Assembly: GCA_027364735.1 (NCBI GenBank)
Contig: DAHXOT010000019.1
Span: forward strand, 1-64,000
Reading direction: 5' to 3'
Length of the DNA: 64,000 nucleotides
DNA from: Hydrotalea sp.
GTDB taxonomy: Bacteria > Bacteroidota > Bacteroidia > Chitinophagales > Chitinophagaceae
Below are positions 1-64,000 of this stretch, piece after piece. Made by a program: the position numbers and the translations under genes. The notes beneath the pieces were generated by a model that was not told the origin of the DNA, did not search any database, and saw only the letters and a list, made by a program, of their open reading frames with translations. The number at the start of each line of letters is the position of its first letter. Positions within the stretch are counted from its first letter, which is position 1.

Positions 1-22
1 AATAAGTATCTCTATTCGTTAT

Positions 23-730
23 TTATAAATTCATTTTTCTTTTTTCCACCAACTCTTTAAGTATTTCTGGTTTTTTTTCTACCTGTCCTTGTACAATGGC
101 TTTTGGCCAAATAGCGCCAGTTGGGCAAGCATGCAGGCATTTTCCGCAAGATGTGCAAGTGGTTGATTGCCCCCATGGGGTATTAAAATCTGAAATAATT
201 CTTACCTGATTGCCTCTATTCATTACATCCCAATTAAATGCTCCTTCAATTTCTGCACAAGTTCTTACACAGCGTGTACACATAATGCATCTGTTATGGT
301 CTAATACGAACCATGCATGAGAAGTATCTACCTCGCAGGAAGGAAATAGATAAGGATACCTAATATGATCCATCCCTACTTTATAGCCTAATTTCTGTAA
401 TTCGCATTTGCCATTAGCTACACAAACAGAACATACATGGTTTCTCTCTGCAAAAAATAATTCGGTAGTAATTCGCTGATATTTTTTTATTTTTTCTGTT
501 TGTGTACGAATAACCATATTAGCTGCTACTTTAGTTGTACATGCAGGTAAAAGTTTATTAATGCCTTCTACTTCAACTAAACATAAACGGCAAGCACCTA
601 CATTTGAAACGCCTTCTAAATGGCACATGGTAAGCACTTCTATACCTACTTCTTTGCAGGCTTCTAAAATAGTGGTGTTGATAGCTATATCGTAAACTGT
701 ATCGTTAATAGTAATTTTAATAGTATTCAT
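23..730 (-). CDS. hoxU: HoxU-type diaphorase iron-sulfur subunit of bidirectional NAD-linked hydrogenase
   Basis: Electron-relay subunit expected to pass electrons between the HoxEF flavoprotein and the hydrogenase module in the cytoplasm. A plant-type [2Fe-2S] domain has C36, C47, C50 and C64. A His-Cys3 [4Fe-4S] site follows at H98, C100, C103 and C109, and then two ferredoxin-like clusters, C148/C151/C154/C158 and C192/C195/C198/C202. At 235 aa it has HoxU length and lacks the molybdopterin-like body of NuoG. It lies 11 bp behind hoxF in the same operon; hoxY/hoxH would be expected past the left edge, only 22 bp away. Without them, a diaphorase for another enzyme (for example formate dehydrogenase) cannot be excluded. 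Confidence 0.82.
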   Translation of the reverse strand: MNTIKITINDTVYDIAINTTILEACKEVGIEVLTMCHLEGVSNVGACRLCLVEVEGINKLLPACTTKVAANMVIRTQTEKIKKYQRITTELFFAERNHVCSVCVANGKCELQKLGYKVGMDHIRYPYLFPSCEVDTSHAWFVLDHNRCIMCTRCVRTCAEIEGAFNWDVMNRGNQVRIISDFNTPWGQSTTCTSCGKCLHACPTGAIWPKAIVQGQVEKKPEILKELVEKRKMNL

Positions 731-741
731 ACCAAAAACTA

Positions 742-2385
742 TTATGCTTTTTGAATTTTTTCTTCGTATTCGTTTCTAAAATATCGAAGGGTGCTTAATA
801 GCGGATTGGGTGCTGAAGCTCCTAATCCACATAAGCTTGTTTCTTTTACGTAAACGGCCAATTCTTCTAATCTTTCTAAATCAATTTTAGTTCCTTTGCC
901 ATCATTTATTTTCTTTATTAAATCGTGCATCATTTTAGTTCCAACACGGCAAGGAACACATTTTCCGCAGCTTTCATCCATACAGAATTCCATAAAAAAT
1001 CGGGCTACATCGACCATTTCGGTGTAATTATCCATAATAATTAATCCTCCCGATCCCATAATAGAACCAAGGTTGATTAATGATTCATAATCCATTTTTA
1101 CATCTATATGTTGTGCAGGGATGCAACCACCTGATGGTCCACCTGTTTGAGCGGCTTTAAATTCGTGATCATGCTGAATGCCTCCGCCAATATCGTAAAC
1201 AATTTCGTGAAGTGAAGTACCCATAGGCACTTCAATCAATCCGGAAATATTTATTTTACCTGCTAAAGCAAATACTTTGGTGCCGGCACTTTTAGGTGTA
1301 CCAATTTCGCTGTACCACTCGCCGCCATTATTAATAATTGGGGCAATGCCTGCAAAAGTTTCAACATTATTAATGAGTGTTGGTTTGCCCCATAACCCCG
1401 ATTCTGCGGGAAAAGGAGGGCGTGGACGAGGTGTACCTCGTTTACCCTCAATAGAAGCAATTAAAGCAGTTTCTTCGCCACACACAAATGCTCCGGCACC
1501 AATTCGAATTTCTATATCGAAAGAAAAATTGCTTCCTAAAATATTATTACCCAAAAGACCCATTTTTCGGGCTTGTTTAATGGCCAGTTCAAATCGTTTA
1601 ATGGCTAATGGATATTCACCTCGTATGTATGCAAAACCTTTATTGGCTCCTACGGCATAACCTGCTATAAGCATTCCTTCCAGTACTCTATGCGGGTTGC
1701 CCTCTAAAACACTTCTATCCATAAATGCACCGGGGTCGCCTTCATCGCCATTGCAAATAACATATTTCTGGTTACTAATGTATTTATAAACTGTTTCCCA
1801 TTTTAATCCTGTTGGATAACCGGCACCACCTCGTCCACGCATTCGACTATGTTTTATTTCGGCAATTACATCTTCCGAACTCATTTCAAATAATACTTTA
1901 TCTAAAGCTTTATAGCCATCATGCACCAAATAATCTTCTAATTTTTCGGGATTAATATCTCCACAATTTTTGAGTGTGATTTTTAATTGTTTTTTGAAAA
2001 AGGGATCTTCCTGTGCATTGATGAAAGCTTTTGTTCTGAAATTAGCAAATAGCAACATCTCTTCAATTGGTTTTTTATCAATGATTTGATTTTGTACTAT
2101 TGAAGCAATATTGGAACAATCTACTTTTTGATAAATAGTATGGTTGGGCTCAAACTTTATAAGTGGGCCTTGATTACATGGGCCCATACATCCGGTTGGA
2201 ACTATTTCAATTTCATTTTCTAATTCTCTTTGTTTAATTTCTTCTTGTAGTTTTTTTAAAACTTCTTCCGAGCCAGAAGAAATGCAACCGGCACCACAAC
2301 AAACATGTATTTTATATTTGTATTTATTATTTTCTTCTTTTGCTTTTTCAGCGTAAATAATTGTTTGTAAATCTTTTCTGTTCAT
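742..2385 (-). CDS. hoxF: HoxF-type NADH-binding flavoprotein subunit (NuoF family)
   Basis: FMN- and NAD(H)-binding subunit of the diaphorase module. A thioredoxin-like [2Fe-2S] domain is fused at the N terminus (CCGAGC and GCMGPC near residues 29-70). The NuoF core follows, with the FMN loop [14 protein letters not shown], the NADH loop GDEGDPGAF, an SLBB region and the [4Fe-4S] site [10 protein letters not shown] plus a distal Cys near the end. The 547-aa length fits HoxF; the C-terminal double ferredoxin of bifurcating HydB proteins is absent. The start codon overlaps the hoxE stop by one base (TAATG), implying translational coupling. Confidence 0.88.
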
Positions 2386-2891
2386 TATTTACCAATTTTA
2401 GCGTTGATTTTCGAAACAATTTCTGTAGCATTTACTTTTGCTTGCACTTCATTATCTAATACTACGGCTGGTGCCAAACCACAAGCACCAATGCATCTTG
2501 CTACTTGAATACCTAATTTATTATTATCGGTAACTTCTCCGGGTTTAAGTTGAAAGTGTTTTTCAATTTCATTTAAAATTTGTTGTGCACCTTTTACATA
2601 ACAGGCTGTTCCGGTACAAACTAAGCAGGTATGTTCTCCTTTTGATTTTAGTGAAAAAAAATGGTAAAAACTTACTGTTGAAAAAACTCTGGAAGGAGGT
2701 AAGTGCAATTCTTTGCTTATGTGTTGCAAAATAGTTAATGGTAGGTAGCCATAAGCATTTTGAGCTGTGTGTAAAACTTCTATTAATGCATCGGGTTTGT
2801 AATTTTCTTTTTTTATTTTGGCGTTAATAAGTTTTAAGCGAGGATCTATTTTTGGTATTGTAGCGGTTAGTTCGGTTGTATCATTTTTCAT
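2385..2891 (-). CDS. hoxE: HoxE/NuoE-type [2Fe-2S] thioredoxin-like subunit
   Basis: First gene of the diaphorase operon. The protein has an N-terminal helical region and a thioredoxin-like domain whose [2Fe-2S] ligands are visible as CTGTAC around residue 105 and CIGACGLAP around residue 145. It pairs with HoxF to form the NAD(H)-oxidising entry point. At 168 aa the length is normal for HoxE/NuoE. No clear TTG-N19-TAnnTTTG promoter was found upstream; the upstream region holds the large inverted repeat listed separately. Confidence 0.86.
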
Positions 2892-2895
2892 AAAT

Positions 2896-2973
2896 AGGCT
2901 TTAAAAGTGAAGCATAATAATAGAAGAATTTTAAACCAATTTGTAGTGTAAAATTATTATGCATTTAAAGCCT
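2896..2973. repeat. interrupted inverted repeat upstream of hoxE
   Basis: Two nested perfect 10-bp arms are present: AGGCTTTAAA (2896-2905) with TTTAAAGCCT (2964-2973), and GCATAATAAT (2912-2921) with ATTATTATGC (2953-2962). The whole structure ends only a few bases before the hoxE start codon, so it would lie in the promoter or 5' leader of the hydrogenase operon. It may be an operator or an RNA hairpin; there is no T-run to make it a terminator. Confidence 0.5.
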
Positions 2974-3053
2974 TAAACAATGATAATAGTCAGCAAATGC
3001 GACTTATGTTACAAAAAGAAATTAATAGTTAAACATTGAATTTGTATAATAGA

Positions 3054-3086
3054 AAAAGCCTTTTCAAGAAGTTTGAAAAGGCTTTT
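3054..3086 (-). terminator. intrinsic terminator of the DUF2911 gene
   Basis: A perfect 14-bp stem, 3054-3067 with 3073-3086, closes a 5-nt loop. Read leftward it is followed by a U-rich tail. It lies 20 bp beyond the stop of the leftward gene that ends at 3106. Confidence 0.85.
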
Positions 3087-3105
3087 AGTTGTAAAGTATT
3101 ACTTT

Positions 3106-3945
3106 TTATAATTTAGCTATTAGTTCTTTAGCCATTCTAATATAATCTTGATTTTTTTGTTCTGTAGCTAATGCAATAACTTTTTCTGCATCGGCTTTTG
3201 CATCAACTTTATTGCCTTGTTCTTTTTCAATTTTAGCTTTTAATAGAAATATCCAATAAGCTTTTGCATTGGCATTGGCAGCTTTAGTAGCATTAGATAA
3301 TGCTTCGTTTAAATTTTTATCCCATTCAAAATAAAAATTTGCTGCAGCATAATACACATTAGGCGAAACATTATCGGCCGATAATGCTTTTTTAATAGAG
3401 TTGCTAATTTTTTCTTTTATGTTGGTAGTAATAGGAACTTTTACGGTAGTGTTGCCCCATATTAATTCTAATTCGCAGCTTTCTGGTTTAATATTGGCAA
3501 TTTGCATGGTAAATGTTTCGGTAGCTTCTTTTGACTTTTCTGCTGGTACAGTTACTCGAAATACATCATCATTTTCGGTATATTCTGTACCCCATTTACT
3601 TGCATCTTTATTAAGAATTACGGTCCATGTTGTTTTACCCGGAATGGTATACAATGCGTAAGTACCGCTATCTAAACTTTTACCGCCAAAAGTTACTTCA
3701 TCGGTAAATTTTATTTTTGTAGCAGCATTAGCGCCGGTTCTCCATACTTTTCCTAATGGTGCTAATTCACTATTGTCTTTAAAAACAGTTCTTCCTTTTA
3801 ATGATGGACGAGAATATACCAATTCTATTTTTCCTAAGCCAAAATCTTGTGTAACAGATTGAGTTGGGCTTGGAGCAGGCATTTTGATTTGAGCCTGAAG
3901 AGAAAAACTACAAACAGTTAATGCAACTAAAAGCATTTGTTTCAT
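3106..3945 (-). CDS. DUF2911 family secreted protein with C-terminal helical repeats
   Basis: A signal peptide of about 18 residues ends in LQAQ, so the protein is exported. A DUF2911 beta-rich domain follows (about residues 20-170), with the family pattern S-R-P-S-x-K-GR and V-W-R-x-G-A-N-x-x-T. The C-terminal 100 residues are alpha-helical and TPR-like. DUF2911 is common in Bacteroidota but its function is unknown. The gene is monocistronic, with a strong promoter at 3966-3995 and a terminator at 3054-3086. No catalytic residues are recognisable. Confidence 0.85.
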   Translation of the reverse strand: MKQMLLVALTVCSFSLQAQIKMPAPSPTQSVTQDFGLGKIELVYSRPSLKGRTVFKDNSELAPLGKVWRTGANAATKIKFTDEVTFGGKSLDSGTYALYTIPGKTTWTVILNKDASKWGTEYTENDDVFRVTVPAEKSKEATETFTMQIANIKPESCELELIWGNTTVKVPITTNIKEKISNSIKKALSADNVSPNVYYAAANFYFEWDKNLNEALSNATKAANANAKAYWIFLLKAKIEKEQGNKVDAKADAEKVIALATEQKNQDYIRMAKELIAKL

Positions 3946-3965
3946 ACGTAAATTATTTTGAAATA

Positions 3966-3995
3966 CAAACCTATAACAACATTTTAGTTACACAA
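3966..3995 (-). promoter_or_regulatory. Bacteroidota-type promoter for the DUF2911 gene
   Basis: Read leftward, TTG (3993-3995), a 19-bp spacer, then TAGGTTTG (3966-3973). This is a perfect match to the TTG / TAnnTTTG housekeeping promoter. The start codon follows about 20 bp later. Confidence 0.75.
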
Positions 3996-4026
3996 ATGTT
4001 TTATGAGGAACGGAAAGAAAAATATT

Positions 4027-4929
4027 TTATTTTTTAAATGCCGGATGAAATTGTTGAAGTGTTGTTCGCAAAAAATCTCTATCCAGATGGGTATAAATTT
4101 CGGTAGTAGTAATACTTTCGTGTCCTAACATTTCTTGCACTGCTCTTAAATCGGCTCCACCTTCTATTAAGTGTGTAGCAAAAGAATGACGGAAAGTATG
4201 TGGTGAAATATTTTTAGTAATGCCGGCTTTAGAAGCTACATCTTTAATAATGTAAAAAATCATTATTCTCGATAAATTTTTTCCATGTTTATTTAAAAAT
4301 AAAATGTCTTCGAAGCCATTTTGAATAGTTTGATGTACGCGAATATTTTGTTTGTATAAGTTAATATATTTAATTGCATCTGTACCAATGGGTATTAATC
4401 TCTCTTTATTTCCTTTGCCTATTACTCTAATAAATCCTACATCTGTATATAAGCAACTTATTTTTAAATTTATTACTTCACTAACGCGTAAACCACAGCT
4501 ATACATGGTTTCTAATATGGCTCTATTTCTTCCTCCATCTGGCTTGCTTAAATCTATTTGTGTAATAATATTTTCAATTTCGTGAAAAGATAATACATCG
4601 GGTAATTTTCTTTTTGTTTTAGGAACATCCAATAAAGCCGAGGGGTCTGCAGTAATAATTTGTTCTATTAAACAATATTTATAAAAACTTCTTATTCCAG
4701 AAATAATTCTTGCTTGCGAGGTAGCAATTAGTCCTAATTCGCCTATCCATTGTATAAAGCGTTGCAAATCGGCTAATACAATTTCGTTGGGTGCTTTAAT
4801 ATTATTTTCGTTTTGTAGAAATTGAGTAAGTTTATCAACATCTCGCATGTATCCCTCAACCGAGTTTTCGCTAAGTGATTTTTCTAATTGTAGCCAAGCT
4901 TTAAAACCTTTTTTATAACTGTTCCACAT
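4027..4929 (-). CDS. xerD: XerC/XerD-type tyrosine recombinase
   Basis: Site-specific recombinase, probably resolving chromosome dimers at dif. The 300-aa protein has an N-terminal SAM-like DNA-binding domain (about 1-95) and a C-terminal catalytic domain. The catalytic set is visible: Arg in CGLRVSE, the HTFRHSFATHL block, His in MLGHESI, and the nucleophile Tyr in TTEIYTHLD. Length and sequence fit a housekeeping Xer protein rather than a phage integrase. It is a lone gene with no mobile-element neighbours. XerC versus XerD cannot be decided without the second paralog. Confidence 0.85.
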   Translation of the reverse strand: MWNSYKKGFKAWLQLEKSLSENSVEGYMRDVDKLTQFLQNENNIKAPNEIVLADLQRFIQWIGELGLIATSQARIISGIRSFYKYCLIEQIITADPSALLDVPKTKRKLPDVLSFHEIENIITQIDLSKPDGGRNRAILETMYSCGLRVSEVINLKISCLYTDVGFIRVIGKGNKERLIPIGTDAIKYINLYKQNIRVHQTIQNGFEDILFLNKHGKNLSRIMIFYIIKDVASKAGITKNISPHTFRHSFATHLIEGGADLRAVQEMLGHESITTTEIYTHLDRDFLRTTLQQFHPAFKK

Positions 4930-5063
4930 TTGTTGTATTTTCTATAGATATTTATAAGTGGATAATTTTAGTGAATATTTTTTATACTTAATTTTTTTCA
5001 TTTCGTTTATATTCGTTTTTTCAGTGCCAATATTACATTATCTATATTCAATTTAAAACAAAA

Positions 5064-5564
5064 ATGCTAGCAATTAATATTCGTTCTTTTAAACAAAAAG
5101 TAAGGCATCATCAAAAAGCGTTTAAAAAATATTTAAGTAAGTTAGAAAAAAATCCGCCAAAAGGGTTACATAAAAAAATTGAGTTAATTGATGCGGAAGT
5201 ATGGAAAGAAACAGATTGTTTAAGTTGTGCCAATTGCTGTAAAACTATGACTCCTACTTTTACAACAAAAGATATGAAACGTATTGCTGATTATTTAAAC
5301 ATGCCGGTACAAGAATTTAAAGATACATGGCTGTATTATGATAAAAAAGATAAGGATTGGATGAATAAAAAACAACCTTGTCAATTTTTAAATAGTAAAA
5401 CCAATATGTGCAGCATTTATGAGGTTCGACCGGGCGATTGTGCAGGGTTTCCTCATTTAACAAAAAAGAAAGTGGTAGATTATATTCATGTTCATCAGCA
5501 AAATATAGCTTATTGCCCGGCTACTTATAAAATGGTAGAAAAAATGATAAGTAGCATTCATTAA
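5064..5564 (+). CDS. YkgJ-type cysteine-cluster protein
   Basis: A putative metal-binding protein of the CxxCxxCC family. The cysteines occur as CLSCANCC near residue 53 and again as CQFL, CSIYE and PGDC between about 113 and 135, which together can chelate zinc or an iron-sulfur cluster. The N terminus is strongly basic. Its biochemical role is not established. The NIPSNAP gene follows 33 bp later on the same strand and may be cotranscribed. Confidence 0.8.
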   Translation: MLAINIRSFKQKVRHHQKAFKKYLSKLEKNPPKGLHKKIELIDAEVWKETDCLSCANCCKTMTPTFTTKDMKRIADYLNMPVQEFKDTWLYYDKKDKDWMNKKQPCQFLNSKTNMCSIYEVRPGDCAGFPHLTKKKVVDYIHVHQQNIAYCPATYKMVEKMISSIH

Positions 5565-5597
5565 AATTTAACCAATTGTATAACCAAAAAATGAAGC

Positions 5598-6374
5598 ATG
5601 AGAAAAATAATTTTTTTTGCATTTTTCATTACAATATCATTTCAGCTTTTTTCTCAGAAAAATAGCAAGCAAGAATACTATCTTATTAAAATATATCATT
5701 GCACCGATGTACGTCAAATTAAAAATATTGAAGAGTATGTTGGAAAAGAGCTTATTCCTTTTTTGCATCGCTCTCAAGTAGAGCGAGTTGGTGTATTTAT
5801 GCCTATTGATAATGATACGCTGCAAGATAAAAAATTATATGTATGGATGCCGCTTGCACAACTTGACATATTGGAAAATATTGAAAAAAGGTTTACGGCA
5901 ATTAGTCCTTTTAGCAACAATGCGTTGGTGCATCTCGATAGTAATTACAATAAAGCACCTTATGATAGAATAGAAACTATGCTAACTGTTGCTTTTAGTT
6001 ATATGCCACATTATGTTTTAAATACTACCATTACTAAATCGGTTGATAATATTTATGAGTGGAGAAGTTATGAAAGTGCAACGGAAAACTTGCATTTGCG
6101 TAAAGTAGATATGTTTAATGATGGAGGAGAAATAAGCTTATTTAAAAAACTACATTTTAATGCCGCATTTTATTCTCGTGTAATTATTGGAGCAAGGATG
6201 CCTAATTTGATATATATGACACGTTTTCAAAACAAAGCAGATAGAGATGCCCATTGGAGTATATTTGGAAATGATGCTGAATGGAAAAGAATATCTGCTT
6301 TGCCACAATATGCCAATGCAATTAATAAGTTGGATATTACGCTGTTAAAGGCATCTGCATATAGCGAGTTATAA
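5598..6374 (+). CDS. NIPSNAP family secreted protein
   Basis: An N-terminal signal peptide (MRKIIFFAFFITISFQLFSQ) shows export. The mature protein has two ferredoxin-like NIPSNAP repeats, the second ending in a stretch containing HWSIFGNDAEWK. Bacterial NIPSNAP proteins have no agreed function; those with signal peptides are frequent in Bacteroidota. It sits behind the YkgJ-type gene and converges with yraN. Confidence 0.75.
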   Translation: MRKIIFFAFFITISFQLFSQKNSKQEYYLIKIYHCTDVRQIKNIEEYVGKELIPFLHRSQVERVGVFMPIDNDTLQDKKLYVWMPLAQLDILENIEKRFTAISPFSNNALVHLDSNYNKAPYDRIETMLTVAFSYMPHYVLNTTITKSVDNIYEWRSYESATENLHLRKVDMFNDGGEISLFKKLHFNAAFYSRVIIGARMPNLIYMTRFQNKADRDAHWSIFGNDAEWKRISALPQYANAINKLDITLLKASAYSEL

Positions 6375-6394
6375 GCTATTAAATAAAAAGTGAG

Positions 6395-6763
6395 TTAAAA
6401 ATAAACATCTTCAATAAATAAAATTTCGGAGGCAACAGTATTTTTTAATGTAATTGCTATTACATCAAATACAATATTTTTCCATTCACAATGCTGGAGT
6501 AAATATTCAGAAGCTGCATTTTTTAATGCATTCATTTTAGTTTCGTTAATACTTTCTTCCGGTTTGCCAAAGCGTTCATTGGTTCTTGTTTTTACTTCAA
6601 TAAAATGCAATAAATTACCTTTAGAAGCTATAATATCTATTTCCCAATATTTATATCTCCAATTTCGTTCTATAATTGTAAATCCATGCAGTAAAAGATA
6701 GTCTGTTGCAATATTTTCTCCTTTAATGCCTGTATCTTTATTGTGCTTATTGTGATGTTGCAT
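6395..6763 (-). CDS. YraN family endonuclease-like protein (UPF0102)
   Basis: A small restriction-endonuclease-fold protein of 122 aa. The conserved core reads G-E-x-x-A-x-x-Y-L near the N terminus, then the motif E-I-D-I-I-A and F-I-E-V-K-T-R, the E/D...ExK pattern of PD-(D/E)xK nucleases. Family members are widespread but poorly characterised. Divergent from manA, with 18 bp between start codons, so the two promoters must lie partly inside the coding regions. Confidence 0.82.
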   Translation of the reverse strand: MQHHNKHNKDTGIKGENIATDYLLLHGFTIIERNWRYKYWEIDIIASKGNLLHFIEVKTRTNERFGKPEESINETKMNALKNAASEYLLQHCEWKNIVFDVIAITLKNTVASEILFIEDVYF

Positions 6764-6781
6764 TATAAAATAATATAGGAT

Positions 6782-7996
6782 ATGAATTTACAACGTAAGA
6801 TTTATAAATTGAAAGGTAAAATACAGCATTATGCTTGGGGTGGATATAATTATATTCCCAATTTGCTTGCAATTAAAAGCGATGTATCTCAGCCTTATGC
6901 TGAATATTGGATGGGAGCTCATCCATCGGCATCTTCAGAATTACTGGTAGATGAAAATGATGTTTCATTATATCAACTTATTCAACAATATCCTTCAGAA
7001 ATAATTTCTGAAAAAGTATTTAAGCAGTTTGGCGAGTTACCCTATTTATTAAAAATATTAGATGTAAAAGATATGCTAAGCATTCAAGTACATCCTACTA
7101 AATCTGCTGCTGTTAAAGGTTTTGAAGAAGAAGAAGCTGCCGGAATACCTATTAATGCACCATATCGTAATTACAAAGATAAAAATCATAAACCCGAAAT
7201 AATGGTTGCTTTAAGTGAATTTTGGTTATTGCATGGATTTAAGCACCCATATAAAGTAGAAAAAATTTTAGAAGATATATATGAGTTTAATATTCTATTG
7301 CCATTATATCGAAAACAAGGATTAAAGGCACTATATCAGTTTGTAATGGAAATGAATCAAGATGAGATTGATACAATGCTTATTCATTTAGTAAAAAATG
7401 AAATTAGAAAGAAAGACGCCGGTGAATTAACAAAAGCGAATGAAGGGTGGTGGGTATGTAAATTATTTGAAGGTAATAAACCTATTAAAAACGTAGACAG
7501 AGGAATTTTTTCTATTTACTTTTTTAATATTGTAAAAGTAGAAAAAGGAGAAGCTATATTTCAAGGAGCCGGCATACCGCATGCTTACTTAGAAGGACAA
7601 AATGTAGAGCTAATGGCTAATAGTGATAATGTATTGCGTGGCGGATTAACCCCTAAGCATATTGATGTGCCCGAATTAATGAAACATATTTTGTTTGAAG
7701 GTATTAAACCTAATATCCTTAAGGGAAATGATGTGGGAGTGGGAGGCGAAAAAAATTATCCTTGTCCTGTGCCCGATTTTGGTATTAATAAAATAGAATT
7801 ACAAGCTACTAATTATGGCTCCCTATCTTCATCATTTGAAATAATTATTGCAATTGAGGGAGGGTGCATTGTGAATGCCAATACCGATAATATAGTTATA
7901 AAACGGGGAGAAGCTGTAGCTATTTTGCCCAATACGCATTATAGCATCAATTCATCGGGTCATTGTTTATTATTTAAGGCTTTTGTACCTTCGTAA
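6782..7996 (+). CDS. manA: class I mannose-6-phosphate isomerase
   Basis: Interconverts fructose-6-phosphate and mannose-6-phosphate, feeding GDP-mannose and glycan synthesis. It is a zinc-dependent cupin enzyme of 404 aa. Recognisable elements are the N-terminal YAWGG, the metal-site IQVHPT, the Glu in K-P-E-I-M-V-A, and the second-half active-site block G-I-P-H-A-Y...N-V-E-L-M-A-N-S-D-N-V-L-R-G-G-L-T-P-K-H. The C-terminal cupin ends normally. The next gene has its own promoter that starts inside the manA-downstream spacer. Confidence 0.93.
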   Translation: MNLQRKIYKLKGKIQHYAWGGYNYIPNLLAIKSDVSQPYAEYWMGAHPSASSELLVDENDVSLYQLIQQYPSEIISEKVFKQFGELPYLLKILDVKDMLSIQVHPTKSAAVKGFEEEEAAGIPINAPYRNYKDKNHKPEIMVALSEFWLLHGFKHPYKVEKILEDIYEFNILLPLYRKQGLKALYQFVMEMNQDEIDTMLIHLVKNEIRKKDAGELTKANEGWWVCKLFEGNKPIKNVDRGIFSIYFFNIVKVEKGEAIFQGAGIPHAYLEGQNVELMANSDNVLRGGLTPKHIDVPELMKHILFEGIKPNILKGNDVGVGGEKNYPCPVPDFGINKIELQATNYGSLSSSFEIIIAIEGGCIVNANTDNIVIKRGEAVAILPNTHYSINSSGHCLLFKAFVPS

Positions 7997-8020
7997 TTCA
8001 CATATTGAGGAAAATAGAAC

Positions 8021-8050
8021 TTGGGCAAATGCCTTTTACAACTATTTTTG
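8021..8050 (+). promoter_or_regulatory. Bacteroidota-type promoter for the DUF6580-like gene
   Basis: TTG (8021-8023), a 19-bp spacer and TATTTTTG (8043-8050). Transcription should start near 8055, which puts the TTG codon at 8005 upstream of the mRNA and supports the ATG at 8068 as the real start. Confidence 0.75.
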
Positions 8051-8067
8051 CTTTAAATAACATTGAA

Positions 8068-8637
8068 ATGAAATTAAACGGACGACTTTTATTATTTGCC
8101 TCTTTATTAGTAGTGTTGGCAACAGCATCAAAATTATTTTTTGCTCCTAAAATAGAATGGAGTGGATTTTCGCCCATAATTGCAATTGCTTTGTTTTCGG
8201 GCATGGTGGTTGGAAATAAACGAAAATCTTTTTTATATCCTTTAGTAGCTTTATTTTTAAGCGATGTAATTATACAAATATTTTATGTAACAAATTTGTT
8301 TCCTTTTGCCGGTTTTTATTCTTTTCAACTTTTAAATTATTTTCTATTATTAATTTCGGTGTTTATTGGTTGGGCTTTAAAAGGGAATAATTATATAAAA
8401 ATTATTTCTGGTGTATTTCTTTCACCTACCATATTTTTTATTATCTCTAATTTCTTTGTTTGGGCCACACATGGTGGTTATAACAGAGTAATGAATTTTG
8501 GTGGATTAATACAATGTTTTGTAGATGGAATGCCTTTCTATAAAAATTCTTTAGTTGCTACGGTTATATACATTCCTGTTTTAATTGGCTTGTATAATTA
8601 TGTGGTAGAAAAAAGTTATAGGGTAACGCTAAAATAA
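8068..8637 (+). CDS. DUF6580-like integral membrane protein
   Basis: A 189-aa hydrophobic protein with about five membrane segments. The pattern W-S-G-F-S-P-I-I-A-I-A-L-F-S-G and a loop with W-A-T-H-G resemble DUF6580 membrane proteins of Bacteroidota, whose arrangement recalls ECF-type substrate-binding components; the substrate is unknown. The reading frame extends upstream to a TTG at 8005, but the promoter at 8021-8050 and the typical MKLNGRLLLF opening favour the ATG at 8068. A terminator follows. Confidence 0.72.
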   Translation: MKLNGRLLLFASLLVVLATASKLFFAPKIEWSGFSPIIAIALFSGMVVGNKRKSFLYPLVALFLSDVIIQIFYVTNLFPFAGFYSFQLLNYFLLLISVFIGWALKGNNYIKIISGVFLSPTIFFIISNFFVWATHGGYNRVMNFGGLIQCFVDGMPFYKNSLVATVIYIPVLIGLYNYVVEKSYRVTLK

Positions 8638-8655
8638 AATAATGGCAGTAAGTAT

Positions 8656-8684
8656 AAAAAAACATCTTTTTAGATGTTTTTTTT
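8656..8684. terminator. bidirectional intrinsic terminator
   Basis: The stem AAAAAACATCT / AGATGTTTTTT has a 4-nt TTTT loop and T-runs on both strands. It serves the rightward DUF6580-like gene and the leftward rnhA, whose stop codon touches the stem. Confidence 0.8.
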
Positions 8685-9159
8685 ATGGGTTTTCCTCTTC
8701 ATATACCGAGTCTGTTAATAAATTATTTCCATCTGCCGCAGTAGTAGCTAATTCATCGCAACGGTTATTAAATATATTATTTGCATGGCCTTTCACCCAT
8801 TTAAATTGGATAGTAAAATGTTTTGATAGCTCATTGAATTGAAGCCATAAATCTTTATTTTTTTTCCCTCCTTTAAAATTTGTTTTCAGCCAACTGGCTA
8901 ACCATTTCTTCTCAACTGCATTAACTACATATTGGCTATCGGTGTATATTGTTAAAGGAATGTTTTTTTTAGTAAGCGATTGTAATGCCACAATAATTGC
9001 CATTAATTCCATTCTGTTATTTGTTGTTCTTCTGTATCCCGCCGATATTTCTTTTCGATGATTTCCCCAAATGAGCACAATGCCATATCCGCCCGGTCCT
9101 GGGTTACCACGCGAAGAGCCATCTGTATAAATGTGTAACGAATGCTGCATAGTAGGCAA
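8683..9159 (-). CDS. rnhA: ribonuclease HI
   Basis: Degrades the RNA strand of RNA-DNA hybrids. All four catalytic carboxylates are visible: Asp in HIYTDGSSRGNPGPGG, Glu in NNRMELMA, Asp in YTDSQYV and Asp near the C terminus in NNRCDELA. The basic patch after YTDSQYV includes W-L-K-T-N-F-K-G-G-K-K-N-K. Length (158 aa) is close to E. coli RNase HI. It shares its terminator with the convergent neighbour. Confidence 0.95.
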   Translation of the reverse strand: MPTMQHSLHIYTDGSSRGNPGPGGYGIVLIWGNHRKEISAGYRRTTNNRMELMAIIVALQSLTKKNIPLTIYTDSQYVVNAVEKKWLASWLKTNFKGGKKNKDLWLQFNELSKHFTIQFKWVKGHANNIFNNRCDELATTAADGNNLLTDSVYEEENP

Positions 9160-9217
9160 TACTGTGTTATATTGAAAGCATATTTTTTAGGGTAGTATTT
9201 ACAATTGTATATGCTTG

Positions 9218-10000
9218 TTATAAATAAAAAAAACCTTTCATGTACAAAATTGCTTTACCCGAAATTACCACGCGGTTACCTTTATTTTCACACCATAACA
9301 TACCACCTCGTTTAGAAATTTGCTTGGCTACTAAACTATCTTTTTTAAGTTCTTTACTCCAATAAGGAATTAAACTGCTATGGGCCGATCCTGTAACAGG
9401 GTCTTCGCCTATAACCGAATTAGGAACAAAAAATCGAGAAACAAAATCACAATCATTTCCTTTTGCTGTTACAATAAAACCCAGTGTATCTACTTTATTT
9501 AACCATTCAAAATCGGGTTTAAACTTTTTAACTTCCTCTTCTGTATTATAAACCAAAAAATAATCCCTGGATTTTAGTATATGTTTGGGACGAATATTAA
9601 TTCCTTCTATTAATGCAACAGGTGGATTGGTAGGTTGTGGAGCTCGAGCAGGAAAATCCATTTGTAATAAATCTTCTTTTTTGGTTACATATAACGATCC
9701 GCTTTTGCTTTCGAAATGGATAGTTTCTTTATTGTACTGTAACTCAGTAAAAATAATAAAAGCAGCAGCCAATGTTGGATGCCCTGCTAAATCAATTTCC
9801 AATTCGGGGGTAAACCATCTGATATGAAAAATATCATTTTGTTGTACAAAAAATACTGTTTCTGATAAATTATTTTCCATTGCCAATTGTTGCATGGTTT
9901 CTGTTGAAAGCCATTGCTGTAGCGGACAAACCGCTGCAGGATTACCTCCAAATAGATGATCGGTAAAGGCATCTACCTGATAAATTGTATAGGGTTGCAT
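9218..10000 (-). CDS. PhzF family isomerase/epimerase-like protein
   Basis: A two-domain diaminopimelate-epimerase-fold protein of the PhzF family. The N terminus holds V-D-A-F-T-D-x-x-F-x-G-N-P-A-A-V and the catalytic Glu in NNLSETVFF (around residue 47). The second half has DPVTGSAHSSL, the family signature for the second substrate-binding loop. The family includes the phenazine enzyme, but no phenazine genes are nearby, so the substrate is unknown. Confidence 0.85.
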   Translation of the reverse strand: MQPYTIYQVDAFTDHLFGGNPAAVCPLQQWLSTETMQQLAMENNLSETVFFVQQNDIFHIRWFTPELEIDLAGHPTLAAAFIIFTELQYNKETIHFESKSGSLYVTKKEDLLQMDFPARAPQPTNPPVALIEGINIRPKHILKSRDYFLVYNTEEEVKKFKPDFEWLNKVDTLGFIVTAKGNDCDFVSRFFVPNSVIGEDPVTGSAHSSLIPYWSKELKKDSLVAKQISKRGGMLWCENKGNRVVISGKAILYMKGFFYL

Positions 10001-10026
10001 AACTATTTTTTTATTAGTAATAACAT

Positions 10027-10056
10027 AAAAAAACCTGTAGCCAAAACTACAGGTTT
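10027..10056 (-). terminator. intrinsic terminator of the M16 protease gene
   Basis: The stem AAACCTGTAG (10031-10040) pairs with CTACAGGTTT (10047-10056) around a 6-nt loop; leftward it ends in a T-run. It lies 20 bp after the protease stop codon. Confidence 0.82.
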
Positions 10057-10076
10057 AAAATGGTTTGGTTGAAGTA

Positions 10077-12815
10077 TTATTTAAAATCTCCTGCGTAAAT
10101 TAATATCATTTTATTTGGATTGATATATTTTTTCAGTGCTTCATTTACTTGCAAAACTGTTAATGCTTTTACGTTATTTTCTAATTTTGTAGATTCTGAT
10201 AAATCTTTGTTATCTGCTAAAAATGAACTTAGTTTTTGTGAAAGATAATTATCTAAGCCTAAATATGTTTTGCGTTGTTGTAGCCAACTTGCTACCGATT
10301 TCTTTAATTCGTCTTCTTTAAATCCATCCTTTAAAGCTTTATTAATTTCGTCGCGTAAAGCACTGTCTAATCTGTTTTTGAATGCAGGATTAAATATTGC
10401 ATAAACACCCCATGATGAAGCTTCGTATTTGGCACTAACATTCAAATAAGATCCGGCACCATAACTCATGCCTTCATTTTCTCGTAAACGGTTAGGAATG
10501 CGTGATGATAGAAAAGCACCGCCACCTAATAACTCGTTGGCCATTTCCAATGCAGGAAAATCGGCATCAGAATCTTTTATTTTTATATTAATACCACCAA
10601 TGCACATAGCATTCTTTTTATCGGGAGTGCGTATTGCCTCTGTATTTTCCTTTGTTTCAAAATACTTTTCTTCTATTTCTGTGTAAGAGCTTTTGCTATT
10701 GAATTTAGAAAAAGTAGTTTCAAAAAATTCTTTAATCTTATCCGGCTCTATGCCTCCTACAAAAGAACCAACACCATTATTTATTCCATAAAATTCTGCA
10801 TAAAACTTTTTAAGGTCATCCACACTAACAGATGCTAATTCGCTTAAAGATTCATCTACATTTTTAGGATAATACGGATGACCTTTTGGATATAAGGAAG
10901 TTTTTTTAGAGAAAGCGGTAATGGCTACCGATTGTGGATCGCTTTTACTTGACTCTAACTCACCTTTCATATTGAGTACTGCTTTGTCAAATTCATTTTT
11001 ATCAAACGAAGGATGCCATAAAATTTCCTTTAATAGTAGTAATGTAGAATCTAAGTTCTTTTTATCGGAATTGATAGTAATAAATACAGTTCCGGCATTT
11101 CCCGAAAAATTAATAGAACTTTTTAATTTGTCTAAAGCATCATTAATATCTTTTTTGCTTAAAGATGTTGTGCCATTTTTAAGCATTTGAGCAGTAAGCT
11201 CGGGTATTAATCCTTTGTTAGATAAACTTTTTTCGTTGCCAAATCTTAATTGAATATTGGCATATACTTTATCGCCTTTAGTAGGTTTTTTTAGTAAAGC
11301 ATATTTAAAACCATTCGATAATTTGCCGTAAATGGTATTTTTCTTAATATTATCAATAGAGGCTTCAAATGCAGTAGCGGTATTTTGTGTTTGAATAGTT
11401 TTTCCTTTATAATCTTTTGTCAGTGCTGCAATGTCTGGTCGTTCTGGTACTGTCACTCTTTGCGGATTTTTATCGGGAATAAATATTCCATAAGTTCTGT
11501 TGCTCGATAAATAATATTTTTTTGCAACAGCTTGTATGTCGGCTAAAGTTAATTTTTCAACACGGTCTCTATATATGTAATCTAATCTCCAATCGCCTGC
11601 ACCAATTATTTCTGCAAGGTTTATACAGAATCTAATTGTATTTGTTTGGATATCGTTAATTTGTTTTAGAAGTGTATTTTTAGCTCTATTTAGTTGTTCT
11701 TCTGTAAGCTGTGTGGTAATTAATTTATCCATTTCAGATAAAAAAATTTGTTTAGCACTATCGAGGTTTTTTTCGATAGGAATATCGCAACTAAAATAAG
11801 TAAATCCCGGATCGTATAAAACTTGGCTCGATCCTGAAACCTTGGTAGCCAATTTAGTTTCAACTAATGCTTTGTATAAAATACCTGAAGGATTATTGGT
11901 TAAAATTTCAATCAAGGCATCGTTAGCAGGATAATCTTTATCGGAAAAGCTGGGTGTATGGTACGCCATGCCAATATACTGCATATCTCCATTGCGTTTT
12001 AGTTCTACAAAACGTTCACCATCCTGAGGTGGTTCTACCGTATAAGAAGGTTGTATGATTCTTTTTGGCTTAGGAATACTTCCAAATAATTTGCTAATCC
12101 AATTAAGTGTTTTTGCTTCATCAAATTTTCCTCCAACAATTAAAGTAGCATTATCGGGCTGATAATATTTTTGATAGAATAATCGCAAACTTTCAATAGG
12201 TACTCTTTCAATATCTTCTTTACTTCCAATGGTACTTTTTCCGTAGTTATGCCATAAGTACATGGTGGATAAAATTCTTTCTTGTAAAATATTATCCGGA
12301 TAATTTTCGCCACTTTCAAATTCATTTCTTACTACTGAAAATTCTTTTTGTAAATCTTCTTTTTTCATTAAAGAATTTACCATTCTATCGGCCTCCATAT
12401 CTAATGCCCAATGTAAATTACTATCACTTGCCGGAAGTACTTCAAAATAATCTGTTCTATCATACCAAGTTGTTCCATTGGCAAAAGCTCCTTTATCGGC
12501 AATTGTTTGTTTAATACTCGAAAACTTTTTAGAACCTTTAAATAGCATGTGTTCTAATAAGTGAGCCATTCCGGTTTCGCCATATCCTTCCATTCTTGAA
12601 CCAACATGATATACAATATTTACTATTACATTAGTTTGAGCAGCATCGGGTACAAATAATACTTGTAAGCCATTAGGTAATTTGTATTCTGTAACTCCTT
12701 CAGCTGTAGTAGTTTTTGTAGGTATAGATATTTTGTTTTGTGCAATGCTTTTTGCCATTAGGCAAGTAATGGTAAAAAGTAGCATTACATAATGCTTGAG
12801 TAGTTTTGAATTCAT
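10077..12815 (-). CDS. secreted M16 family zinc protease (double-domain)
   Basis: A signal peptide ends near residue 26 (KSIAQ). The first M16 domain carries the inverted zinc motif H-L-L-E-H at about 85-89, with the downstream Glu in VVRNEFESGE. A second M16 half starts around residue 490 and lacks HxxEH, as usual in paired M16 proteins where one half is inactive. The full length of 912 aa is typical for Bacteroidota periplasmic pitrilysin-like proteases. Natural substrates are unknown; a role in clearing periplasmic peptides is inferred. It is transcribed alone. Confidence 0.88.
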   Translation of the reverse strand: MNSKLLKHYVMLLFTITCLMAKSIAQNKISIPTKTTTAEGVTEYKLPNGLQVLFVPDAAQTNVIVNIVYHVGSRMEGYGETGMAHLLEHMLFKGSKKFSSIKQTIADKGAFANGTTWYDRTDYFEVLPASDSNLHWALDMEADRMVNSLMKKEDLQKEFSVVRNEFESGENYPDNILQERILSTMYLWHNYGKSTIGSKEDIERVPIESLRLFYQKYYQPDNATLIVGGKFDEAKTLNWISKLFGSIPKPKRIIQPSYTVEPPQDGERFVELKRNGDMQYIGMAYHTPSFSDKDYPANDALIEILTNNPSGILYKALVETKLATKVSGSSQVLYDPGFTYFSCDIPIEKNLDSAKQIFLSEMDKLITTQLTEEQLNRAKNTLLKQINDIQTNTIRFCINLAEIIGAGDWRLDYIYRDRVEKLTLADIQAVAKKYYLSSNRTYGIFIPDKNPQRVTVPERPDIAALTKDYKGKTIQTQNTATAFEASIDNIKKNTIYGKLSNGFKYALLKKPTKGDKVYANIQLRFGNEKSLSNKGLIPELTAQMLKNGTTSLSKKDINDALDKLKSSINFSGNAGTVFITINSDKKNLDSTLLLLKEILWHPSFDKNEFDKAVLNMKGELESSKSDPQSVAITAFSKKTSLYPKGHPYYPKNVDESLSELASVSVDDLKKFYAEFYGINNGVGSFVGGIEPDKIKEFFETTFSKFNSKSSYTEIEEKYFETKENTEAIRTPDKKNAMCIGGINIKIKDSDADFPALEMANELLGGGAFLSSRIPNRLRENEGMSYGAGSYLNVSAKYEASSWGVYAIFNPAFKNRLDSALRDEINKALKDGFKEDELKKSVASWLQQRKTYLGLDNYLSQKLSSFLADNKDLSESTKLENNVKALTVLQVNEALKKYINPNKMILIYAGDFK

Positions 12816-12907
12816 AAATAAAAATTTTATTGAATGAATGTAAGCAAAATCGGTATTTGAGGAAAATATTTTTAATATATTATTTGCTAAATTTTATAAA
12901 TGAACTG

Positions 12908-13453
12908 TTATAGTTTTTTCCCGAGAATTACCATTCCTCTAAACTTTTGTTTCATTAATGCAAATGTGGGAAGAGGTAATTGATACGTATCGAGAAAAAC
13001 AAATCCATTCTTTGTATAAAACTCAATGGCACTTTTAGCAGAATCCATTGCTTTTAAAACAATATTTTTTTGATGATATTGTTGTGCAACGGTATAGGTA
13101 AAATGTAATAACTGACTGCCTATTCCTTTTTGAATATAGTTTTGGTCAATGTAAATTCTTTCAATTTCAAGTGTGGTAAGTGGATTGAAATTAAAGTATT
13201 CGGGTTGCAATACTAATTTTAAATAGGCAATTGCTTGTTGCTTATTATAAACTATAAAATATAAATTATTTGCTTTAGCTAATTCATTTTTTATAACGGT
13301 TGAATGGTAGGCATAATTGTTCATATACCAATCTGCTCCACCAGGTTTCCATAAGTACAAATAATATTGGCAATATATTTTTTTTGCTAATAAAGAAATT
13401 ATTTCGGCATGAGAAATATCGGCCTTAATTATTTCAATTTCTTCTCTATCCAT
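12908..13453 (-). CDS. GNAT family N-acetyltransferase
   Basis: A 181-aa acetyl-CoA-dependent transferase. The acetyl-CoA loop is visible as I-D-Q-N-Y-I-Q-K-G-I-G-S-Q-L (Q/R-x-x-G-x-G/A motif A), preceded by the strand L-E-I-E-R-I-Y and followed by A-I-E-F-Y-x-K-x-G-F. The acceptor cannot be told from sequence. Its start overlaps the end of the thioesterase gene by 25 bp in another frame, indicating an operon. Confidence 0.87.
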   Translation of the reverse strand: MDREEIEIIKADISHAEIISLLAKKIYCQYYLYLWKPGGADWYMNNYAYHSTVIKNELAKANNLYFIVYNKQQAIAYLKLVLQPEYFNFNPLTTLEIERIYIDQNYIQKGIGSQLLHFTYTVAQQYHQKNIVLKAMDSAKSAIEFYTKNGFVFLDTYQLPLPTFALMKQKFRGMVILGKKL

Positions 13454-13878
13454 TCAAAGTTTTCTGTTTTTGGAATAAAGTTAAAAAGTTGTGTAATTGC
13501 CACTTCAGGAATGGTTAATTTTCTTAACTCAGTATTTATCCATGCACCATCAACAGTAATAATAGTACTAAGCGTATTTTCATTTTTCCATATTTCATGT
13601 ATCATAGTCCATCTACTAAAATCTGTGCTGCATTTTTGTAAATAGAGAGCTACAGTAATCTTATCTCCAAAATGGAGTTCTTTTTTAAATAAGGCTTCTT
13701 CTCTAAATATAATTGGACCAACTTTATGTTGTTGCATGACTGAGGCTGTTAAACCATGTTCCCATAAGAAACTCATTCTTAAAAATGCACCCCAATCATA
13801 ATATGCACTATGCCTTACATGAAAGTTAGCATCTAAATCGCTCCATCTAATTTCAACTGCTTTATGATAGTTTTTCAT
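13429..13878 (-). CDS. hotdog-fold acyl-CoA thioesterase (4HBT/FadM type)
   Basis: A 149-aa hotdog-fold protein. The pattern I-R-W-S-D-L-D-A-N-F-H-V-R-H near the N terminus includes the catalytic-type Asp of 4-hydroxybenzoyl-CoA thioesterases (usual form V-R-x-x-D-x-D-x-x-G-H-V), followed by a long helix. It probably hydrolyses acyl-CoA esters; chain length is not predictable. It overlaps the following acetyltransferase gene. Confidence 0.78.
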   Translation of the reverse strand: MKNYHKAVEIRWSDLDANFHVRHSAYYDWGAFLRMSFLWEHGLTASVMQQHKVGPIIFREEALFKKELHFGDKITVALYLQKCSTDFSRWTMIHEIWKNENTLSTIITVDGAWINTELRKLTIPEVAITQLFNFIPKTENFEWIEKKLK

Positions 13879-14329
13879 GCATGCAAACTAAATAAATTTT
13901 TCCATTGCTAAGATATAGGTAGATACTTGTTTTTAAGTTCCCGCCCCGCCCGTTATTACAGTTAACTGCAATAACGGGAGTAATATGGTTGAAAATAAAT
14001 TACGAACGGGTTGTTTCATAGAGTACACTTCTTCAATAATGTAAGTAGTAGGTATAGTTTTATTGCATTAATTAGAAACGAATTATTTATTTTATGTTAG
14101 TTGATACAATGATGTATAAAACAGAACAATCTTTTCATAGAAAAAATTTCTGCATCCATAGGATATTATTAATAAGAAATTAGAAAGAATGAGGGGGAGA
14201 ATTCTATCATTTCTTTAGCAAGCTAAGTAAGAGCCAAATATCAATTGTAAAATTAGTACGTATTAAATACCTATGAAATTAAATACTTATAAAAAAAGAA
14301 TATATTAATTAAAATATGGTTAAGTATAA
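13879..14329. other. non-coding stretch with GC-rich palindrome
   Basis: No open frame or RNA gene is recognisable. The only structure is the GC-rich palindrome at 13949-13978. The rest is AT-rich with short broken frames. The PBP1A gene ends at 14330 without an evident terminator next to it. Confidence 0.6.
13949..13978. repeat. 30-bp near-perfect palindrome
   Basis: Arms CCCGTTATT (13949-13957) and AATAACGGG (13970-13978) flank a perfect inner palindrome CAGTTAACTG (13959-13968), with only one mismatched pair. On its left is an unusually GC-rich run, CCCGCCCCGCCCG. No T-run follows on either strand, so it is not a normal terminator. A REP-like repeat or protein-binding dyad is possible. 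Confidence 0.55.
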
Positions 14330-16783
14330 CTATTTGCCTCCTTGTTTTTTGGGCATAGTTGCTTTTGGAACAGGTTGTTGTTTATTAGTTGGCAATACAG
14401 CATTTTTTGAATCTGGTTGTTTTACAGGAGGTTTATTCTCCTTAGGTTTTGTTTCTATTGGGTTATTTTCAGGAAGTTTATTTTCATTTACCGGCAACTG
14501 AGATTCGGGTGCAATATCTTCCGGTTTTATATCTGCGGGTACATAATCTTGTGCTGAGCCATTGCCTATTTCTTCTCCTTCACCATTGGTAATTGGAATA
14601 GTAGTATTAAAATTATCGAAATTAATATCATTAGGCATGATATCGGGTTTGGTAAATGTAGCATTGGGATCTATGCCTAATAAAGATTTATCTTGCAAAA
14701 CTTTTTCATAAAAATAAGCCCATATTGGCATAGCAGCCCTCGAGCCTTGTCCATTATAATCGGCACTATTAAACCTAATAAATCTATCATCACAACCAAC
14801 CCAAGCACCGCCCAATAGTTGAGGTGTATATCCCATAAACCATGCATCACTATTATCGTTGGTTGTACCGGTTTTTCCGGCAATTTCTCCGGTTACATCG
14901 TATGCCATTTTTAGAGCTCTGGCTGTTCCAAATTCAACAGTACCTTGCATCATTTTTATAACCGAATAAGCTGTAACATCGCTTATAACTTCTTTATGTT
15001 GCCTTTCAAAAGTGGATAGAGTGTTTCCATTTTTATCTTCAATTCGGGTAATAAATAGAGGTTTAACATTAAAACCTCTACCCGGAAACATGCTATAGGC
15101 TTGCATCATTTCGTAAAGAGAAATTTCGCAAGATCCAATAGCAATAGAAGGATGTGGTTCTAATTTGGTTTGTAAAGCACACTTATTTTTTAAAAAATCT
15201 ACAAAACGTATTGCTGCATTATTTCCTTTTCCATCTAATTGTTTCATAATGTAAGCAGTGGCACAGTTTTTAGAAAAGGCTAAAGCTTCGGCCATTGGCA
15301 TTGGTGCTCCGCTACAAGATTTTGATGTGGCAGGTACCATACCATATGGGCCAAAACTTTGTTGTTCATCGTACACAATGGTATTGGGTGTAAAACCTGC
15401 TTCTTCAATGGCTAAACTGTATAATAATGGTTTTATGGTAGAGCCAACTTGACGTTTGGTATTGTAATTAACATGGTCGTATTTATAGGTTTTAAAATCA
15501 ATTCCACCTACCCAAGCTCTTACTTCGCCACTTAATGGATCCATTACCATAAAACCGGCTTGCATCATTTGTTTGGTATATTTAATAGAATCAAAAGGTG
15601 TCATTACAGTATCTTTTTCTCTATTATTATTCCATGCAAAAACTTTCATGTGAATGGGCGTATTGAAAGTTTGGCGAATATCATCATCTTTCATTCCATC
15701 TTTATGTAAATTTCTCCATCTGTCGCTTTGTTTTACGGCAGCTTCTAATACATTTTCATATCCATTCCAAACAGTACCTTTTTTAATATTATCTTGTTGA
15801 TTGAGTAATTTTTGCATGTAGCTCATGTGTTTTGCTACTGCTTCTTCGGCATATACTTGCATTCGAGGATTAATGGTGGTATAAATTTTTAAACCATCTC
15901 GGTATAAATCATAATTATCGCCATTTTGTTTTTTATGTTCTTTACACCATTTTTTCATTTCTTCGCCTAAAATCATTCTAAAATAAGGGCCTAATCCTGT
16001 GGTTTCATCTAATTTTTTATAATTCATTTGTATAGGCTGAACCTTAATTTTTTCGGCTTCATTGGCTGCTAAGTAATTATTAGAAATCATTCGGTTAATT
16101 ACAACATTTCTGCGGTCTAAAGCTTGTTTAGGGTTGCGGCGTGGATTGTACAGCGATGGGGCATTAATCATTCCTACTAAAACAGCGGCTTCATTAATAT
16201 CTACTCTGTCTGGTTCCTTCTGAAAAAATGTTTTAGAAGCATTTCTAATACCAAAAACATTATCGCCAAAAGCTACTGTGTTTAAGTACAGGTTAATAAT
16301 TTCATCTTTAGTAAAATTTCTTTCGAGCTTAACGGCAATGATAGATTCTTTTACTTTTTGAATACCTCGCAACAAAAAATTTCGGGTTCCCCAATTCTCG
16401 GTAAACAAATTTTTAGCTGTTTGCATGGTTATGGTGCTGGCACCTCCTTTGCGTCCTAAACCTTTTAATGCTCTTAATAATGAAATAAGATCAATTCCAC
16501 TATGGTCGTAAAAACGCTGATCTTCCGTAGCCACTAAGGCATGAATTATGTTAGGACTAATATCTTTAAAATCAACATTTACTCTATCTTCTAAATAATA
16601 TTTTCCCATTAATGTTCCATCTTGTGCATAAACTTGGCTGGATAGAGATGCTGATGGATTTTGAATATCTTCAATTGAAGGCATTTCGCCAAATAGCCCC
16701 CAATTGCATAAAAAAATAAATAAAATAAAACTACCTATTGCTATAAAAAATAGTTTCCAAAATGTTTTTACCGATTTGCGCAT
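14330..16783 (-). CDS. bifunctional penicillin-binding protein 1A
   Basis: Class A PBP that polymerises and cross-links peptidoglycan. An N-terminal membrane anchor covers about residues 10-30. The GT51 transglycosylase has the catalytic Glu in ATEDQRFYDHSG. The transpeptidase has S-T-I-K (nucleophile Ser), the S-K-N triad and KTGTTN. The last 110 residues form a Pro/Lys/Glu/Asn-rich tail after the folded domains, probably disordered in the periplasm. It is followed in the same direction only by the 450-bp non-coding stretch, and lies 65 bp behind sprE. Confidence 0.93.
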   Translation of the reverse strand: MRKSVKTFWKLFFIAIGSFILFIFLCNWGLFGEMPSIEDIQNPSASLSSQVYAQDGTLMGKYYLEDRVNVDFKDISPNIIHALVATEDQRFYDHSGIDLISLLRALKGLGRKGGASTITMQTAKNLFTENWGTRNFLLRGIQKVKESIIAVKLERNFTKDEIINLYLNTVAFGDNVFGIRNASKTFFQKEPDRVDINEAAVLVGMINAPSLYNPRRNPKQALDRRNVVINRMISNNYLAANEAEKIKVQPIQMNYKKLDETTGLGPYFRMILGEEMKKWCKEHKKQNGDNYDLYRDGLKIYTTINPRMQVYAEEAVAKHMSYMQKLLNQQDNIKKGTVWNGYENVLEAAVKQSDRWRNLHKDGMKDDDIRQTFNTPIHMKVFAWNNNREKDTVMTPFDSIKYTKQMMQAGFMVMDPLSGEVRAWVGGIDFKTYKYDHVNYNTKRQVGSTIKPLLYSLAIEEAGFTPNTIVYDEQQSFGPYGMVPATSKSCSGAPMPMAEALAFSKNCATAYIMKQLDGKGNNAAIRFVDFLKNKCALQTKLEPHPSIAIGSCEISLYEMMQAYSMFPGRGFNVKPLFITRIEDKNGNTLSTFERQHKEVISDVTAYSVIKMMQGTVEFGTARALKMAYDVTGEIAGKTGTTNDNSDAWFMGYTPQLLGGAWVGCDDRFIRFNSADYNGQGSRAAMPIWAYFYEKVLQDKSLLGIDPNATFTKPDIMPNDINFDNFNTTIPITNGEGEEIGNGSAQDYVPADIKPEDIAPESQLPVNENKLPENNPIETKPKENKPPVKQPDSKNAVLPTNKQQPVPKATMPKKQGGK

Positions 16784-16848
16784 AGTATGGTTATTAACAG
16801 AAATGTTGTAAAACTAATAAACTGTTTGGGTTCTGAAAATTTGAACAG

Positions 16849-19806
16849 TTAAAATTTATCAGGAAAAATATCTTTAATGAATTTTGTATAATCTTCAATA
16901 TTTTTATTGGTTTTTATTTTTTCTAAATTTACTGAATTGATGATGTATAATGCATATTTATCTTTATTAAGCCAAGGAACAATTCTGGTAGCAATAGAAG
17001 GTTTAACATTATCGTAATAAGTAACTGCATCGGCCGAATTATTAAATAATCCCATTAATACAATAGTATAGGTGTCTGATATTTTGAATGAAGTAATATC
17101 TATTTTTTGATTGTAATATCTTTCTTTATTAAAACGGGTAAAAGCGTTTTTAGTTTCGTTTATAAACACTTCATCCACTTTGTTTAATACAATCATTACA
17201 TAATGCTGATCTGTTGGCGTAAAAACAAAATTATTTTCTGAAATAATCGGTTGGTTTATTTTGGGTTTAATTACAGCAATGGCTATAGGTTTATTAGTAG
17301 CTGTGGTGTTTATCAAGCTATCTGAATGAATGGTAGGTTTTGTAATGGTAATTGCCGAAGCTGTATCAATATCAACATGTCGGGTAATAATATTCGATGC
17401 AGAATCTATTGTTAAGTTGGTTAAATAGTTTTCAATTTCTTTTCTTTTTTTTACAGTATTAATCATTGTTTGAGCTTTTTCCGCCATTGGCGATTTGCTG
17501 TAATTATTTACAATGTGTTGAAGTTTTAGAATGGCAATGCTATCTTTTTTTTGTTGGATGTAATATATAGCTTCGATGAATAATAATTGTGGTGTCCAAA
17601 ACTTACTTCCAAACAGTTTATCTTGTTTTTGTTTTTCATCCTCTGCTTCAGTAAATTTTCCTTCTACAAATAAATTATAAATTGCGTCATACTTTTTTGT
17701 AATTGCTTCTTCTTTTATAGCTCCAATTATTATTGTACTATCGTTAGCATTTTCATATTCTCTTTTGTTTATTTTATTTGTCCATAAGCCATTGGGATAA
17801 TTTTTGTTTAAAACATTTTTAAGAGAATCGAATTGTGAAAGAGCATTGATTTTAAAATAGCAGTATGCTAAATTGAAAATAGATTTTTCGGAGTTAGGAT
17901 AATTGGGATATCTTTTTAGTAAAGCAGTATAATTTTCAATTGCAGATACGTACTCCTCTAAGCTGTTTTCAAAAATTTCTGCGTTATTAAATAAGGCATT
18001 AGCTATTGAATCGTTGCTATCCTTCATTCTTTTAGTAGTTAAAGGAATATTTTCTAATAAACCCTCAATAGTAATGGTTGCAGTAGTTTTAGTGATTGTA
18101 TTTTGGGCAACATCAACATCAAGTACATTCACTGCCGCATTGTTATTTATTCTTTTAGTAATAGCTGATTGGCGTTGCCAATTATCTACATTGGGTCTGT
18201 CTCCCCATCGTAATTTAAAATCTTTAAATCCTTGAGTTTTTATACTTGCATTTAAAAAATAAAAATTGTTTAAGTTATTGTTGGTTAAAGTTGCATTATC
18301 GGGCATTGGATATAAATTATTTTCAGCAACATCTTTCAACCCCTGTTTTTTTCTTAATTGGTGGTATATTTTTTTTACGGCAATTAATCTTTCTTCATCA
18401 CTCAATGAGGCTAAGTGTAATAAACTATCTTGTAAATGGATGGTAGCATTGTTTTCAACAATCTTTTTTAATACAGGTTTTAATAAAGTAATTTTATTTT
18501 TTTCGGTAGTAGATAAAGAAGATGTGGTAACGCTATCGTAAGCATTTAGTGCTTGCTGATAGTTTTTAGTTTGATAATAGAAATCGGCTAATTGTAAAAA
18601 GCTCTTTTGTTTTTGTGCAGTATTATTCGTACTTAGTTCAATACTTTTTATTAAATCGTTGATGGAGTTGCTAATACTTTTTTGTTGAAATTCCAGCAAA
18701 GCAGCAGCATAATAAATAATATCTCTATAATCCTCAAACTTATCTTTTTTAGCAAGTTTATATAAACTCGTTAAATTTTCTTGCACTGCATTTGTTTTAT
18801 TTTTTTGAGAAGCTAAATGAACAATATTTAAACGGGCATATACATTTAAATAGGGGTCTATTGTAAATTGAATAGATTTTTTGAACATAGCAATAGCTGC
18901 ATCGGGTAAGGAAGCAAGCTGATATAATTGTCCGCATAAAAACTGCCAGCGAGCCAACTCGCTATTGGTTGCAGCATTTTTTAATGATTTTTGAAGATAA
19001 ACTGCAGCACTATCATATACTTTTTGTTTATAAAAATTATAACCAATCAGCTCATTGAGTTGCGATTGAAGTCGTTCCGGAAAATTAGGATCTATTTTTA
19101 AAATAGCTAATAAGCCGCTTGCTTCTACCAGCTTATTTTGTTCTAAATAATTTCGTACTTGCCATAAAAAACTTTCATTTCGAGTAGGTATATGGGTAAT
19201 TTTTTTTAGTATAGTTTTTTTTTCGTTGGTAGCTACCGTAAATAAGCCATTATTATTACTGGCATTACTTCCTATGGGAATATCATAGCCATCATCTTTA
19301 GGGGCATATATATAATTAATGTATTGAAAAACTTGCTGAGCCGAATCGAAATTTTTCTTAAAAAAATAGGCCTTGCCTAATAATAAGTATAAATCATCTA
19401 CCCAATTATTTCGTAAATCGTGCAATAAAATACCGGCATTGCATTTATAAATAACAGAATCTAATAGTTGTTCATTTTCGGTAGCATCTAATGTATAATT
19501 ATAAAACGGTAGAAGTTGGGTATAATCATCTTTAAACTGCATTTTTGCTTTATCAACAACTTCATTTAGTTTATTATTGGCATTAAAAAAGTAGTTATAA
19601 TGTGTAACCATATTTTGATACCATTTTGCACTACCTTTTAATTTACTGTCGCCTGTTTTTTCAGATCGTAGTTGCCTGTTTTCGTATTGTTTTGGTTTGT
19701 CTTTATCCAAGTTAATGGTAGTATTAGGCTGGCACAATACCATCATGCGAGCCAATACAAGCATAGTGCATAGCCAATATTTTTTTTTCAAGAAAGAAAA
19801 CATCAT
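16849..19806 (-). CDS. sprE: type IX secretion/gliding protein SprE (PorW) family, TPR-rich
   Basis: A 985-aa exported protein with many TPR-like helices. The region after the signal sequence (Y-E-N-R-x-L-R-S-E-K-T, then K-W-Y-Q-N-M-V-T-H-Y-N-Y-F-F-N-A) matches the conserved N-terminal block of PorW/SprE, the periplasmic component of the Bacteroidota type IX secretion system that links the PorKLMN rings to the translocon. A Cys (LCQP) follows the hydrophobic segment, but the lipobox is poor. The TPRs run to about 780; a Thr/Ile-rich linker and a small C-terminal domain follow. No other T9SS genes are nearby. The assignment rests on remembered family features. Confidence 0.72.
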   Translation of the reverse strand: MMFSFLKKKYWLCTMLVLARMMVLCQPNTTINLDKDKPKQYENRQLRSEKTGDSKLKGSAKWYQNMVTHYNYFFNANNKLNEVVDKAKMQFKDDYTQLLPFYNYTLDATENEQLLDSVIYKCNAGILLHDLRNNWVDDLYLLLGKAYFFKKNFDSAQQVFQYINYIYAPKDDGYDIPIGSNASNNNGLFTVATNEKKTILKKITHIPTRNESFLWQVRNYLEQNKLVEASGLLAILKIDPNFPERLQSQLNELIGYNFYKQKVYDSAAVYLQKSLKNAATNSELARWQFLCGQLYQLASLPDAAIAMFKKSIQFTIDPYLNVYARLNIVHLASQKNKTNAVQENLTSLYKLAKKDKFEDYRDIIYYAAALLEFQQKSISNSINDLIKSIELSTNNTAQKQKSFLQLADFYYQTKNYQQALNAYDSVTTSSLSTTEKNKITLLKPVLKKIVENNATIHLQDSLLHLASLSDEERLIAVKKIYHQLRKKQGLKDVAENNLYPMPDNATLTNNNLNNFYFLNASIKTQGFKDFKLRWGDRPNVDNWQRQSAITKRINNNAAVNVLDVDVAQNTITKTTATITIEGLLENIPLTTKRMKDSNDSIANALFNNAEIFENSLEEYVSAIENYTALLKRYPNYPNSEKSIFNLAYCYFKINALSQFDSLKNVLNKNYPNGLWTNKINKREYENANDSTIIIGAIKEEAITKKYDAIYNLFVEGKFTEAEDEKQKQDKLFGSKFWTPQLLFIEAIYYIQQKKDSIAILKLQHIVNNYSKSPMAEKAQTMINTVKKRKEIENYLTNLTIDSASNIITRHVDIDTASAITITKPTIHSDSLINTTATNKPIAIAVIKPKINQPIISENNFVFTPTDQHYVMIVLNKVDEVFINETKNAFTRFNKERYYNQKIDITSFKISDTYTIVLMGLFNNSADAVTYYDNVKPSIATRIVPWLNKDKYALYIINSVNLEKIKTNKNIEDYTKFIKDIFPDKF

Positions 19807-19906
19807 GTATGTTAAGCGTAGAATTTCATCAGGCTTTAAAAATACAGTTTTTTATTATTCGCATCTTTTAAATCTGATAGTGCTTAACTTAGCACTAATT
19901 ATTAAA

Positions 19907-20302
19907 ATGGAAATATTACAAAATAACAATCCGTTAAAGCGTTTAAATAATCGTTATCGGTTAGTGGTAATGAATGATGATACGTATGAGGAAGTGGTAA
20001 CTTTTAAATTAAGCCGGTTAAGTGTTTATGTTGGGCTAAGTACCATTTTTGTATTAATGGTAAGCGTTACTATTGCGTTAATAGTGTTTACGCCTTTAAA
20101 ATATTATATTCCGGGATATGGCTCTCGCCAAAGTAGGGCAGAAATACAGTTGCTTAAAATAAGAACCGATTCGTTAGAGCAAGCAATTCACTTTAAGGAG
20201 CAATATTTTAATAGTTTAAAGAAGGTTTTAAATGGATCAACACCTAGTGCTTTAGATACTGCTGCACTACAAATACCTAAACAAGAAGTAACAAATGATT
20301 AG
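19907..20302 (+). CDS. single-pass membrane protein resembling the N-terminal part of M23 peptidases
   Basis: A 131-aa protein: the cytoplasmic pattern Y-R-L-V-V-M-N-D-D-T-Y-E-E-V, one transmembrane helix (about 35-58), the loop T-P-L-K-Y-Y-I-P-G-Y-G, then a short coiled coil. These are hallmarks of the membrane-anchor region of Bacteroidota M23 endopeptidases, but no LytM catalytic domain follows. The frame is open upstream to 19697, inside the divergent sprE gene; the ATG at 19907 fits the family start. It is followed after 2 bp by the AtpZ-like gene. Function unknown. Confidence 0.6.
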   Translation: MEILQNNNPLKRLNNRYRLVVMNDDTYEEVVTFKLSRLSVYVGLSTIFVLMVSVTIALIVFTPLKYYIPGYGSRQSRAEIQLLKIRTDSLEQAIHFKEQYFNSLKKVLNGSTPSALDTAALQIPKQEVTND

Positions 20303-20304
20303 TT

Positions 20305-20511
20305 ATGCAAATGGATAATAAAAACAAATTATTATACCAGTATGCAGCATTTGCATCGCAAGTAATAATAAGTTTAGCATTATCACTTTATATAGGTGTT
20401 GTAGCCGATAAAAAATTAAACTGGAAATTTCCCTTATTTAGCTGGTTGTTGCCATTATTGGTTTTAGTTGTATTATTGATTAAGGCAATTAAAGACACAT
20501 CAAAAAAATGA
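20305..20511 (+). CDS. AtpZ/AtpI-type ATP synthase accessory membrane protein
   Basis: A 68-aa protein with two transmembrane helices. The pattern A-S-Q-V...G-V-V-A-D-K-K-L...W-K-F-P-L-F is that of AtpZ/AtpI proteins, which help assemble the c-ring or supply Mg2+/Ca2+ to the F1Fo ATP synthase. In related genomes it precedes atpB; here the synthase genes are absent from the window. It overlaps the next gene by 4 bp (ATGA). Confidence 0.72.
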   Translation: MQMDNKNKLLYQYAAFASQVIISLALSLYIGVVADKKLNWKFPLFSWLLPLLVLVVLLIKAIKDTSKK

Positions 20512-20912
20512 GTATGAATTACAAAACTTTTAGTAAAAACATTATTCCTTTATTTTTTTTATTTGTATTAGTTAATGCAATCATTTTATGGTTTCAAAAC
20601 GATTTACCTAAAATTAATATAGATTCAATGGTAGTATATGCAGCCAATGTATTGCTGTTTACTTTAAGTGTATTAAGTTTAATGATGCATAGTAAAGCGG
20701 TAGATAAAAAAAATCCTAATGCCGCAATACGTGGTGTAATGGGGGCAACTGTTTTAAAGCTATTTGTATTAGGCACTGCAGCATTAATCTATCTTACATT
20801 AGCAGGAACACACCGTAGTGTAAATGCCATTTTTGTTGGAATGGTTTTATATGTTTTTTACACTTTTGTAGAAGTTAGAATAGCTACCAAAATTAATCAA
20901 GACAATCAATAG
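20508..20912 (+). CDS. four-helix membrane protein, probable partner of AtpZ
   Basis: A 134-aa hydrophobic protein with four predicted membrane helices (about 10-30, 40-60, 80-98 and 103-125). Small proteins of this size often follow AtpZ in Bacteroidota and are thought of as ATP synthase subunit I-like, but the sequence has no decisive motif. It overlaps the AtpZ-like gene by ATGA and abuts the SprT-like gene with no spacer, so all are one transcription unit. Confidence 0.6.
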   Translation: MSMNYKTFSKNIIPLFFLFVLVNAIILWFQNDLPKINIDSMVVYAANVLLFTLSVLSLMMHSKAVDKKNPNAAIRGVMGATVLKLFVLGTAALIYLTLAGTHRSVNAIFVGMVLYVFYTFVEVRIATKINQDNQ

Positions 20913-21539
20913 ATGGCGGCTAATGAACATCCTATGCAGGTATTGGCCAATTTTTTGCCTGATGGTGCTTTTCATTTGGTAGTACAATATATTCATCATT
21001 ATAAAGTGCATCTTACGGTTACGCAAAAAAGAAAATCGGTTTTAGGCGATTATCGGCATGCGCATTTTGATAAAAATCATCGCATTACAGTTAATGGAAA
21101 TTTAAATAAATACGAATTTCTGATAACCTTGTTACACGAGTTGGCTCATCTATTAACATTTGAGCAATATGGTAATAGGGTAGAGCCGCACGGAAAAGAG
21201 TGGAAAACTTGTTATAGTAAATTATTACTCGAGTGTATACAAAATCAAATATTTCCCGGCGATATAATGCATGCCTTGCAGAAAAGTTTAATTAACCCTT
21301 CTGCAACTGCCAATGGCGAAACGGAATTATTATTAGTGCTTAGAAAATATAATACAATACAACGCAACGGCTATTCTCATGTGGCAGATTTGCCGCATGG
21401 AGCTATTTTTGAAACCGATGATGGCAGAATTTTTAGAAAAGGCAATAAAAGAAGAAAAAGATTTGAATGTACTGAATTAAAATCGGGGCTTTTGTACGCT
21501 ATCAGCCCAATTATTGAAGTTAAAATAGTTACTGCTTAA
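20913..21539 (+). CDS. SprT-like zinc metalloprotease-fold protein
   Basis: The zinc motif H-E-L-A-H is visible (around residue 75), with the third ligand His in EPHGKEWK, the SprT/Spartan pattern HExxH...H-G-x-x-W. The protein is 208 aa. Spartan relatives cleave DNA-protein cross-links, but bacterial SprT-like proteins remain functionally unproven. The start codon directly follows the previous stop. Confidence 0.82.
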   Translation: MAANEHPMQVLANFLPDGAFHLVVQYIHHYKVHLTVTQKRKSVLGDYRHAHFDKNHRITVNGNLNKYEFLITLLHELAHLLTFEQYGNRVEPHGKEWKTCYSKLLLECIQNQIFPGDIMHALQKSLINPSATANGETELLLVLRKYNTIQRNGYSHVADLPHGAIFETDDGRIFRKGNKRRKRFECTELKSGLLYAISPIIEVKIVTA

Positions 21540-21594
21540 GGTATCCTCTATCTATTGCAATGATAAATGATAAGTAACAATAAAAATCAATCCG

Positions 21595-21602
21595 TATTTT
21601 TG
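21595..21602 (+). promoter_or_regulatory. -7 element TATTTTTG, four bases before the NUDIX start codon
   Basis: A full TAnnTTTG match ends at 21602 and the ATG is at 21607. Transcription would begin about at the A of the ATG, predicting a leaderless mRNA. No good -33 TTG was found, so confidence is moderate. Confidence 0.45.
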
Positions 21603-21606
21603 ATTT

Positions 21607-22173
21607 ATGCAAAATGAGCAAATTAATCCATGGAAAATAATTGATCAAACAACTGTTTATGATAATAAGTGGATTTCGGTAATTCATCATCAAGTAATTA
21701 ATCCTTCAGGTGGGCAAGGTGTTTACGGGAAAGTGCATTTTAAAAATTATGCTATTGGAATAATAGCGGTAGATGATCAGCAGCATACTTATTTAGTAGG
21801 TCAATATCGGTTTACTTTAAACCAGTATAGTTGGGAAATTCCCGAAGGTGGTTGCCCTATTTCCGAAAATGTAGTAGAAGCAGCACAACGCGAATTGTTG
21901 GAAGAAACAGGATTAAAAGCAACCAATTGGCAAAAATTAGGCGAATCTTTTTTATCTAATTCGGTAAGTGATGAAAAAGCAATTTATTTTCTTGCAACCG
22001 GTTTATCTCAACATCAGCCTGAACCCGAAGAAACCGAGCAATTAGCAATTAAAAAAGTTACTTTATCAACCGTATTTAAAATGGTAGATGAAGGATATAT
22101 TACCGATGCCTTGGCTGTATTGGCTTTGCAAAAGTTAGAAATATTATTACTTCAAAAGAAAGTTACTTTATAA
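21607..22173 (+). CDS. NUDIX hydrolase, ADP-ribose pyrophosphatase-like
   Basis: The complete Nudix box is present, beginning G-G-C-P-I-S-E and ending R-E-L-L-E-E-T-G-L (around residues 78-100), matching Gx5Ex7REUxEExGU. The N-terminal beta-sheet domain, with W-x-x-V-x-H-x-V, and the length (188 aa) fit the ADP-ribose pyrophosphatase group. The substrate is likely ADP-ribose or another nucleoside diphosphate sugar. The RlmB-type gene follows 18 bp later. Confidence 0.87.
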   Translation: MQNEQINPWKIIDQTTVYDNKWISVIHHQVINPSGGQGVYGKVHFKNYAIGIIAVDDQQHTYLVGQYRFTLNQYSWEIPEGGCPISENVVEAAQRELLEETGLKATNWQKLGESFLSNSVSDEKAIYFLATGLSQHQPEPEETEQLAIKKVTLSTVFKMVDEGYITDALAVLALQKLEILLLQKKVTL

Positions 22174-22191
22174 AGTAGCATTATAGCAATA

Positions 22192-22983
22192 TTGATTATG
22201 CATTATACTCAACAAAAAAAATATTATCCTTCTTCCTCAGCAGTAAAACATAGTAGTAACAATATCATTGTTGGTCGCCAACCTTTAATTGAGGCATTTA
22301 ATGCCGGAAAAGGTATTGATAAAATTTTAGTACAAAAAAATGCTACAGGAGATACTATTGACGAAATAATGAATTTAAGTAAACAGTATCAAGTTCCTGT
22401 GCAGTTTGTGCCTATTGAAAAATTAAATTCACTAACAAAAGTTAATCATCAGGGTGTTGTTGCATTTGCCGCTATCGTAAAATATTATGGCTTACAAGAA
22501 GTAATAGATTTTGTTATTGCAAAAGCCGAAGTACCCTTATTTATGATGTTAGATAGTATAACCGATATTAGAAATATTGGTGCTATTGCCCGCACAGCTC
22601 TTTGTTGTGGTGCACAAGCAATAATTATACCCGATAAAGGGGTAGGTGCATTGAATGAAGAAGCCATGAAAACTAGTGCCGGAGCATTAGGCAAAATTTT
22701 TATTTGCAGGGTTAATAGTTTAATGAAAGCTGTTGATGAATTGCATTTAAATGGCATTAAAGTATTTGCCAGTGAAATGACTGCCTCGGAAAAATTATTT
22801 AATATTGATTTTACTGAGCCATGTGCTGTAGTAATGGGTGGAGAAGAAAAAGGCGTATTTCCTCCATTGATGAAGATATGCGATAAAAATTTCCAAATTC
22901 CAATGATGGGTAAGTTTGAGAGTTTAAATGTTTCAGTTGCAACCGGAATGATTTTATATGAAGCAATGAAGCAAAGAACTTAG
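22192..22983 (+). CDS. rlmB: TrmH/SpoU family rRNA 2'-O-methyltransferase, RlmB-type
   Basis: Transfers a methyl group from SAM to a ribose 2'-OH in 23S rRNA. It has an N-terminal substrate-binding domain opening I-V-G-R-Q-P-L-I-E-A, then the SPOUT knot domain with motif 1 N-I-G-A-I-A-R-T-A, motif 2 M-G-G-E-E-K-G-V-F and motif 3 L-N-V-S-V-A-T-G. The 263-aa length suits RlmB (G2251 in E. coli); the exact site is inferred. The start may be the ATG at 22192 or 22198. Confidence 0.87.
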   Translation: MIMHYTQQKKYYPSSSAVKHSSNNIIVGRQPLIEAFNAGKGIDKILVQKNATGDTIDEIMNLSKQYQVPVQFVPIEKLNSLTKVNHQGVVAFAAIVKYYGLQEVIDFVIAKAEVPLFMMLDSITDIRNIGAIARTALCCGAQAIIIPDKGVGALNEEAMKTSAGALGKIFICRVNSLMKAVDELHLNGIKVFASEMTASEKLFNIDFTEPCAVVMGGEEKGVFPPLMKICDKNFQIPMMGKFESLNVSVATGMILYEAMKQRT

Positions 22984-23024
22984 TTAATGATAAGATTTTT
23001 CTCTTTTAATGATATAATTGTTTC

Positions 23025-24026
23025 ATGAAGTTTCATTTAGCTTTCGATATTAAACAAATACATCAGCTCATTCATCATCAACATAAAATAATGTTGATTG
23101 GAAGTTGTTTTACCGAAAATATTGGCGAGAAATTAAAGAAACATAAGTTTCATGTATTCGAAAATCCAAGCGGAATTTTGTTTAATCCGGCAAGTGTAGC
23201 AACAACAATTGCTACCATTATTCAAAACAAAAAATACACTGCTGATGATTTATTTTGTTTAAATGAAACTTGGCATAGTTGGCAACATCATAGCAGGTTT
23301 TCGGGTATTACAATTACAGATGCCCTTACAAAAATTAATACATCAACAGAAAATGCTCACACATTTTTGCAAACTGCCCATTATTTATTGGTTACATTAG
23401 GTTCTGCATGGGTGTATACTTTAACAGAACATGCCGCTAATGCTACTAAAGAAGGAATAGTTGTTGCAAATAATCATAAAGCTCCTGCCAATTGGTTTGA
23501 TAAACAGTTAATGTCTGCCGAGCAAGTTAAACAGGAATTAAAACAAGTGGTAGATGATTTGTTACAATTCAATCCATCTATTACTATTATTTTCACAATT
23601 AGTCCGGTAAGGCATTTGCGAGAAGGAGTAATTAATAATAATAGAAGTAAAGCCATTTTAATACAAGCAGTTCATAATTTAATTGATGAATATAAGCAGC
23701 TATATTATTTTCCTGCGTATGAACTGGTAATTGATGATTTACGTGATTATAGGTTTTATTCGGAAGATTTGGTACATCCCAATTATGCGGCAACAGAATA
23801 TGTTTGGGAAAAATTTGTTGAAGCCTGCATGACGGAAGATACAAAAGCATTGATGAAGCAAATTGCCGAAATTAATGTAGCTTTTCAGCATAAAGCATTT
23901 AATGTTGCAACAAAACAACACCAAAAATTTCTACAATCTTATTTTCAGAAAACAACATTATTACAAGCCAATTATCCCTATGTAAATTTTGAGCAGGAAT
24001 TAAAATATTTTAATCAATTAGGTTAA
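23025..24026 (+). CDS. GSCFA domain protein
   Basis: The family-defining G-S-C-F-T-E-N-I-G appears at about residue 27 and N-P-S-G-I-L-F-N-P at about 47. The GSCFA family belongs to the SGNH-hydrolase-like group and is restricted largely to Bacteroidota and Proteobacteria; the substrate is unknown. Further conserved-looking blocks are T-L-G-S-A-W-V-Y, S-P-V-R-H-L-R-E-G and D-L-V-H-P-N-Y-A-A. It converges with the ferredoxin gene, leaving 13 bp between stops. Confidence 0.85.
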   Translation: MKFHLAFDIKQIHQLIHHQHKIMLIGSCFTENIGEKLKKHKFHVFENPSGILFNPASVATTIATIIQNKKYTADDLFCLNETWHSWQHHSRFSGITITDALTKINTSTENAHTFLQTAHYLLVTLGSAWVYTLTEHAANATKEGIVVANNHKAPANWFDKQLMSAEQVKQELKQVVDDLLQFNPSITIIFTISPVRHLREGVINNNRSKAILIQAVHNLIDEYKQLYYFPAYELVIDDLRDYRFYSEDLVHPNYAATEYVWEKFVEACMTEDTKALMKQIAEINVAFQHKAFNVATKQHQKFLQSYFQKTTLLQANYPYVNFEQELKYFNQLG

Positions 24027-24039
24027 TTGCTTAAAATAT

Positions 24040-24264
24040 TTATCGAACTTGAATAATATTAACAGGACAAACTTTTGCTGCATTTTCGTTCATTTCTTTC
24101 TCCGCTACAGGAACTTTTACACTCCAGAATCCTTTCTTTTCAATAGCACCAATTAATACCGATTTGCCATCTTTTTTGCTCATACGCCAACGTTCGGGAG
24201 CTTGTTCTACACAATAGTTGCAGCCTATACATTTAGATCGTTGCTGGATGATGGTAATTTTCAT
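24040..24264 (-). CDS. small single-cluster [4Fe-4S] ferredoxin
   Basis: A 74-aa protein. Cysteines C-I-G-C-N-Y-C and the later V-C-P-V form one ferredoxin-type cluster. Its start overlaps the U32 gene stop by 4 bp (ATGA), so the two are translated together. It probably supplies electrons to the U32 enzyme or its partner; this is inferred from gene order. Confidence 0.83.
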   Translation of the reverse strand: MKITIIQQRSKCIGCNYCVEQAPERWRMSKKDGKSVLIGAIEKKGFWSVKVPVAEKEMNENAAKVCPVNIIQVR

Positions 24265-25511
24265 TTAACAACCTCCGCTATATCTACAATTTTATACAAT
24301 TTATCCGATTTTCTAATGGGCGTTGTAACAGGAAATGCACAATAATCGCCCTTTTTAGCTGTGTTTTTTGCTCCTTCCTCATTAACATGCAACGATGTAA
24401 TAACTGTTTCAATAACACCGGTAGTGGGACCAATAATGGCTACTTTATCTCCTACATTTATTGAATAAGACTCAATTAAAAATTCTGCAACACCGGAACG
24501 GGCAAAATAATGATTACCCTTTCCAATATAAATTTTTCTGGAAGTAGCTTTTGAACCCGAAGCATTGGTCCATTCTCCTAATTCTTTTCCTAAATAATAA
24601 CCTCCCCAAAAACCACGATTATACACCTCACTTAGTCTTTGCATCCAATTTGCAACTTTTTCTGAAGTATAAGTTCCATCATAATAACTATCAATTGCTT
24701 CGCGATAACACTGCGTAACATTTTTTACATAATCGGCCGATTTGCCTCGGCCTTCGAGTTTTAAAACAGTAATGCCGGTATCAATTAGTTCATCCAAAAA
24801 GTCGATGGTACATAAATCTTTTGGCGACATAATATATTCGTTATCAATTTCTAATTGATGGCCATCTTCATTATCAATTACAGTATAACTTCTTCTGCAG
24901 TTTTGAATGCAAGCACCTCGATTAGCAGATGCATTTTGGGTATGCAAGCTTAAATAACATTTCCCCGAAACTGCCATGCATAATGCGCCATGGGCAAATA
25001 CTTCTATTTCTACTAATTTGCCGGAAGGGCCTTTAATTTCTTCTTTTTTAACAGCCGAGCAAATGCTTTTTATTTGTCTTAAGCTTAATTCTCTCGATAA
25101 AACCATTGTATCGGCAAAATGCGCATAGAACTTTATTGTTTCTATATTGGTAATATTTAGCTGAGTAGAAATATGTACCTCCATGTTTTGGGCACTTGCA
25201 TAACTAATTACTGCTTGATCTGATGCAATAACGGCAGTTATGCCGGCAGATTTAGCAGCATTAATAATATTTTTCATTAATGCTAAATCGTGGTCATACA
25301 CTATTGTATTTAAGGTAAGATAGCTTCTAATGTTATGTTGTTGGCATATTTCGGCAATAGCAGGTAAATCATCTATTAAAAAATTCATGGTGGCACGTGC
25401 ACGCATATTCAATTGTTCAACCCCAAAATAAACAGAATCGCATCCTCCCTGAATAGCAGCTATTAAAGACTCGAAGTTGCCAGCAGGCGACATAAGTTCT
25501 ACTTTATTCAT
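24261..25511 (-). CDS. U32 family protein (TrhP/RlhA-type tRNA/rRNA hydroxylation)
   Basis: A 416-aa TIM-barrel-like U32 protein. It begins E-L-M-S-P-A-G-N-F-E-S-L and contains A-N-R-G-A-C-I-Q-N-C-R-R, the U32 cysteine signature that helps hold an iron-sulfur cluster. A C-terminal beta-barrel domain starts near residue 325. Characterised relatives hydroxylate RNA (TrhP at U34 of tRNA, RlhA at C2501 of 23S rRNA) using prephenate. The name peptidase U32 is historical. TrhP versus RlhA is not settled; the single core domain plus C-terminal barrel favours TrhP/YegQ. Confidence 0.82.
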   Translation of the reverse strand: MNKVELMSPAGNFESLIAAIQGGCDSVYFGVEQLNMRARATMNFLIDDLPAIAEICQQHNIRSYLTLNTIVYDHDLALMKNIINAAKSAGITAVIASDQAVISYASAQNMEVHISTQLNITNIETIKFYAHFADTMVLSRELSLRQIKSICSAVKKEEIKGPSGKLVEIEVFAHGALCMAVSGKCYLSLHTQNASANRGACIQNCRRSYTVIDNEDGHQLEIDNEYIMSPKDLCTIDFLDELIDTGITVLKLEGRGKSADYVKNVTQCYREAIDSYYDGTYTSEKVANWMQRLSEVYNRGFWGGYYLGKELGEWTNASGSKATSRKIYIGKGNHYFARSGVAEFLIESYSINVGDKVAIIGPTTGVIETVITSLHVNEEGAKNTAKKGDYCAFPVTTPIRKSDKLYKIVDIAEVVK

Positions 25512-25537
25512 TTTATTCGTTGTTTACTTGTTCAAAT

Positions 25538-25849
25538 TTAATATATCAAATCTTCGTATGCCGATTGTAATTCGTTATAGGCATGTTGGTCTTTTAAATT
25601 TTTTGCAGCGGCCATTCCTTTTTCATACCAATAAATAGCTTCTTCTTTTAGCTCCATTTTTTCTAATGTTTTTGCTAAATGGTAGTAAGAACCAACATAA
25701 TCGGGCGAATCGGTAAGTATTGCTTCAAATAATTCTTTTGCTAATGGCTCGTTGCCAATTTTTAAATATTCTAAAGCCAATGCATGGCGTAGAAAGTTAT
25801 CTTTTGGTTGTGCTTTTAAAAATTCGCTTATTTTAGAAATTCTATCCAT
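25538..25849 (-). CDS. small TPR protein
   Basis: A 103-aa protein of about three tetratricopeptide helix pairs, with hallmark residues in A-L-A-L-E-Y-L-K-I-G and Y-H-L-A-K-T-L-E...A-I-Y-W-Y-E-K-G. No signal peptide; probably cytoplasmic. The frame extends to 25870, but MDRISKIS at 25849 is the better start, with TATTTTTG immediately before it. Function unknown. Confidence 0.75.
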   Translation of the reverse strand: MDRISKISEFLKAQPKDNFLRHALALEYLKIGNEPLAKELFEAILTDSPDYVGSYYHLAKTLEKMELKEEAIYWYEKGMAAAKNLKDQHAYNELQSAYEDLIY

Positions 25850-25853
25850 CGGG

Positions 25854-25861
25854 CAAAAATA
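25854..25861 (-). promoter_or_regulatory. -7 element TATTTTTG, four bases before the small TPR gene
   Basis: Read leftward, TATTTTTG ends at 25854 and the ATG begins at 25849, leaving four bases. This is the same geometry as at 21595-21607 and 51942-51954, and predicts a leaderless transcript. No clear -33 element. Confidence 0.4.
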
Positions 25862-25923
25862 AACTATCAAAAAAGAAAATAAACTTTTTACTGAATTAAC
25901 CTAAAAACTTTTTGCATAGAACT

Positions 25924-25981
25924 TTTGAAAATTGAAAAACAAACCTATATTTGCTAATAGTTGCATAAACAACTATTTTTG
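25924..25981 (+). promoter_or_regulatory. tandem Bacteroidota-type promoters for etfBA
   Basis: Two overlapping pairs are seen: TTTG (25924-25927) with TATATTTG (25946-25953), spacer 18; and TTTG (25950-25953) with TATTTTTG (25974-25981), spacer 20. The first -7 element contains the -33 element of the second. etfB starts at 26004. Confidence 0.65.
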
Positions 25982-26003
25982 TCTGACGATATAAAATTAT
26001 AGT

Positions 26004-26747
26004 ATGAAAATTTTAGTTTGTATCAGTAAAACTCCCGATACTACTTCAAGAATTGCCTTTAAAGACAGTAATACAAAATTTGACGAATCGGGTATTCAAT
26101 GGATTATTAATCCGTACGATGAATGGTATTCATTAGTGAGAGCTATTGAGTTAAAAGAAAAAGATAGCTCCGTAATTATTCATTTAATTACAGTTGGTAC
26201 TGCAGATACAGAACCTATTATTCGAAAAGCATTAGCACTTGGCGGCGATGAAGCTATTAGAGTTAATGCAGATAGTAGTGATAGCTATTATATTGCTACT
26301 CAAATTGCCGCAATTGCCCGGCAGGGAAATTATGATTTAATTTTTACCGGAAAAGAAACGATAGATTACAATGGCTCTGTAATTGGTGCATTAGTTGCTG
26401 AGTTAGTTGATTTGCCTTATATATCCTTAGCTACTCAATTTGAAGTAGAAGGAACTACTGCTACAATTACTCGAGAAATTGAAGGTGGTGAAGAAGTAAA
26501 CCAAGTACAATTACCCATTGTTGTGAGTGTACAAAAAGGTGTTGCCGAACAAAGAATTCCTAATATGCGTGGTATTATGGCTGCTCGAAGCAAACCTTTA
26601 AAAGTAGTTGAACCTGTTAGTGCAGAAACATTAACCAGCTTTATCAACTTTGAATTGCCACCTGCCAAAGCCGGTGTAAAATTAGTAGCAGCAGATAATG
26701 TTGCCGAATTAGTTAGATTATTGCACGAAGAAGCAAAAGCAATTTAA
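26004..26747 (+). CDS. etfB: electron transfer flavoprotein beta subunit
   Basis: Small ETF subunit binding AMP and part of FAD; accepts electrons from acyl-CoA dehydrogenases and passes them to ETF-quinone oxidoreductase. The opening M-K-I-L-V-C-I-S-K-T-P-D and the signature around V-Q-K-G-V-A-E-Q-R-I-P-N-M-R-G-I-M-A-A are typical. At 247 aa the length is normal. etfA lies 65 bp downstream; an acyl-CoA dehydrogenase is encoded at 39.5 kb. Confidence 0.92.
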   Translation: MKILVCISKTPDTTSRIAFKDSNTKFDESGIQWIINPYDEWYSLVRAIELKEKDSSVIIHLITVGTADTEPIIRKALALGGDEAIRVNADSSDSYYIATQIAAIARQGNYDLIFTGKETIDYNGSVIGALVAELVDLPYISLATQFEVEGTTATITREIEGGEEVNQVQLPIVVSVQKGVAEQRIPNMRGIMAARSKPLKVVEPVSAETLTSFINFELPPAKAGVKLVAADNVAELVRLLHEEAKAI

Positions 26748-26812
26748 GTATTTTTTAAAGCTATTTTTTAATCGTTCACATAATCGAATTATTCAATTTT
26801 CAAATTATTAAT

Positions 26813-27772
26813 ATGTCAGTTCTAATATTAATTGATCATTCTGAAGGGCAAATAAAGAAATCTTCTTTCGAAGCATTAAGTTATGGAGCTGCTGTTGCAC
26901 AACAATTAAATGTATCGGCACAAGCACTACTTTTAGGTACGGTTACCAATAATTTAAGCGATTTGGGTAAATATGGTGTAAGTAAAGTTTTTCAGGTAGC
27001 CGATGAAATTTTAAATGCATTTGATGCACAAGTATACGCACAAGTAATTGCAGAAAGTGCTCAGCTGCTGAATGCTACTGTAATTGTTGTAGCTCAAAAC
27101 CAAACAGGCAAAGCCATTGCCGGAAGAATATCTGTACTACTTAAAGCCGGATTAGTTACCGGTGCCATTGCATTACCCGATACATCCAATGGTTTTGTAG
27201 TTAAAAAATCTGTATTCAGTAATAAAGCCTTTGCTAATGTTGCAATACATTCTGCTGTAAAAATAATTGCATTAAATCCTAACAGTTTTTCTGTTGCATT
27301 AACTGAAGGAACAGCAACGGTTGAATTGTTAAGTATTAAACCAAAAGAAGCTAAAGTAAAAATAGTTTCGGTAAATAAAATTAGTGGTGAAGTTCCTTTA
27401 ACTGAAGCTGAAATAGTAGTAAGTGGTGGACGTGGTTTAAAAGGACCAGAAAATTGGGGCATTGTAGAAGATTTAGCAAAAGTACTTCATGCAGCAACCG
27501 CTTGCAGTAGGCCGGTGGCAGATACACATTGGAGACCGCATCATGAGCATGTTGGACAAACAGGTTTTCAAATAGCTCCTAATTTATACATAGCTATTGG
27601 CATTAGTGGTGCTATTCAGCATTTAGCCGGTGTAAATAGAAGTAAAACAATAGTTGTTATTAATAAAGATCCGGAAGCTCCATTTTTTAAAGCTGCCGAT
27701 TATGGTATTGTAGGAGATGCTTTTGAAGTTGTTCCGCAATTAACTGCTGAAATTAAAAAGTTAAAAGGATAA
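26813..27772 (+). CDS. etfA: electron transfer flavoprotein alpha subunit
   Basis: Large ETF subunit. The C-terminal FAD-binding domain is recognisable by G-G-R-G-L-K-G-P-E-N, S-R-P-V-A-D, the segment V-G-Q-T-G, and I-A-I-G-I-S-G-A-I-Q-H-L-A-G. At 319 aa it is the usual size. An intrinsic terminator follows. Confidence 0.93.
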   Translation: MSVLILIDHSEGQIKKSSFEALSYGAAVAQQLNVSAQALLLGTVTNNLSDLGKYGVSKVFQVADEILNAFDAQVYAQVIAESAQLLNATVIVVAQNQTGKAIAGRISVLLKAGLVTGAIALPDTSNGFVVKKSVFSNKAFANVAIHSAVKIIALNPNSFSVALTEGTATVELLSIKPKEAKVKIVSVNKISGEVPLTEAEIVVSGGRGLKGPENWGIVEDLAKVLHAATACSRPVADTHWRPHHEHVGQTGFQIAPNLYIAIGISGAIQHLAGVNRSKTIVVINKDPEAPFFKAADYGIVGDAFEVVPQLTAEIKKLKG

Positions 27773-27801
27773 GATATTTTTTTAAGAAGTGAAGCAATAA
27801 T

Positions 27802-27832
27802 AAAATCCCATTCTGTTTGAGTGGGATTTTTT
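27802..27832 (+). terminator. intrinsic terminator after etfA
   Basis: AAAATCCCA (27802-27810) pairs with TGGGATTTT (27822-27830), followed by a T-run. It probably also stops the convergent response-regulator gene, since the A-run on the left gives a T-run leftward. Confidence 0.82.
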
Positions 27833-27880
27833 ATGAAAAAATATTTTTTGTAATAAAAACTGTTGAGTTGTTGTGCCTAT

Positions 27881-29242
27881 CTATTTTTGAATTACTTCCT
27901 TATTTTGAATCATTTTATAAATGGTAGACTTTCCAATATCTAACACCTTTGCTACTTGTAAAACATCCGATTGATATTTATCTAAATAGTGTTGAATAAT
28001 TTGAATTTCGTATTCCTTTAAAGTAACTTCTTTGTTCAAAAAATTTTCTAAAGTTTGAGATGATTCTATCATTATATCTTGCTCCTCAATAGTTGCTCCA
28101 TTTGCCAATACTGCTGCTAATTCCATTAATGATTTTAATTCGCGTACGTTGCCGGGGAAATGGTAGGATAACAATTTTTTTTGTGCATTGGCCGAAAGAG
28201 GTTTGATGGACAATTTATTTTCTTTAGAAAAATTTTCAATAAAATTTTTAGCCATAATTATTACATCATTACCTCGTTCTCTAAGTGGAGGCAATTCAAT
28301 AGGTAGGCCTAATAATCTATAATACAAATCTTGCCTGAACTGGTTTGTTTTAACCAATTCTTGTAAGTTTCTGTGTGTAGCAACAATAATTCTAACATCA
28401 ATAGGTATTGTGCCATTTCCGCCAATTCTGGTAATTTCTCTTTCTTGTAATACGCGTAAAAGTTTGGCTTGTAATACAATATCCATTTCGCCAATTTCAT
28501 CTAAAAAAATAGTTCCTTTATGTGCTTCTTCAAATTTCCCCAAGCGTTTGCCTGCGGCTCCTGTAAAAGCACCTTTTTCATGCCCAAAGAGTTCGCTTTC
28601 TAATAATTCTTTTGGAATTGCAGCAACATTAATTGCAACAAAAGGCATTTTAGAGCGAGTAGAATTGTAATGAATTGCTTTGGCTACCATTTCTTTACCT
28701 GTGCCTGTTTCTCCGGTAATTGAAACTGTAATATTAGTTTGTGCCGCTTTTTCAATTAAAGAAAATACTTTTTTTATTGCATCACTTTGACCTATAAAGG
28801 TTTTCGAAAAATCGTATTGTTTTTTTAGTTCGGTTTTAAGTGTATCTACTTCTTTTTTTAGGGTTGAAATTTCTTGTAAATGCTGTATTGAACTCCATAA
28901 ACGATTATTGGTATCTTCATCTTTCACAATATAATCGAAAGCACCTTCTTTTAATAAGTTTACTGCAGTACCAATATCTTCTTGTCCCGAAATAATTATT
29001 ACAGCCAAATCGGGATATTGATTTTTTATTTTTTTTAAAACTTTACCGCCATCGGTATCCGGAAGGGTATAATCTAATGTAATTACATCGGGCAATTCGT
29101 GGAGAGACTGAAAGAAATCTTTGGTATTTTCAAATCTTTTAATTTGAAAAGAAGGGTTGAGCGATAAAAAATGCTCAAGCATAGTTCCATACCAACGGTC
29201 ATCATCTAAAATAAATACTTTAAGCTGGTTGTTGTTTTTCAT
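27881..29242 (-). CDS. sigma-54-dependent response regulator (NtrC family)
   Basis: A three-domain activator: receiver (about 5-120) with phospho-acceptor Asp in I-T-L-D-Y-T; AAA+ domain with Walker A G-E-T-G-T-G-K-E, the sigma-54 contact loop G-A-F-T-G-A and Walker B I-F-L-D-E-I; and a C-terminal Fis-like helix-turn-helix (V-A-K-V-L-D-I-G-K-S-T-I-Y-K). It opens promoters held by RpoN. No histidine kinase is adjacent, so its signal is unknown. Confidence 0.92.
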   Translation of the reverse strand: MKNNNQLKVFILDDDRWYGTMLEHFLSLNPSFQIKRFENTKDFFQSLHELPDVITLDYTLPDTDGGKVLKKIKNQYPDLAVIIISGQEDIGTAVNLLKEGAFDYIVKDEDTNNRLWSSIQHLQEISTLKKEVDTLKTELKKQYDFSKTFIGQSDAIKKVFSLIEKAAQTNITVSITGETGTGKEMVAKAIHYNSTRSKMPFVAINVAAIPKELLESELFGHEKGAFTGAAGKRLGKFEEAHKGTIFLDEIGEMDIVLQAKLLRVLQEREITRIGGNGTIPIDVRIIVATHRNLQELVKTNQFRQDLYYRLLGLPIELPPLRERGNDVIIMAKNFIENFSKENKLSIKPLSANAQKKLLSYHFPGNVRELKSLMELAAVLANGATIEEQDIMIESSQTLENFLNKEVTLKEYEIQIIQHYLDKYQSDVLQVAKVLDIGKSTIYKMIQNKEVIQK

Positions 29243-29680
29243 AAGGCAAAAGGTTGCACTAAAATTAATTAAATTCCTTTATACGGAAAACTATTTATTT
29301 ATTCCGGAAAATAGAAAAAATGCTATTTATGGGAATTTATTTATGCAGGTGAATCTTTCAACATAATGATAATCAGCACTTTTTCTTTTGGCATACAATT
29401 TTCAATAAACCTAATAAGCTTGTTATTCTGTAAAAAATTATCAAACGTGATAGTGAGCTAAACAAAATTATTCTACTTAAAAATTATACCTATGAAACCA
29501 GTTAATGACAAAAGAGTAATAGATATTACCCATATTATGATAACATTTTGCATGGCATTAATACTTATGTCTATCATTAATTTAAATATTAAAATAGCAT
29601 AAAAATATTTTAGTGAGGATTTATAAAATAGGAGTACAGGAAATGGTCGCAATGTGTTTCTACACAAGGCGACCTATTTT
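29243..29680. other. intergenic stretch with a probable small transcript
   Basis: The stretch lies between the divergent response-regulator start and the OstA-like stop. It holds a 36-codon frame (29492-29602), a strong rightward terminator (29645-29682) and a weak sigma-54-like sequence (29389-29404: TGGCAT, then TTTTCA, with the -12 GC replaced by TC). Nothing else is recognisable. Confidence 0.5.
29492..29602 (+). CDS. possible 36-aa single-span membrane peptide
   Basis: ATG to TAA gives a short polar N terminus (MKPVNDKRVID) and a hydrophobic helix rich in Ile, Leu and Met. A rightward intrinsic terminator only 43 bp later, with no other rightward gene before it, argues that something is transcribed here. 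It could equally be a small RNA. No family recognised. Confidence 0.35.
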   Translation: MKPVNDKRVIDITHIMITFCMALILMSIINLNIKIA

Positions 29681-29682
29681 TT
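29645..29682 (+). terminator. rightward intrinsic terminator
   Basis: GGTCGC (29645-29650) pairs with GCGACC (29669-29674), with an inner stem TGTGT/ACACA around a TTCT loop, then TATTTTTT. The T-run is only on the right, so it does not serve the leftward OstA-like gene. Confidence 0.78.
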
Positions 29683-31303
29683 AGTTAAGAAAAATATCCA
29701 ACTTCGATTTGGGTCTTTTATCATTCAGCCACTTAAATTTTCTTACCCTAATATCCTTATGATTTACTTGTTTCATAGGATACATGGTACCTTCAAGGTT
29801 ATTAATAAATTTTATTCGTTGTGGTTTACCATCTTCAAAATAAGCTTCAATTACATCGCTCGAAGATTTATTAACGCCTACAAATTTTTTATTATCATCT
29901 AAAGCGTAATAAATATTTTCTGCCGGACTACCTTTGGTGTGCATATAATAAATTTTTCCATCTTTAAAATAGGCATTTAGAGCATTCCCTTTTACCTGAT
30001 TAAAATAATCTCCGCCTTCTTTACTTATTACCAATGCATTTTCAAACACATACATTCTTTCAGGCTTTTTATTTTGAAGAAAAAGGTAAATAGTATCGCC
30101 GGTAATTTGATTTTCTTTTGCCCATGCTACAGGGTCTTTAAATAAACGGAAAGTTGAATCTGCTAAAGAATAAAATAAACTATCGCCCAATGCCTGCAAG
30201 GAGTCGGAATATATTTTTACATGATAATATGCTTCAAAAAAACGATCGTGTGTACTATCTATTGTAGCGGTAGCAATTGAATCGCTGATTTTAGTGGAAG
30301 AATCTCGAATAGAAGGAATGTGTTTTTTCTTTCTTAAATCAGAAACTTTGGCAGAATAAAGCGTATCGGCCGATATATAAATAGTATCGCCTGGTTGTTT
30401 AATAAATAAAATGGGTTTTTCTGTTGCTAAAAAAGCATTTGTTTTTTTATTGGTTTTTATATTATTGGCAATAATATCATATCCTCCAACCGAATCTTTG
30501 CTTCTATATACAGCATTTCCCTGAAACTCGCCCAATCCGGTACTGTCATCAAAAGCCATTTGGTCGGATGTAAACGTGTAGGTGCTATCATCAATAAAGG
30601 GGCGTTTCGAAAAATTTCCTTTTTTTCTTTTTAATTCATAAACACCGTCTTGTGTTTTAATAATTCTTTTGCCATTATAAATGGTTGTAGGGCAAACAAA
30701 AGTGGTTCTGTCCGAATCAATATTATAAAGCAAGGTATCGGTATAAATAGTGTATTCCGGATTTTTTAAAACAACTCCTTTTTTAAAATAAACATCTTTA
30801 GTTCCGCCATAATAGTATCCTTCTAAACTGGTTAAAACTGTTTTGCCGTTAATAAGTTTTCCGCCATTAAAATATTTACCAATTTTAAATTGCGTATCAT
30901 ATTCCAAATCGTTTGTAGTTATAACGCCTTTGCCATCTTTAAGAATAACATTTTTATTGAGATATGCTTTTTTTTCTTTGCCTAAATATTTTAAGTATTG
31001 AGAATATGTGTGAACACTATCCGCATCATTTATATGAATATTGCCAAATGCTTCCAGAAAGTTTTCTTTTTGGTTAAGCACAATACTATCGCCATAAAAT
31101 TTAGTATGCCCTTGTTCAACAAATGCATGGCCTACCAATGAAACAAATTTTCCTAAAGTATCTTTATCTTGGTAAATATATTTATCGGCACTTTTAATTG
31201 TAATAATTTTTCCTTCGCTAACAGAATCGGCATTACGTTGACTGAAAGCAGAGTTACAAGCCAATAAAAATAATAGTATGAATAAGGCTGAAGTACGCAT
31301 CAT
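29681..31303 (-). CDS. OstA/LptA-like LPS-transport family protein
   Basis: A signal peptide ends near residue 21 (SAFSQ). The mature protein has the repeating beta-strand pattern of the OstA/LptA jellyroll, for example G-H-A-F-V-E-Q-G-H-T-K-F-Y-G-D-S and D-G-V-Y-E-L-K-R-K-K-G. At 540 aa it is much longer than E. coli LptA, as is usual for Bacteroidota OstA-like proteins. It probably bridges lipopolysaccharide across the periplasm. It lies 2 bp behind the MlaD-like gene in one operon. Confidence 0.83.
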   Translation of the reverse strand: MMRTSALFILLFLLACNSAFSQRNADSVSEGKIITIKSADKYIYQDKDTLGKFVSLVGHAFVEQGHTKFYGDSIVLNQKENFLEAFGNIHINDADSVHTYSQYLKYLGKEKKAYLNKNVILKDGKGVITTNDLEYDTQFKIGKYFNGGKLINGKTVLTSLEGYYYGGTKDVYFKKGVVLKNPEYTIYTDTLLYNIDSDRTTFVCPTTIYNGKRIIKTQDGVYELKRKKGNFSKRPFIDDSTYTFTSDQMAFDDSTGLGEFQGNAVYRSKDSVGGYDIIANNIKTNKKTNAFLATEKPILFIKQPGDTIYISADTLYSAKVSDLRKKKHIPSIRDSSTKISDSIATATIDSTHDRFFEAYYHVKIYSDSLQALGDSLFYSLADSTFRLFKDPVAWAKENQITGDTIYLFLQNKKPERMYVFENALVISKEGGDYFNQVKGNALNAYFKDGKIYYMHTKGSPAENIYYALDDNKKFVGVNKSSSDVIEAYFEDGKPQRIKFINNLEGTMYPMKQVNHKDIRVRKFKWLNDKRPKSKLDIFLN

Positions 31304-31305
31304 TA

Positions 31306-32301
31306 CTAATGCTTAATTGAATCGATAGGCTCGGTTAAGGGTGCTGTTTTATCTTTTCTGCCAAAAACAGAAATGTGTACATATCGTTTAGGATGAGTTC
31401 GTAGATCATCCATTAATATATTAGCACTTCTAACGGTGTTATTTAAATTATTATACAATGTTTTATCATTTACTAATGAGCCTAATGATCCTTGTGATGA
31501 ATTTATTTTTGCAATAGTGCTATTTAATTCTGTGGCTGCTTTTTTTAGTTCGGCTACGGCTCCTTCTATATCAGCTTTTGATAATTTTTCTGAAGTGGTT
31601 TGTATATTACTTAAAGTGGCATTAATTTTTTCGTTATTGTCTGATAAGTTTTTTGTAAAGCTGTTTACATTGTTTAGCGATTGTGTAATGCTGCCATTTT
31701 CTTTATCTAATAAGGCTGTTAATCGAATAGAAGTATTTTGTAAATTTTCAGTTGTTTTTTCAACATTAGTTATTATTTGTTGCAAATTATTTTTGGTTGA
31801 AGGATCGAAAATGCTACTAACATTTTTTAAAACAGCATTTAAAGAGGTTAAAGTATTTTTTAGTTGATCGCTTAGTGGAGAAAGTTGATTAGTAATACTG
31901 CCCAATAAACTTTCAGAATTTATAGTATTTAAGGTATCGCCATTATTAAGCATGGTTTTGCTATCACCTAAATTTATTTCAATACTACTTGTATTAAGTG
32001 GATTTTCTTTTACAAATGCCGTTGAATTATTAGGCACTTGATACATTTTATTGAGTTTAATAGTTACAATAATATTTTTTAGGTTAGATTCATTTTCTAT
32101 TTCAAATACATTACCTATACGGTAACCATTGATAAAAACCGGATTCGATACCATTAAATTTTTGGCATCGGGGTATTTGGCATAAAAAAAATACCCTGTT
32201 TTTAAAAAGCTTTTACCTTTTAAAAAGTTGAACCCCAATATCAGCAAGGTAATTGCAATAGCTGTTAAAGCACCTACTTTTGTTTCATTCGAAATCTTCA
32301 T
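31306..32301 (-). CDS. MlaD-type MCE-domain lipid-transport protein
   Basis: One N-terminal transmembrane helix (about 8-27) and one MCE domain (about 35-115, with V-F-I-N-G-Y-R-I-G-N-V) are followed by a long helical, Asn/Ser/Thr-rich tail, the layout of proteins that bind phospholipids for an Mla/Mce ABC importer. Start: a GTG at 32307 is possible, but ATG at 32301 gives MKISNETKVG, the usual family opening, and the promoter box occupies 32307-32314. The permease and ATPase are not in the window. Confidence 0.85.
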   Translation of the reverse strand: MKISNETKVGALTAIAITLLILGFNFLKGKSFLKTGYFFYAKYPDAKNLMVSNPVFINGYRIGNVFEIENESNLKNIIVTIKLNKMYQVPNNSTAFVKENPLNTSSIEINLGDSKTMLNNGDTLNTINSESLLGSITNQLSPLSDQLKNTLTSLNAVLKNVSSIFDPSTKNNLQQIITNVEKTTENLQNTSIRLTALLDKENGSITQSLNNVNSFTKNLSDNNEKINATLSNIQTTSEKLSKADIEGAVAELKKAATELNSTIAKINSSQGSLGSLVNDKTLYNNLNNTVRSANILMDDLRTHPKRYVHISVFGRKDKTAPLTEPIDSIKH

Positions 32302-32306
32302 ATACA

Positions 32307-32336
32307 CAAAACTAAGGTTTCTTATTTATGCTACAA
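32307..32336 (-). promoter_or_regulatory. Bacteroidota-type promoter abutting the MlaD-like start codon
   Basis: Read leftward, TTG (32334-32336), 19-bp spacer, TAGTTTTG (32307-32314), then five bases to the ATG at 32301. Both elements match perfectly; the predicted mRNA 5' end falls at or next to the ATG, so the transcript should be leaderless or nearly so. Confidence 0.7.
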
Positions 32337-32386
32337 CACTTATTGGTAGGAATGTAACTGATAGCAAGAAGTTAACATTTTTTAAA

Positions 32387-33103
32387 CTATGACTGTAGTA
32401 TTATTTTCATGTTTTGTATTTCAACTGCATCGGCATTTACTATTTCTAAATCATCGGCCATTTTTGCATTAATATATTGCATGTCAGTAGGTACTATTTT
32501 TTTTGCTGATGAATGAAATTCGGTAGCACCGGTAAACGATTGTATTGTTGCAATATTGTTACTTCTCAATCCACCTCCCGGTAAAATAATAATTCTATTA
32601 TTTGCCTGTTCAATTAGTTGTTTAATAAGATTTTTTCCGTGTATTGCAGTAGGTTCTTGTCCGCTGGTTAAAATACGCTGGCATCCGCATTCAATAATAT
32701 TTTCAACAGCTTGTAGAGGCTCTTTGCACCTGTCAAAAGCCCTATGAAATGTAAATGAAAGCGGGTAAGATAGTTCTACCAACTTGCTTGTTCTTTGCAT
32801 ATCTATACTGCCATCTTTTAATAAAATGCCACATACAATGCCATCAAAACCTAATTCTTTGCATAATGTTATGTCTTTTTTAATAATTTCAAATTCTTCG
32901 TTAGAGTATAAAAAATCGCCTGCTCTTGGACAAATCATTACAAAAGCAGGGATGTTTATTTTTTCTTTGATGGTTTTTAAAGTGCCAAATGAGGGTGTTG
33001 TTCCGCCATTTGCATAGTTTTCGCATATTTCTAATCTATCGGCTCCTGCATTTGCTGCAATAATAGCTGATGCAATATTAAATACGGCAATTTCTAAAAT
33101 CAT
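32387..33103 (-). CDS. cutC: CutC family protein
   Basis: A 238-aa TIM-barrel. Family blocks visible are N-A-G-A-D-R-L-E-I-C-E-N...G-G-T-T-P-S-F-G near residue 20, T-F-H-R-A-F-D near 118, and R-I-L-T-S-G-Q and I-I-L-P-G-G-G-L. CutC was named for copper homeostasis, but the real function is doubtful. Its start overlaps the stop of the upstream glycosylasparaginase gene by one base, so the two are coupled. Confidence 0.9.
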   Translation of the reverse strand: MILEIAVFNIASAIIAANAGADRLEICENYANGGTTPSFGTLKTIKEKINIPAFVMICPRAGDFLYSNEEFEIIKKDITLCKELGFDGIVCGILLKDGSIDMQRTSKLVELSYPLSFTFHRAFDRCKEPLQAVENIIECGCQRILTSGQEPTAIHGKNLIKQLIEQANNRIIILPGGGLRSNNIATIQSFTGATEFHSSAKKIVPTDMQYINAKMADDLEIVNADAVEIQNMKIILQS

Positions 33104-34113
33104 TAGAGTACATATTTACTATTAATTAATTTATTAAAATTATCTGCTGTGCAAACGGCATAATTAAATCCTTTTTGTAATGCATATCCGCCGTATTCAC
33201 CTTTTTTATTGATAGCAATAAAACCTATTTGAATTTCTTTTGCTTTTTCAATTCCTTTAGCTTTTACAGCACGTTCTACCACTTTTTTGCATGCTAATTG
33301 AGGGTGTATGCCATGCCGCATAAATTCAACAACGGTATGTGAACCTGCAATTCGTATAATATCTTCACCTTGCCCTGTTGATGTGGCTGCACCAACTTCG
33401 TTATCTACAAATAGGCCTGCGCCAATTATGGGCGAATCGCCAACACGACCATGCATTTTAAATGCCATTCCGCTGGTAGTGCAAGAGCCGCTTAAGTTGC
33501 CATGGCTATCTAACGCAATCATGCCAATTGTATCATGATTCCATTGGTTATTTTCTAATTTTTGAGGTGGTAATATGGTAGATTGGTTATGTTCTATATT
33601 AATTATAGGCTTATACTCACTCTTTTTCAACCAGTTTTTATAGGCTTTTGTTGCATCATCGCTTAAAATGGGTTCTTCTAAAGCAAATCCTTCCGATAGG
33701 GCAAATTGCTGAGCTCCTTCGCCCACTAATAATACATGGGGTGTTTTTTCCATTACTCTTCTTGCCACCGAAATGGGATGTTTAATTCGTTGCAAGCAGG
33801 CTACAGCACCACAATTAAAATTTTCGTCCATTATACTGGCATCTAAGGTTACAAATCCGTCTCTATCCGGATAAGCACTTAAGCCTACACAGCAATTTCT
33901 TTCAAGTTCTGTAACCATCACTCCCTTTTCAACAGCGTCTATCGATTTTCCTCCATTTCGTAAAACTTCCCATGCTGCTTTATTGGCATTAATACCTGCA
34001 TCCCATGTTGATAAAACAATAGGTTGTATGGCGGTAGTTTTTTTTTGAAAAGAAGAGAAAGAAAATGCCATAAACCCTAAAGAACCTAATTCAATAAACT
34101 TTCTTCTTTGCAT
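33103..34113 (-). CDS. N4-(beta-N-acetylglucosaminyl)-L-asparaginase, exported
   Basis: An Ntn-hydrolase expected to cleave the GlcNAc-Asn bond left after N-glycoprotein digestion. The autocleavage/nucleophile site is H-D-T-I-G-M-I-A-L-D (Thr), followed by G-N-L-S-G-S-C-T-T-S-G and R-V-G-D-S-P-I-I-G-A-G, the aspartylglucosaminidase signature. The N terminus MQRRKFIELGSLGF looks like a Tat-type signal. The frame runs up to 34173, but the ATG at 34113 gives the signal peptide and avoids overlapping the divergent kinase gene. Confidence 0.87.
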   Translation of the reverse strand: MQRRKFIELGSLGFMAFSFSSFQKKTTAIQPIVLSTWDAGINANKAAWEVLRNGGKSIDAVEKGVMVTELERNCCVGLSAYPDRDGFVTLDASIMDENFNCGAVACLQRIKHPISVARRVMEKTPHVLLVGEGAQQFALSEGFALEEPILSDDATKAYKNWLKKSEYKPIINIEHNQSTILPPQKLENNQWNHDTIGMIALDSHGNLSGSCTTSGMAFKMHGRVGDSPIIGAGLFVDNEVGAATSTGQGEDIIRIAGSHTVVEFMRHGIHPQLACKKVVERAVKAKGIEKAKEIQIGFIAINKKGEYGGYALQKGFNYAVCTADNFNKLINSKYVL

Positions 34114-34161
34114 ATTCTTTTTTTGAAAGATACGAATTGATATTGTTTGTATTTTCATTAA

Positions 34162-35190
34162 ATGGAGAAACAAATTGTAAGTAGCATTAAAAAATTGTAT
34201 GGATGGAGTGATAAAGCGGAAATTACACTGCTTGGTAATGGTTTAATTAACCATACTTGGAAAGTGGAAGATGTAAGTGGTAGTTTTGTTTTACAGAGAA
34301 TTAATACCAATATATTTAAACATCCCAATTGGATTGATGATAATATAACTTTACTTGGTAATTATCTTGCGGTAAATAATCCTTCTTATCTATTTACCTA
34401 TCCTATAAAAACTATTAACAACAGTACTTTAATTGAAATGGATGGTTGTTACTATAGAAGTTTTAACTACATTAATAATGTTTATACTATTGATGTTGTT
34501 GAAACTTCACAACAAGCGTATGAAGCAGCTTTTCAGTTTGGAAAATTTACGGCAGTATTAAACGAGTTTAATGCTGAAAAACTACATATTACTTTGCCCA
34601 ATTTTCATCATTTAGCATTGCGATTTAATCAATTAACTGAAGCAATGAGTAATGGAAATTTAGCAAGAATTACAGCAGTAAAAGAGGATATTGCTTTTCT
34701 TCAATCTCAAAAAAATATTGTTAAGCAATGGGAGCTGTTTATTGCTCATCCTGATGCAAAAAAAAGAGTAACGCATCACGATACTAAAATATCTAATGTA
34801 CTTTTTGATAATAATAGTAAAGGGGTGTGTGTAATTGATTTGGATACAATTATGCCGGGCTATTTTATTAGCGATGTAGGAGATATGATGCGAACTTATT
34901 TATGTCCGGTTTCGGAGGAAGAAAGTAATTTAAATAATATTGAGGTAAGAAAAGAGTTTTTAAAAGCAATATTTGATGGTTATACCAGTTCAATGGAATT
35001 TGTATTAACCAATTTTGAATTGGATAACTTTTTTCTTTCCGGCGAGGTGTTAATATATATGCAAGCCTTGCGTTTTCTTACAGATTATATTAATAACGAT
35101 GTTTATTATGGAAAAAAATATGAAGAGCATAATTTGGTAAGAGCTCGTAACCAAATTAAGTTATTGCAGCTATATCAGGCAATAATTTAA
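34162..35190 (+). CDS. phosphotransferase, N-acetylhexosamine kinase-like
   Basis: A 342-aa APH/choline-kinase-fold protein. The catalytic loop is T-H-H-D-T-K-I-S-N-V-L, and the metal-binding motif is V-I-D-L-D-T-I-M-P-G, followed by D-V-G-D-M-M-R. This I-D-L-D-T-x-M-P-G form is that of NahK, which phosphorylates GlcNAc/GalNAc at C1. The start region gives N-H-T-W-K-V...F-V-L-Q-R-I-N. Its neighbours release amino sugars, supporting the prediction, but substrate is inferred. Confidence 0.75.
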   Translation: MEKQIVSSIKKLYGWSDKAEITLLGNGLINHTWKVEDVSGSFVLQRINTNIFKHPNWIDDNITLLGNYLAVNNPSYLFTYPIKTINNSTLIEMDGCYYRSFNYINNVYTIDVVETSQQAYEAAFQFGKFTAVLNEFNAEKLHITLPNFHHLALRFNQLTEAMSNGNLARITAVKEDIAFLQSQKNIVKQWELFIAHPDAKKRVTHHDTKISNVLFDNNSKGVCVIDLDTIMPGYFISDVGDMMRTYLCPVSEEESNLNNIEVRKEFLKAIFDGYTSSMEFVLTNFELDNFFLSGEVLIYMQALRFLTDYINNDVYYGKKYEEHNLVRARNQIKLLQLYQAII

Positions 35191-35215
35191 TAGAAAGCAG
35201 CTACATTTTACTGCA

Positions 35216-36619
<1,404 letters not shown>

Positions 36620-36641
36620 TTATACATGAATGTAAGAACTT

Positions 36642-36649
36642 TATCTTTG
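36642..36649 (+). promoter_or_regulatory. -7 element TATCTTTG upstream of yajQ
   Basis: An exact TAnnTTTG match, 14 bases before the yajQ ATG; no convincing -33 TTG. Confidence 0.45.
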
Positions 36650-36663
36650 TAAAAATTTTTTAT

Positions 36664-37155
36664 ATGCCATCCTTCGATATTGCCAGTAAGGTAGATATTC
36701 AAATATTAGACAATGCCATTAATACTGTAAAGAAAGAAATTCAAAACAGGTTTGATTTTAAAGATTCTCTTGTTTCGATTGAATTGAACAAAAAGGAATA
36801 TATAGTTAACGTGGAAGTAGAAAGTGATATGAAAATGAAACAAGTAATTGATGTAATTATTAGCCGATCAATGAAACAAGGAATTGATGCTAATGCATTT
36901 GATTTTAGTAAAGATGCTTACCCAAGCGGTAAAGTGGTAAAAAAGGAAATTTCTGTAAAAAATGGATTAAAACAAGAAGATGCCAAAAAAATTGTAAGGG
37001 TTATTAAAGATTCGGGATTAAAAGTACAAGCTGCTATTATGGATAATATTATACGAGTTACTGGTAAAAAAATAGACGATTTACAGGAAGTAATGACACT
37101 TTGCCGTAACGGAAACTTTGCTATTCCTCTCCAGTTCGAGAACATGAAAAGTTAA
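36664..37155 (+). CDS. yajQ: YajQ family nucleotide-binding protein
   Basis: A 163-aa protein of two ferredoxin-like RRM-type folds. It begins M-P-S-F-D-I-A-S-K-V-D and carries I-x-x-R-F-D-F-K-D-S near residue 28 and I-K-D-S-G-L-K-V-Q-A-A-I near 118. Some members bind cyclic di-GMP; others bind nucleic acid. Its role here is not predictable. Ribosomal protein L31 follows with its own promoter. Confidence 0.93.
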   Translation: MPSFDIASKVDIQILDNAINTVKKEIQNRFDFKDSLVSIELNKKEYIVNVEVESDMKMKQVIDVIISRSMKQGIDANAFDFSKDAYPSGKVVKKEISVKNGLKQEDAKKIVRVIKDSGLKVQAAIMDNIIRVTGKKIDDLQEVMTLCRNGNFAIPLQFENMKS

Positions 37156-37180
37156 TCACGTAAATTCTGTGTATTTTTCA

Positions 37181-37212
37181 TTTGGCTAAATGCTGTTACA
37201 AACCTATCTTTG
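37181..37212 (+). promoter_or_regulatory. Bacteroidota-type promoter for rpmE
   Basis: TTTG (37181-37184), a 20-bp spacer, then TATCTTTG (37205-37212). This leaves an untranslated leader of about 60 bases before the L31 start. Confidence 0.7.
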
Positions 37213-37240
37213 CCGGCCAAATTAAATATTATTAATAATC

Positions 37241-37258
37241 GTACGGCTAAATCCGTGC
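37241..37258 (+). promoter_or_regulatory. hairpin in the L31 leader
   Basis: GTACGG (37241-37246) can pair with CCGTGC (37253-37258), including one G-T pair, around a 6-nt loop. It lies 18 bp before the start codon. It may be part of an autoregulatory leader, which is common for ribosomal proteins; not a class I recognise. Confidence 0.35.
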
Positions 37259-37276
37259 AACCTAAAATCAAATAAA

Positions 37277-37528
37277 ATGAAACAAGGTATCCATCCAAAA
37301 GAATATCGCTTGGTTGTATTTAAAGATATGAGTAACGGATATTCTTTCATAAGCAAATCAACTGCTGCAACAAAAGAAACCGTAAAATGGGAAGATGGTA
37401 ACGAATATCCATTAATTAAACTGGAAATTTCTAATACTTCACATCCTTTTTATACAGGTAAAAATATGTTGGTTGATACTGCCGGACGTATTGATAAATT
37501 CAAAAAACGTTACGCAAAAAAAGATTAA
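37277..37528 (+). CDS. rpmE2: 50S ribosomal protein L31, type B
   Basis: An 83-aa protein: [17 protein letters not shown], then [19 protein letters not shown]. It lacks the four zinc-binding cysteines of type A L31, which marks it as type B (zinc-independent). It has its own promoter, leader and terminator. Confidence 0.96.
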
Positions 37529-37547
37529 CTCTTTTAAATTATAGTAC

Positions 37548-37574
37548 AATCCCGCATTTGCGGGATTTTTTTAT
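37548..37574 (+). terminator. intrinsic terminator after rpmE
   Basis: AATCCCGC (37548-37555) pairs with GCGGGATT (37560-37567) around a 4-nt loop and runs into seven or more T. Confidence 0.88.
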
Positions 37575-37612
37575 TTCTTTGAACCGCTATTTTTGCAAAC
37601 TAAATAGGAATA

Positions 37613-38347
37613 ATGAAAATTGATATTTTGGCTTTTGGTGTTCACCCAGATGATATAGAATTGGGATGTTCGGGTACTATTATGGCTGCGATTGCAGAAG
37701 GAAAAAGTGTAGGTATTGTTGATTTAACCCAAGGTGAATTAGGTACACGTGGTTCTGTGGAAACCAGAAAAAGTGAAGCAATGGCTGCTGCAAAATTGAT
37801 GGGTGTTGTTGTAAGAGAAAATCTTGCAATGGCCGATGGATTTTTTGTGAATGATGAAGCCAGTAAAAGAAAAATAATTACTGTTATTAGAAAATATCAA
37901 CCCGATATTATTTTGTGTAATGCTCCTGAAGATAGGCATCCAGATCATGGTAGGAGTGCAAAGTTAGTATCAGATGCAGCTTTTTTATCGGGGCTTCGTA
38001 AAATTGAAACTCAAACTGAAGGTGTATTGCAGGAAGCTTGGCGACCAGCATACGTATTTCATTATATTCAGGATAGATTTATTCATCCTTCTTTTGTTGT
38101 AGATATTACAGCATTTATGGAAAAGAAAATTGAAACTATTCTCTGTTATCAAACACAGTTTTATAACGATAATTATACTTCTAACGAACCACAAACTTAC
38201 ATTTCATCTCCACAATTTTTAGAAAGTTTAAAAGCAAGAGCTTTAATGATGGGAAAAAGAATTGGAGTAAATTATGCTGAAGGATTTATATCGGAAAAAG
38301 TATTGGGTATAAAAAGTTTTGATGGCTTTATTAAAAATGTTACTTAA
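37613..38347 (+). CDS. bshB1: bacillithiol biosynthesis deacetylase BshB1
   Basis: Removes the acetyl group from GlcNAc-malate during synthesis of the thiol bacillithiol. A LmbE-like zinc deacetylase of 244 aa: V-H-P-D-D-I-E-L-G-C-S-G-T gives two zinc ligands and the catalytic Asp, and H-P-D-H-G the third region. T-Q-G-E-L-G-T-R-G and R-x-D-R-F-I-H-P are typical of BshB1. bshA and bshC are not in the window. TATTTTTG at 37588-37595 is a likely -7 element. Confidence 0.9.
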   Translation: MKIDILAFGVHPDDIELGCSGTIMAAIAEGKSVGIVDLTQGELGTRGSVETRKSEAMAAAKLMGVVVRENLAMADGFFVNDEASKRKIITVIRKYQPDIILCNAPEDRHPDHGRSAKLVSDAAFLSGLRKIETQTEGVLQEAWRPAYVFHYIQDRFIHPSFVVDITAFMEKKIETILCYQTQFYNDNYTSNEPQTYISSPQFLESLKARALMMGKRIGVNYAEGFISEKVLGIKSFDGFIKNVT

Positions 38348-38349
38348 TG

Positions 38350-38949
38350 CTATTCAACTTCGGCCTGATGCTGAATAATAAAGTCAATTAAATCATCTAA
38401 ACTAATTGAAGCTTTCGAGCAAGCATCATTTATTTCTTCTCTTGAAACATTTGCAGCAAATGATTTTTCTTTCAACCTTTTTTTCACGCCTTTTATATCC
38501 ATTGAATTATAACCATTTGGCCGCATGAGAGAATATGCATGAATTAAGCCGCTTAACTCATCAAAAGCATAAAGCATTTTATCCATTTTTGTTTCGGGTT
38601 CAATGCCAAAATGAGCCGGGCCATGAGAAGCAATTGCCCTAATAATTTCGGGATCTATATTTCTATTTTCCAATTCTTCAATAATTTTTTTACAATGAAG
38701 TTCAGGCCACTGATCCCAATCGGCATCGTGTAATAAACCTGCCATTTCCCATTTCCACTGTATTGTTTCATCGGCATTTTCTTTCTTTGCAGCCCAGCTT
38801 TTCATTAAATATGCTACTTGGCGCATGTGTAATTGTAGTTTAGGGTTTATAACCCATTCTTCTAATAAATTATTTGCTTCTACTTTCGATAGCACATTGC
38901 CAATATTTGCCGAATTGCCAAAGGTTGATTTATTTAAGAGTAAAGACAT
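38350..38949 (-). CDS. HD domain protein (predicted phosphohydrolase)
   Basis: A 199-aa all-helical protein with a metal-binding HD signature: L-L-H-D-A-D-W-D near residue 87, an earlier His (L-H-M-R-Q-V), a His in A-S-H-G-P-A-H and Asp in A-F-D-E-L-S-G. The substrate of this group is unknown. It converges with bshB1, with only 2 bp between the stops. Confidence 0.82.
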   Translation of the reverse strand: MSLLLNKSTFGNSANIGNVLSKVEANNLLEEWVINPKLQLHMRQVAYLMKSWAAKKENADETIQWKWEMAGLLHDADWDQWPELHCKKIIEELENRNIDPEIIRAIASHGPAHFGIEPETKMDKMLYAFDELSGLIHAYSLMRPNGYNSMDIKGVKKRLKEKSFAANVSREEINDACSKASISLDDLIDFIIQHQAEVE

Positions 38950-39104
38950 AGCTGGTAAAAAATTATATTAATTTATGGATGTAGTATTTAGCAAATTTTG
39001 TTTGTAACAGTTTTGATATTAATTCAAAACTCAAATAAAAATAACTGATTTTTATTTTTGAAAATCGAAAAATTAATTACCTTGTAACTTCATCATTGTA
39101 TTGT

Positions 39105-39401
39105 ATGCCCCCAACAGTTAGTAGTGATGTGCGTATAACCGATATAGTTTACGACTTTCTGATAGTGGAAGTATTAAATCCTTGCTTGCAACATCATTCT
39201 TTTTTCTACACTATTATTAATGCCAATAATCAAGTTGTGCGAAAGGGAAGTTTTAGTGGAATATGGGTGCAATTGCGATTAACACATATTAATGAAGGCA
39301 ATTATCAACTTTATTTAAAAGATAATGAAGATTATAACTGTGTATTTTCTTTTAAAAAATCTACTCCTTCGTTCGAAAAATTGTCTTTGATCATGCATTA
39401 A
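39105..39401 (+). CDS. small beta-rich protein resembling a type IX sorting-domain fold
   Basis: A 98-aa protein without a signal peptide. The pattern N-A-N-N-Q-V-V-R-K-G-S-F-S-G ... L-R-L-T-H-I-N-E-G-N-Y-Q-L-Y-L-K-D resembles the beta-sandwich of type IX C-terminal sorting domains, but here it stands alone and lacks export. The frame could start at TTG 39096; ATG at 39105 is preferred. TATTTTTG at 39053-39060 may be its -7 element. Function unknown. Confidence 0.5.
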   Translation: MPPTVSSDVRITDIVYDFLIVEVLNPCLQHHSFFYTIINANNQVVRKGSFSGIWVQLRLTHINEGNYQLYLKDNEDYNCVFSFKKSTPSFEKLSLIMH

Positions 39402-39492
39402 TGTATTGTGATAAAAAATAGTTTACAAATAACTAACAATTGTTAGGATTTATATTTTCAATTCTTATTTTTGTTCGAATAAATATTCAATT

Positions 39493-40647
39493 ATGCAGTT
39501 TCAATTATCAGAAGAACATTTAATGATTCAAAAGGCTGCCCGAGATTTTGCAAATAACGAATGCTTGTCGGGAGTAATAGAAAGAGATGAACATCAAAAA
39601 TTCCCCAAACAACAAATTATGCAATTGGCCGAATTAGGTTTTATGGGTATGATGGTAAAACCTGAATATGGCGGAAGTGGCATGGATACCATTAGCTATG
39701 TTGTAGCAATGGAGGAAATTTCTAAAATAGATGCCAGTACCAGTGTAGCAATGAGTGTAAATAATAGTTTGGTATGTTATGGATTAGAAGCTTTTGGAAC
39801 CGAAGCCCAGAAACAAAAATATTTAACACCACTTGCACAGGGTAAGAAAGATGGTGAATTATATATTGGAGCTTTTTTATTAAGTGAACCCGAAGCAGGA
39901 AGTGATGCATCTTCACAAAAAACTACTGCCGAAGATAAAGGAGATTATTATTTATTGAATGGGACAAAAAACTGGATTACCAATGGGTCATCTGCCAGTG
40001 TGTACTTAGTAATTGCTCAAACCGATACGTCAAAAGGGTCAAAAGGTATTAATGTATTAATAGTAGAAAAAAATTGGCAAGGTGTAGAAGTGGGTGCCAA
40101 AGAAAATAAATTAGGTATTAGAGGAAGTGATACACATTCTATTTTATTTACCGATGTAAAAGTGCCTAAAGAAAATAGAATTGGTGCCGATGGTTTTGGT
40201 TTTACATTTGCTATGAAAACATTAGCCGGAGGCCGTATTGGTATTGCATCTCAAGCTTTAGGCATTGCCAGTGGTGCGTATGAACTGGCATTAAAATATT
40301 CCAAACAACGCAAAGCCTTTGGAAAAGAAATAGCTCAACATCAAGCAATACAATTTAAGCTGGCCGATATGGCAACACGTATTGAAGCTGCAAGATTATT
40401 ATGTTTAAAAGCAGCATGGGAAAAAGATAATGGATTGAATTATGATATAAGCTCCTCAATGGCAAAAGTTTTTGCAAGCGAAACTGCTATGTGGGTTACT
40501 GTTGAAGCAGTTCAAATTCATGGAGGTTATGGCTTTGTAAAAGAATATCATGTAGAACGATTAATGCGTGATGCAAAAATTACTCAAATTTATGAGGGTA
40601 CCAGTGAAGTGCAAAGAATAGTAATTAGTAGAGGTATTTTAAAGTAA
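39493..40647 (+). CDS. acyl-CoA dehydrogenase (short/medium-chain type)
   Basis: A FAD-dependent enzyme for the first step of beta-oxidation; it passes electrons to ETF. Signature segments are G-A-F-L-L-S-E-P-E-A-G-S-D, W-I-T-N-G, R-K-A-F-G-K, I-Q-I-H-G-G-Y-G-F and Q-I-Y-E-G-T-S-E-V-Q-R, where the Glu of Y-E-G-T is the catalytic base of butyryl-CoA-type enzymes. The length, 384 aa, is standard. A -7 element TATTTTTG lies at 39466-39473. Functional partner: etfBA at 26 kb. Confidence 0.93.
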   Translation: MQFQLSEEHLMIQKAARDFANNECLSGVIERDEHQKFPKQQIMQLAELGFMGMMVKPEYGGSGMDTISYVVAMEEISKIDASTSVAMSVNNSLVCYGLEAFGTEAQKQKYLTPLAQGKKDGELYIGAFLLSEPEAGSDASSQKTTAEDKGDYYLLNGTKNWITNGSSASVYLVIAQTDTSKGSKGINVLIVEKNWQGVEVGAKENKLGIRGSDTHSILFTDVKVPKENRIGADGFGFTFAMKTLAGGRIGIASQALGIASGAYELALKYSKQRKAFGKEIAQHQAIQFKLADMATRIEAARLLCLKAAWEKDNGLNYDISSSMAKVFASETAMWVTVEAVQIHGGYGFVKEYHVERLMRDAKITQIYEGTSEVQRIVISRGILK

Positions 40648-40709
40648 TTACTTATTGTAATTTTATAATGAATGTGCAAATAAACTAATTTTGTTTGCAC
40701 ATTTTTATT

Positions 40710-41360
40710 ATGTCTGTAAATAAAGAAAATTATTCTCAACTTGTAGAAAACTTAACTAATAAGCAAGTTCAGTTAGTAGCGGTAAGTAAAACAAAACCTA
40801 TAGAAGATATTTTGGCATTATATAATTTAGGACAAAGAGATTTTGGTGAAAATTATGTACAAGAGTTAGTTGATAAAGAGGCAGTTTTACCTAAAGATAT
40901 TCGTTGGCATTTTATTGGCCATTTGCAAAGTAATAAAGTAAAATATATTGTAACATTTGTACATTTAATTCATGGAATTGATAGTTTTAAATTGTTGAAG
41001 GAAGTGAATAAGCAAGCAGGAAAAATTAATCGCATGGTTGATTGTTTATTGCAGGTTCATATTGCAGAAGAAACAACAAAGTTTGGTTTTGATGAGGGTG
41101 AATTATTTAAATTAAGTGATTTAGCTGAGTTACAAAATATTCGTGTTATAGGCTTAATGGGTATGGCAAGCTTCATCGATAATAAGCAAAAGGTAAGAAG
41201 CGAATTTAAAACCTTAAAAAAACTTTTTAATCAGTTTGCAGAAAAATATCCCAATTGCACAATGCTTTCTATGGGAATGAGCGGAGACTACGAAATTGCA
41301 ATGGAAGAAGGGAGTAATTTATTGCGTATAGGAAGTTTATTATTTGGTGAGAGAGTATAA
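40710..41360 (+). CDS. YggS/PLPBP family pyridoxal-phosphate homeostasis protein
   Basis: A PLP-binding single TIM barrel that buffers vitamin B6, with no known catalysis. The PLP lysine is in A-V-S-K-T-K-P, followed by F-G-E-N-Y-V-Q-E, W-H-F-I-G-H-L-Q-S-N-K and S-M-G-M-S-G-D-Y-E-I-A. ATG at 40710 is chosen over TTG at 40695, because TAATTTTG (40686-40693) places transcription start between them. The length is 216 aa. Confidence 0.92.
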   Translation: MSVNKENYSQLVENLTNKQVQLVAVSKTKPIEDILALYNLGQRDFGENYVQELVDKEAVLPKDIRWHFIGHLQSNKVKYIVTFVHLIHGIDSFKLLKEVNKQAGKINRMVDCLLQVHIAEETTKFGFDEGELFKLSDLAELQNIRVIGLMGMASFIDNKQKVRSEFKTLKKLFNQFAEKYPNCTMLSMGMSGDYEIAMEEGSNLLRIGSLLFGERV

Positions 41361-41390
41361 ATAAGGCTCTGATTTTTCTCTCACCAAATA
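41341..41390. repeat. 14-bp inverted repeat across the yggS stop codon
   Basis: TATTTGGTGAGAGA (41341-41354) is exactly inverted at 41377-41390; the 22-bp loop contains the yggS stop. The left arm encodes part of the protein's last residues. It lies between convergent genes and lacks a T-run, so it is an atypical terminator at best. Confidence 0.6.
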
Positions 41391-41407
41391 ATACTTAAAA
41401 TTGCAAT

Positions 41408-42898
41408 TTATTCAACTTTAGTAATCTTTAATACATTGGTTGGTAAGTGTAAATGTATAGGTGTACTACCTGTATTTACAACTATATCGTTTGATTGTAA
41501 AAACCCTCTTTCTCTTAAAATATTTATTTGATCCGAAATAATATCATCTAAACTATTTTCTTCATCGTAATAAATAGCTTTAACTCCCCAGCTTAAACTC
41601 AATTGGTTTACTAATGTTTTTTCTTTTGTAAAAATAAATAAAGGAGATTTTGGTCTATAGCTACTTAGCATAAAGGCGGTATATCCGCTTTGTGTCATAC
41701 CAATTAAAGCATTAGCTTCAACGTCCTTAGCCATTTTACAGGCATTATAACAAACAGCATCACTTAAAAAAGAAGGAGAATGAGGTTGGGGTTTTAAATC
41801 TTCTTCACGGTTATAACGGTATTCTGTTTGTTCAACTTGCCTAATTATTTTACACATAGTTTCAACTACCAATGCAGGATGTTGACCTGTAGCAGTTTCG
41901 CCACTAAGCATTACGGCATCGGCACCTTCTAATACGGCATTAGCTACATCTGTAATTTCACTTCTGTTAGGTTTTACACGGTCAATCATGCTTTCCATCA
42001 TTTGTGTAGCAACAATTACAGGTTTTGCACGATGGATACATTTACGAATTAATTCTCTTTGAATTAAAGGCACTTTTTCAACCGGTAATTCAACGCCCAA
42101 ATCTCCGCGGGCAATCATAATACCATCGCTTTCAACAATAATATCACGAATGTTTACTAATGCTTCGGGTTTTTCTATTTTGGCAATAATTTTTGTTTTG
42201 CTTTTCTTTTCTTGCAGTTTACTTCTCAGTATTACAATATCTTTTACACTGCGTACAAAACTTAAAGCAACCCAATCGCACTTTTGTTCAATTATAAATT
42301 CAAGATCTTCTAAATCTTTTTCGGTTAATGCAGGAAGAGAAATTTTTGTATCGGGAAGATTAATTCCTTTTTTTGAGGATAAAATGCCGCCTAATGTAAC
42401 TTCAACCTGAACATCATTTTCTTTAGTTATGTTAACTACTTTTACTTCAATTTTTCCGTCATCAATCATAATAATATTGCCTGGCTTAACATCGCCTGCC
42501 AAATTAGGATAGCTAACATAAATTTTTTCTAAAGTGCCAATACATTTTGTATTAGTGAAGGTAAGAATATCGCCTGCTTTTACTTCTAAAGAGTTATTGG
42601 TTATTTCGCCTACTCTAAGTTTAGGGCCTTGCAAATCGGCTAATATTGAAATGTTATAAGGTTCTGCTTTATTAATATTTCTAATATGCTCAATAATTTT
42701 AGCTTTGTCTTCATGTGTGCCATGAGAAAAATTTAATCTAAAAACATTTACTCCGGCCTTTACAAGTTCTAAAAGTTTTTCGTAGGTATCGCATGCAGGA
42801 CCAACAGTTGCAACAATTTTTGTACGATGATTGCTATGGTCAAGCCCTGCTTGTTTATCCATTTGCTTATAAAGATATTTGTCTAAATTTTTTGACAT
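41408..42898 (-). CDS. pyk: pyruvate kinase
   Basis: Last step of glycolysis: phosphoenolpyruvate + ADP to pyruvate + ATP. Conserved segments are T-K-I-V-A-T-V-G-P-A, N-F-S-H-G, D-L-Q-G-P-K-L-R, I-I-A-K-I-E-K-P-E-A with the catalytic Lys, and M-I-A-R-G-D-L-G-V-E with metal ligands; then M-L-S-G-E-T-A. At 496 aa it has the A, B and C domains but no extra C-terminal domain. It follows pfkA in the same operon (82 bp apart). Confidence 0.96.
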   Translation of the reverse strand: MSKNLDKYLYKQMDKQAGLDHSNHRTKIVATVGPACDTYEKLLELVKAGVNVFRLNFSHGTHEDKAKIIEHIRNINKAEPYNISILADLQGPKLRVGEITNNSLEVKAGDILTFTNTKCIGTLEKIYVSYPNLAGDVKPGNIIMIDDGKIEVKVVNITKENDVQVEVTLGGILSSKKGINLPDTKISLPALTEKDLEDLEFIIEQKCDWVALSFVRSVKDIVILRSKLQEKKSKTKIIAKIEKPEALVNIRDIIVESDGIMIARGDLGVELPVEKVPLIQRELIRKCIHRAKPVIVATQMMESMIDRVKPNRSEITDVANAVLEGADAVMLSGETATGQHPALVVETMCKIIRQVEQTEYRYNREEDLKPQPHSPSFLSDAVCYNACKMAKDVEANALIGMTQSGYTAFMLSSYRPKSPLFIFTKEKTLVNQLSLSWGVKAIYYDEENSLDDIISDQINILRERGFLQSNDIVVNTGSTPIHLHLPTNVLKITKVE

Positions 42899-42980
42899 AG
42901 TAATTTTTACTTTCGTTAAAAGGATAACTGTGAAATACTTTTGCTTTTTCCTTTTTAATTAAGCATAAGTATTTTGTGAA

Positions 42981-43967
42981 TTATGATGCTAAAACTTTTG
43001 CAATTTTAAGCCATTCTTCGCTAACTTGTTGTTTTGCTTTTACAGCTTTATTTAAGGGCGTATATTTCATTTTATTATCAACAATGCCTACCATTACATT
43101 ATGTGTTCCTTCCATTAAGCATTCAATAGCATGATAACCCATTCTACTGGCAATATATCTATCCATTGCAGTAGGAGCACCGCCACGTTGAATATGGCCT
43201 AAAATGGCAATTCGCACATCGGCATTAGGAATTTTTTCTTTTACAAGTTTGGATACACCTTCTGCTCCGCCATATTCATCGCCTTCTGTAACAACAACTA
43301 AGTTGACTAATTTTTTTCGTTTTTCTTTTTCTGATAAGGAGTTTACCAACTCATCTAAATTGGTTCTTCTTTCGGGTATTAAAATATGTTCTGCTCCTGT
43401 GCCAATACCGCTATGAAGGGCAATGTATCCTGCATCTCGGCCCATTACTTCAACAATAAATAATCGGTCGTGTGCATCCATGGTATCTCTAATTTTATCA
43501 ATAGCTCTAATAGCAGTGTTAACTGCGGTATCAAAGCCAATAGTAAAATCTGTTCCTGCAATATCTTTATCAATTGTTCCGGGTAATCCAATGCAAGGAA
43601 TATCAAATTCATTGCTAAATTTTTGGGCACCATTAAAGCTGCCATCTCCGCCTATAATTACCAAACCATCAATGCCGTTTTTCTTTAAGTTTTCGTAAGC
43701 AATTTTTCTGCCTTCGGGTTGATAAAATTCTTTACAGCGGGCTGTTTTTAAAATTGTTCCACCTCTTTGAATAATGTTGGCAACACTTCTTGAATCCATC
43801 TGAAAAATATCATTCTCATACATGCCCGAATAACCTCTCATAATACCATACATATCTAAGCCATAATATAATCCGGTTCTAACAACAGCTCTAATAGCTG
43901 CATTCATACCAGGGGCATCACCTCCCGATGTAAGTACCCCTACTTTTGTAATTTTTTTCTTTATCAT
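42981..43967 (-). CDS. pfkA: 6-phosphofructokinase
   Basis: Commits fructose-6-phosphate to glycolysis. Visible motifs are T-S-G-G-D-A-P-G-M-N-A, G-G-D-G-S-F (ATP phosphate binding), and P-G-T-I-D-K-D-I-x-G-T-D with the catalytic Asp, then E-V-M-G-R-x-A-G. The Gly in G-G-D-G-S points to ATP rather than pyrophosphate use. At 328 aa it is of bacterial type. It is transcribed with pyk from the promoter at 44040-44069. Confidence 0.96.
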   Translation of the reverse strand: MIKKKITKVGVLTSGGDAPGMNAAIRAVVRTGLYYGLDMYGIMRGYSGMYENDIFQMDSRSVANIIQRGGTILKTARCKEFYQPEGRKIAYENLKKNGIDGLVIIGGDGSFNGAQKFSNEFDIPCIGLPGTIDKDIAGTDFTIGFDTAVNTAIRAIDKIRDTMDAHDRLFIVEVMGRDAGYIALHSGIGTGAEHILIPERRTNLDELVNSLSEKEKRKKLVNLVVVTEGDEYGGAEGVSKLVKEKIPNADVRIAILGHIQRGGAPTAMDRYIASRMGYHAIECLMEGTHNVMVGIVDNKMKYTPLNKAVKAKQQVSEEWLKIAKVLAS

Positions 43968-44039
43968 AAAATATTATATAAATTAATTGTTGAAGTAGAA
44001 CTTGCAACATTAATTGGGTTGTTTAATTTAATTGAGCCG

Positions 44040-44069
44040 CAAAAGTATGAAATTGAACAGAAACAACAA
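44040..44069 (-). promoter_or_regulatory. Bacteroidota-type promoter of the pfkA-pyk operon
   Basis: Read leftward, TTG (44067-44069), 19-bp spacer, TACTTTTG (44040-44047), a perfect match. The leader to pfkA is about 65 bases. Confidence 0.75.
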
Positions 44070-44237
44070 CTGAGATTAGTGATATTAAAAGGTTATGCAC
44101 ACAATAATTGACTATTATTTAATAATTCAGTAAAAAGAACTGTTATTATTAAACAATATTTATGTTATTTTATGCTGTATACTTTGTATTTACAATTTAG
44201 TATAACAGATAGCTATTGAATAGTGTAGTTGATAAAT

Positions 44238-44333
44238 GTGACACCAAAAGAAGTTATAGAAGAATGGATAAAGGGTTTTAATTGAGCTGATATTGTTGAT
44301 TGATACAAAAATCTTTAAAGAGGTTACTGGGAT
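44238..44333 (+). pseudogene. possible remnant of a SnoaL-like (NTF2-fold) gene
   Basis: From GTG at 44238 the frame reads MTPKEVIEEWIKGFN, a stop, then ADIVD, a stop, YKNL, a stop, RGYWDK. The opening and the A-D-I that follows resemble the first helices of SnoaL-like proteins (M-T-P-x-E-V-x-x-x-W-x-x-x-F-N-x-A-D). Three in-frame stops would make it non-functional. The match is short and may be chance. Confidence 0.3.
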
Positions 44334-44383
44334 AAATTATCTTTTTAGCAAGCACATCATTCTCTTGTATAATAAAATTAATA

Positions 44384-45271
44384 ATGAGTAGCATACTTAT
44401 AACAGGTTGTAATGGATTTTTAGGACAGCATTTAACTTTGTTTTTTGCTGCAAAAGGATTTAATGTAATTGCAGTAGGCAGAGCTGAATGCAGAATTAAA
44501 ACACCTGCAGCATTTATATACGAAAGCATAGATTTAACTAATCATACAGCAGTAAACAATTGTTTGCAAAAACATACGCCTTCTGTTATTATTCATGCCG
44601 CTGCAATGAGTAAGCCCGATGAATGTAACAATAATAAAAATCTTTGTTTGTTACAAAATGTAGAAGTTACAAAGTTTTTAATTGAAAGTGCTTTAGCTTT
44701 TGCTCCTCATTTTATTTACATTTCAACCGACTTTATTTTTGGAGAAGATGGTCCTCATGCAGAGAATGATACACCGAATCCATTAAATTATTATGGAGAA
44801 ACTAAGCTAATGGCTGAACAATTGGTTAAGAAAAGTGGATTATTATATACTATTGTTAGACCGGTTTTTATTTATGGAAAAATGTTAGAAGGAATGCGAC
44901 CTAGTTTTTTGCACTGGGTTAAAAATAGTTTAGAGCAACATAAGCCCATTAAAGTAGTAAGCGATCAGCAACGTACACCTACTTATGTTGAAGATATATG
45001 TAAAGGCATTTTATCTATTATTACAAAACAGAAAATGGGTGAATACCATTTGGCAGGAAAAGATATTCTTTCTCCCTACCAAATGGCTGTTACTGTTGCT
45101 TACATTTTTGGCTTGGATGCATCGTTAATAGAAAATGTTACTTCCTCATCTTTCCCTGAGCCGGTGAAGCGTGCAAAAAAATCGGGATTAAACATCACCA
45201 AAGCAATTAACCAACTTTCCTATCAGCCGGTTGCTTTTAACGAAGGTGTTAAATTAAGTTTTACAAATTAA
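44384..45271 (+). CDS. RmlD-like NAD(P)-dependent sugar-nucleotide reductase/epimerase
   Basis: An extended SDR of 295 aa. The Rossmann motif is T-G-C-N-G-F-L-G-Q-H-L, the catalytic pair is Y-Y-G-E-T-K, and the active-site strand is I-S-T-D-F-I-F-G. P-A-A-F-I-Y-E-S-I-D-L and the C-terminal layout resemble dTDP-4-dehydrorhamnose reductase, but no rml genes are nearby, so the substrate is open. It converges with ctlX; the stop codons overlap by 4 bp. Confidence 0.8.
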   Translation: MSSILITGCNGFLGQHLTLFFAAKGFNVIAVGRAECRIKTPAAFIYESIDLTNHTAVNNCLQKHTPSVIIHAAAMSKPDECNNNKNLCLLQNVEVTKFLIESALAFAPHFIYISTDFIFGEDGPHAENDTPNPLNYYGETKLMAEQLVKKSGLLYTIVRPVFIYGKMLEGMRPSFLHWVKNSLEQHKPIKVVSDQQRTPTYVEDICKGILSIITKQKMGEYHLAGKDILSPYQMAVTVAYIFGLDASLIENVTSSSFPEPVKRAKKSGLNITKAINQLSYQPVAFNEGVKLSFTN

Positions 45272-46194
45272 TTATTGTCATTCTCCTTTAAAGGTAAAAA
45301 TATTTCGGCCATCATACATCTGGCACTTCCACCTCCATTTGTTTCAATAGTTAAAAGGTTGCTGTGTAAAATTGTATTGTATTTTTCAATGGAAGCAATT
45401 TGTTCTTCTGTTAAGCTTTCAAATGCTTGTGAGCTCATTATTAAAAATTTTTCATTATTACTATTATTCACTTGCAGCATATTGCCGGCAAAGTGATTCA
45501 TTTGATCTAAGGAAATAGTAATAAGTTCTTTTGCTGTTTGTTCTAGTGAAGTTAGTAGGGCATCTTTTTCATTTTTATCTTGTATACTTTCCATACATAC
45601 AATAGCAAATTCATCTGCAAGGCACATCATTACATTGGTATGATAAATTAGTTGGTTATTAGCATCTGTTGCATGAAATAGTATGGGATGATAATCAAGA
45701 TCGTTGCAAAATTTATTTACTAATTTTTCGCTGGTTCTTTGCGAAATGCAGGCATACACAATTTGGTGAACTCTATCTAAAATCATACTACCGGTGCCTT
45801 CTAAAAAAAGGTGCTCGTTTTCAAATGGCGTATAATCAATTGAGTAATTAATTTGAAATTTATTGCTAATAGCTTCTATAACCGATTGTTTTCTTTCGCT
45901 TCTTCGGTTTTCTGCAAACATTGGATATAAAATAATGGTACCATCATCGTGAAATGAAATCCAATTATTGGGAAAAATAGAATCTGGCGTATGCGGTGTT
46001 ATTGTATCTTCTACAACCGTTACATCAATGCTATGTTGTTGCAAAAGCGATACAAAATTATTAAACTCAGTTAAAGCATTTTCTTGTGTTTGATGATTTT
46101 GATTATTGGCCTGAAAACTATTGTTTATAGCTGTTTGTTCGTTATAGCCAAATTGAACCGGCTTTATCATTAATAAATGCGAAGTAGTTTGCAT
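45268..46194 (-). CDS. ctlX: CtlX-type citrulline hydrolase (guanidino-group modifying enzyme fold)
   Basis: A 308-aa pentein. Blocks seen are F-P-N-N-W-I-S-F-H near residue 91, F-A-E-N-R-R-S-E-R, L-E-G-T-G-S-M, Y-H-T-N-V-M-M (His) and G-G-G-S-A-R-C-M with the catalytic Cys near 293. Characterised CtlX of Francisella hydrolyses citrulline to ornithine, CO2 and ammonia. It lies 10 bp behind the arginine-deiminase-like gene, which would make its substrate. Confidence 0.83.
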   Translation of the reverse strand: MQTTSHLLMIKPVQFGYNEQTAINNSFQANNQNHQTQENALTEFNNFVSLLQQHSIDVTVVEDTITPHTPDSIFPNNWISFHDDGTIILYPMFAENRRSERKQSVIEAISNKFQINYSIDYTPFENEHLFLEGTGSMILDRVHQIVYACISQRTSEKLVNKFCNDLDYHPILFHATDANNQLIYHTNVMMCLADEFAIVCMESIQDKNEKDALLTSLEQTAKELITISLDQMNHFAGNMLQVNNSNNEKFLIMSSQAFESLTEEQIASIEKYNTILHSNLLTIETNGGGSARCMMAEIFLPLKENDNN

Positions 46195-46204
46195 AAAATA
46201 ATTT

Positions 46205-47722
46205 TTAATGAATGAATTGATCTCTTAAAAGAGGCATACTCATGCAATGCGATCCGCCTCTTGCTCTTGATAGCTCGGCAGATGGCAATAGTATTAATGT
46301 GTTTTGTACATCTTTTGGTAATAATCCTTCTTCAAATTTTTTGAATAAATTTTCGGTAGTAATTACATTAAAACCGTTTTGTTTAAATGCTTCAGCAGTT
46401 TTATCGTTTCTATCGTATCCAATAACAACACCTTCTTTTAAAGCAACAACATTACATGAGTCTGTCCATTGCTCTCTTTCATCATACGGAAAAACATTAC
46501 CGCCGCTATAAATAATTTTTACATCTTTTGGTGCAACGTTAAAATCTTCAATACTTATTTCACGCAATAAACTTTCTAAACCTGCAATTTTTGTATTACT
46601 GCTGTAATCTTTATTTTTTTGATAAGGTTCTTGTATGCTTTTTTCGAATCTAAAAACTTCTACTAATTCCATTTCACCCTTTCTGGGTATGTGCGATAAT
46701 TTTGACAAATACGATTGTTTGCTGTTATTTTCATCAGCTAAAATATTTTCAGAGTATCTACCATATAAAACCCATGTATCTCTTTTTACTTGAGTAAAAA
46801 TAGTATCAATGTGCATTTGGGCTCTATTTCTGGGTATTTTTACAACCGATATTTTTTCGATACCCAATTCCGGTCTTGAAAAAATAGTATGTACAATTTC
46901 ATTTACCGCATTCGATGAAGTTCTTTCACTACAGCCAACAATAAGATGTTTGGGATGAATCATCATAATATCTCCACCTTCAATACTTATAATTCGGTGT
47001 TTGCGTTCTTCTTCTTCATATAAAAAGAAATCGCTTTCTTCAATTACTTCAATTACTTTTTCGGGTTGATTTTTAAAGAAGAAATATAGTGCCAGAAATT
47101 TGGTTAATAAAGATTCTCTTTTTCGTGCACCTGTTGCCATACGGCTTAATAAAATATGATCTTTTATAATGATGCCAATATCTCTGGTAAAGATAAAATT
47201 AGGAATAGGAGGAAAAATGAATTGATCTTCATGGCTGTTATTTTCTTCGGCCGGTAAAACACCGGTAATTAAAATTTTAGCCAATAAAGAAGCATCTTGA
47301 ATGTTTTCCAATTTTTGTTGAATTTGTAAGCTGCTTTCTTCATACGAGCAAATAGCTGCAATTAAACGAAGTTTAACTTTCTCGTCTAATAATATTTTTT
47401 CTAATAAATTCTGGGATTCAAGTACTTTATCGGAGTTGAAATATTCTTTCTTACCGGGAATAAAGCAATTGCCATCATATTCCGGGTGCGACTGATGATA
47501 TTCTTTTATGTATTTTATTTTTTCGCTATCAAGAAACCAAAGTAATAATAGTACATAATGATTATACTCTTTTTGCATTTTTTTTAAATGCACAATATCA
47601 TCGTACAAATTATCGGTAAATGTTCCGGGAATAATTTTTCCTATACCTGCATCGGGGCTATGAATTAATATTTTTTTAAGTACGCCCAATTCCGAATCTA
47701 CATATAATTGATTAGATAACAT
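46205..47722 (-). CDS. arginine deiminase family protein, long form
   Basis: A 505-aa pentein, about 100 residues longer than ArcA (about 410). Catalytic elements are I-E-G-G-D (around 250), H-I-D-T-I-F (around 308) and G-G-S-H-C-M-S with the nucleophile Cys near the end. The N-terminal part has E-L-G-V-L-K-K-I-L-I-H-S-P. The extra length is a helical insertion around residues 35-150 that may add a regulatory domain. It probably converts arginine to citrulline and ammonia for CtlX. No arginine/ornithine antiporter, ornithine carbamoyltransferase or carbamate kinase is nearby. Confidence 0.8.
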   Translation of the reverse strand: MLSNQLYVDSELGVLKKILIHSPDAGIGKIIPGTFTDNLYDDIVHLKKMQKEYNHYVLLLLWFLDSEKIKYIKEYHQSHPEYDGNCFIPGKKEYFNSDKVLESQNLLEKILLDEKVKLRLIAAICSYEESSLQIQQKLENIQDASLLAKILITGVLPAEENNSHEDQFIFPPIPNFIFTRDIGIIIKDHILLSRMATGARKRESLLTKFLALYFFFKNQPEKVIEVIEESDFFLYEEEERKHRIISIEGGDIMMIHPKHLIVGCSERTSSNAVNEIVHTIFSRPELGIEKISVVKIPRNRAQMHIDTIFTQVKRDTWVLYGRYSENILADENNSKQSYLSKLSHIPRKGEMELVEVFRFEKSIQEPYQKNKDYSSNTKIAGLESLLREISIEDFNVAPKDVKIIYSGGNVFPYDEREQWTDSCNVVALKEGVVIGYDRNDKTAEAFKQNGFNVITTENLFKKFEEGLLPKDVQNTLILLPSAELSRARGGSHCMSMPLLRDQFIH

Positions 47723-48028
47723 AATAGTTGAGTTTAAATGAAAAATAGTTGTGTATGGTAAAAATTGTATTAAGCTATTGATTGTGTAAGCTTAATAATC
47801 GGGTGATCCACAATCGGCAGATGAAATGAGATTAAGGAATATAGCTAAAAGCAATTGGTGGTTAGTATGTTTTTGAGTAAACATGTTGCAATGTTACAAT
47901 TTTTCTTTTAATGTACTGCAGTTGCGAGTGTACTTGTTTAGGGCAAAATAGTGTAATTTTTTTTGTGATTTGAATTATTGCCGATAAATTTTATGATTAA
48001 AATAGTGAAAAGCTAAAAAGAAATTTAA

Positions 48029-48067
48029 TAAAAAAGCACCATAAATTATTGGTTTACAGTGCTTTAA
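48029..48067 (-). terminator. intrinsic terminator of tRNA-Arg
   Basis: Outer stem AAAGCAC (48033-48039) with GTGCTTT (48059-48065), plus an inner TAAA/TTTA pair. Leftward it ends in a T-run. It lies 13 bp after the tRNA 3' end. Confidence 0.82.
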
Positions 48068-48079
48068 TTAATTATTTAG

Positions 48080-48153
48080 TGACCCCGTCAGGATTCAAAC
48101 CTGAAACCTTTTGATCCGTAGTCAAATGCTCTATTCAATTGAGCTACGGGGCC
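48080..48153 (-). tRNA. tRNA-Arg, anticodon ACG
   Basis: A full cloverleaf can be folded. The acceptor GGCCCCG pairs with CGGGGTC, the D arm has AGCTCAATTGAATAGAGC, the anticodon stem TTTGA/TCAAA holds loop CTACGGA, and the T loop is TTTGAATC. The discriminator is A, and CCA is not encoded. ACG would be read as ICG after deamination by TadA. Confidence 0.93.
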
Positions 48154-48347
48154 TTTGTAAATTCAGGGCTGCAAATATAGGTGCTCTGGCTTAAAATCTG
48201 AAATTGCTGCATAAAAACTTTATTTATTCATTATTTTTCGGTAGTTAAATTAATAACAAAGTTGAAAACAAAAATGGAGTTTAATTTTTTTCAATTAATT
48301 AATTGCTTTTTTGTACTGATATTGAAGGCTGTATTTAACTTCGTTCG

Positions 48348-48698
48348 ATGCTATCCATCCATCTAAAAAATGTAATTTTTAAAGCTTATCATGGTATTTA
48401 TGAAGAGGAAAAAATACATGGAAATATTTTTGAAGTGAATATTTCTATTTACCATCATCCTCATCATACAATTGAAACTATTGAACAAACCATTAATTAC
48501 GAATTAGTGTATGAATTGGTGGAAAAGCGTATGCAAATAGCTACACCGCTTTTAGAAACAGTTGTTATGGATATTGCTCATTTAATTTTGCAGCAATTTG
48601 TATTAGCCGAAAAAGTAATTGTATCTGTAACAAAAACTAATCCGCCCATAAAAAATTTTATAGGTAATGTTGAAGTTAGTTTTGAACTTAAAAGATAA
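48348..48698 (+). CDS. folB: dihydroneopterin aldolase
   Basis: Folate pathway enzyme cleaving 7,8-dihydroneopterin. At 116 aa it has the family layout I-H-L-K-N-V-I-F-K-A-Y-H-G-I-Y-E-E-E at the N terminus, with the active-site Glu and Tyr, N-Y-E-L-V-Y-E-L-V at about 65, and the final strand V-T-K-T-N-P-P-I with the K-x-x-P typical of the catalytic Lys. No signal peptide. Confidence 0.88.
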   Translation: MLSIHLKNVIFKAYHGIYEEEKIHGNIFEVNISIYHHPHHTIETIEQTINYELVYELVEKRMQIATPLLETVVMDIAHLILQQFVLAEKVIVSVTKTNPPIKNFIGNVEVSFELKR

Positions 48699-48706
48699 AA
48701 TAAAAT

Positions 48707-49462
48707 ATGAATAAGCTATTGATAGTATTTTTTTTCAGTTGTAATTGTTTTTTCTCTTTTGCTCAAGAAACATCATTATTACTGAAGCAAGCGTATAACT
48801 ATGAACGTCAATTGAAAGAACCGGAGGCATTAGAAAAATATAAATTGGTACTAATTAATGATTCTAAAAGTATTGTTGCATTAATTAAAACGGTAGAATT
48901 AAATTGTACAATAGGCGAAAGAACCATTAATAAAACTGATAAAAGACTATATTTCGAATCGGCCTTGTCATTTGCCGAGCGAGCTGTTACTGCCGATAGT
49001 ATTCATGCTAAGAGCTGGTATGCATTGGCATTGGCTTGTAGTAAAATGACCATTACAGAATCAGATAATAAGAAAGCTGCAATTTTTATTAGAGATATGA
49101 AATTAAATGCTGATAAGGCATTGAGCATTAATCCCAATGATGCAATGGCTAATTTTATAGAAGGAAAATGGCATTACGATATGATAACTTTAAATTGGGC
49201 AAAACGATTGGCTATTAAAACTTTATTTAGTAAATTACCTGATGCTGATATAGATTTGGCTATTGAATATTTAGAAAAGTGTAAACGATTAGATCAATAT
49301 TTTATGCTGAATTATTGGGTTTTGGCTAATGCATATAAAATAAAAAACAGACCGGAACAACAAATTGAAACCTTACAAAAATTAGTAAAATTACCCATCA
49401 GAACTTTTGATGACACTGAAATTAAATCGGCTGCTCAAAAAATGCTTGATGGACTTGAATAA
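48707..49462 (+). CDS. secreted TPR-type protein of unknown function
   Basis: A signal peptide (M-N-K-L-L-I-V-F-F-F-S-C-N-C-F-F-S-F-A-Q) is followed by helical repeats over the whole 251 aa. Repeats look like A-E-R-A-V...S-W-Y-A-L-A-L-A and A-N-F-I-E-G-K-W. Such periplasmic TPR proteins are frequent in Bacteroidota. It follows folB by 8 bp, so they are probably cotranscribed; no functional link is apparent. Confidence 0.72.
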   Translation: MNKLLIVFFFSCNCFFSFAQETSLLLKQAYNYERQLKEPEALEKYKLVLINDSKSIVALIKTVELNCTIGERTINKTDKRLYFESALSFAERAVTADSIHAKSWYALALACSKMTITESDNKKAAIFIRDMKLNADKALSINPNDAMANFIEGKWHYDMITLNWAKRLAIKTLFSKLPDADIDLAIEYLEKCKRLDQYFMLNYWVLANAYKIKNRPEQQIETLQKLVKLPIRTFDDTEIKSAAQKMLDGLE

Positions 49463-49479
49463 CAAACGTTTAAAAAATT

Positions 49480-49737
49480 ATGGAACTACAAGAACTATTT
49501 ACACAAGCTGTTGCAAACAGTAAAACATTATCGACAAAGCCGGATAATGAAACATTATTAAAATTATATTCTCTATTTAAGCAAGCTACTGAAGGAGATA
49601 ATGTTTCTGAACCACCTGCTAATCCTTTTGATTTTGTAGCTAAGGCAAAGCATACTGCATGGCAGTCTTTACAAGGGCTTTCTGCCGAGGCTGCCATGCA
49701 ACAATATATTGATTTGGTAAATGGTTTATTAGGTTAA
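49480..49737 (+). CDS. acyl-CoA-binding protein
   Basis: An 85-aa four-helix protein that binds long-chain acyl-CoA. Characteristic positions are L-L-K-L-Y-S-L-F-K-Q-A-T-E-G-D (the Y-x-x-x-K-Q-A motif), then P-F-D-F-V-A-K-A-K-H-T-A-W. ACBPs are standard in eukaryotes but less general in bacteria. Possible partners are the acyl-CoA dehydrogenase, ETF and thioesterase in this window, though none is adjacent. Confidence 0.9.
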   Translation: MELQELFTQAVANSKTLSTKPDNETLLKLYSLFKQATEGDNVSEPPANPFDFVAKAKHTAWQSLQGLSAEAAMQQYIDLVNGLLG

Positions 49738-49738
49738 T

Positions 49739-50407
49739 TTATTTCATTAAATAGCTTATTCCAATATTAATATTAGTAAGCGACATGTTTGTATTAAGTG
49801 CAAAATTGTTTTGCTTATATTCATTATTTATACTCGGGTAATTAGAATTTGTGTTTTTTGAATGATTATAGGATAATGATAAAAAGTTGTTTAAAGCAGC
49901 ATTTAATAAAAACCGATCATTAATTCTGTAAGATATTCCCGGATTTAATGAACTACTTATTCCGAATGAATTCGATTTGCTTGATGATGTTGCACTTGTT
50001 TGATTGTAATTGCTAAAACCGTACGATAATCCCGTATTCCAATTTAACCAAACTAAGAAAGATTTTCCAAACGAATGATAATAAGTAGAGAAATAGTTTG
50101 CTGCAATAGTATAGTTATTTTGTTTTATTGAAGCATTGGTGTTAAAATTTTGACTATTTGAATAACCATTCATTAATGAAATGCCAAAGCCTGTTGCATG
50201 ATTAGCTGTTTTAAATTTTCCAATTGAAAAGCCTATATTGAAGTTGGTATTATTTTGTTTTGCAAATCCTGAAGTAGAATCATTGGTTTTATAATTATTC
50301 CCCGATATGCCAAGCGTACCGCTAACTATTTTTTGCCCTACTTCAAATTGAGCCTTTACTATAGTTATGGCAAAGGCAAGAACAAATAATAAAGTAATCT
50401 TTTTCAT
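49739..50407 (-). CDS. predicted outer-membrane beta-barrel protein
   Basis: A signal peptide (MKKITLLFVLAFAITIVKAQ) and a 200-residue mature part dominated by alternating strands, ending N-I-G-I-S-Y-L-M-K. The strand pattern and Asn/Ser/Tyr richness match small 8- to 10-strand outer-membrane barrels. No specific family is recognisable. It converges with the ACBP gene, 1 bp between stops. Confidence 0.7.
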   Translation of the reverse strand: MKKITLLFVLAFAITIVKAQFEVGQKIVSGTLGISGNNYKTNDSTSGFAKQNNTNFNIGFSIGKFKTANHATGFGISLMNGYSNSQNFNTNASIKQNNYTIAANYFSTYYHSFGKSFLVWLNWNTGLSYGFSNYNQTSATSSSKSNSFGISSSLNPGISYRINDRFLLNAALNNFLSLSYNHSKNTNSNYPSINNEYKQNNFALNTNMSLTNINIGISYLMK

Positions 50408-50507
50408 ACAATTATTTTTATAATTAAAGATAATTGATATGCTAAGAAAGCTGCATTAATATGTATTTATTAACTGAATATTGTAATTAATGCCAATATT
50501 TTGTTAA

Positions 50508-51863
50508 TCAAATTTTCTTGTTTTTCCAGCGGTTGCTTTTAATGTAAAAATAAGAGGGAACTAAAATGGTTGTCCAATATAGCCACTCGCTCATCCATCC
50601 AATGGTAATAGACAATTGTAGCTTCTCTAAAACTATGTATATATAAATTATATAAAACACAATTGCAAAAACTTCAATCCATAAATTGATGGAAGAATTA
50701 CCGGTCCCGGTAACTGCATTTAGCCAAATGGTAGAGATAGACATTAACAGCATGGCAACCGAAACTACCCTTAAAATAGGAATAGCTGCTATAATGAAAT
50801 TATCTCCTTGATGATAAATTGAAAGAAATATACTTGGAAAAAGATTAAGAATGATGACAATAATTAGCGAAAAACCAAACGATAGTTTTAATATTTTATA
50901 AATTAATTCTGTTACTCTATTATGTAAACCTTGCCCTATAATATTACTAACCATTGTGCTTGTTGTAGCAGCAAATGCCCATGTAAAGCATCCAAAAAAG
51001 CCAAAAATATTTCGCATTACATTCGATATGGCTAAATCTTTAGCACCATGGTGTTCAATAAAAATGTAAAACATTTCCCAACTTATAATACTAATAGCAT
51101 GTTGTGCAATTAGCGGAGATGATTGTATTAATATTAATTTGGTTTTATTGCGGTTGTAGTAAAAATTTTTAAATAAATGAAGTTGATGGCCAATTCCTTT
51201 AAAATGAATTACTAAAAATATAACAAAGAGTCCCGTAAACTCGGCAATTACAGATGCATAAGCTGCACCATTAAAACCCAAACGTGGCAAGCCGAGTTTG
51301 CCATAAATTAATGCATAGTCTAAAGCAATATTGGTTAAAGATTCGGCAGCAGTGCCCCAAACTAAAAACTTACTTTGGTTAGTACCAACTAATAATGCAT
51401 TACGCATTTGATACAGGTATAAAAAAATTAGTCCAATAATTCTGATATTTAAAAAATGTATTGCCATGGTAATCGTCTGCCCATCGTGTAACGACCATCG
51501 CAAAACAGTAGGTGCAATAAACCATGTAATAAGTATTCCTGCTACAGCCATTACAATGGCAATTCTAACACCTTGCGAAAAAAGATTACCTATTTCATCA
51601 ATCTTATTTTCTCCGGCACGCCTGGCAATTAATGCTTGCATGCCATTATTCAGCCCAATACCAATTACTGCAAAAATTAAATAATATACACCTGTAATGC
51701 CTGCCACTGCTAAAGATTCTTGCCCTAAACCGCCTAAAAAAATATTATTGGTAATAAAATTAATTTGCGGAATAATAATAGCTGCCGCAATAGGCATAGC
51801 TAATTGCAGTATTTGTTTATTGCTAATATTTACCCTTAAATCTTTAATTGCAGATTGTTCCAT
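50508..51863 (-). CDS. MATE family efflux transporter
   Basis: A 451-aa protein with about 12 transmembrane helices in two similar halves, typical of Na+- or H+-driven MATE pumps. The start region has N-K-Q-I-L-Q-L-A-M-P-I-A-A-A-I-I, and N-N-I-F-L-G-G-L-G-Q-E-S-L-A-V-A-G-I corresponds to the first-helix family pattern. Substrates are unknown. TAGATTTG (51871-51878) lies 7 bp before the start and may be its -7 element. Confidence 0.88.
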   Translation of the reverse strand: MEQSAIKDLRVNISNKQILQLAMPIAAAIIIPQINFITNNIFLGGLGQESLAVAGITGVYYLIFAVIGIGLNNGMQALIARRAGENKIDEIGNLFSQGVRIAIVMAVAGILITWFIAPTVLRWSLHDGQTITMAIHFLNIRIIGLIFLYLYQMRNALLVGTNQSKFLVWGTAAESLTNIALDYALIYGKLGLPRLGFNGAAYASVIAEFTGLFVIFLVIHFKGIGHQLHLFKNFYYNRNKTKLILIQSSPLIAQHAISIISWEMFYIFIEHHGAKDLAISNVMRNIFGFFGCFTWAFAATTSTMVSNIIGQGLHNRVTELIYKILKLSFGFSLIIVIILNLFPSIFLSIYHQGDNFIIAAIPILRVVSVAMLLMSISTIWLNAVTGTGNSSINLWIEVFAIVFYIIYIYIVLEKLQLSITIGWMSEWLYWTTILVPSYFYIKSNRWKNKKI

Positions 51864-51941
51864 ACGTCTGCAAATCTAAGGTTTTGAAAAACTGCATAAA
51901 TCGCTTTTATAAAACACTAATATTTTATAACATTGCATTAC

Positions 51942-51949
51942 TATATTTG
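51942..51949 (+). promoter_or_regulatory. -7 element TATATTTG, four bases before the DUF3822 start
   Basis: A perfect TAnnTTTG match ends at 51949 and the ATG begins at 51954, the same four-base spacing as for the NUDIX and small TPR genes. It predicts a leaderless transcript for the five-gene operon; no strong -33 element. Confidence 0.45.
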
Positions 51950-51953
51950 AAGA

Positions 51954-52802
51954 ATGGTAGAGAAAAAAATAAGTATTTACGGCGAAGCAGATGTTCAAAC
52001 ACCTTTAAATAGCGATATTTTAGTATTTGAGGTGGGTAACACCTATGCTGTATTATTAGTAAAATCGGTAGGTAAAAATACAGTTAATGCTTTTGAATAT
52101 TTTGAGTTTAATAAGGCAATTGCCGATTGGTATGAAATTTTTTATCAGCTTAGAATGCATTCTAAAATTTTAGATAGAAGCTATAACGATACACGTGTAT
52201 TTTATAATTTACCTAATACCGTAGTAATGCCTTTTGCACAATACAAACCCGAATCGGCTGAAGTATATTTAAATGCCATTCATGGAAATATTGAAAAAAG
52301 TATTGTGCGAACTGATGAAGTTTTCTCCACAATTGAATTGTCTATTATATACAGTATCGGCAAATCTTTATACGATATGGTAAATAGTAATTTAATGATG
52401 ATTTCTTCTAAACATAGTTATTCTAAAATAATAGAAGAAGTGTTGAGGTCGAATAAAAGTGCCGGAGGTATTTTTATGAAAGTTCAATTTTATAATCAGC
52501 TTATGGTAATTGTGGTGATGAATTCCGGAAAACTTCAATTTATTCAATCTTACTCATATCAAATAGTTGATGATGTTTTATATCATATACTAAATGTTGT
52601 TCAGCAATTTCAATTGCCTATTGAAAATATGATGGTTGAAGTGGCAGGTTTAGTAAATTCTAACTCATCAGAATTAAATTATTTGCAAAAAATATTTTCT
52701 AAAATAAGTTTCGATACCAATATTACCGATCACTCTTTTAAAGATATTTCTAAAGAATATCCATTACACTATTTCTCACCATTTATTAACCTCTTATTAT
52801 GA
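51954..52802 (+). CDS. DUF3822 family protein
   Basis: A 282-aa cytoplasmic protein with an ASKHA-like fold pattern (I-Y-S-I-G-K-S-L-Y near 140). DUF3822 is specific to Bacteroidota and normally precedes rsmD, as here, where the two overlap by 4 bp. Its role is unknown. First gene of the operon DUF3822-rsmD-5-FCL-lpxK-rnr. Confidence 0.82.
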   Translation: MVEKKISIYGEADVQTPLNSDILVFEVGNTYAVLLVKSVGKNTVNAFEYFEFNKAIADWYEIFYQLRMHSKILDRSYNDTRVFYNLPNTVVMPFAQYKPESAEVYLNAIHGNIEKSIVRTDEVFSTIELSIIYSIGKSLYDMVNSNLMMISSKHSYSKIIEEVLRSNKSAGGIFMKVQFYNQLMVIVVMNSGKLQFIQSYSYQIVDDVLYHILNVVQQFQLPIENMMVEVAGLVNSNSSELNYLQKIFSKISFDTNITDHSFKDISKEYPLHYFSPFINLLL

Positions 52803-53350
52803 GGATAATTTCCGGAAAATGGGGCGGAAGGCGAATACATCCACCAACAAAAATGCCTTATACAAGGCCAACTACCGATATAGCCAAAGAAGGATTATTC
52901 AATATTTTGCAGAACAGATTTAATTTTACAGATACTAAAACTTTAGACCTTTTTGGCGGCACAGGTTGCATTAGTTACGAGTTGGCTTCAAGAGGTGCTT
53001 CGGATTTAACTATTATTGAAAAAGATATTCAAATGCATGCTTTTATAAAAAAAAATATAGAGCAATTAGGCATTGAAAACTGTAAAGTTTTGAAGATGGA
53101 TGTGTTTCAGTTTTTGCAAAACTGCATAGACCAATTTAATTTTATTTTTGCCGGTCCGCCTTATGCATTAGGAGCAATTGATGAATTGCCAAAATTAATT
53201 CTATCAAAAAACTTAATAGCCCCTAATGGATATTTTGTATTAGAACATACACCACGTAATACATACGAGAATTTTAATGGTTTTGTAATGACACGCAATT
53301 ATGGAACAACTTTATTTTCTTTCTTTCAAAATAAAGAAAAGAGTAAATGA
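52799..53350 (+). CDS. rsmD: RsmD-type 16S rRNA (guanine-N2)-methyltransferase with altered motif IV
   Basis: Normally methylates G966 of 16S rRNA with SAM. It begins M-R-I-I-S-G-K-W-G-G-R, contains P-T-x-D-x-A-K-E-G-L-F-N, and has the SAM loop L-D-L-F-G-G-T-G-C-I. The catalytic motif IV should be D-P-P-Y but reads G-P-P-Y (codon GGT near 53155). One base change separates GGT from GAT, so this may be a real substitution or a sequence error; activity is in doubt. It overlaps its neighbours by 4 bp on each side. Confidence 0.85.
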   Translation: MRIISGKWGGRRIHPPTKMPYTRPTTDIAKEGLFNILQNRFNFTDTKTLDLFGGTGCISYELASRGASDLTIIEKDIQMHAFIKKNIEQLGIENCKVLKMDVFQFLQNCIDQFNFIFAGPPYALGAIDELPKLILSKNLIAPNGYFVLEHTPRNTYENFNGFVMTRNYGTTLFSFFQNKEKSK

Positions 53351-53916
53351 CAAAGCAGGAATTAAGAAATAATTATAAAGAGAAAAGAAACCAAATTTCG
53401 CAAAAGCAAAAACTTATTTGGGATGATTTGTTATTAATTCAGTTTCAAAAAATTGCATTTTTTCACGTTACAACAATTTTTACTTATAGGCCTATTGAAG
53501 AATTAAATGAGCCGGAAACCTATCATTTTATTGCTTATTTACAATCAATGATTCCTTCTTTGCGAGTGGCATATCCGGTTGCTAATTTTATTACTAATGA
53601 AATGAAGGCAATAGAAATAAATGATACAACCAACTTTTTAGAAAATAAAAAAGGAATCATTGAACCGGAAATGGGTAATATGATAGATGCAAAAGAGATT
53701 GATGCAGTAATTGTTCCGCTTTTAGTTTTTGATAAATATGGCAACCGTTTAGGATACGGAAAAGGTTTTTATGATAAATATTTAGCAACATGCCGAAAAA
53801 ACTGTATGAAAATTGGCGTATCGTATTTTGCACCTATTGATAAAATTGAAGATTCTTCCTCATTTGATATACCTTTAACTCATTGCATTACACCCGAAGC
53901 TATTTATGAATTTTAA
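53347..53916 (+). CDS. 5-formyltetrahydrofolate cyclo-ligase
   Basis: Converts 5-formyl-THF to 5,10-methenyl-THF with ATP. The 189-aa protein has R-N-x-Y-K-E-K-R-N at the N terminus and the family signature R-L-G-Y-G-K-G-F-Y-D-K-Y-L (around residue 137). It overlaps rsmD by 4 bp and lpxK by 11 bp. Confidence 0.88.
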   Translation: MTKQELRNNYKEKRNQISQKQKLIWDDLLLIQFQKIAFFHVTTIFTYRPIEELNEPETYHFIAYLQSMIPSLRVAYPVANFITNEMKAIEINDTTNFLENKKGIIEPEMGNMIDAKEIDAVIVPLLVFDKYGNRLGYGKGFYDKYLATCRKNCMKIGVSYFAPIDKIEDSSSFDIPLTHCITPEAIYEF

Positions 53917-54991
53917 TTCCTTTTTTCTAAAATCATTCAGAGTTTTATTATTGCCGTTTGCATTGCTTTACGGATTAATTATTATTATTAGAAACTGGTT
54001 ATACGATAAAGAATATCTTCAATCTGCAGAATTTAATTTTCCTATTATTTGTGTGGGTAATTTAGCAGTAGGAGGTACGGGCAAATCGCCAATGGTAGAG
54101 TATTTATTAGAACTTTTGCATCATGAGTTTTCAATTGCCACACTTAGTCGTGGTTATAAGCGAAAAACGAAAGGTTATGCTTTAGCGAATGAACACATAA
54201 CAGCATTAGATATTGGTGATGAGCCTATGCAATTTTTTTTAAAATACCCCAATGTGTCTGTTGCTGTTGGGGAAGAAAGAATAGTAGCAATTCCTCAAAT
54301 TTTACAAGATAATCCAAGTTTACAAGCACTTATTTTAGATGATGCTTTTCAGCACAGAGAAGTTAGGGCAGGATTTAATATTGTGCTTACCGAATTTAAT
54401 AATTTATATTCTAACGATTTTTTTCTGCCCACCGGCGATTTACGCGACGAATGGCGTTCTGCAAAAAGAAGTCAGGTATTAATAGTAACAAAATGCCCAT
54501 CCGATATTAATGAAGAAAAGAAGAAAAAAATTATTTATTCTTTACATCCAACCAATACCCAGCAAGTATTTTTTACTGCCATAGAATATGGCACACCTTA
54601 CCATATTATTCATAAACAAGATTTGTGGATTTTAACGCCTTCTGTAGAAGTATTATTAATATGCGGAATTGCCAATCCTAAGCCTCTAAAAGAATATTTG
54701 CACCAAACAACCTATACATACTATCAAAAAGCATTTAACGATCATCATATTTTTACCATTGATGATTTGAACGAAATAAAAGAAATATTTCAAAATATTC
54801 CTGCAAAAAATAAAATTATTCTTACTACAGAAAAAGATGCTGTTCGATTAACGAAATTTAATGAAGAACTAGAAAACTTACCATTATATGTTTTGCCAAT
54901 AAAAAGTAAATTTTTATTTAATGAAGGCGAACAATTTAACAGAACTGTTATTTCATTTATCAGGAACTTTAGTTTCAATTCAGAATCATGA
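53906..54991 (+). CDS. lpxK: tetraacyldisaccharide 4'-kinase
   Basis: Phosphorylates the lipid A precursor at the 4' position at the inner membrane. An N-terminal membrane helix (about 10-30) precedes the Walker A N-L-A-V-G-G-T-G-K-S-P, then S-R-G-Y-K-R-K-T-K-G and the D-D-A-F-Q-H active-site block. At 361 aa its length is normal. Downstream rnr overlaps by 4 bp. Confidence 0.93.
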   Translation: MNFNSFFLKSFRVLLLPFALLYGLIIIIRNWLYDKEYLQSAEFNFPIICVGNLAVGGTGKSPMVEYLLELLHHEFSIATLSRGYKRKTKGYALANEHITALDIGDEPMQFFLKYPNVSVAVGEERIVAIPQILQDNPSLQALILDDAFQHREVRAGFNIVLTEFNNLYSNDFFLPTGDLRDEWRSAKRSQVLIVTKCPSDINEEKKKKIIYSLHPTNTQQVFFTAIEYGTPYHIIHKQDLWILTPSVEVLLICGIANPKPLKEYLHQTTYTYYQKAFNDHHIFTIDDLNEIKEIFQNIPAKNKIILTTEKDAVRLTKFNEELENLPLYVLPIKSKFLFNEGEQFNRTVISFIRNFSFNSES

Positions 54992-56994
54992 CTAAAAAGA
55001 AAAAGAACAAAAAAACGCATCATACAACCAAACAGCACATACAAGCTATTAATGGCTTGTTAGAAATAACCAGAAGTGGTATAGGATATGTGGTAATTGC
55101 AGATGGTAGTGGTGATGTATTGGTTCGCCCCGGCGACTTTAATACGGCACTGCATGGAGATACGGTTCGGGTAAGAATTATAAAAGAAAATCTTTCAACA
55201 AAAAAGAAAGAAGGAAAAATAATTGAAGTAGTTCAGCGAAAACAAAAGGAATTTGTAGGGCATTTACAGCTTTCTACCAATTTTGCTTTTTTTATTCCCG
55301 ATACCGATAAACCAATGCCCGATTTATTTATTCCATTAAATAAATTGAATGGTGCAAAAAATAAAGAAAAAGTAATTGCCCGATTAATTGAATGGAAAAA
55401 AGGAGATAAAAACCCTGTTGGCGAAATTGTGAATGTAATGAGTGCATCTGACGAAAATGATGCTGCTATGAAATTGTTATTAACCGAAGCAGGCTTTCCT
55501 TTAGAGTTTAATGAAAAAATTGTAGAAGAAGTAAAAAATTTACCAGATACATTTGATGCCAACGAAATTAACAAACGAAAAGATTGCAGAAACATATTAA
55601 CTTTTACAATAGACCCTGTAGATGCAAAAGACTTTGATGATGCAATATCTGTTCGGTTACTTAAAAATGGAATTTATGAAATTGGTGTACATATTGCCGA
55701 TGTTAGTTATTATGTAAAACCTGAAACAAGTTTAGATGAGGAAGCCTATGCCAGAGCCACTTCGGTGTATTTGCCCGATAGAGTAAATCCAATGCTTCCC
55801 GAAAAAATTTCAAACGAATTATGTTCTTTACGTCCTAATGAAGATAAGTTTACTTTCTCTGCCATCTTTCAAATGAATGCTAAGGGCGAAATAAAACAAT
55901 ATTGGTTAGGCAAAACAATTATTCATTCTAAACATAGATTTACTTACGAGGATGTACAACAAATTATTGAAAATAAAGAAGGAATATATGTAGATGAAAT
56001 TTTGCTACTGAATGATATTGCACAACGTTTGCGTAAACAGCGATTTAAACTTGGAGCTATCAATTTTTCTTCGCAAGAAGTACGATTTAAATTAGATGCT
56101 AATGGAAAACCTGTAGGAATTGTTGTAAAAGAAAGTAAGGAAGCGCATCAATTAATTGAAGAATTCATGTTATTAGCCAATAAAACGGTAGCAGAAAATG
56201 TGGCTAAAATAAAGCTTAATAACAAAGAAATTCCTTTCCCTTATCGAGTACACGATCAGCCGGATGAAGAAAAACTTACTCCATTTATAGCTTTTGCAAA
56301 AAAATATGGACATACATTCGATATTTCTTCACCCGAAAAAATTGCATACAGTTTTAATCAAATGTTGCAAGATGTAAAAGGAAAACCCGAGCAACATGTA
56401 TTAGAGCAATTGGGTATTAGAACAATGGCAAAAGCAATATATACCACACAAAATATTGGTCATTACGGTTTGGCATTTGAATATTATACGCATTTTACTT
56501 CTCCCATTCGTCGCTATCCCGATGTGTTAGTACATCGTATATTAGAATCGGCATTAATTGGTAAAACAATTCTCGATAAAAAATTAGAAGAAAAATGTAA
56601 GCATTGCAGCGAAAGAGAACGTGCTGCAATGGAATGTGAGCGAGCATCGAATAAATATAAGCAGGTAGAATTTATGAAAGCTAAATTGGGTGAGGTATTT
56701 GAAGGAATTATTAGCGGTGTTGCCAATTTTGGTTTTTGGGTTGAAACGATTGAACATAAATGTGAAGGATTGGTAAGCGTTATTAGTTTAAGTGATTATG
56801 ATGATTTTAGGTTAATAGAAAGCGATTATAGTTTGGTAGGAAGAAGAAGTGGCAGGCAATTTAAAATGGGCGATGCTGTTACAATTAAAGTTGTGGCTGC
56901 TAATTTAGAAAAGCGGCAATTAGATTACGAATGGGTACTTTCTGCTGCAACAACTGCAACAGCAAAAAGCAAAAACAAAAAACATACTAAATAG
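54988..56994 (+). CDS. rnr: ribonuclease R
   Basis: Processive 3'-5' exoribonuclease. N-terminal cold-shock/OB domains (about 30-160) precede the RNB catalytic domain, with D-P-V-D-A-K-D-F-D-D-A-I (metal-binding Asp cluster near 215), and a C-terminal S1 domain beginning G-E-V-F-E-G-I-I-S-G-V near 570. The end is Lys-rich. At 668 aa it is a little short of E. coli RNase R but all domains are present. Last gene of its operon. Confidence 0.93.
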   Translation: MTKKKKNKKTHHTTKQHIQAINGLLEITRSGIGYVVIADGSGDVLVRPGDFNTALHGDTVRVRIIKENLSTKKKEGKIIEVVQRKQKEFVGHLQLSTNFAFFIPDTDKPMPDLFIPLNKLNGAKNKEKVIARLIEWKKGDKNPVGEIVNVMSASDENDAAMKLLLTEAGFPLEFNEKIVEEVKNLPDTFDANEINKRKDCRNILTFTIDPVDAKDFDDAISVRLLKNGIYEIGVHIADVSYYVKPETSLDEEAYARATSVYLPDRVNPMLPEKISNELCSLRPNEDKFTFSAIFQMNAKGEIKQYWLGKTIIHSKHRFTYEDVQQIIENKEGIYVDEILLLNDIAQRLRKQRFKLGAINFSSQEVRFKLDANGKPVGIVVKESKEAHQLIEEFMLLANKTVAENVAKIKLNNKEIPFPYRVHDQPDEEKLTPFIAFAKKYGHTFDISSPEKIAYSFNQMLQDVKGKPEQHVLEQLGIRTMAKAIYTTQNIGHYGLAFEYYTHFTSPIRRYPDVLVHRILESALIGKTILDKKLEEKCKHCSERERAAMECERASNKYKQVEFMKAKLGEVFEGIISGVANFGFWVETIEHKCEGLVSVISLSDYDDFRLIESDYSLVGRRSGRQFKMGDAVTIKVVAANLEKRQLDYEWVLSAATTATAKSKNKKHTK

Positions 56995-57112
56995 GCTGGT
57001 GCAAATAACAATAGCGAAAAAGTAAATAAAATAAGGATAGTTTATTACTGATAAATATCATTTTTAAATTTCAATAAAATAGCAGAACTTAACGGTATTA
57101 AAATCATTTTTT

Positions 57113-57502
57113 ATGACTGATAATACTACAAGTGTCGCAGAGCTTCATTTTGATCATGAAGTCTGGACTTACGAGCTTAAATTTTGGAGAGAAGAATTGA
57201 AAATTTTTGAAAAGTATTTATCAAAAGTTGATTTGAAATCATTAAGTCGAGAAGCTTCCTCAGAGCTGGAACATTTTCAAAATCAATTCATTCATCACAA
57301 AAAAGTTGTTCATGATCTTATTCACGAAGCATCATCTAACGAAAAATTTTTAAATAACAATTTGGATATTTGGGGTAGTGAAGATATTAGAAAAATAAAG
57401 TTACAAGAGCATGTGGCATTAGAAGAACAAATGAATACTGCCAGAAAAATTTATATTGATTTAAAATCTGATTTTAGAACATGGTTGGCTAATAGATTAT
57501 AA
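57113..57502 (+). CDS. small helical protein of unknown function
   Basis: A 129-aa, charged, all-helical, probably coiled-coil protein: E-L-H-F-D-H-E-V-W-T-Y-E-L-K-F-W-R-E-E-L-K-I-F-E. No signal peptide or membrane segment. I recognise no family. It is a lone gene 118 bp after rnr, and its codon use looks like the neighbours. Confidence 0.6.
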   Translation: MTDNTTSVAELHFDHEVWTYELKFWREELKIFEKYLSKVDLKSLSREASSELEHFQNQFIHHKKVVHDLIHEASSNEKFLNNNLDIWGSEDIRKIKLQEHVALEEQMNTARKIYIDLKSDFRTWLANRL

Positions 57503-57617
57503 GTGAAAGCTAATTTTTTTGAGTAGAATTTAGATTAACTAATTGTGAAAGTTATTAGTACAATTTTATTGCAATAATGGCAATAAAAATAAATTAAGTA
57601 CTAAAATTTTATCTACA

Positions 57618-57654
57618 AAAAAACCTTATAACAATTTTGGTTATAAGGTTTTTT
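57618..57654. terminator. bidirectional intrinsic terminator, originally that of tRNA-Lys
   Basis: The arms 57618-57632 and 57640-57654 form a 15-bp perfect stem with a 7-nt loop and T-runs in both directions. It lies about 20 bp beyond the duplicated tRNA 3' end, just as the tRNA-Arg terminator lies 13 bp from its tRNA. Confidence 0.8.
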
Positions 57655-57674
57655 AATTAATTTTTTAAAATTAG

Positions 57675-57697
57675 AAGTGATCCCGTTGTGATTCGAA
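57675..57697 (-). repeat. partial copy of the tRNA-Lys 3' end (att-like direct repeat)
   Basis: The 23 bases match 58188-58210 at 22 of 23 positions in the same orientation. The copy covers the 3' acceptor strand, the T stem and part of the T loop, and lacks the rest of the tRNA. This is the usual signature of integration at a tRNA gene. Confidence 0.75.
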
Positions 57698-57800
57698 ATA
57701 TATTATAACTAATTAATTAAGATGCAGTTATATATTACATTAAGTGAAGGTAGTGCTAATGGTAACACGTATAAATATTTAGTATTTCTTTTGGTTAACT

Positions 57801-57974
57801 TTATCCTTCATTTTCTAACCATTTTTTTAATTAAATTTTTACCGCATCAGATAATTCCTTTTTTTTAGAAACAGGTACTCGACAGGAAAAAGTAGTAGTC
57901 TTTTCTTTGTATTTAGGTTTTCGGCCTTGATTTCTGCCAGCTCCGCCCCTTGTTTCTTTTTTTAAATTATCCAC
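57801..57974 (-). pseudogene. short basic protein gene with an internal stop
   Basis: A GTG start at 57974 gives 47 aa (GAGRNQGRKPKYKEKTTTF and then C-R-V-P-V-S-K-K-K-E-L) to a TAA at 57831-57833. In frame beyond it the code continues L-K-K-W-L-E-N-E-G to a stop at 57801. The pattern G-R-K-P-K-Y-x-E-K-T-x-T-x-x-x-R-V-P-x-S-K resembles short basic proteins carried by plasmids and mobile elements of Bacteroidota and Cyanobacteria (from memory). The stop probably truncates it. Confidence 0.45.
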
Positions 57975-58065
57975 TTTGTTTTATTTTCTTTTTCGTTTGT
58001 ATGTTACGACAATAACAATAGGGGCAATGCCGTTTATTTCACGGTCTTTTCTATAATATGGTCTT

Positions 58066-58101
58066 ATAGCTGGTAACACTGGTATAGCTTTTGGTAACAC
58101 T
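58066..58101. repeat. tandem TGGTAACACT repeats inside the insertion
   Basis: TGGTAACACT occurs at 58071-58080 and 58092-58101, 21 bp apart (two helix turns), each preceded by ATAGCT. A third TGGTAACAC lies at 57760-57768 near the other end. They may be arm-type binding sites for an integrase. Confidence 0.55.
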
Positions 58102-58190
58102 AAATAAGTTATAAAACATGAAAAACACAAATAAAATAGCTAAAAAAATATTGAAAATCAATAAATAGCCCATTGAGAAAGGGGAAAAAG

Positions 58191-58263
58191 TGATCCCGTT
58201 GGGATTCGAACCCAAGACCCCAACATTAAAAGTGTTGTGCTCTACCAGCTGAGCTACGAGATC
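58191..58263 (-). tRNA. tRNA-Lys, anticodon TTT
   Basis: A cloverleaf of 73 nt: acceptor GATCTCG with CGGGATC, D arm AGCTCAGCTGGTAGAGC, anticodon stem CAACA/TGTTG with loop CTTTTAA, and T loop TTCGAAT. The discriminator is A and CCA is not encoded. No terminator follows directly, unlike tRNA-Arg; it is found beyond the 513-bp insertion. Confidence 0.95.
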
Positions 58264-58408
58264 ATGTATTCATTTTTGGGAGTGCAAAAATAGGAGAATT
58301 AAGTTTAGTACCAAATTTTTAAATTTTTTTTCTTCTTATTTCCTCAACAATTATTCACATTAAACAATATACATCTTGTATTTTTGTTTCGATAAATAAT
58401 AGTTTAAC

Positions 58409-59209
58409 ATGTTTACAGATAAAGTTGTAGTAATAACCGGAGGTTCTGAAGGCATTGGGAAAGCTTTGGTAGACGGGTTTTTAGCAATGGGAGCTAAAGT
58501 GGCAACTTGCGGCAGAAATTTTGATAAATTATATCAATTGCAGCAGTTACATGCCAATGAACCTTTAATGATACATACCGCCGATGTTAGTAAGGAAGTT
58601 GATTGTAAAAATTTTATAGAAAAAATTATTCAAACTTTTGGAACTATTGATATTTTAATTAATAATGCAGGTATTTCCATGCGATCGTTATTTGTTGATG
58701 TTGATTTAAGTACCATTAAACGTGTAATGGATATTAATTTTGGAGGAGTTGTAAATACTACTAAATATGCATTGCCCTATATTTTAAAAAACAAAGGTTC
58801 AATAGTGGCCGTATCATCTATTGCAGGATATAGAGGATTGCCGGGCAGAGCAGGGTATTCTGCATCGAAATTTGCCTTGAATGGTTTTATGGAAGCTTTG
58901 CGAACCGAATTGTTAGATACCGGCGTTAATGTAGTATGGGTTTGCCCTGGTTTTACAGCATCCAATATTCGTAATGCTGCATTAGATAAAAATGGAAATC
59001 CGCAAGGCGAAAGTCCTTTAGAAGAAAAAAAGCTAATGCCTGCCGATGTATGTGCTGCACACATTATTAAAGCAATAAGAAAGCGAAAACGTACTTTAGT
59101 ATTAACAGCCAATGGTAAACAAACAGTATTCTTAAATAAGTTTTTTCCCGCTTTAACAGATAGAATTGTAAAAATGTTTTTTTATAAGAATGGGGAATTG
59201 GTGAAATAA
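58409..59209 (+). CDS. short-chain dehydrogenase/reductase
   Basis: A classical SDR of 266 aa: T-G-G-S-E-G-I-G-K-A for NAD(P), N-N-A-G-I near 91, the catalytic Ser in V-S-S-I-A-G, and Y-S-A-S-K. The region G-Y-R-G-L-P-G-R-A resembles the DHRS7-like group acting on lipids or retinoids, but the substrate is unknown. A -7 element TATTTTTG is at 58379-58386. Confidence 0.87.
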   Translation: MFTDKVVVITGGSEGIGKALVDGFLAMGAKVATCGRNFDKLYQLQQLHANEPLMIHTADVSKEVDCKNFIEKIIQTFGTIDILINNAGISMRSLFVDVDLSTIKRVMDINFGGVVNTTKYALPYILKNKGSIVAVSSIAGYRGLPGRAGYSASKFALNGFMEALRTELLDTGVNVVWVCPGFTASNIRNAALDKNGNPQGESPLEEKKLMPADVCAAHIIKAIRKRKRTLVLTANGKQTVFLNKFFPALTDRIVKMFFYKNGELVK

Positions 59210-59237
59210 GCACCTACTAATTATCGTTTATAATTGA

Positions 59238-60065
59238 ATGCCGGTAATTACACTTTCGTCTGATATTGGCCAACAAGATTATTTGATTGGTGCTGTTAAA
59301 GGTCAGTTGCTTTCTGCTATTAACCATAACTCATTAGTTATTGTAGATATTTCTCACTATTTATCATCTTCCAACTATCCCAAAGCGGCCTATTTGTGCC
59401 AAAATGCATTTAAGCATTTTCCCGAAAATTCTTTTCATATTGTATTGTTGAATTTATTCGAAAATGTTTCGTCTAAATTTTTAATTGCACAGTGGAACAA
59501 ACAATTTATTGCATGCCCGGATAATGGAATTTTAACAATGATAATTGGAGAAAAGCCTAAAGATGTTTTTGAATTAGATATTCAATACAAACCTAATTTA
59601 TTGCAAATAACTGCTTTGTTGGCTTCCTCTATTCATCAAATATTTAATGGAGTTGGCTTGCAAGAAATTGCTACCAAAACCAATAAGTTGGTTGAAAAAT
59701 ATCCTTTACGGGCAACTGTTGGATTAAATTGGATGGAAGGACAAATACTATTTATTGATCATTTTGAAAATGTTATTATTAATATTACCAAAGAAGAGTT
59801 TGAAGAGCATAGAAAAGGCAGAAATTTTAAAATTGTATTTAAACGCGACGAAGTAATTAATACTATTTATGATAATTATTCATCTGCTCAAGAAGGAGAG
59901 AAGTTGGCATTTTTTAATTCGGCCGGCTATTTAGAAATTGCTATTAACAAAGGAAATATGGCCGGATTATTTGGATTACAAGGGTTTAATGAAAAAATGA
60001 ATAAGCAAAACCCGGCAATGCAGAATAAATGGTTTTATCAAACTGTACGAATATTTTTTGAATAA
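59238..60065 (+). CDS. SAM hydroxide adenosyltransferase (DUF62 family)
   Basis: Members hydrolyse S-adenosylmethionine to adenosine and methionine; they are relatives of fluorinase and chlorinase. Family elements are T-L-S-S-D-I-G-Q-Q-D-Y-L-I-G-A-V-K-G, C-P-D-N-G-I-L and the C-terminal D-H-F-E-N-V-I-I-N-I. At 275 aa it lacks the extra loop of fluorinase. It starts 28 bp after the SDR. Confidence 0.85.
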   Translation: MPVITLSSDIGQQDYLIGAVKGQLLSAINHNSLVIVDISHYLSSSNYPKAAYLCQNAFKHFPENSFHIVLLNLFENVSSKFLIAQWNKQFIACPDNGILTMIIGEKPKDVFELDIQYKPNLLQITALLASSIHQIFNGVGLQEIATKTNKLVEKYPLRATVGLNWMEGQILFIDHFENVIINITKEEFEEHRKGRNFKIVFKRDEVINTIYDNYSSAQEGEKLAFFNSAGYLEIAINKGNMAGLFGLQGFNEKMNKQNPAMQNKWFYQTVRIFFE

Positions 60066-60230
60066 ATTCTTTTGTTTTCCCTGCATCTCTACATTAACTA
60101 AACAGAATTATCGTTGCTCGAAACATCAATCTTTTTTTCATTTAATTTTTTGCAAGTATTTTCGCAGCCTGATTTAAACAGCTAAGTAATTGCTTTCTTT
60201 AAATCTTCATTCAAAAATCTCAAATACAAA

Positions 60231-61646
60231 ATGAATATGATTTACGATGTAGTTGTTATAGGTAGTGGTCCGGGTGGTTATCCTGCTGCTATTAGAGCAT
60301 CTCAATTAGGATTTAAAGTAGCTATTGTTGAAAAGGAAAGTTTAGGAGGTATTTGCTTAAACTGGGGTTGTATTCCTACAAAAGCTTTATTAAAAAGTGC
60401 ACAAGTATACGAATATGCCAAACATAGTTCCGATTATGGTATTTCAATATCTGGTGCACAAGCCAATTTTGGTGAAGTTATTAAGCGTAGTCGTGGCGTA
60501 GCAGATAAAATGAGTAAAGGGGTTCAATTTTTAATGCGAAAAAATAAGATTGATGTGATAATGGGGTATGGAAAAGTGAAAGGAAAAGGCATAATTGAAG
60601 TTTCCGCCTCTGATGGAAGTGCACAAACAATTCAATCTAAATATATTATTCTTGCAACAGGTGGTAGGGCAAGACAATTACCCAATTTACCCATTGATGG
60701 TAAAAAAGTAATTGGTTACAGAGAAGCTATGGTATTACCTCAACAGCCTAAAAGCATGATTATTGTTGGCAGTGGTGCAATAGGTGTTGAATTTGCTTAT
60801 GTATATAACAGCCTTGGTACAAAAGTTACTATTGTTGAATTTTTACCAAGAGTAGTTCCCGTAGAGGATGAAGATATTTCTAAAGAATTAGAGAAACAAT
60901 ACAAAAAGCAAGGAATAGAAATATTAACCAATGCCTCTGTTGAAAGTGTTGATACAACCGGTTCAGGTGTTAAAGCATTGGTTAAAAAGCAAGATGGTAG
61001 CACCGTAACCATTGAAGCGGAAATTGTATTAAGTGCAGTAGGTGTTGTAGCCAATATTGAGAATATAGGATTAGAAGAGGCTGCAATTAAAACAGAAAAA
61101 GGAAAAATTGTGGTTGATAAATATCAACAAACTTCTGTTGCTACTATTTATGCAATAGGCGATTGTACACCAGGACAAGCATTGGCCCATGTTGCAGCTA
61201 AAGAAGGTATTAATGCTGCCGAGCATATTGGATATAACGAAAAAAAATACCATCATTTACCAGAAGCAATAGATTATAATAATATTCCCGGTTGCACCTA
61301 TTGCACTCCCGAAATATCTAGTGTTGGATATACCGAAAAAGCAGCTAAAGAAGCAGGCTACGAAATTAAAGTTGGAAAATTTCCTTTTATGGCAAGCGGA
61401 AAAGCAAGTGCTTCGGGTGCAACAGAAGGATTTGTAAAAGTAATTTTCGATGCAAAATATGGCGAATTTTTAGGTTGCCACATGATTGGAAATAATGTTA
61501 CAGAAATGATAGCAGAAGCCGTAGTTGCTCGGAAACTGGAAACTACTGCGCATGAAATTTTAAATGCAATTCATCCGCACCCAACTATGAGTGAAGGTTT
61601 AAAAGAAGCTACCGCAGCGGCTTACGGAGAAGCAATTGATATTTAA
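60231..61646 (+). CDS. lpdA: dihydrolipoyl dehydrogenase (E3)
   Basis: FAD-dependent component of 2-oxoacid dehydrogenase and glycine cleavage complexes; reoxidises lipoamide with NAD+. It shows the FAD motif G-S-G-P-G-G-Y-P-A-A, the redox disulfide G-G-I-C-L-N-W-G-C-I-P-T-K, the NAD motif G-S-G-A-I-G-V-E-F and the active-site H-P-H-P-T-M-S-E. At 471 aa it is standard. No E1 or E2 gene is adjacent. Start is ATG 60231 or 60237. Confidence 0.95.
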   Translation: MNMIYDVVVIGSGPGGYPAAIRASQLGFKVAIVEKESLGGICLNWGCIPTKALLKSAQVYEYAKHSSDYGISISGAQANFGEVIKRSRGVADKMSKGVQFLMRKNKIDVIMGYGKVKGKGIIEVSASDGSAQTIQSKYIILATGGRARQLPNLPIDGKKVIGYREAMVLPQQPKSMIIVGSGAIGVEFAYVYNSLGTKVTIVEFLPRVVPVEDEDISKELEKQYKKQGIEILTNASVESVDTTGSGVKALVKKQDGSTVTIEAEIVLSAVGVVANIENIGLEEAAIKTEKGKIVVDKYQQTSVATIYAIGDCTPGQALAHVAAKEGINAAEHIGYNEKKYHHLPEAIDYNNIPGCTYCTPEISSVGYTEKAAKEAGYEIKVGKFPFMASGKASASGATEGFVKVIFDAKYGEFLGCHMIGNNVTEMIAEAVVARKLETTAHEILNAIHPHPTMSEGLKEATAAAYGEAIDI

Positions 61647-61686
61647 ACAATAAGCAGTAATTCTTTTCTTGTTGGGTAATTAAAAA

Positions 61687-62850
61687 TTATTCAACTAAAA
61701 CCGATTCGTTACTATAATCTTTAATAGTATTATATAACGTATCGCGTTCTACCGGATCACGTTTTACTTGTTTAATTAATGTAACTAATTGTTCAGTAGT
61801 TAAAGATGGGTTTTGCTCCTCACTTCCGGCCATGCTGTATATTTTAGTGGTATCATCAATGGTTCCATCTAAATCATCTACTCCAAAGTTTAAGGTAAGC
61901 TGGGCATTTTTTCTGCCTAACATTGGCCAATAGGCTTTTAAGTGAGAAAAGTTATCCATGTATAATCTTGCTACTGCATACATTTTCATATCTTCTATAA
62001 TCGATACTTCATCAACATTACTCATGTCGTTATCCTTGTTACGAAATTTTAGTGGAATAAATGTATTAAAGCCACCTGTTTCATCTTGCAATTGGCGTAG
62101 CTGTTCCATGTGGTCAATACGATGTTCATATTTTTCAATATGTCCATACAGTATAGTGGCATTGCTATGCATGCCTAAACGATGTGCTGCTCTGTGAATT
62201 TTTAACCATCCGGCTGCATCAACTTTATCGGCACAAATTTTATTTCTAATTTCAGGATGAAAGATTTCGGCACCACCACCGGGTAAAGAATCATGGCCGG
62301 CTTTATGAAGTAGGCTCATGCCTTCTTCTATACTAACATTGGCCTTTTTAAAAATATAATCTAATTCAACGGGCGTAAAAGCTTTGATGTGTAAGTCCGG
62401 ACGATGAGTTTTGATTGCTTTAAATAGTTCGATAAAGAATTGAAGATTCATTTTTGGGTGCACGCCACCAACAATATGTACTTCAGTAACGGGTTGGTTA
62501 TCGTATTTTTTTACAATATTCAGCATGTCGTTAATGCTTAGTTCCCAACCTTCTTCTTTGTGTGCGTATAATCTGCTGTATGAGCAAAATTTGCAACTAA
62601 ATACACATACATTAGTTGGTTCAATATGAAAATTTCTATTGAAATAGGTTTTATTACCGTGTTTTTGTTCGCGTACCCAGTTTGATAGTGCACCTAAAAA
62701 TGCTAAAGAAGCCTTTTCGAAAAGAATTACACCGTCATCGAAACTAATTCGCTCGTTATTTAAAATTTTATTTCCTATTTTTTTAAGATCGAAATTGGTA
62801 GTTAAACGTACAATTTCAGTTGGATTGGAATATTGTTGAACTATTAGCAT
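61687..62850 (-). CDS. mqnE: aminofutalosine synthase
   Basis: A radical SAM enzyme for the futalosine route of menaquinone synthesis; it joins SAM-derived adenosyl to the chorismate-derived substrate. The cluster motif C-V-F-S-C-K-F-C is of CxxxCxxC type, followed by G-G-V-H-P and G-G-G-A-E-I-F-H-P-E-I-R, the MqnE pattern that differs from MqnC. At 387 aa it is the usual size. The promoter is at 62875-62903. Confidence 0.9.
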   Translation of the reverse strand: MLIVQQYSNPTEIVRLTTNFDLKKIGNKILNNERISFDDGVILFEKASLAFLGALSNWVREQKHGNKTYFNRNFHIEPTNVCVFSCKFCSYSRLYAHKEEGWELSINDMLNIVKKYDNQPVTEVHIVGGVHPKMNLQFFIELFKAIKTHRPDLHIKAFTPVELDYIFKKANVSIEEGMSLLHKAGHDSLPGGGAEIFHPEIRNKICADKVDAAGWLKIHRAAHRLGMHSNATILYGHIEKYEHRIDHMEQLRQLQDETGGFNTFIPLKFRNKDNDMSNVDEVSIIEDMKMYAVARLYMDNFSHLKAYWPMLGRKNAQLTLNFGVDDLDGTIDDTTKIYSMAGSEEQNPSLTTEQLVTLIKQVKRDPVERDTLYNTIKDYSNESVLVE

Positions 62851-62874
62851 GAGTAGGTATCAATTTTATGGATG

Positions 62875-62903
62875 CAAAATTAGAGAATAGATAATAGTAA
62901 CAA
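62875..62903 (-). promoter_or_regulatory. Bacteroidota-type promoter of mqnE
   Basis: Read leftward, TTG (62901-62903), 18-bp spacer, TAATTTTG (62875-62882); the start codon follows 24 bp later. Confidence 0.65.
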
Positions 62904-62941
62904 CGTTATTTGAAGAAGGTTTTGTTTATGATTTTTATCAG

Positions 62942-64000
62942 TTAAAGAGTATGAGCTAAATCGAAATCTTGTGGGTTATGTTTATGTTTAAATAAAATGG
63001 CAAATAATAGGGCAACCACTAAGGCATAAATAGAAAAGGTAGTCCAAATGCCTGTCCAATCTTTTTCTCCATTCGCTAAAAGAAAAAATTTATCAATAAT
63101 TAATCCACTAAAATAACTTCCGAAGAATGCACCAAACCCATTTGTCATCATCATAAACAATCCTTGTGCACTGGCTCTTATTTTACTGTCGCTTTGTGTT
63201 TCAACAAAAAGGGAACCCGAAATATTAAAAAAATCAAAAGCCATTCCATAAATAATGCAGCTTAAAATAATCATCCATAAACCTGTACCGGGATTGCTAT
63301 AAGCAAATAATCCAAAGCGTAAGACCCATGCAATCATGCTAAATAGCATTACCTTTTTTATACCAAACTTTTTTAGAAAGAAAGGGATGGTTAAAATAAA
63401 TAGTGTTTCGGAAATTTGTGATATTGACATTACAATTGCCGGATATTTTACGGCAATTAAGTTTTTATATGCGTCTATATTGCCAAAATCGTGTAAAAAG
63501 GTATCGCCATAGGCATTGGTTAGTTGTAGTGCAGCACCTAATAACATAGAGAAAATAAAAAAGATAGCCATTTTGCTATTCTTAAATAACGAAAATGCAT
63601 TTAGGCCTAATAAACTAATGAATGATTTATTGTTGGTATTTGTAAGTTGTGGAGGGCATTTAGGTAAAGTAAATGCATAAATACCTAATAATAAGGCTGC
63701 CGAAGCAGCTACATAAAATTGTAAAGCATTTGTTTCAAATTTTAATAAGCTAACTACCCACATTGCTACAATAAATCCTATAGTTCCCCAAACCCTAATT
63801 GGTGGATATACTTTTACTACATCTAAATTTTGAGCTTTAAGCGATGTGTAGCCAACTGTAATAGTTAAAGCAATAGTTGGCATATAAAAAATCATGTTTA
63901 ATAGAATTACCCAAAAAAAAGTAGATGGATTATTTATTTGCGGAATATAAACTAAAATTAGAGCACCAATAATGTGAAATATACCTAACAATTTTTCAGC
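62942..64000 (-). CDS. nucleoside:H+ symporter, MFS (NupG/XapB-like), truncated by window edge
   Basis: About 350 residues are present, with roughly ten transmembrane helices; the N terminus lies past the right edge (the frame is open through 64000, reading A-E-K-L-L-G-I-F). The charged segment V-K-V-Y-P-P-I-R-V-W-G-T-I-G-F and S-Q-I-S-E-T-L-F-I-L-T-I-P-F-F fit the nucleoside-symporter family. The stop is at 62942. Function as a nucleoside or related solute importer is inferred. Confidence 0.75.
   Translation of the reverse strand, partial: AEKLLGIFHIIGALILVYIPQINNPSTFFWVILLNMIFYMPTIALTITVGYTSLKAQNLDVVKVYPPIRVWGTIGFIVAMWVVSLLKFETNALQFYVAASAALLLGIYAFTLPKCPPQLTNTNNKSFISLLGLNAFSLFKNSKMAIFFIFSMLLGAALQLTNAYGDTFLHDFGNIDAYKNLIAVKYPAIVMSISQISETLFILTIPFFLKKFGIKKVMLFSMIAWVLRFGLFAYSNPGTGLWMIILSCIIYGMAFDFFNISGSLFVETQSDSKIRASAQGLFMMMTNGFGAFFGSYFSGLIIDKFFLLANGEKDWTGIWTTFSIYALVVALLFAILFKHKHNPQDFDLAHTL

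Follow-up and report, generated by a model that had tools for sequence, protein, structure and literature searches.

Genomic islands in tRNA genes are recognised by Islander from an intact tDNA and a co-oriented, displaced 3' fragment downstream of it, the crossover lying in the T-arm or 3' end; its filters require an integrase and reject candidates under 2 kb, the accepted range being 2–200 kb (PMC4383910). Cis-mobilizable elements (CIMEs) are described as decayed ICEs or IMEs, without integration or transfer genes, that keep attL and attR (PMC5704250). Fragments of tRNA genes left by integration are illustrated in a third source by a 21.4-kb island (PMC9897764).

Here we describe a much smaller insert at a tRNA-Lys gene of Hydrotalea sp., located in a window of 64 kb, by which we mean the whole stretch of DNA analysed (Table 1). 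Like the islands described for Islander, the locus has an intact tDNA, a co-oriented displaced 3' fragment downstream and a T-arm/3'-end crossover, but the insert has no integrase gene and, at 513 bp, falls below the length range (PMC4383910). It shares with CIMEs, as these are defined there, the absence of integration and transfer genes and, at the level of sequence, the retention of attL and attR (cores plus candidate arm sites), but its only gene trace is of phage or plasmid type (PMC5704250). The displaced copy is a partial tRNA copy of the kind made by an integrating element, but unlike in the island given as the example, almost nothing lies between the tRNA gene and the fragment (PMC9897764). 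The several copies per genome typical of MITE-like elements were not seen, the insert being present once. We regard the insert as a real and well-bounded scar of an element integrated at tRNA-Lys, ordinary in kind and unusual in its small size, which looks like a CIME or a prophage remnant with the tDNA signature of a genomic island. The best explanation, to which we assign a probability of roughly 0.88, is that tRNA-Lys was the integration site of a tRNA-targeting element, most likely a temperate phage, which was then mostly deleted and left attL and attR behind.

Table 1. Features at and around the tRNA-Lys insert (positions in the window).
Feature	Position	Strand	Support or remark
tRNA-Lys, anticodon TTT, intact	58190..58263	-	ARAGORN and Rfam RF00005, 71.6 bits
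One att core: proximal 23-nt repeat, from the T-loop to slightly beyond the tRNA 3' end	58188..58210	-	
Other att core: displaced second copy with 1 mismatch, remnant of the original tRNA 3' end	57675..57697	-	
Foreign DNA between the cores, 490 nt (513 nt with one core)	57698..58187	-	Single copy
Original tRNA-Lys terminator, a perfect hairpin flanked by A and T runs	57618..57654	no strand	
Flanking SDR gene, outside the insert; marker of the orthologous site	58409..59209	+	PF00106; synteny
Flanking 129-codon ORF, outside the insert, without convincing family match	57113..57502	+	
Possible 5' stub of a lost integrase gene, Arm-DNA-bind_5-like peptide	57984..58058	-	Weak
47-codon ORF, GTG start, small phage/plasmid-borne family, premature in-frame TAA	57831..57974	-	
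Candidate arm-type integrase site, GTGTTACCA copy 1; distance to the proximal core 87 nt	58092..58100	-	Function inferred
Candidate arm-type site, GTGTTACCA copy 2; distance to the proximal core 108 nt	58071..58079	-	Function inferred
Candidate arm-type site, GTGTTACCA copy 3; distance to the distal core 62 nt	57760..57768	-	Function inferred

The direct repeat claimed by the first-pass annotation was recovered in both copies, 23 nt long with one mismatch and a spacing of 513, and the flanks are dissimilar on either side beyond these 23 nt. When the whole 2.77-Mb assembly was searched with the 21-nt tRNA-Lys 3' end, allowing one N and up to two mismatches, just two sites were found (58190 and 57677), and the reversed control pattern had no occurrence. 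The perfect terminator that had been placed behind the displaced copy is a 15-bp inverted repeat without a mismatch, located 20 nt past that copy and 535 nt from tRNA-Lys, and the A and T runs on its two sides make it usable in both directions. The terminator of tRNA-Arg, in the same window, lies 13 nt from its tRNA, as had been noted. The statement that the real tRNA-Lys has no terminator nearby stands for a strong one, which is 535 nt off, with one qualification: the consensus terminator scan detected a weak 5-bp hairpin within the tRNA-Lys 3' end, followed by CACTTTTTCC (58205–58193, minus strand), and with this hairpin and its T run some transcripts could end there. A scripted hairpin search found no T-tailed hairpin between tRNA-Lys and the old terminator, and a dedicated hairpin directly behind tRNA-Lys, of the kind present in the G154 island described below, is absent from the window. 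Up to an E value of 1, Rfam gave nothing besides tRNA between 50000 and 64000, and the insert showed no signal of RNA structure (z = 0.48). In its own genome (a 2.77-Mb draft assembly of 54 contigs), the insert is present in one copy and at no other tRNA gene; a second match (C50:43682) lies inside an ordinary gene of an apparent NADH-dehydrogenase cluster and was dismissed as chance.

To compare the locus with those of relatives, a search was made of 58 related genomes plus the own one, 59 in all, and 29 tRNA-Lys loci of relatives were taken from it (L004–L032). A T-tailed hairpin starts 0–23 nt behind tRNA-Lys in 27 of the 29, against 535 nt in the window; the sequences of L019 and L032 extend 118 and 68 nt behind the tRNA, respectively, and the hairpin falls within them. 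L004 and L006 are the sole relatives without a near terminator; other ORFs come next, and no tRNA fragment was found in either (60 kb and 15 kb, respectively). Within the downstream sequence compared, up to 1500 nt per locus, a second tRNA 3' end occurred in L029 alone, which carries tandem tRNA-Lys copies. In this locus (L029 of G010, 1494–2496), several tRNA-Lys copies with a degenerate 5' half lie in 160-nt tandem repeats, and arrays of exact tRNA-Lys 3' ends were seen in G010 (five), G132 (six) and G078 (three consecutive), at spacings of ~160–800 nt. The frames directly behind the tRNA-Lys terminator in L020, L032, L060 and L088 look alike by eye, with MPxxYILYS-like starts.

All 14 informative loci in which tRNA-Lys and the SDR gene diverge as in the window lack the insert and so show the empty site of a tRNA-integrated element; none of them comes from the same genus. 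Seven of these loci (L004, L007, L011, L023, L024, L029, L032) belong to the 29 taken, and the other seven (L052–L058, titled Chitinophagaceae, Sediminibacterium or Bacteroidetes) came from 51 loci of a genome-contig scan. L008 was left out as its tRNA-Lys runs in the same direction as the nearby SDR gene, as were L059–L061 and L088, in which the two are also co-directional; L062–L087 have no tRNA-Lys within the stretch examined, and the count excludes L089–L102. The longest word common to the insert and any of the 14 loci was 10–14 nt. The terminator begins 0–34 nt behind the tRNA in 13 of the 14, with L004 as the exception (those of L052 and L057, 22 nt behind the tRNA, were read by eye), showing the uninterrupted tRNA-terminator junction that had been proposed as a check. 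The closest of these loci, L052 and L053, encode SDR proteins 81% and 80% identical to that of the window. When the flanks of the window are joined, they give the tRNA, a 22-nt spacer and the CCTTATAA stem, an arrangement much like that of L024, whose stem behind tRNA-Lys resembles the hairpin now displaced. Neither outcome that was to count against the proposal, an insert conserved in relatives with no empty-site version or a repeat arising by chance, was encountered, the relatives compared all being from outside the genus. In the one same-genus genome compared (G001; lpxK 96% identical), the contig ends inside rnr, before the tRNA-Lys site. One more divergent locus, with the SDR gene as neighbour (L119, G105:C167:1), is uninformative on the insert, since its contig breaks off precisely where tRNA-Lys ends; this contig end looks as if the assembly had been broken by an att repeat.

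Larger elements at sites of this kind, which the first-pass annotation had named as another possible confirmation, do exist. In G154, a whole tRNA-Lys is followed 30,010 nt downstream by a 25-nt fragment that starts at the same TTCGA, with a 30-kb island in between and a hairpin beyond the distal fragment. This island resembles the window in its tRNA, in the start of the repeat, in the hairpin beyond the distal copy and in short direct repeats near both ends, but it is 30 kb long, has another repeat sequence and a hairpin of its own immediately after the tRNA, and a relative of the insert's ORF was not found in it. The first ORF of the island, with 113 codons, is similar to an integrase arm-binding domain at an E value of 0.042, below the Pfam cut-off, and no catalytic integrase part was recognised behind it by eye, so the integrase of the island seems decayed. 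The island (L122–L123, G154:C8:241300–271800) also contains two very long ORFs of 3143 and 2468 codons.

A scan of viral contigs yielded 23 stretches with a tRNA-Lys 3' end. Two of them (L268, L276) have only a tRNA-Lys fragment, which starts at TTCGA or no more than ~2 nt from it, and a full tyrosine integrase adjoins it. A longer fragment, reaching up to the anticodon loop by eye, is present in L271, and in L260 and L275 a tRNA-Lys precedes an integrase gene of the same orientation. The remaining stretches mostly contain a whole or near-whole tRNA, and some resemble phage tRNA genes. Four further genomes (G148, G122, G003, G030) were rejected as carriers of tRNA-Lys islands, since both copies in each are whole tRNA genes and thus not the signature. 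G154 and the viral contigs have the site in common with the insert, but not its sequence, and the 23-nt core pattern had no match in the viral contigs. No long match to the insert was found in phages or plasmids, nor in the 58 relatives among the matches listed, and the searches of phages, plasmids, viral contigs and relatives did not retrieve a parent element.

No integrase gene was present among the ORFs of the insert, in agreement with the original claim, and all PF00589 matches of the own genome lie elsewhere. A nuance is a peptide frame at ~57984–58058 (minus strand), which may represent the first codons of a lost integrase but is suggestive only. Against a home-made profile of ten integrase N-termini, this peptide scored 4.8 bits, a score equalled or beaten by 6 of 2000 shuffles and by one of the other 684 peptides of the window. 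It had no match in Pfam, and its matches to plasmids and phages were at E values of 8–9 only. The frame occupies the same strand, 130–204 nt past the core; in L268 and G154, the integrase frame starts about 160 nt behind the core. The stub was noticed before being tested, so we treat it as a lead and not as a result.

The gene trace in the insert is one small gene with relatives in viral contigs but also on plasmids. Its family has the pattern KYKExTTTxSxRVPxSKK...KLxEW, and the family-like frame runs nine codons past the premature TAA, to about 57801; the family also has intact members. Two alignments were used in the family search, of which A1 gave no match in viral or genome contigs and A2 gave four viral loci. 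The four viral contigs include L116, with terminase and portal genes, L117, with a major head gene, and L115, with replication genes, and a weaker relative was found in Flavobacterium phage FCL-2. With 58 codons and no defined start, the L115 frame is short as well, so the ORF in the window is not evidently cut at its start. Two H. hydrossis plasmids carry three copies, which form a repeated two-gene pair of 117 and 82 codons (L038 5797–6441, L039 5797–6442, L114 3665–4309). Among 294 family and 395 phylum genomes, both counts including the own genome, the ORF occurred in the own genome only.

Tyrosine integrases bind arm-type sites, which are direct repeats on both sides of the core. The motif GTGTTACCA is present in the insert in three copies of a single orientation and nowhere else in the window, and we consider these copies probable arm-type integrase sites. 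A 9-mer with at least four G+C was present three times in 1 of 2000 dinucleotide shuffles. Without the G+C condition, which was set once the repeat had been seen, 199 of 2000 shuffles had a 9-mer three times, so this condition matters. The motif AATCGAC, with four copies in the 30.5 kb of the G154 island, two near each end, is an independent parallel. In L268, the 8-mer GTGCCAGT occurs once on each side of the core amid several chance-like shared 8-mers and alone proves nothing. The pair GTGTTACCA-8..16-GTGTTACCA was found in 7 of 394 family genomes including the own one (reversed control, 2) and in at least 120 stretches of viral contigs. At the six other family loci no tRNA and no integrase was recognised by eye, so the arm motif yielded no parent. 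The tyrosine recombinases at C53 and C18 of the own genome were rejected as the cognate integrase because the first 14 kb of either contig contain no GTGTTACCA, and that at C18 sits at tRNA-Phe. The C18 locus (L046, G000:C18:1–14000) has tRNA-Phe at the contig edge, then a 431-codon tyrosine integrase and, 4.6 kb in, a second, short integrase ORF of 189 codons, and is another tRNA-borne element of this genome. The C53 locus (L045, G000:C53:4147–5289) encodes a 380-codon integrase with, in our own reading, excisionase-like and replication-like neighbours and an adjacent mnmE-like gene.

Three other histories could produce a short insert between two copies of a tRNA end. The 513 bp and its two att sites might be a non-autonomous mobile unit placed by an integrase acting in trans; in favour of this are the seemingly complete att ends and probable arm sites and the lack of an integrase gene in the insert. 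This is highly improbable in our view: the genome has one copy, the matches listed for the 58 relatives contain short pieces of the insert only, and the broken phage-type gene and possible integrase stub suit deletion in place. The candidate arm sites, together with the prematurely stopped phage-type gene and the possible stub, thus point to a deletion remnant and not to a free-standing mini-element.

A slimmer chance still goes to an assembly artefact, in which a longer prophage is present and the assembler joined across it. The assembly is a draft of 54 contigs, and repeats common to a lost prophage stretch would be invisible in it, but the cores and the 490 nt between them lie well inside a 134-kb contig, direct repeats between 56500 and 59500 do not exceed 23 nt, and the assembly contains no long second match to the insert that could be a misplaced prophage end. 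Least probable of all is a decayed tandem duplication, with the distal copy as the leftover of a second tRNA-Lys gene. Tandem tRNA-Lys copies are known in the family (L029 of G010, L060), but the similarity here extends exactly from the T-loop to 2 nt past the tRNA, nothing recognisable is left of the other 50 nt, no second terminator copy stands behind the intact tRNA, and the insert holds a foreign phage-type gene.

For an integrated and then largely deleted element, the following course may be proposed. The attP of an integrative element with a Bacteroidota-type tyrosine integrase most likely recombined with the tRNA-Lys 3' end, between the T-loop and the 3' end, restoring tRNA-Lys and shifting the old 3' end and terminator to the far side. 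That a native tRNA-terminator unit was split in this way, as initially suggested, is supported by the empty sites and the same-site elements; together with the repeat, they show the integration step as directly as sequence can. We infer a later internal deletion because the insert is small, lacks an integrase and holds a broken gene. The deletion would have taken nearly the whole element, perhaps running from close to the beginning of the integrase gene to a point beside the small phage gene, and both att cores and the probable arm-type sites would have survived. The scar that is left has no integrase and is unable to move alone. Since tRNA-Lys has lost its close strong terminator, its transcription presumably continues, at least in part, across the insert to the old terminator, and such read-through would take in the broken ORF, which lies on the tRNA-Lys strand.

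With two compatible att sites and their candidate arm sites, the 513-bp cassette might still be a working substrate that an incoming integrase of the same specificity could excise, but we think this rather unlikely. If it were so, a new element could alternatively integrate into the cassette in tandem, and the locus would be a natural att cassette of nearly minimal length, in a size range removed by the published Islander filters. On the preferred reading of a deletion scar, a tRNA-integrated element can shrink to little beyond its two att sites and stay recognisable by three marks, namely the tRNA-end repeat, the displaced terminator and the arm-type-like repeats. Of these marks, the displaced terminator offers a simple added signal for short, integrase-less scars, which Islander drops by design. 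The tRNA-Lys gene, left without a close terminator, is a natural case for the study of tRNA ending and processing.
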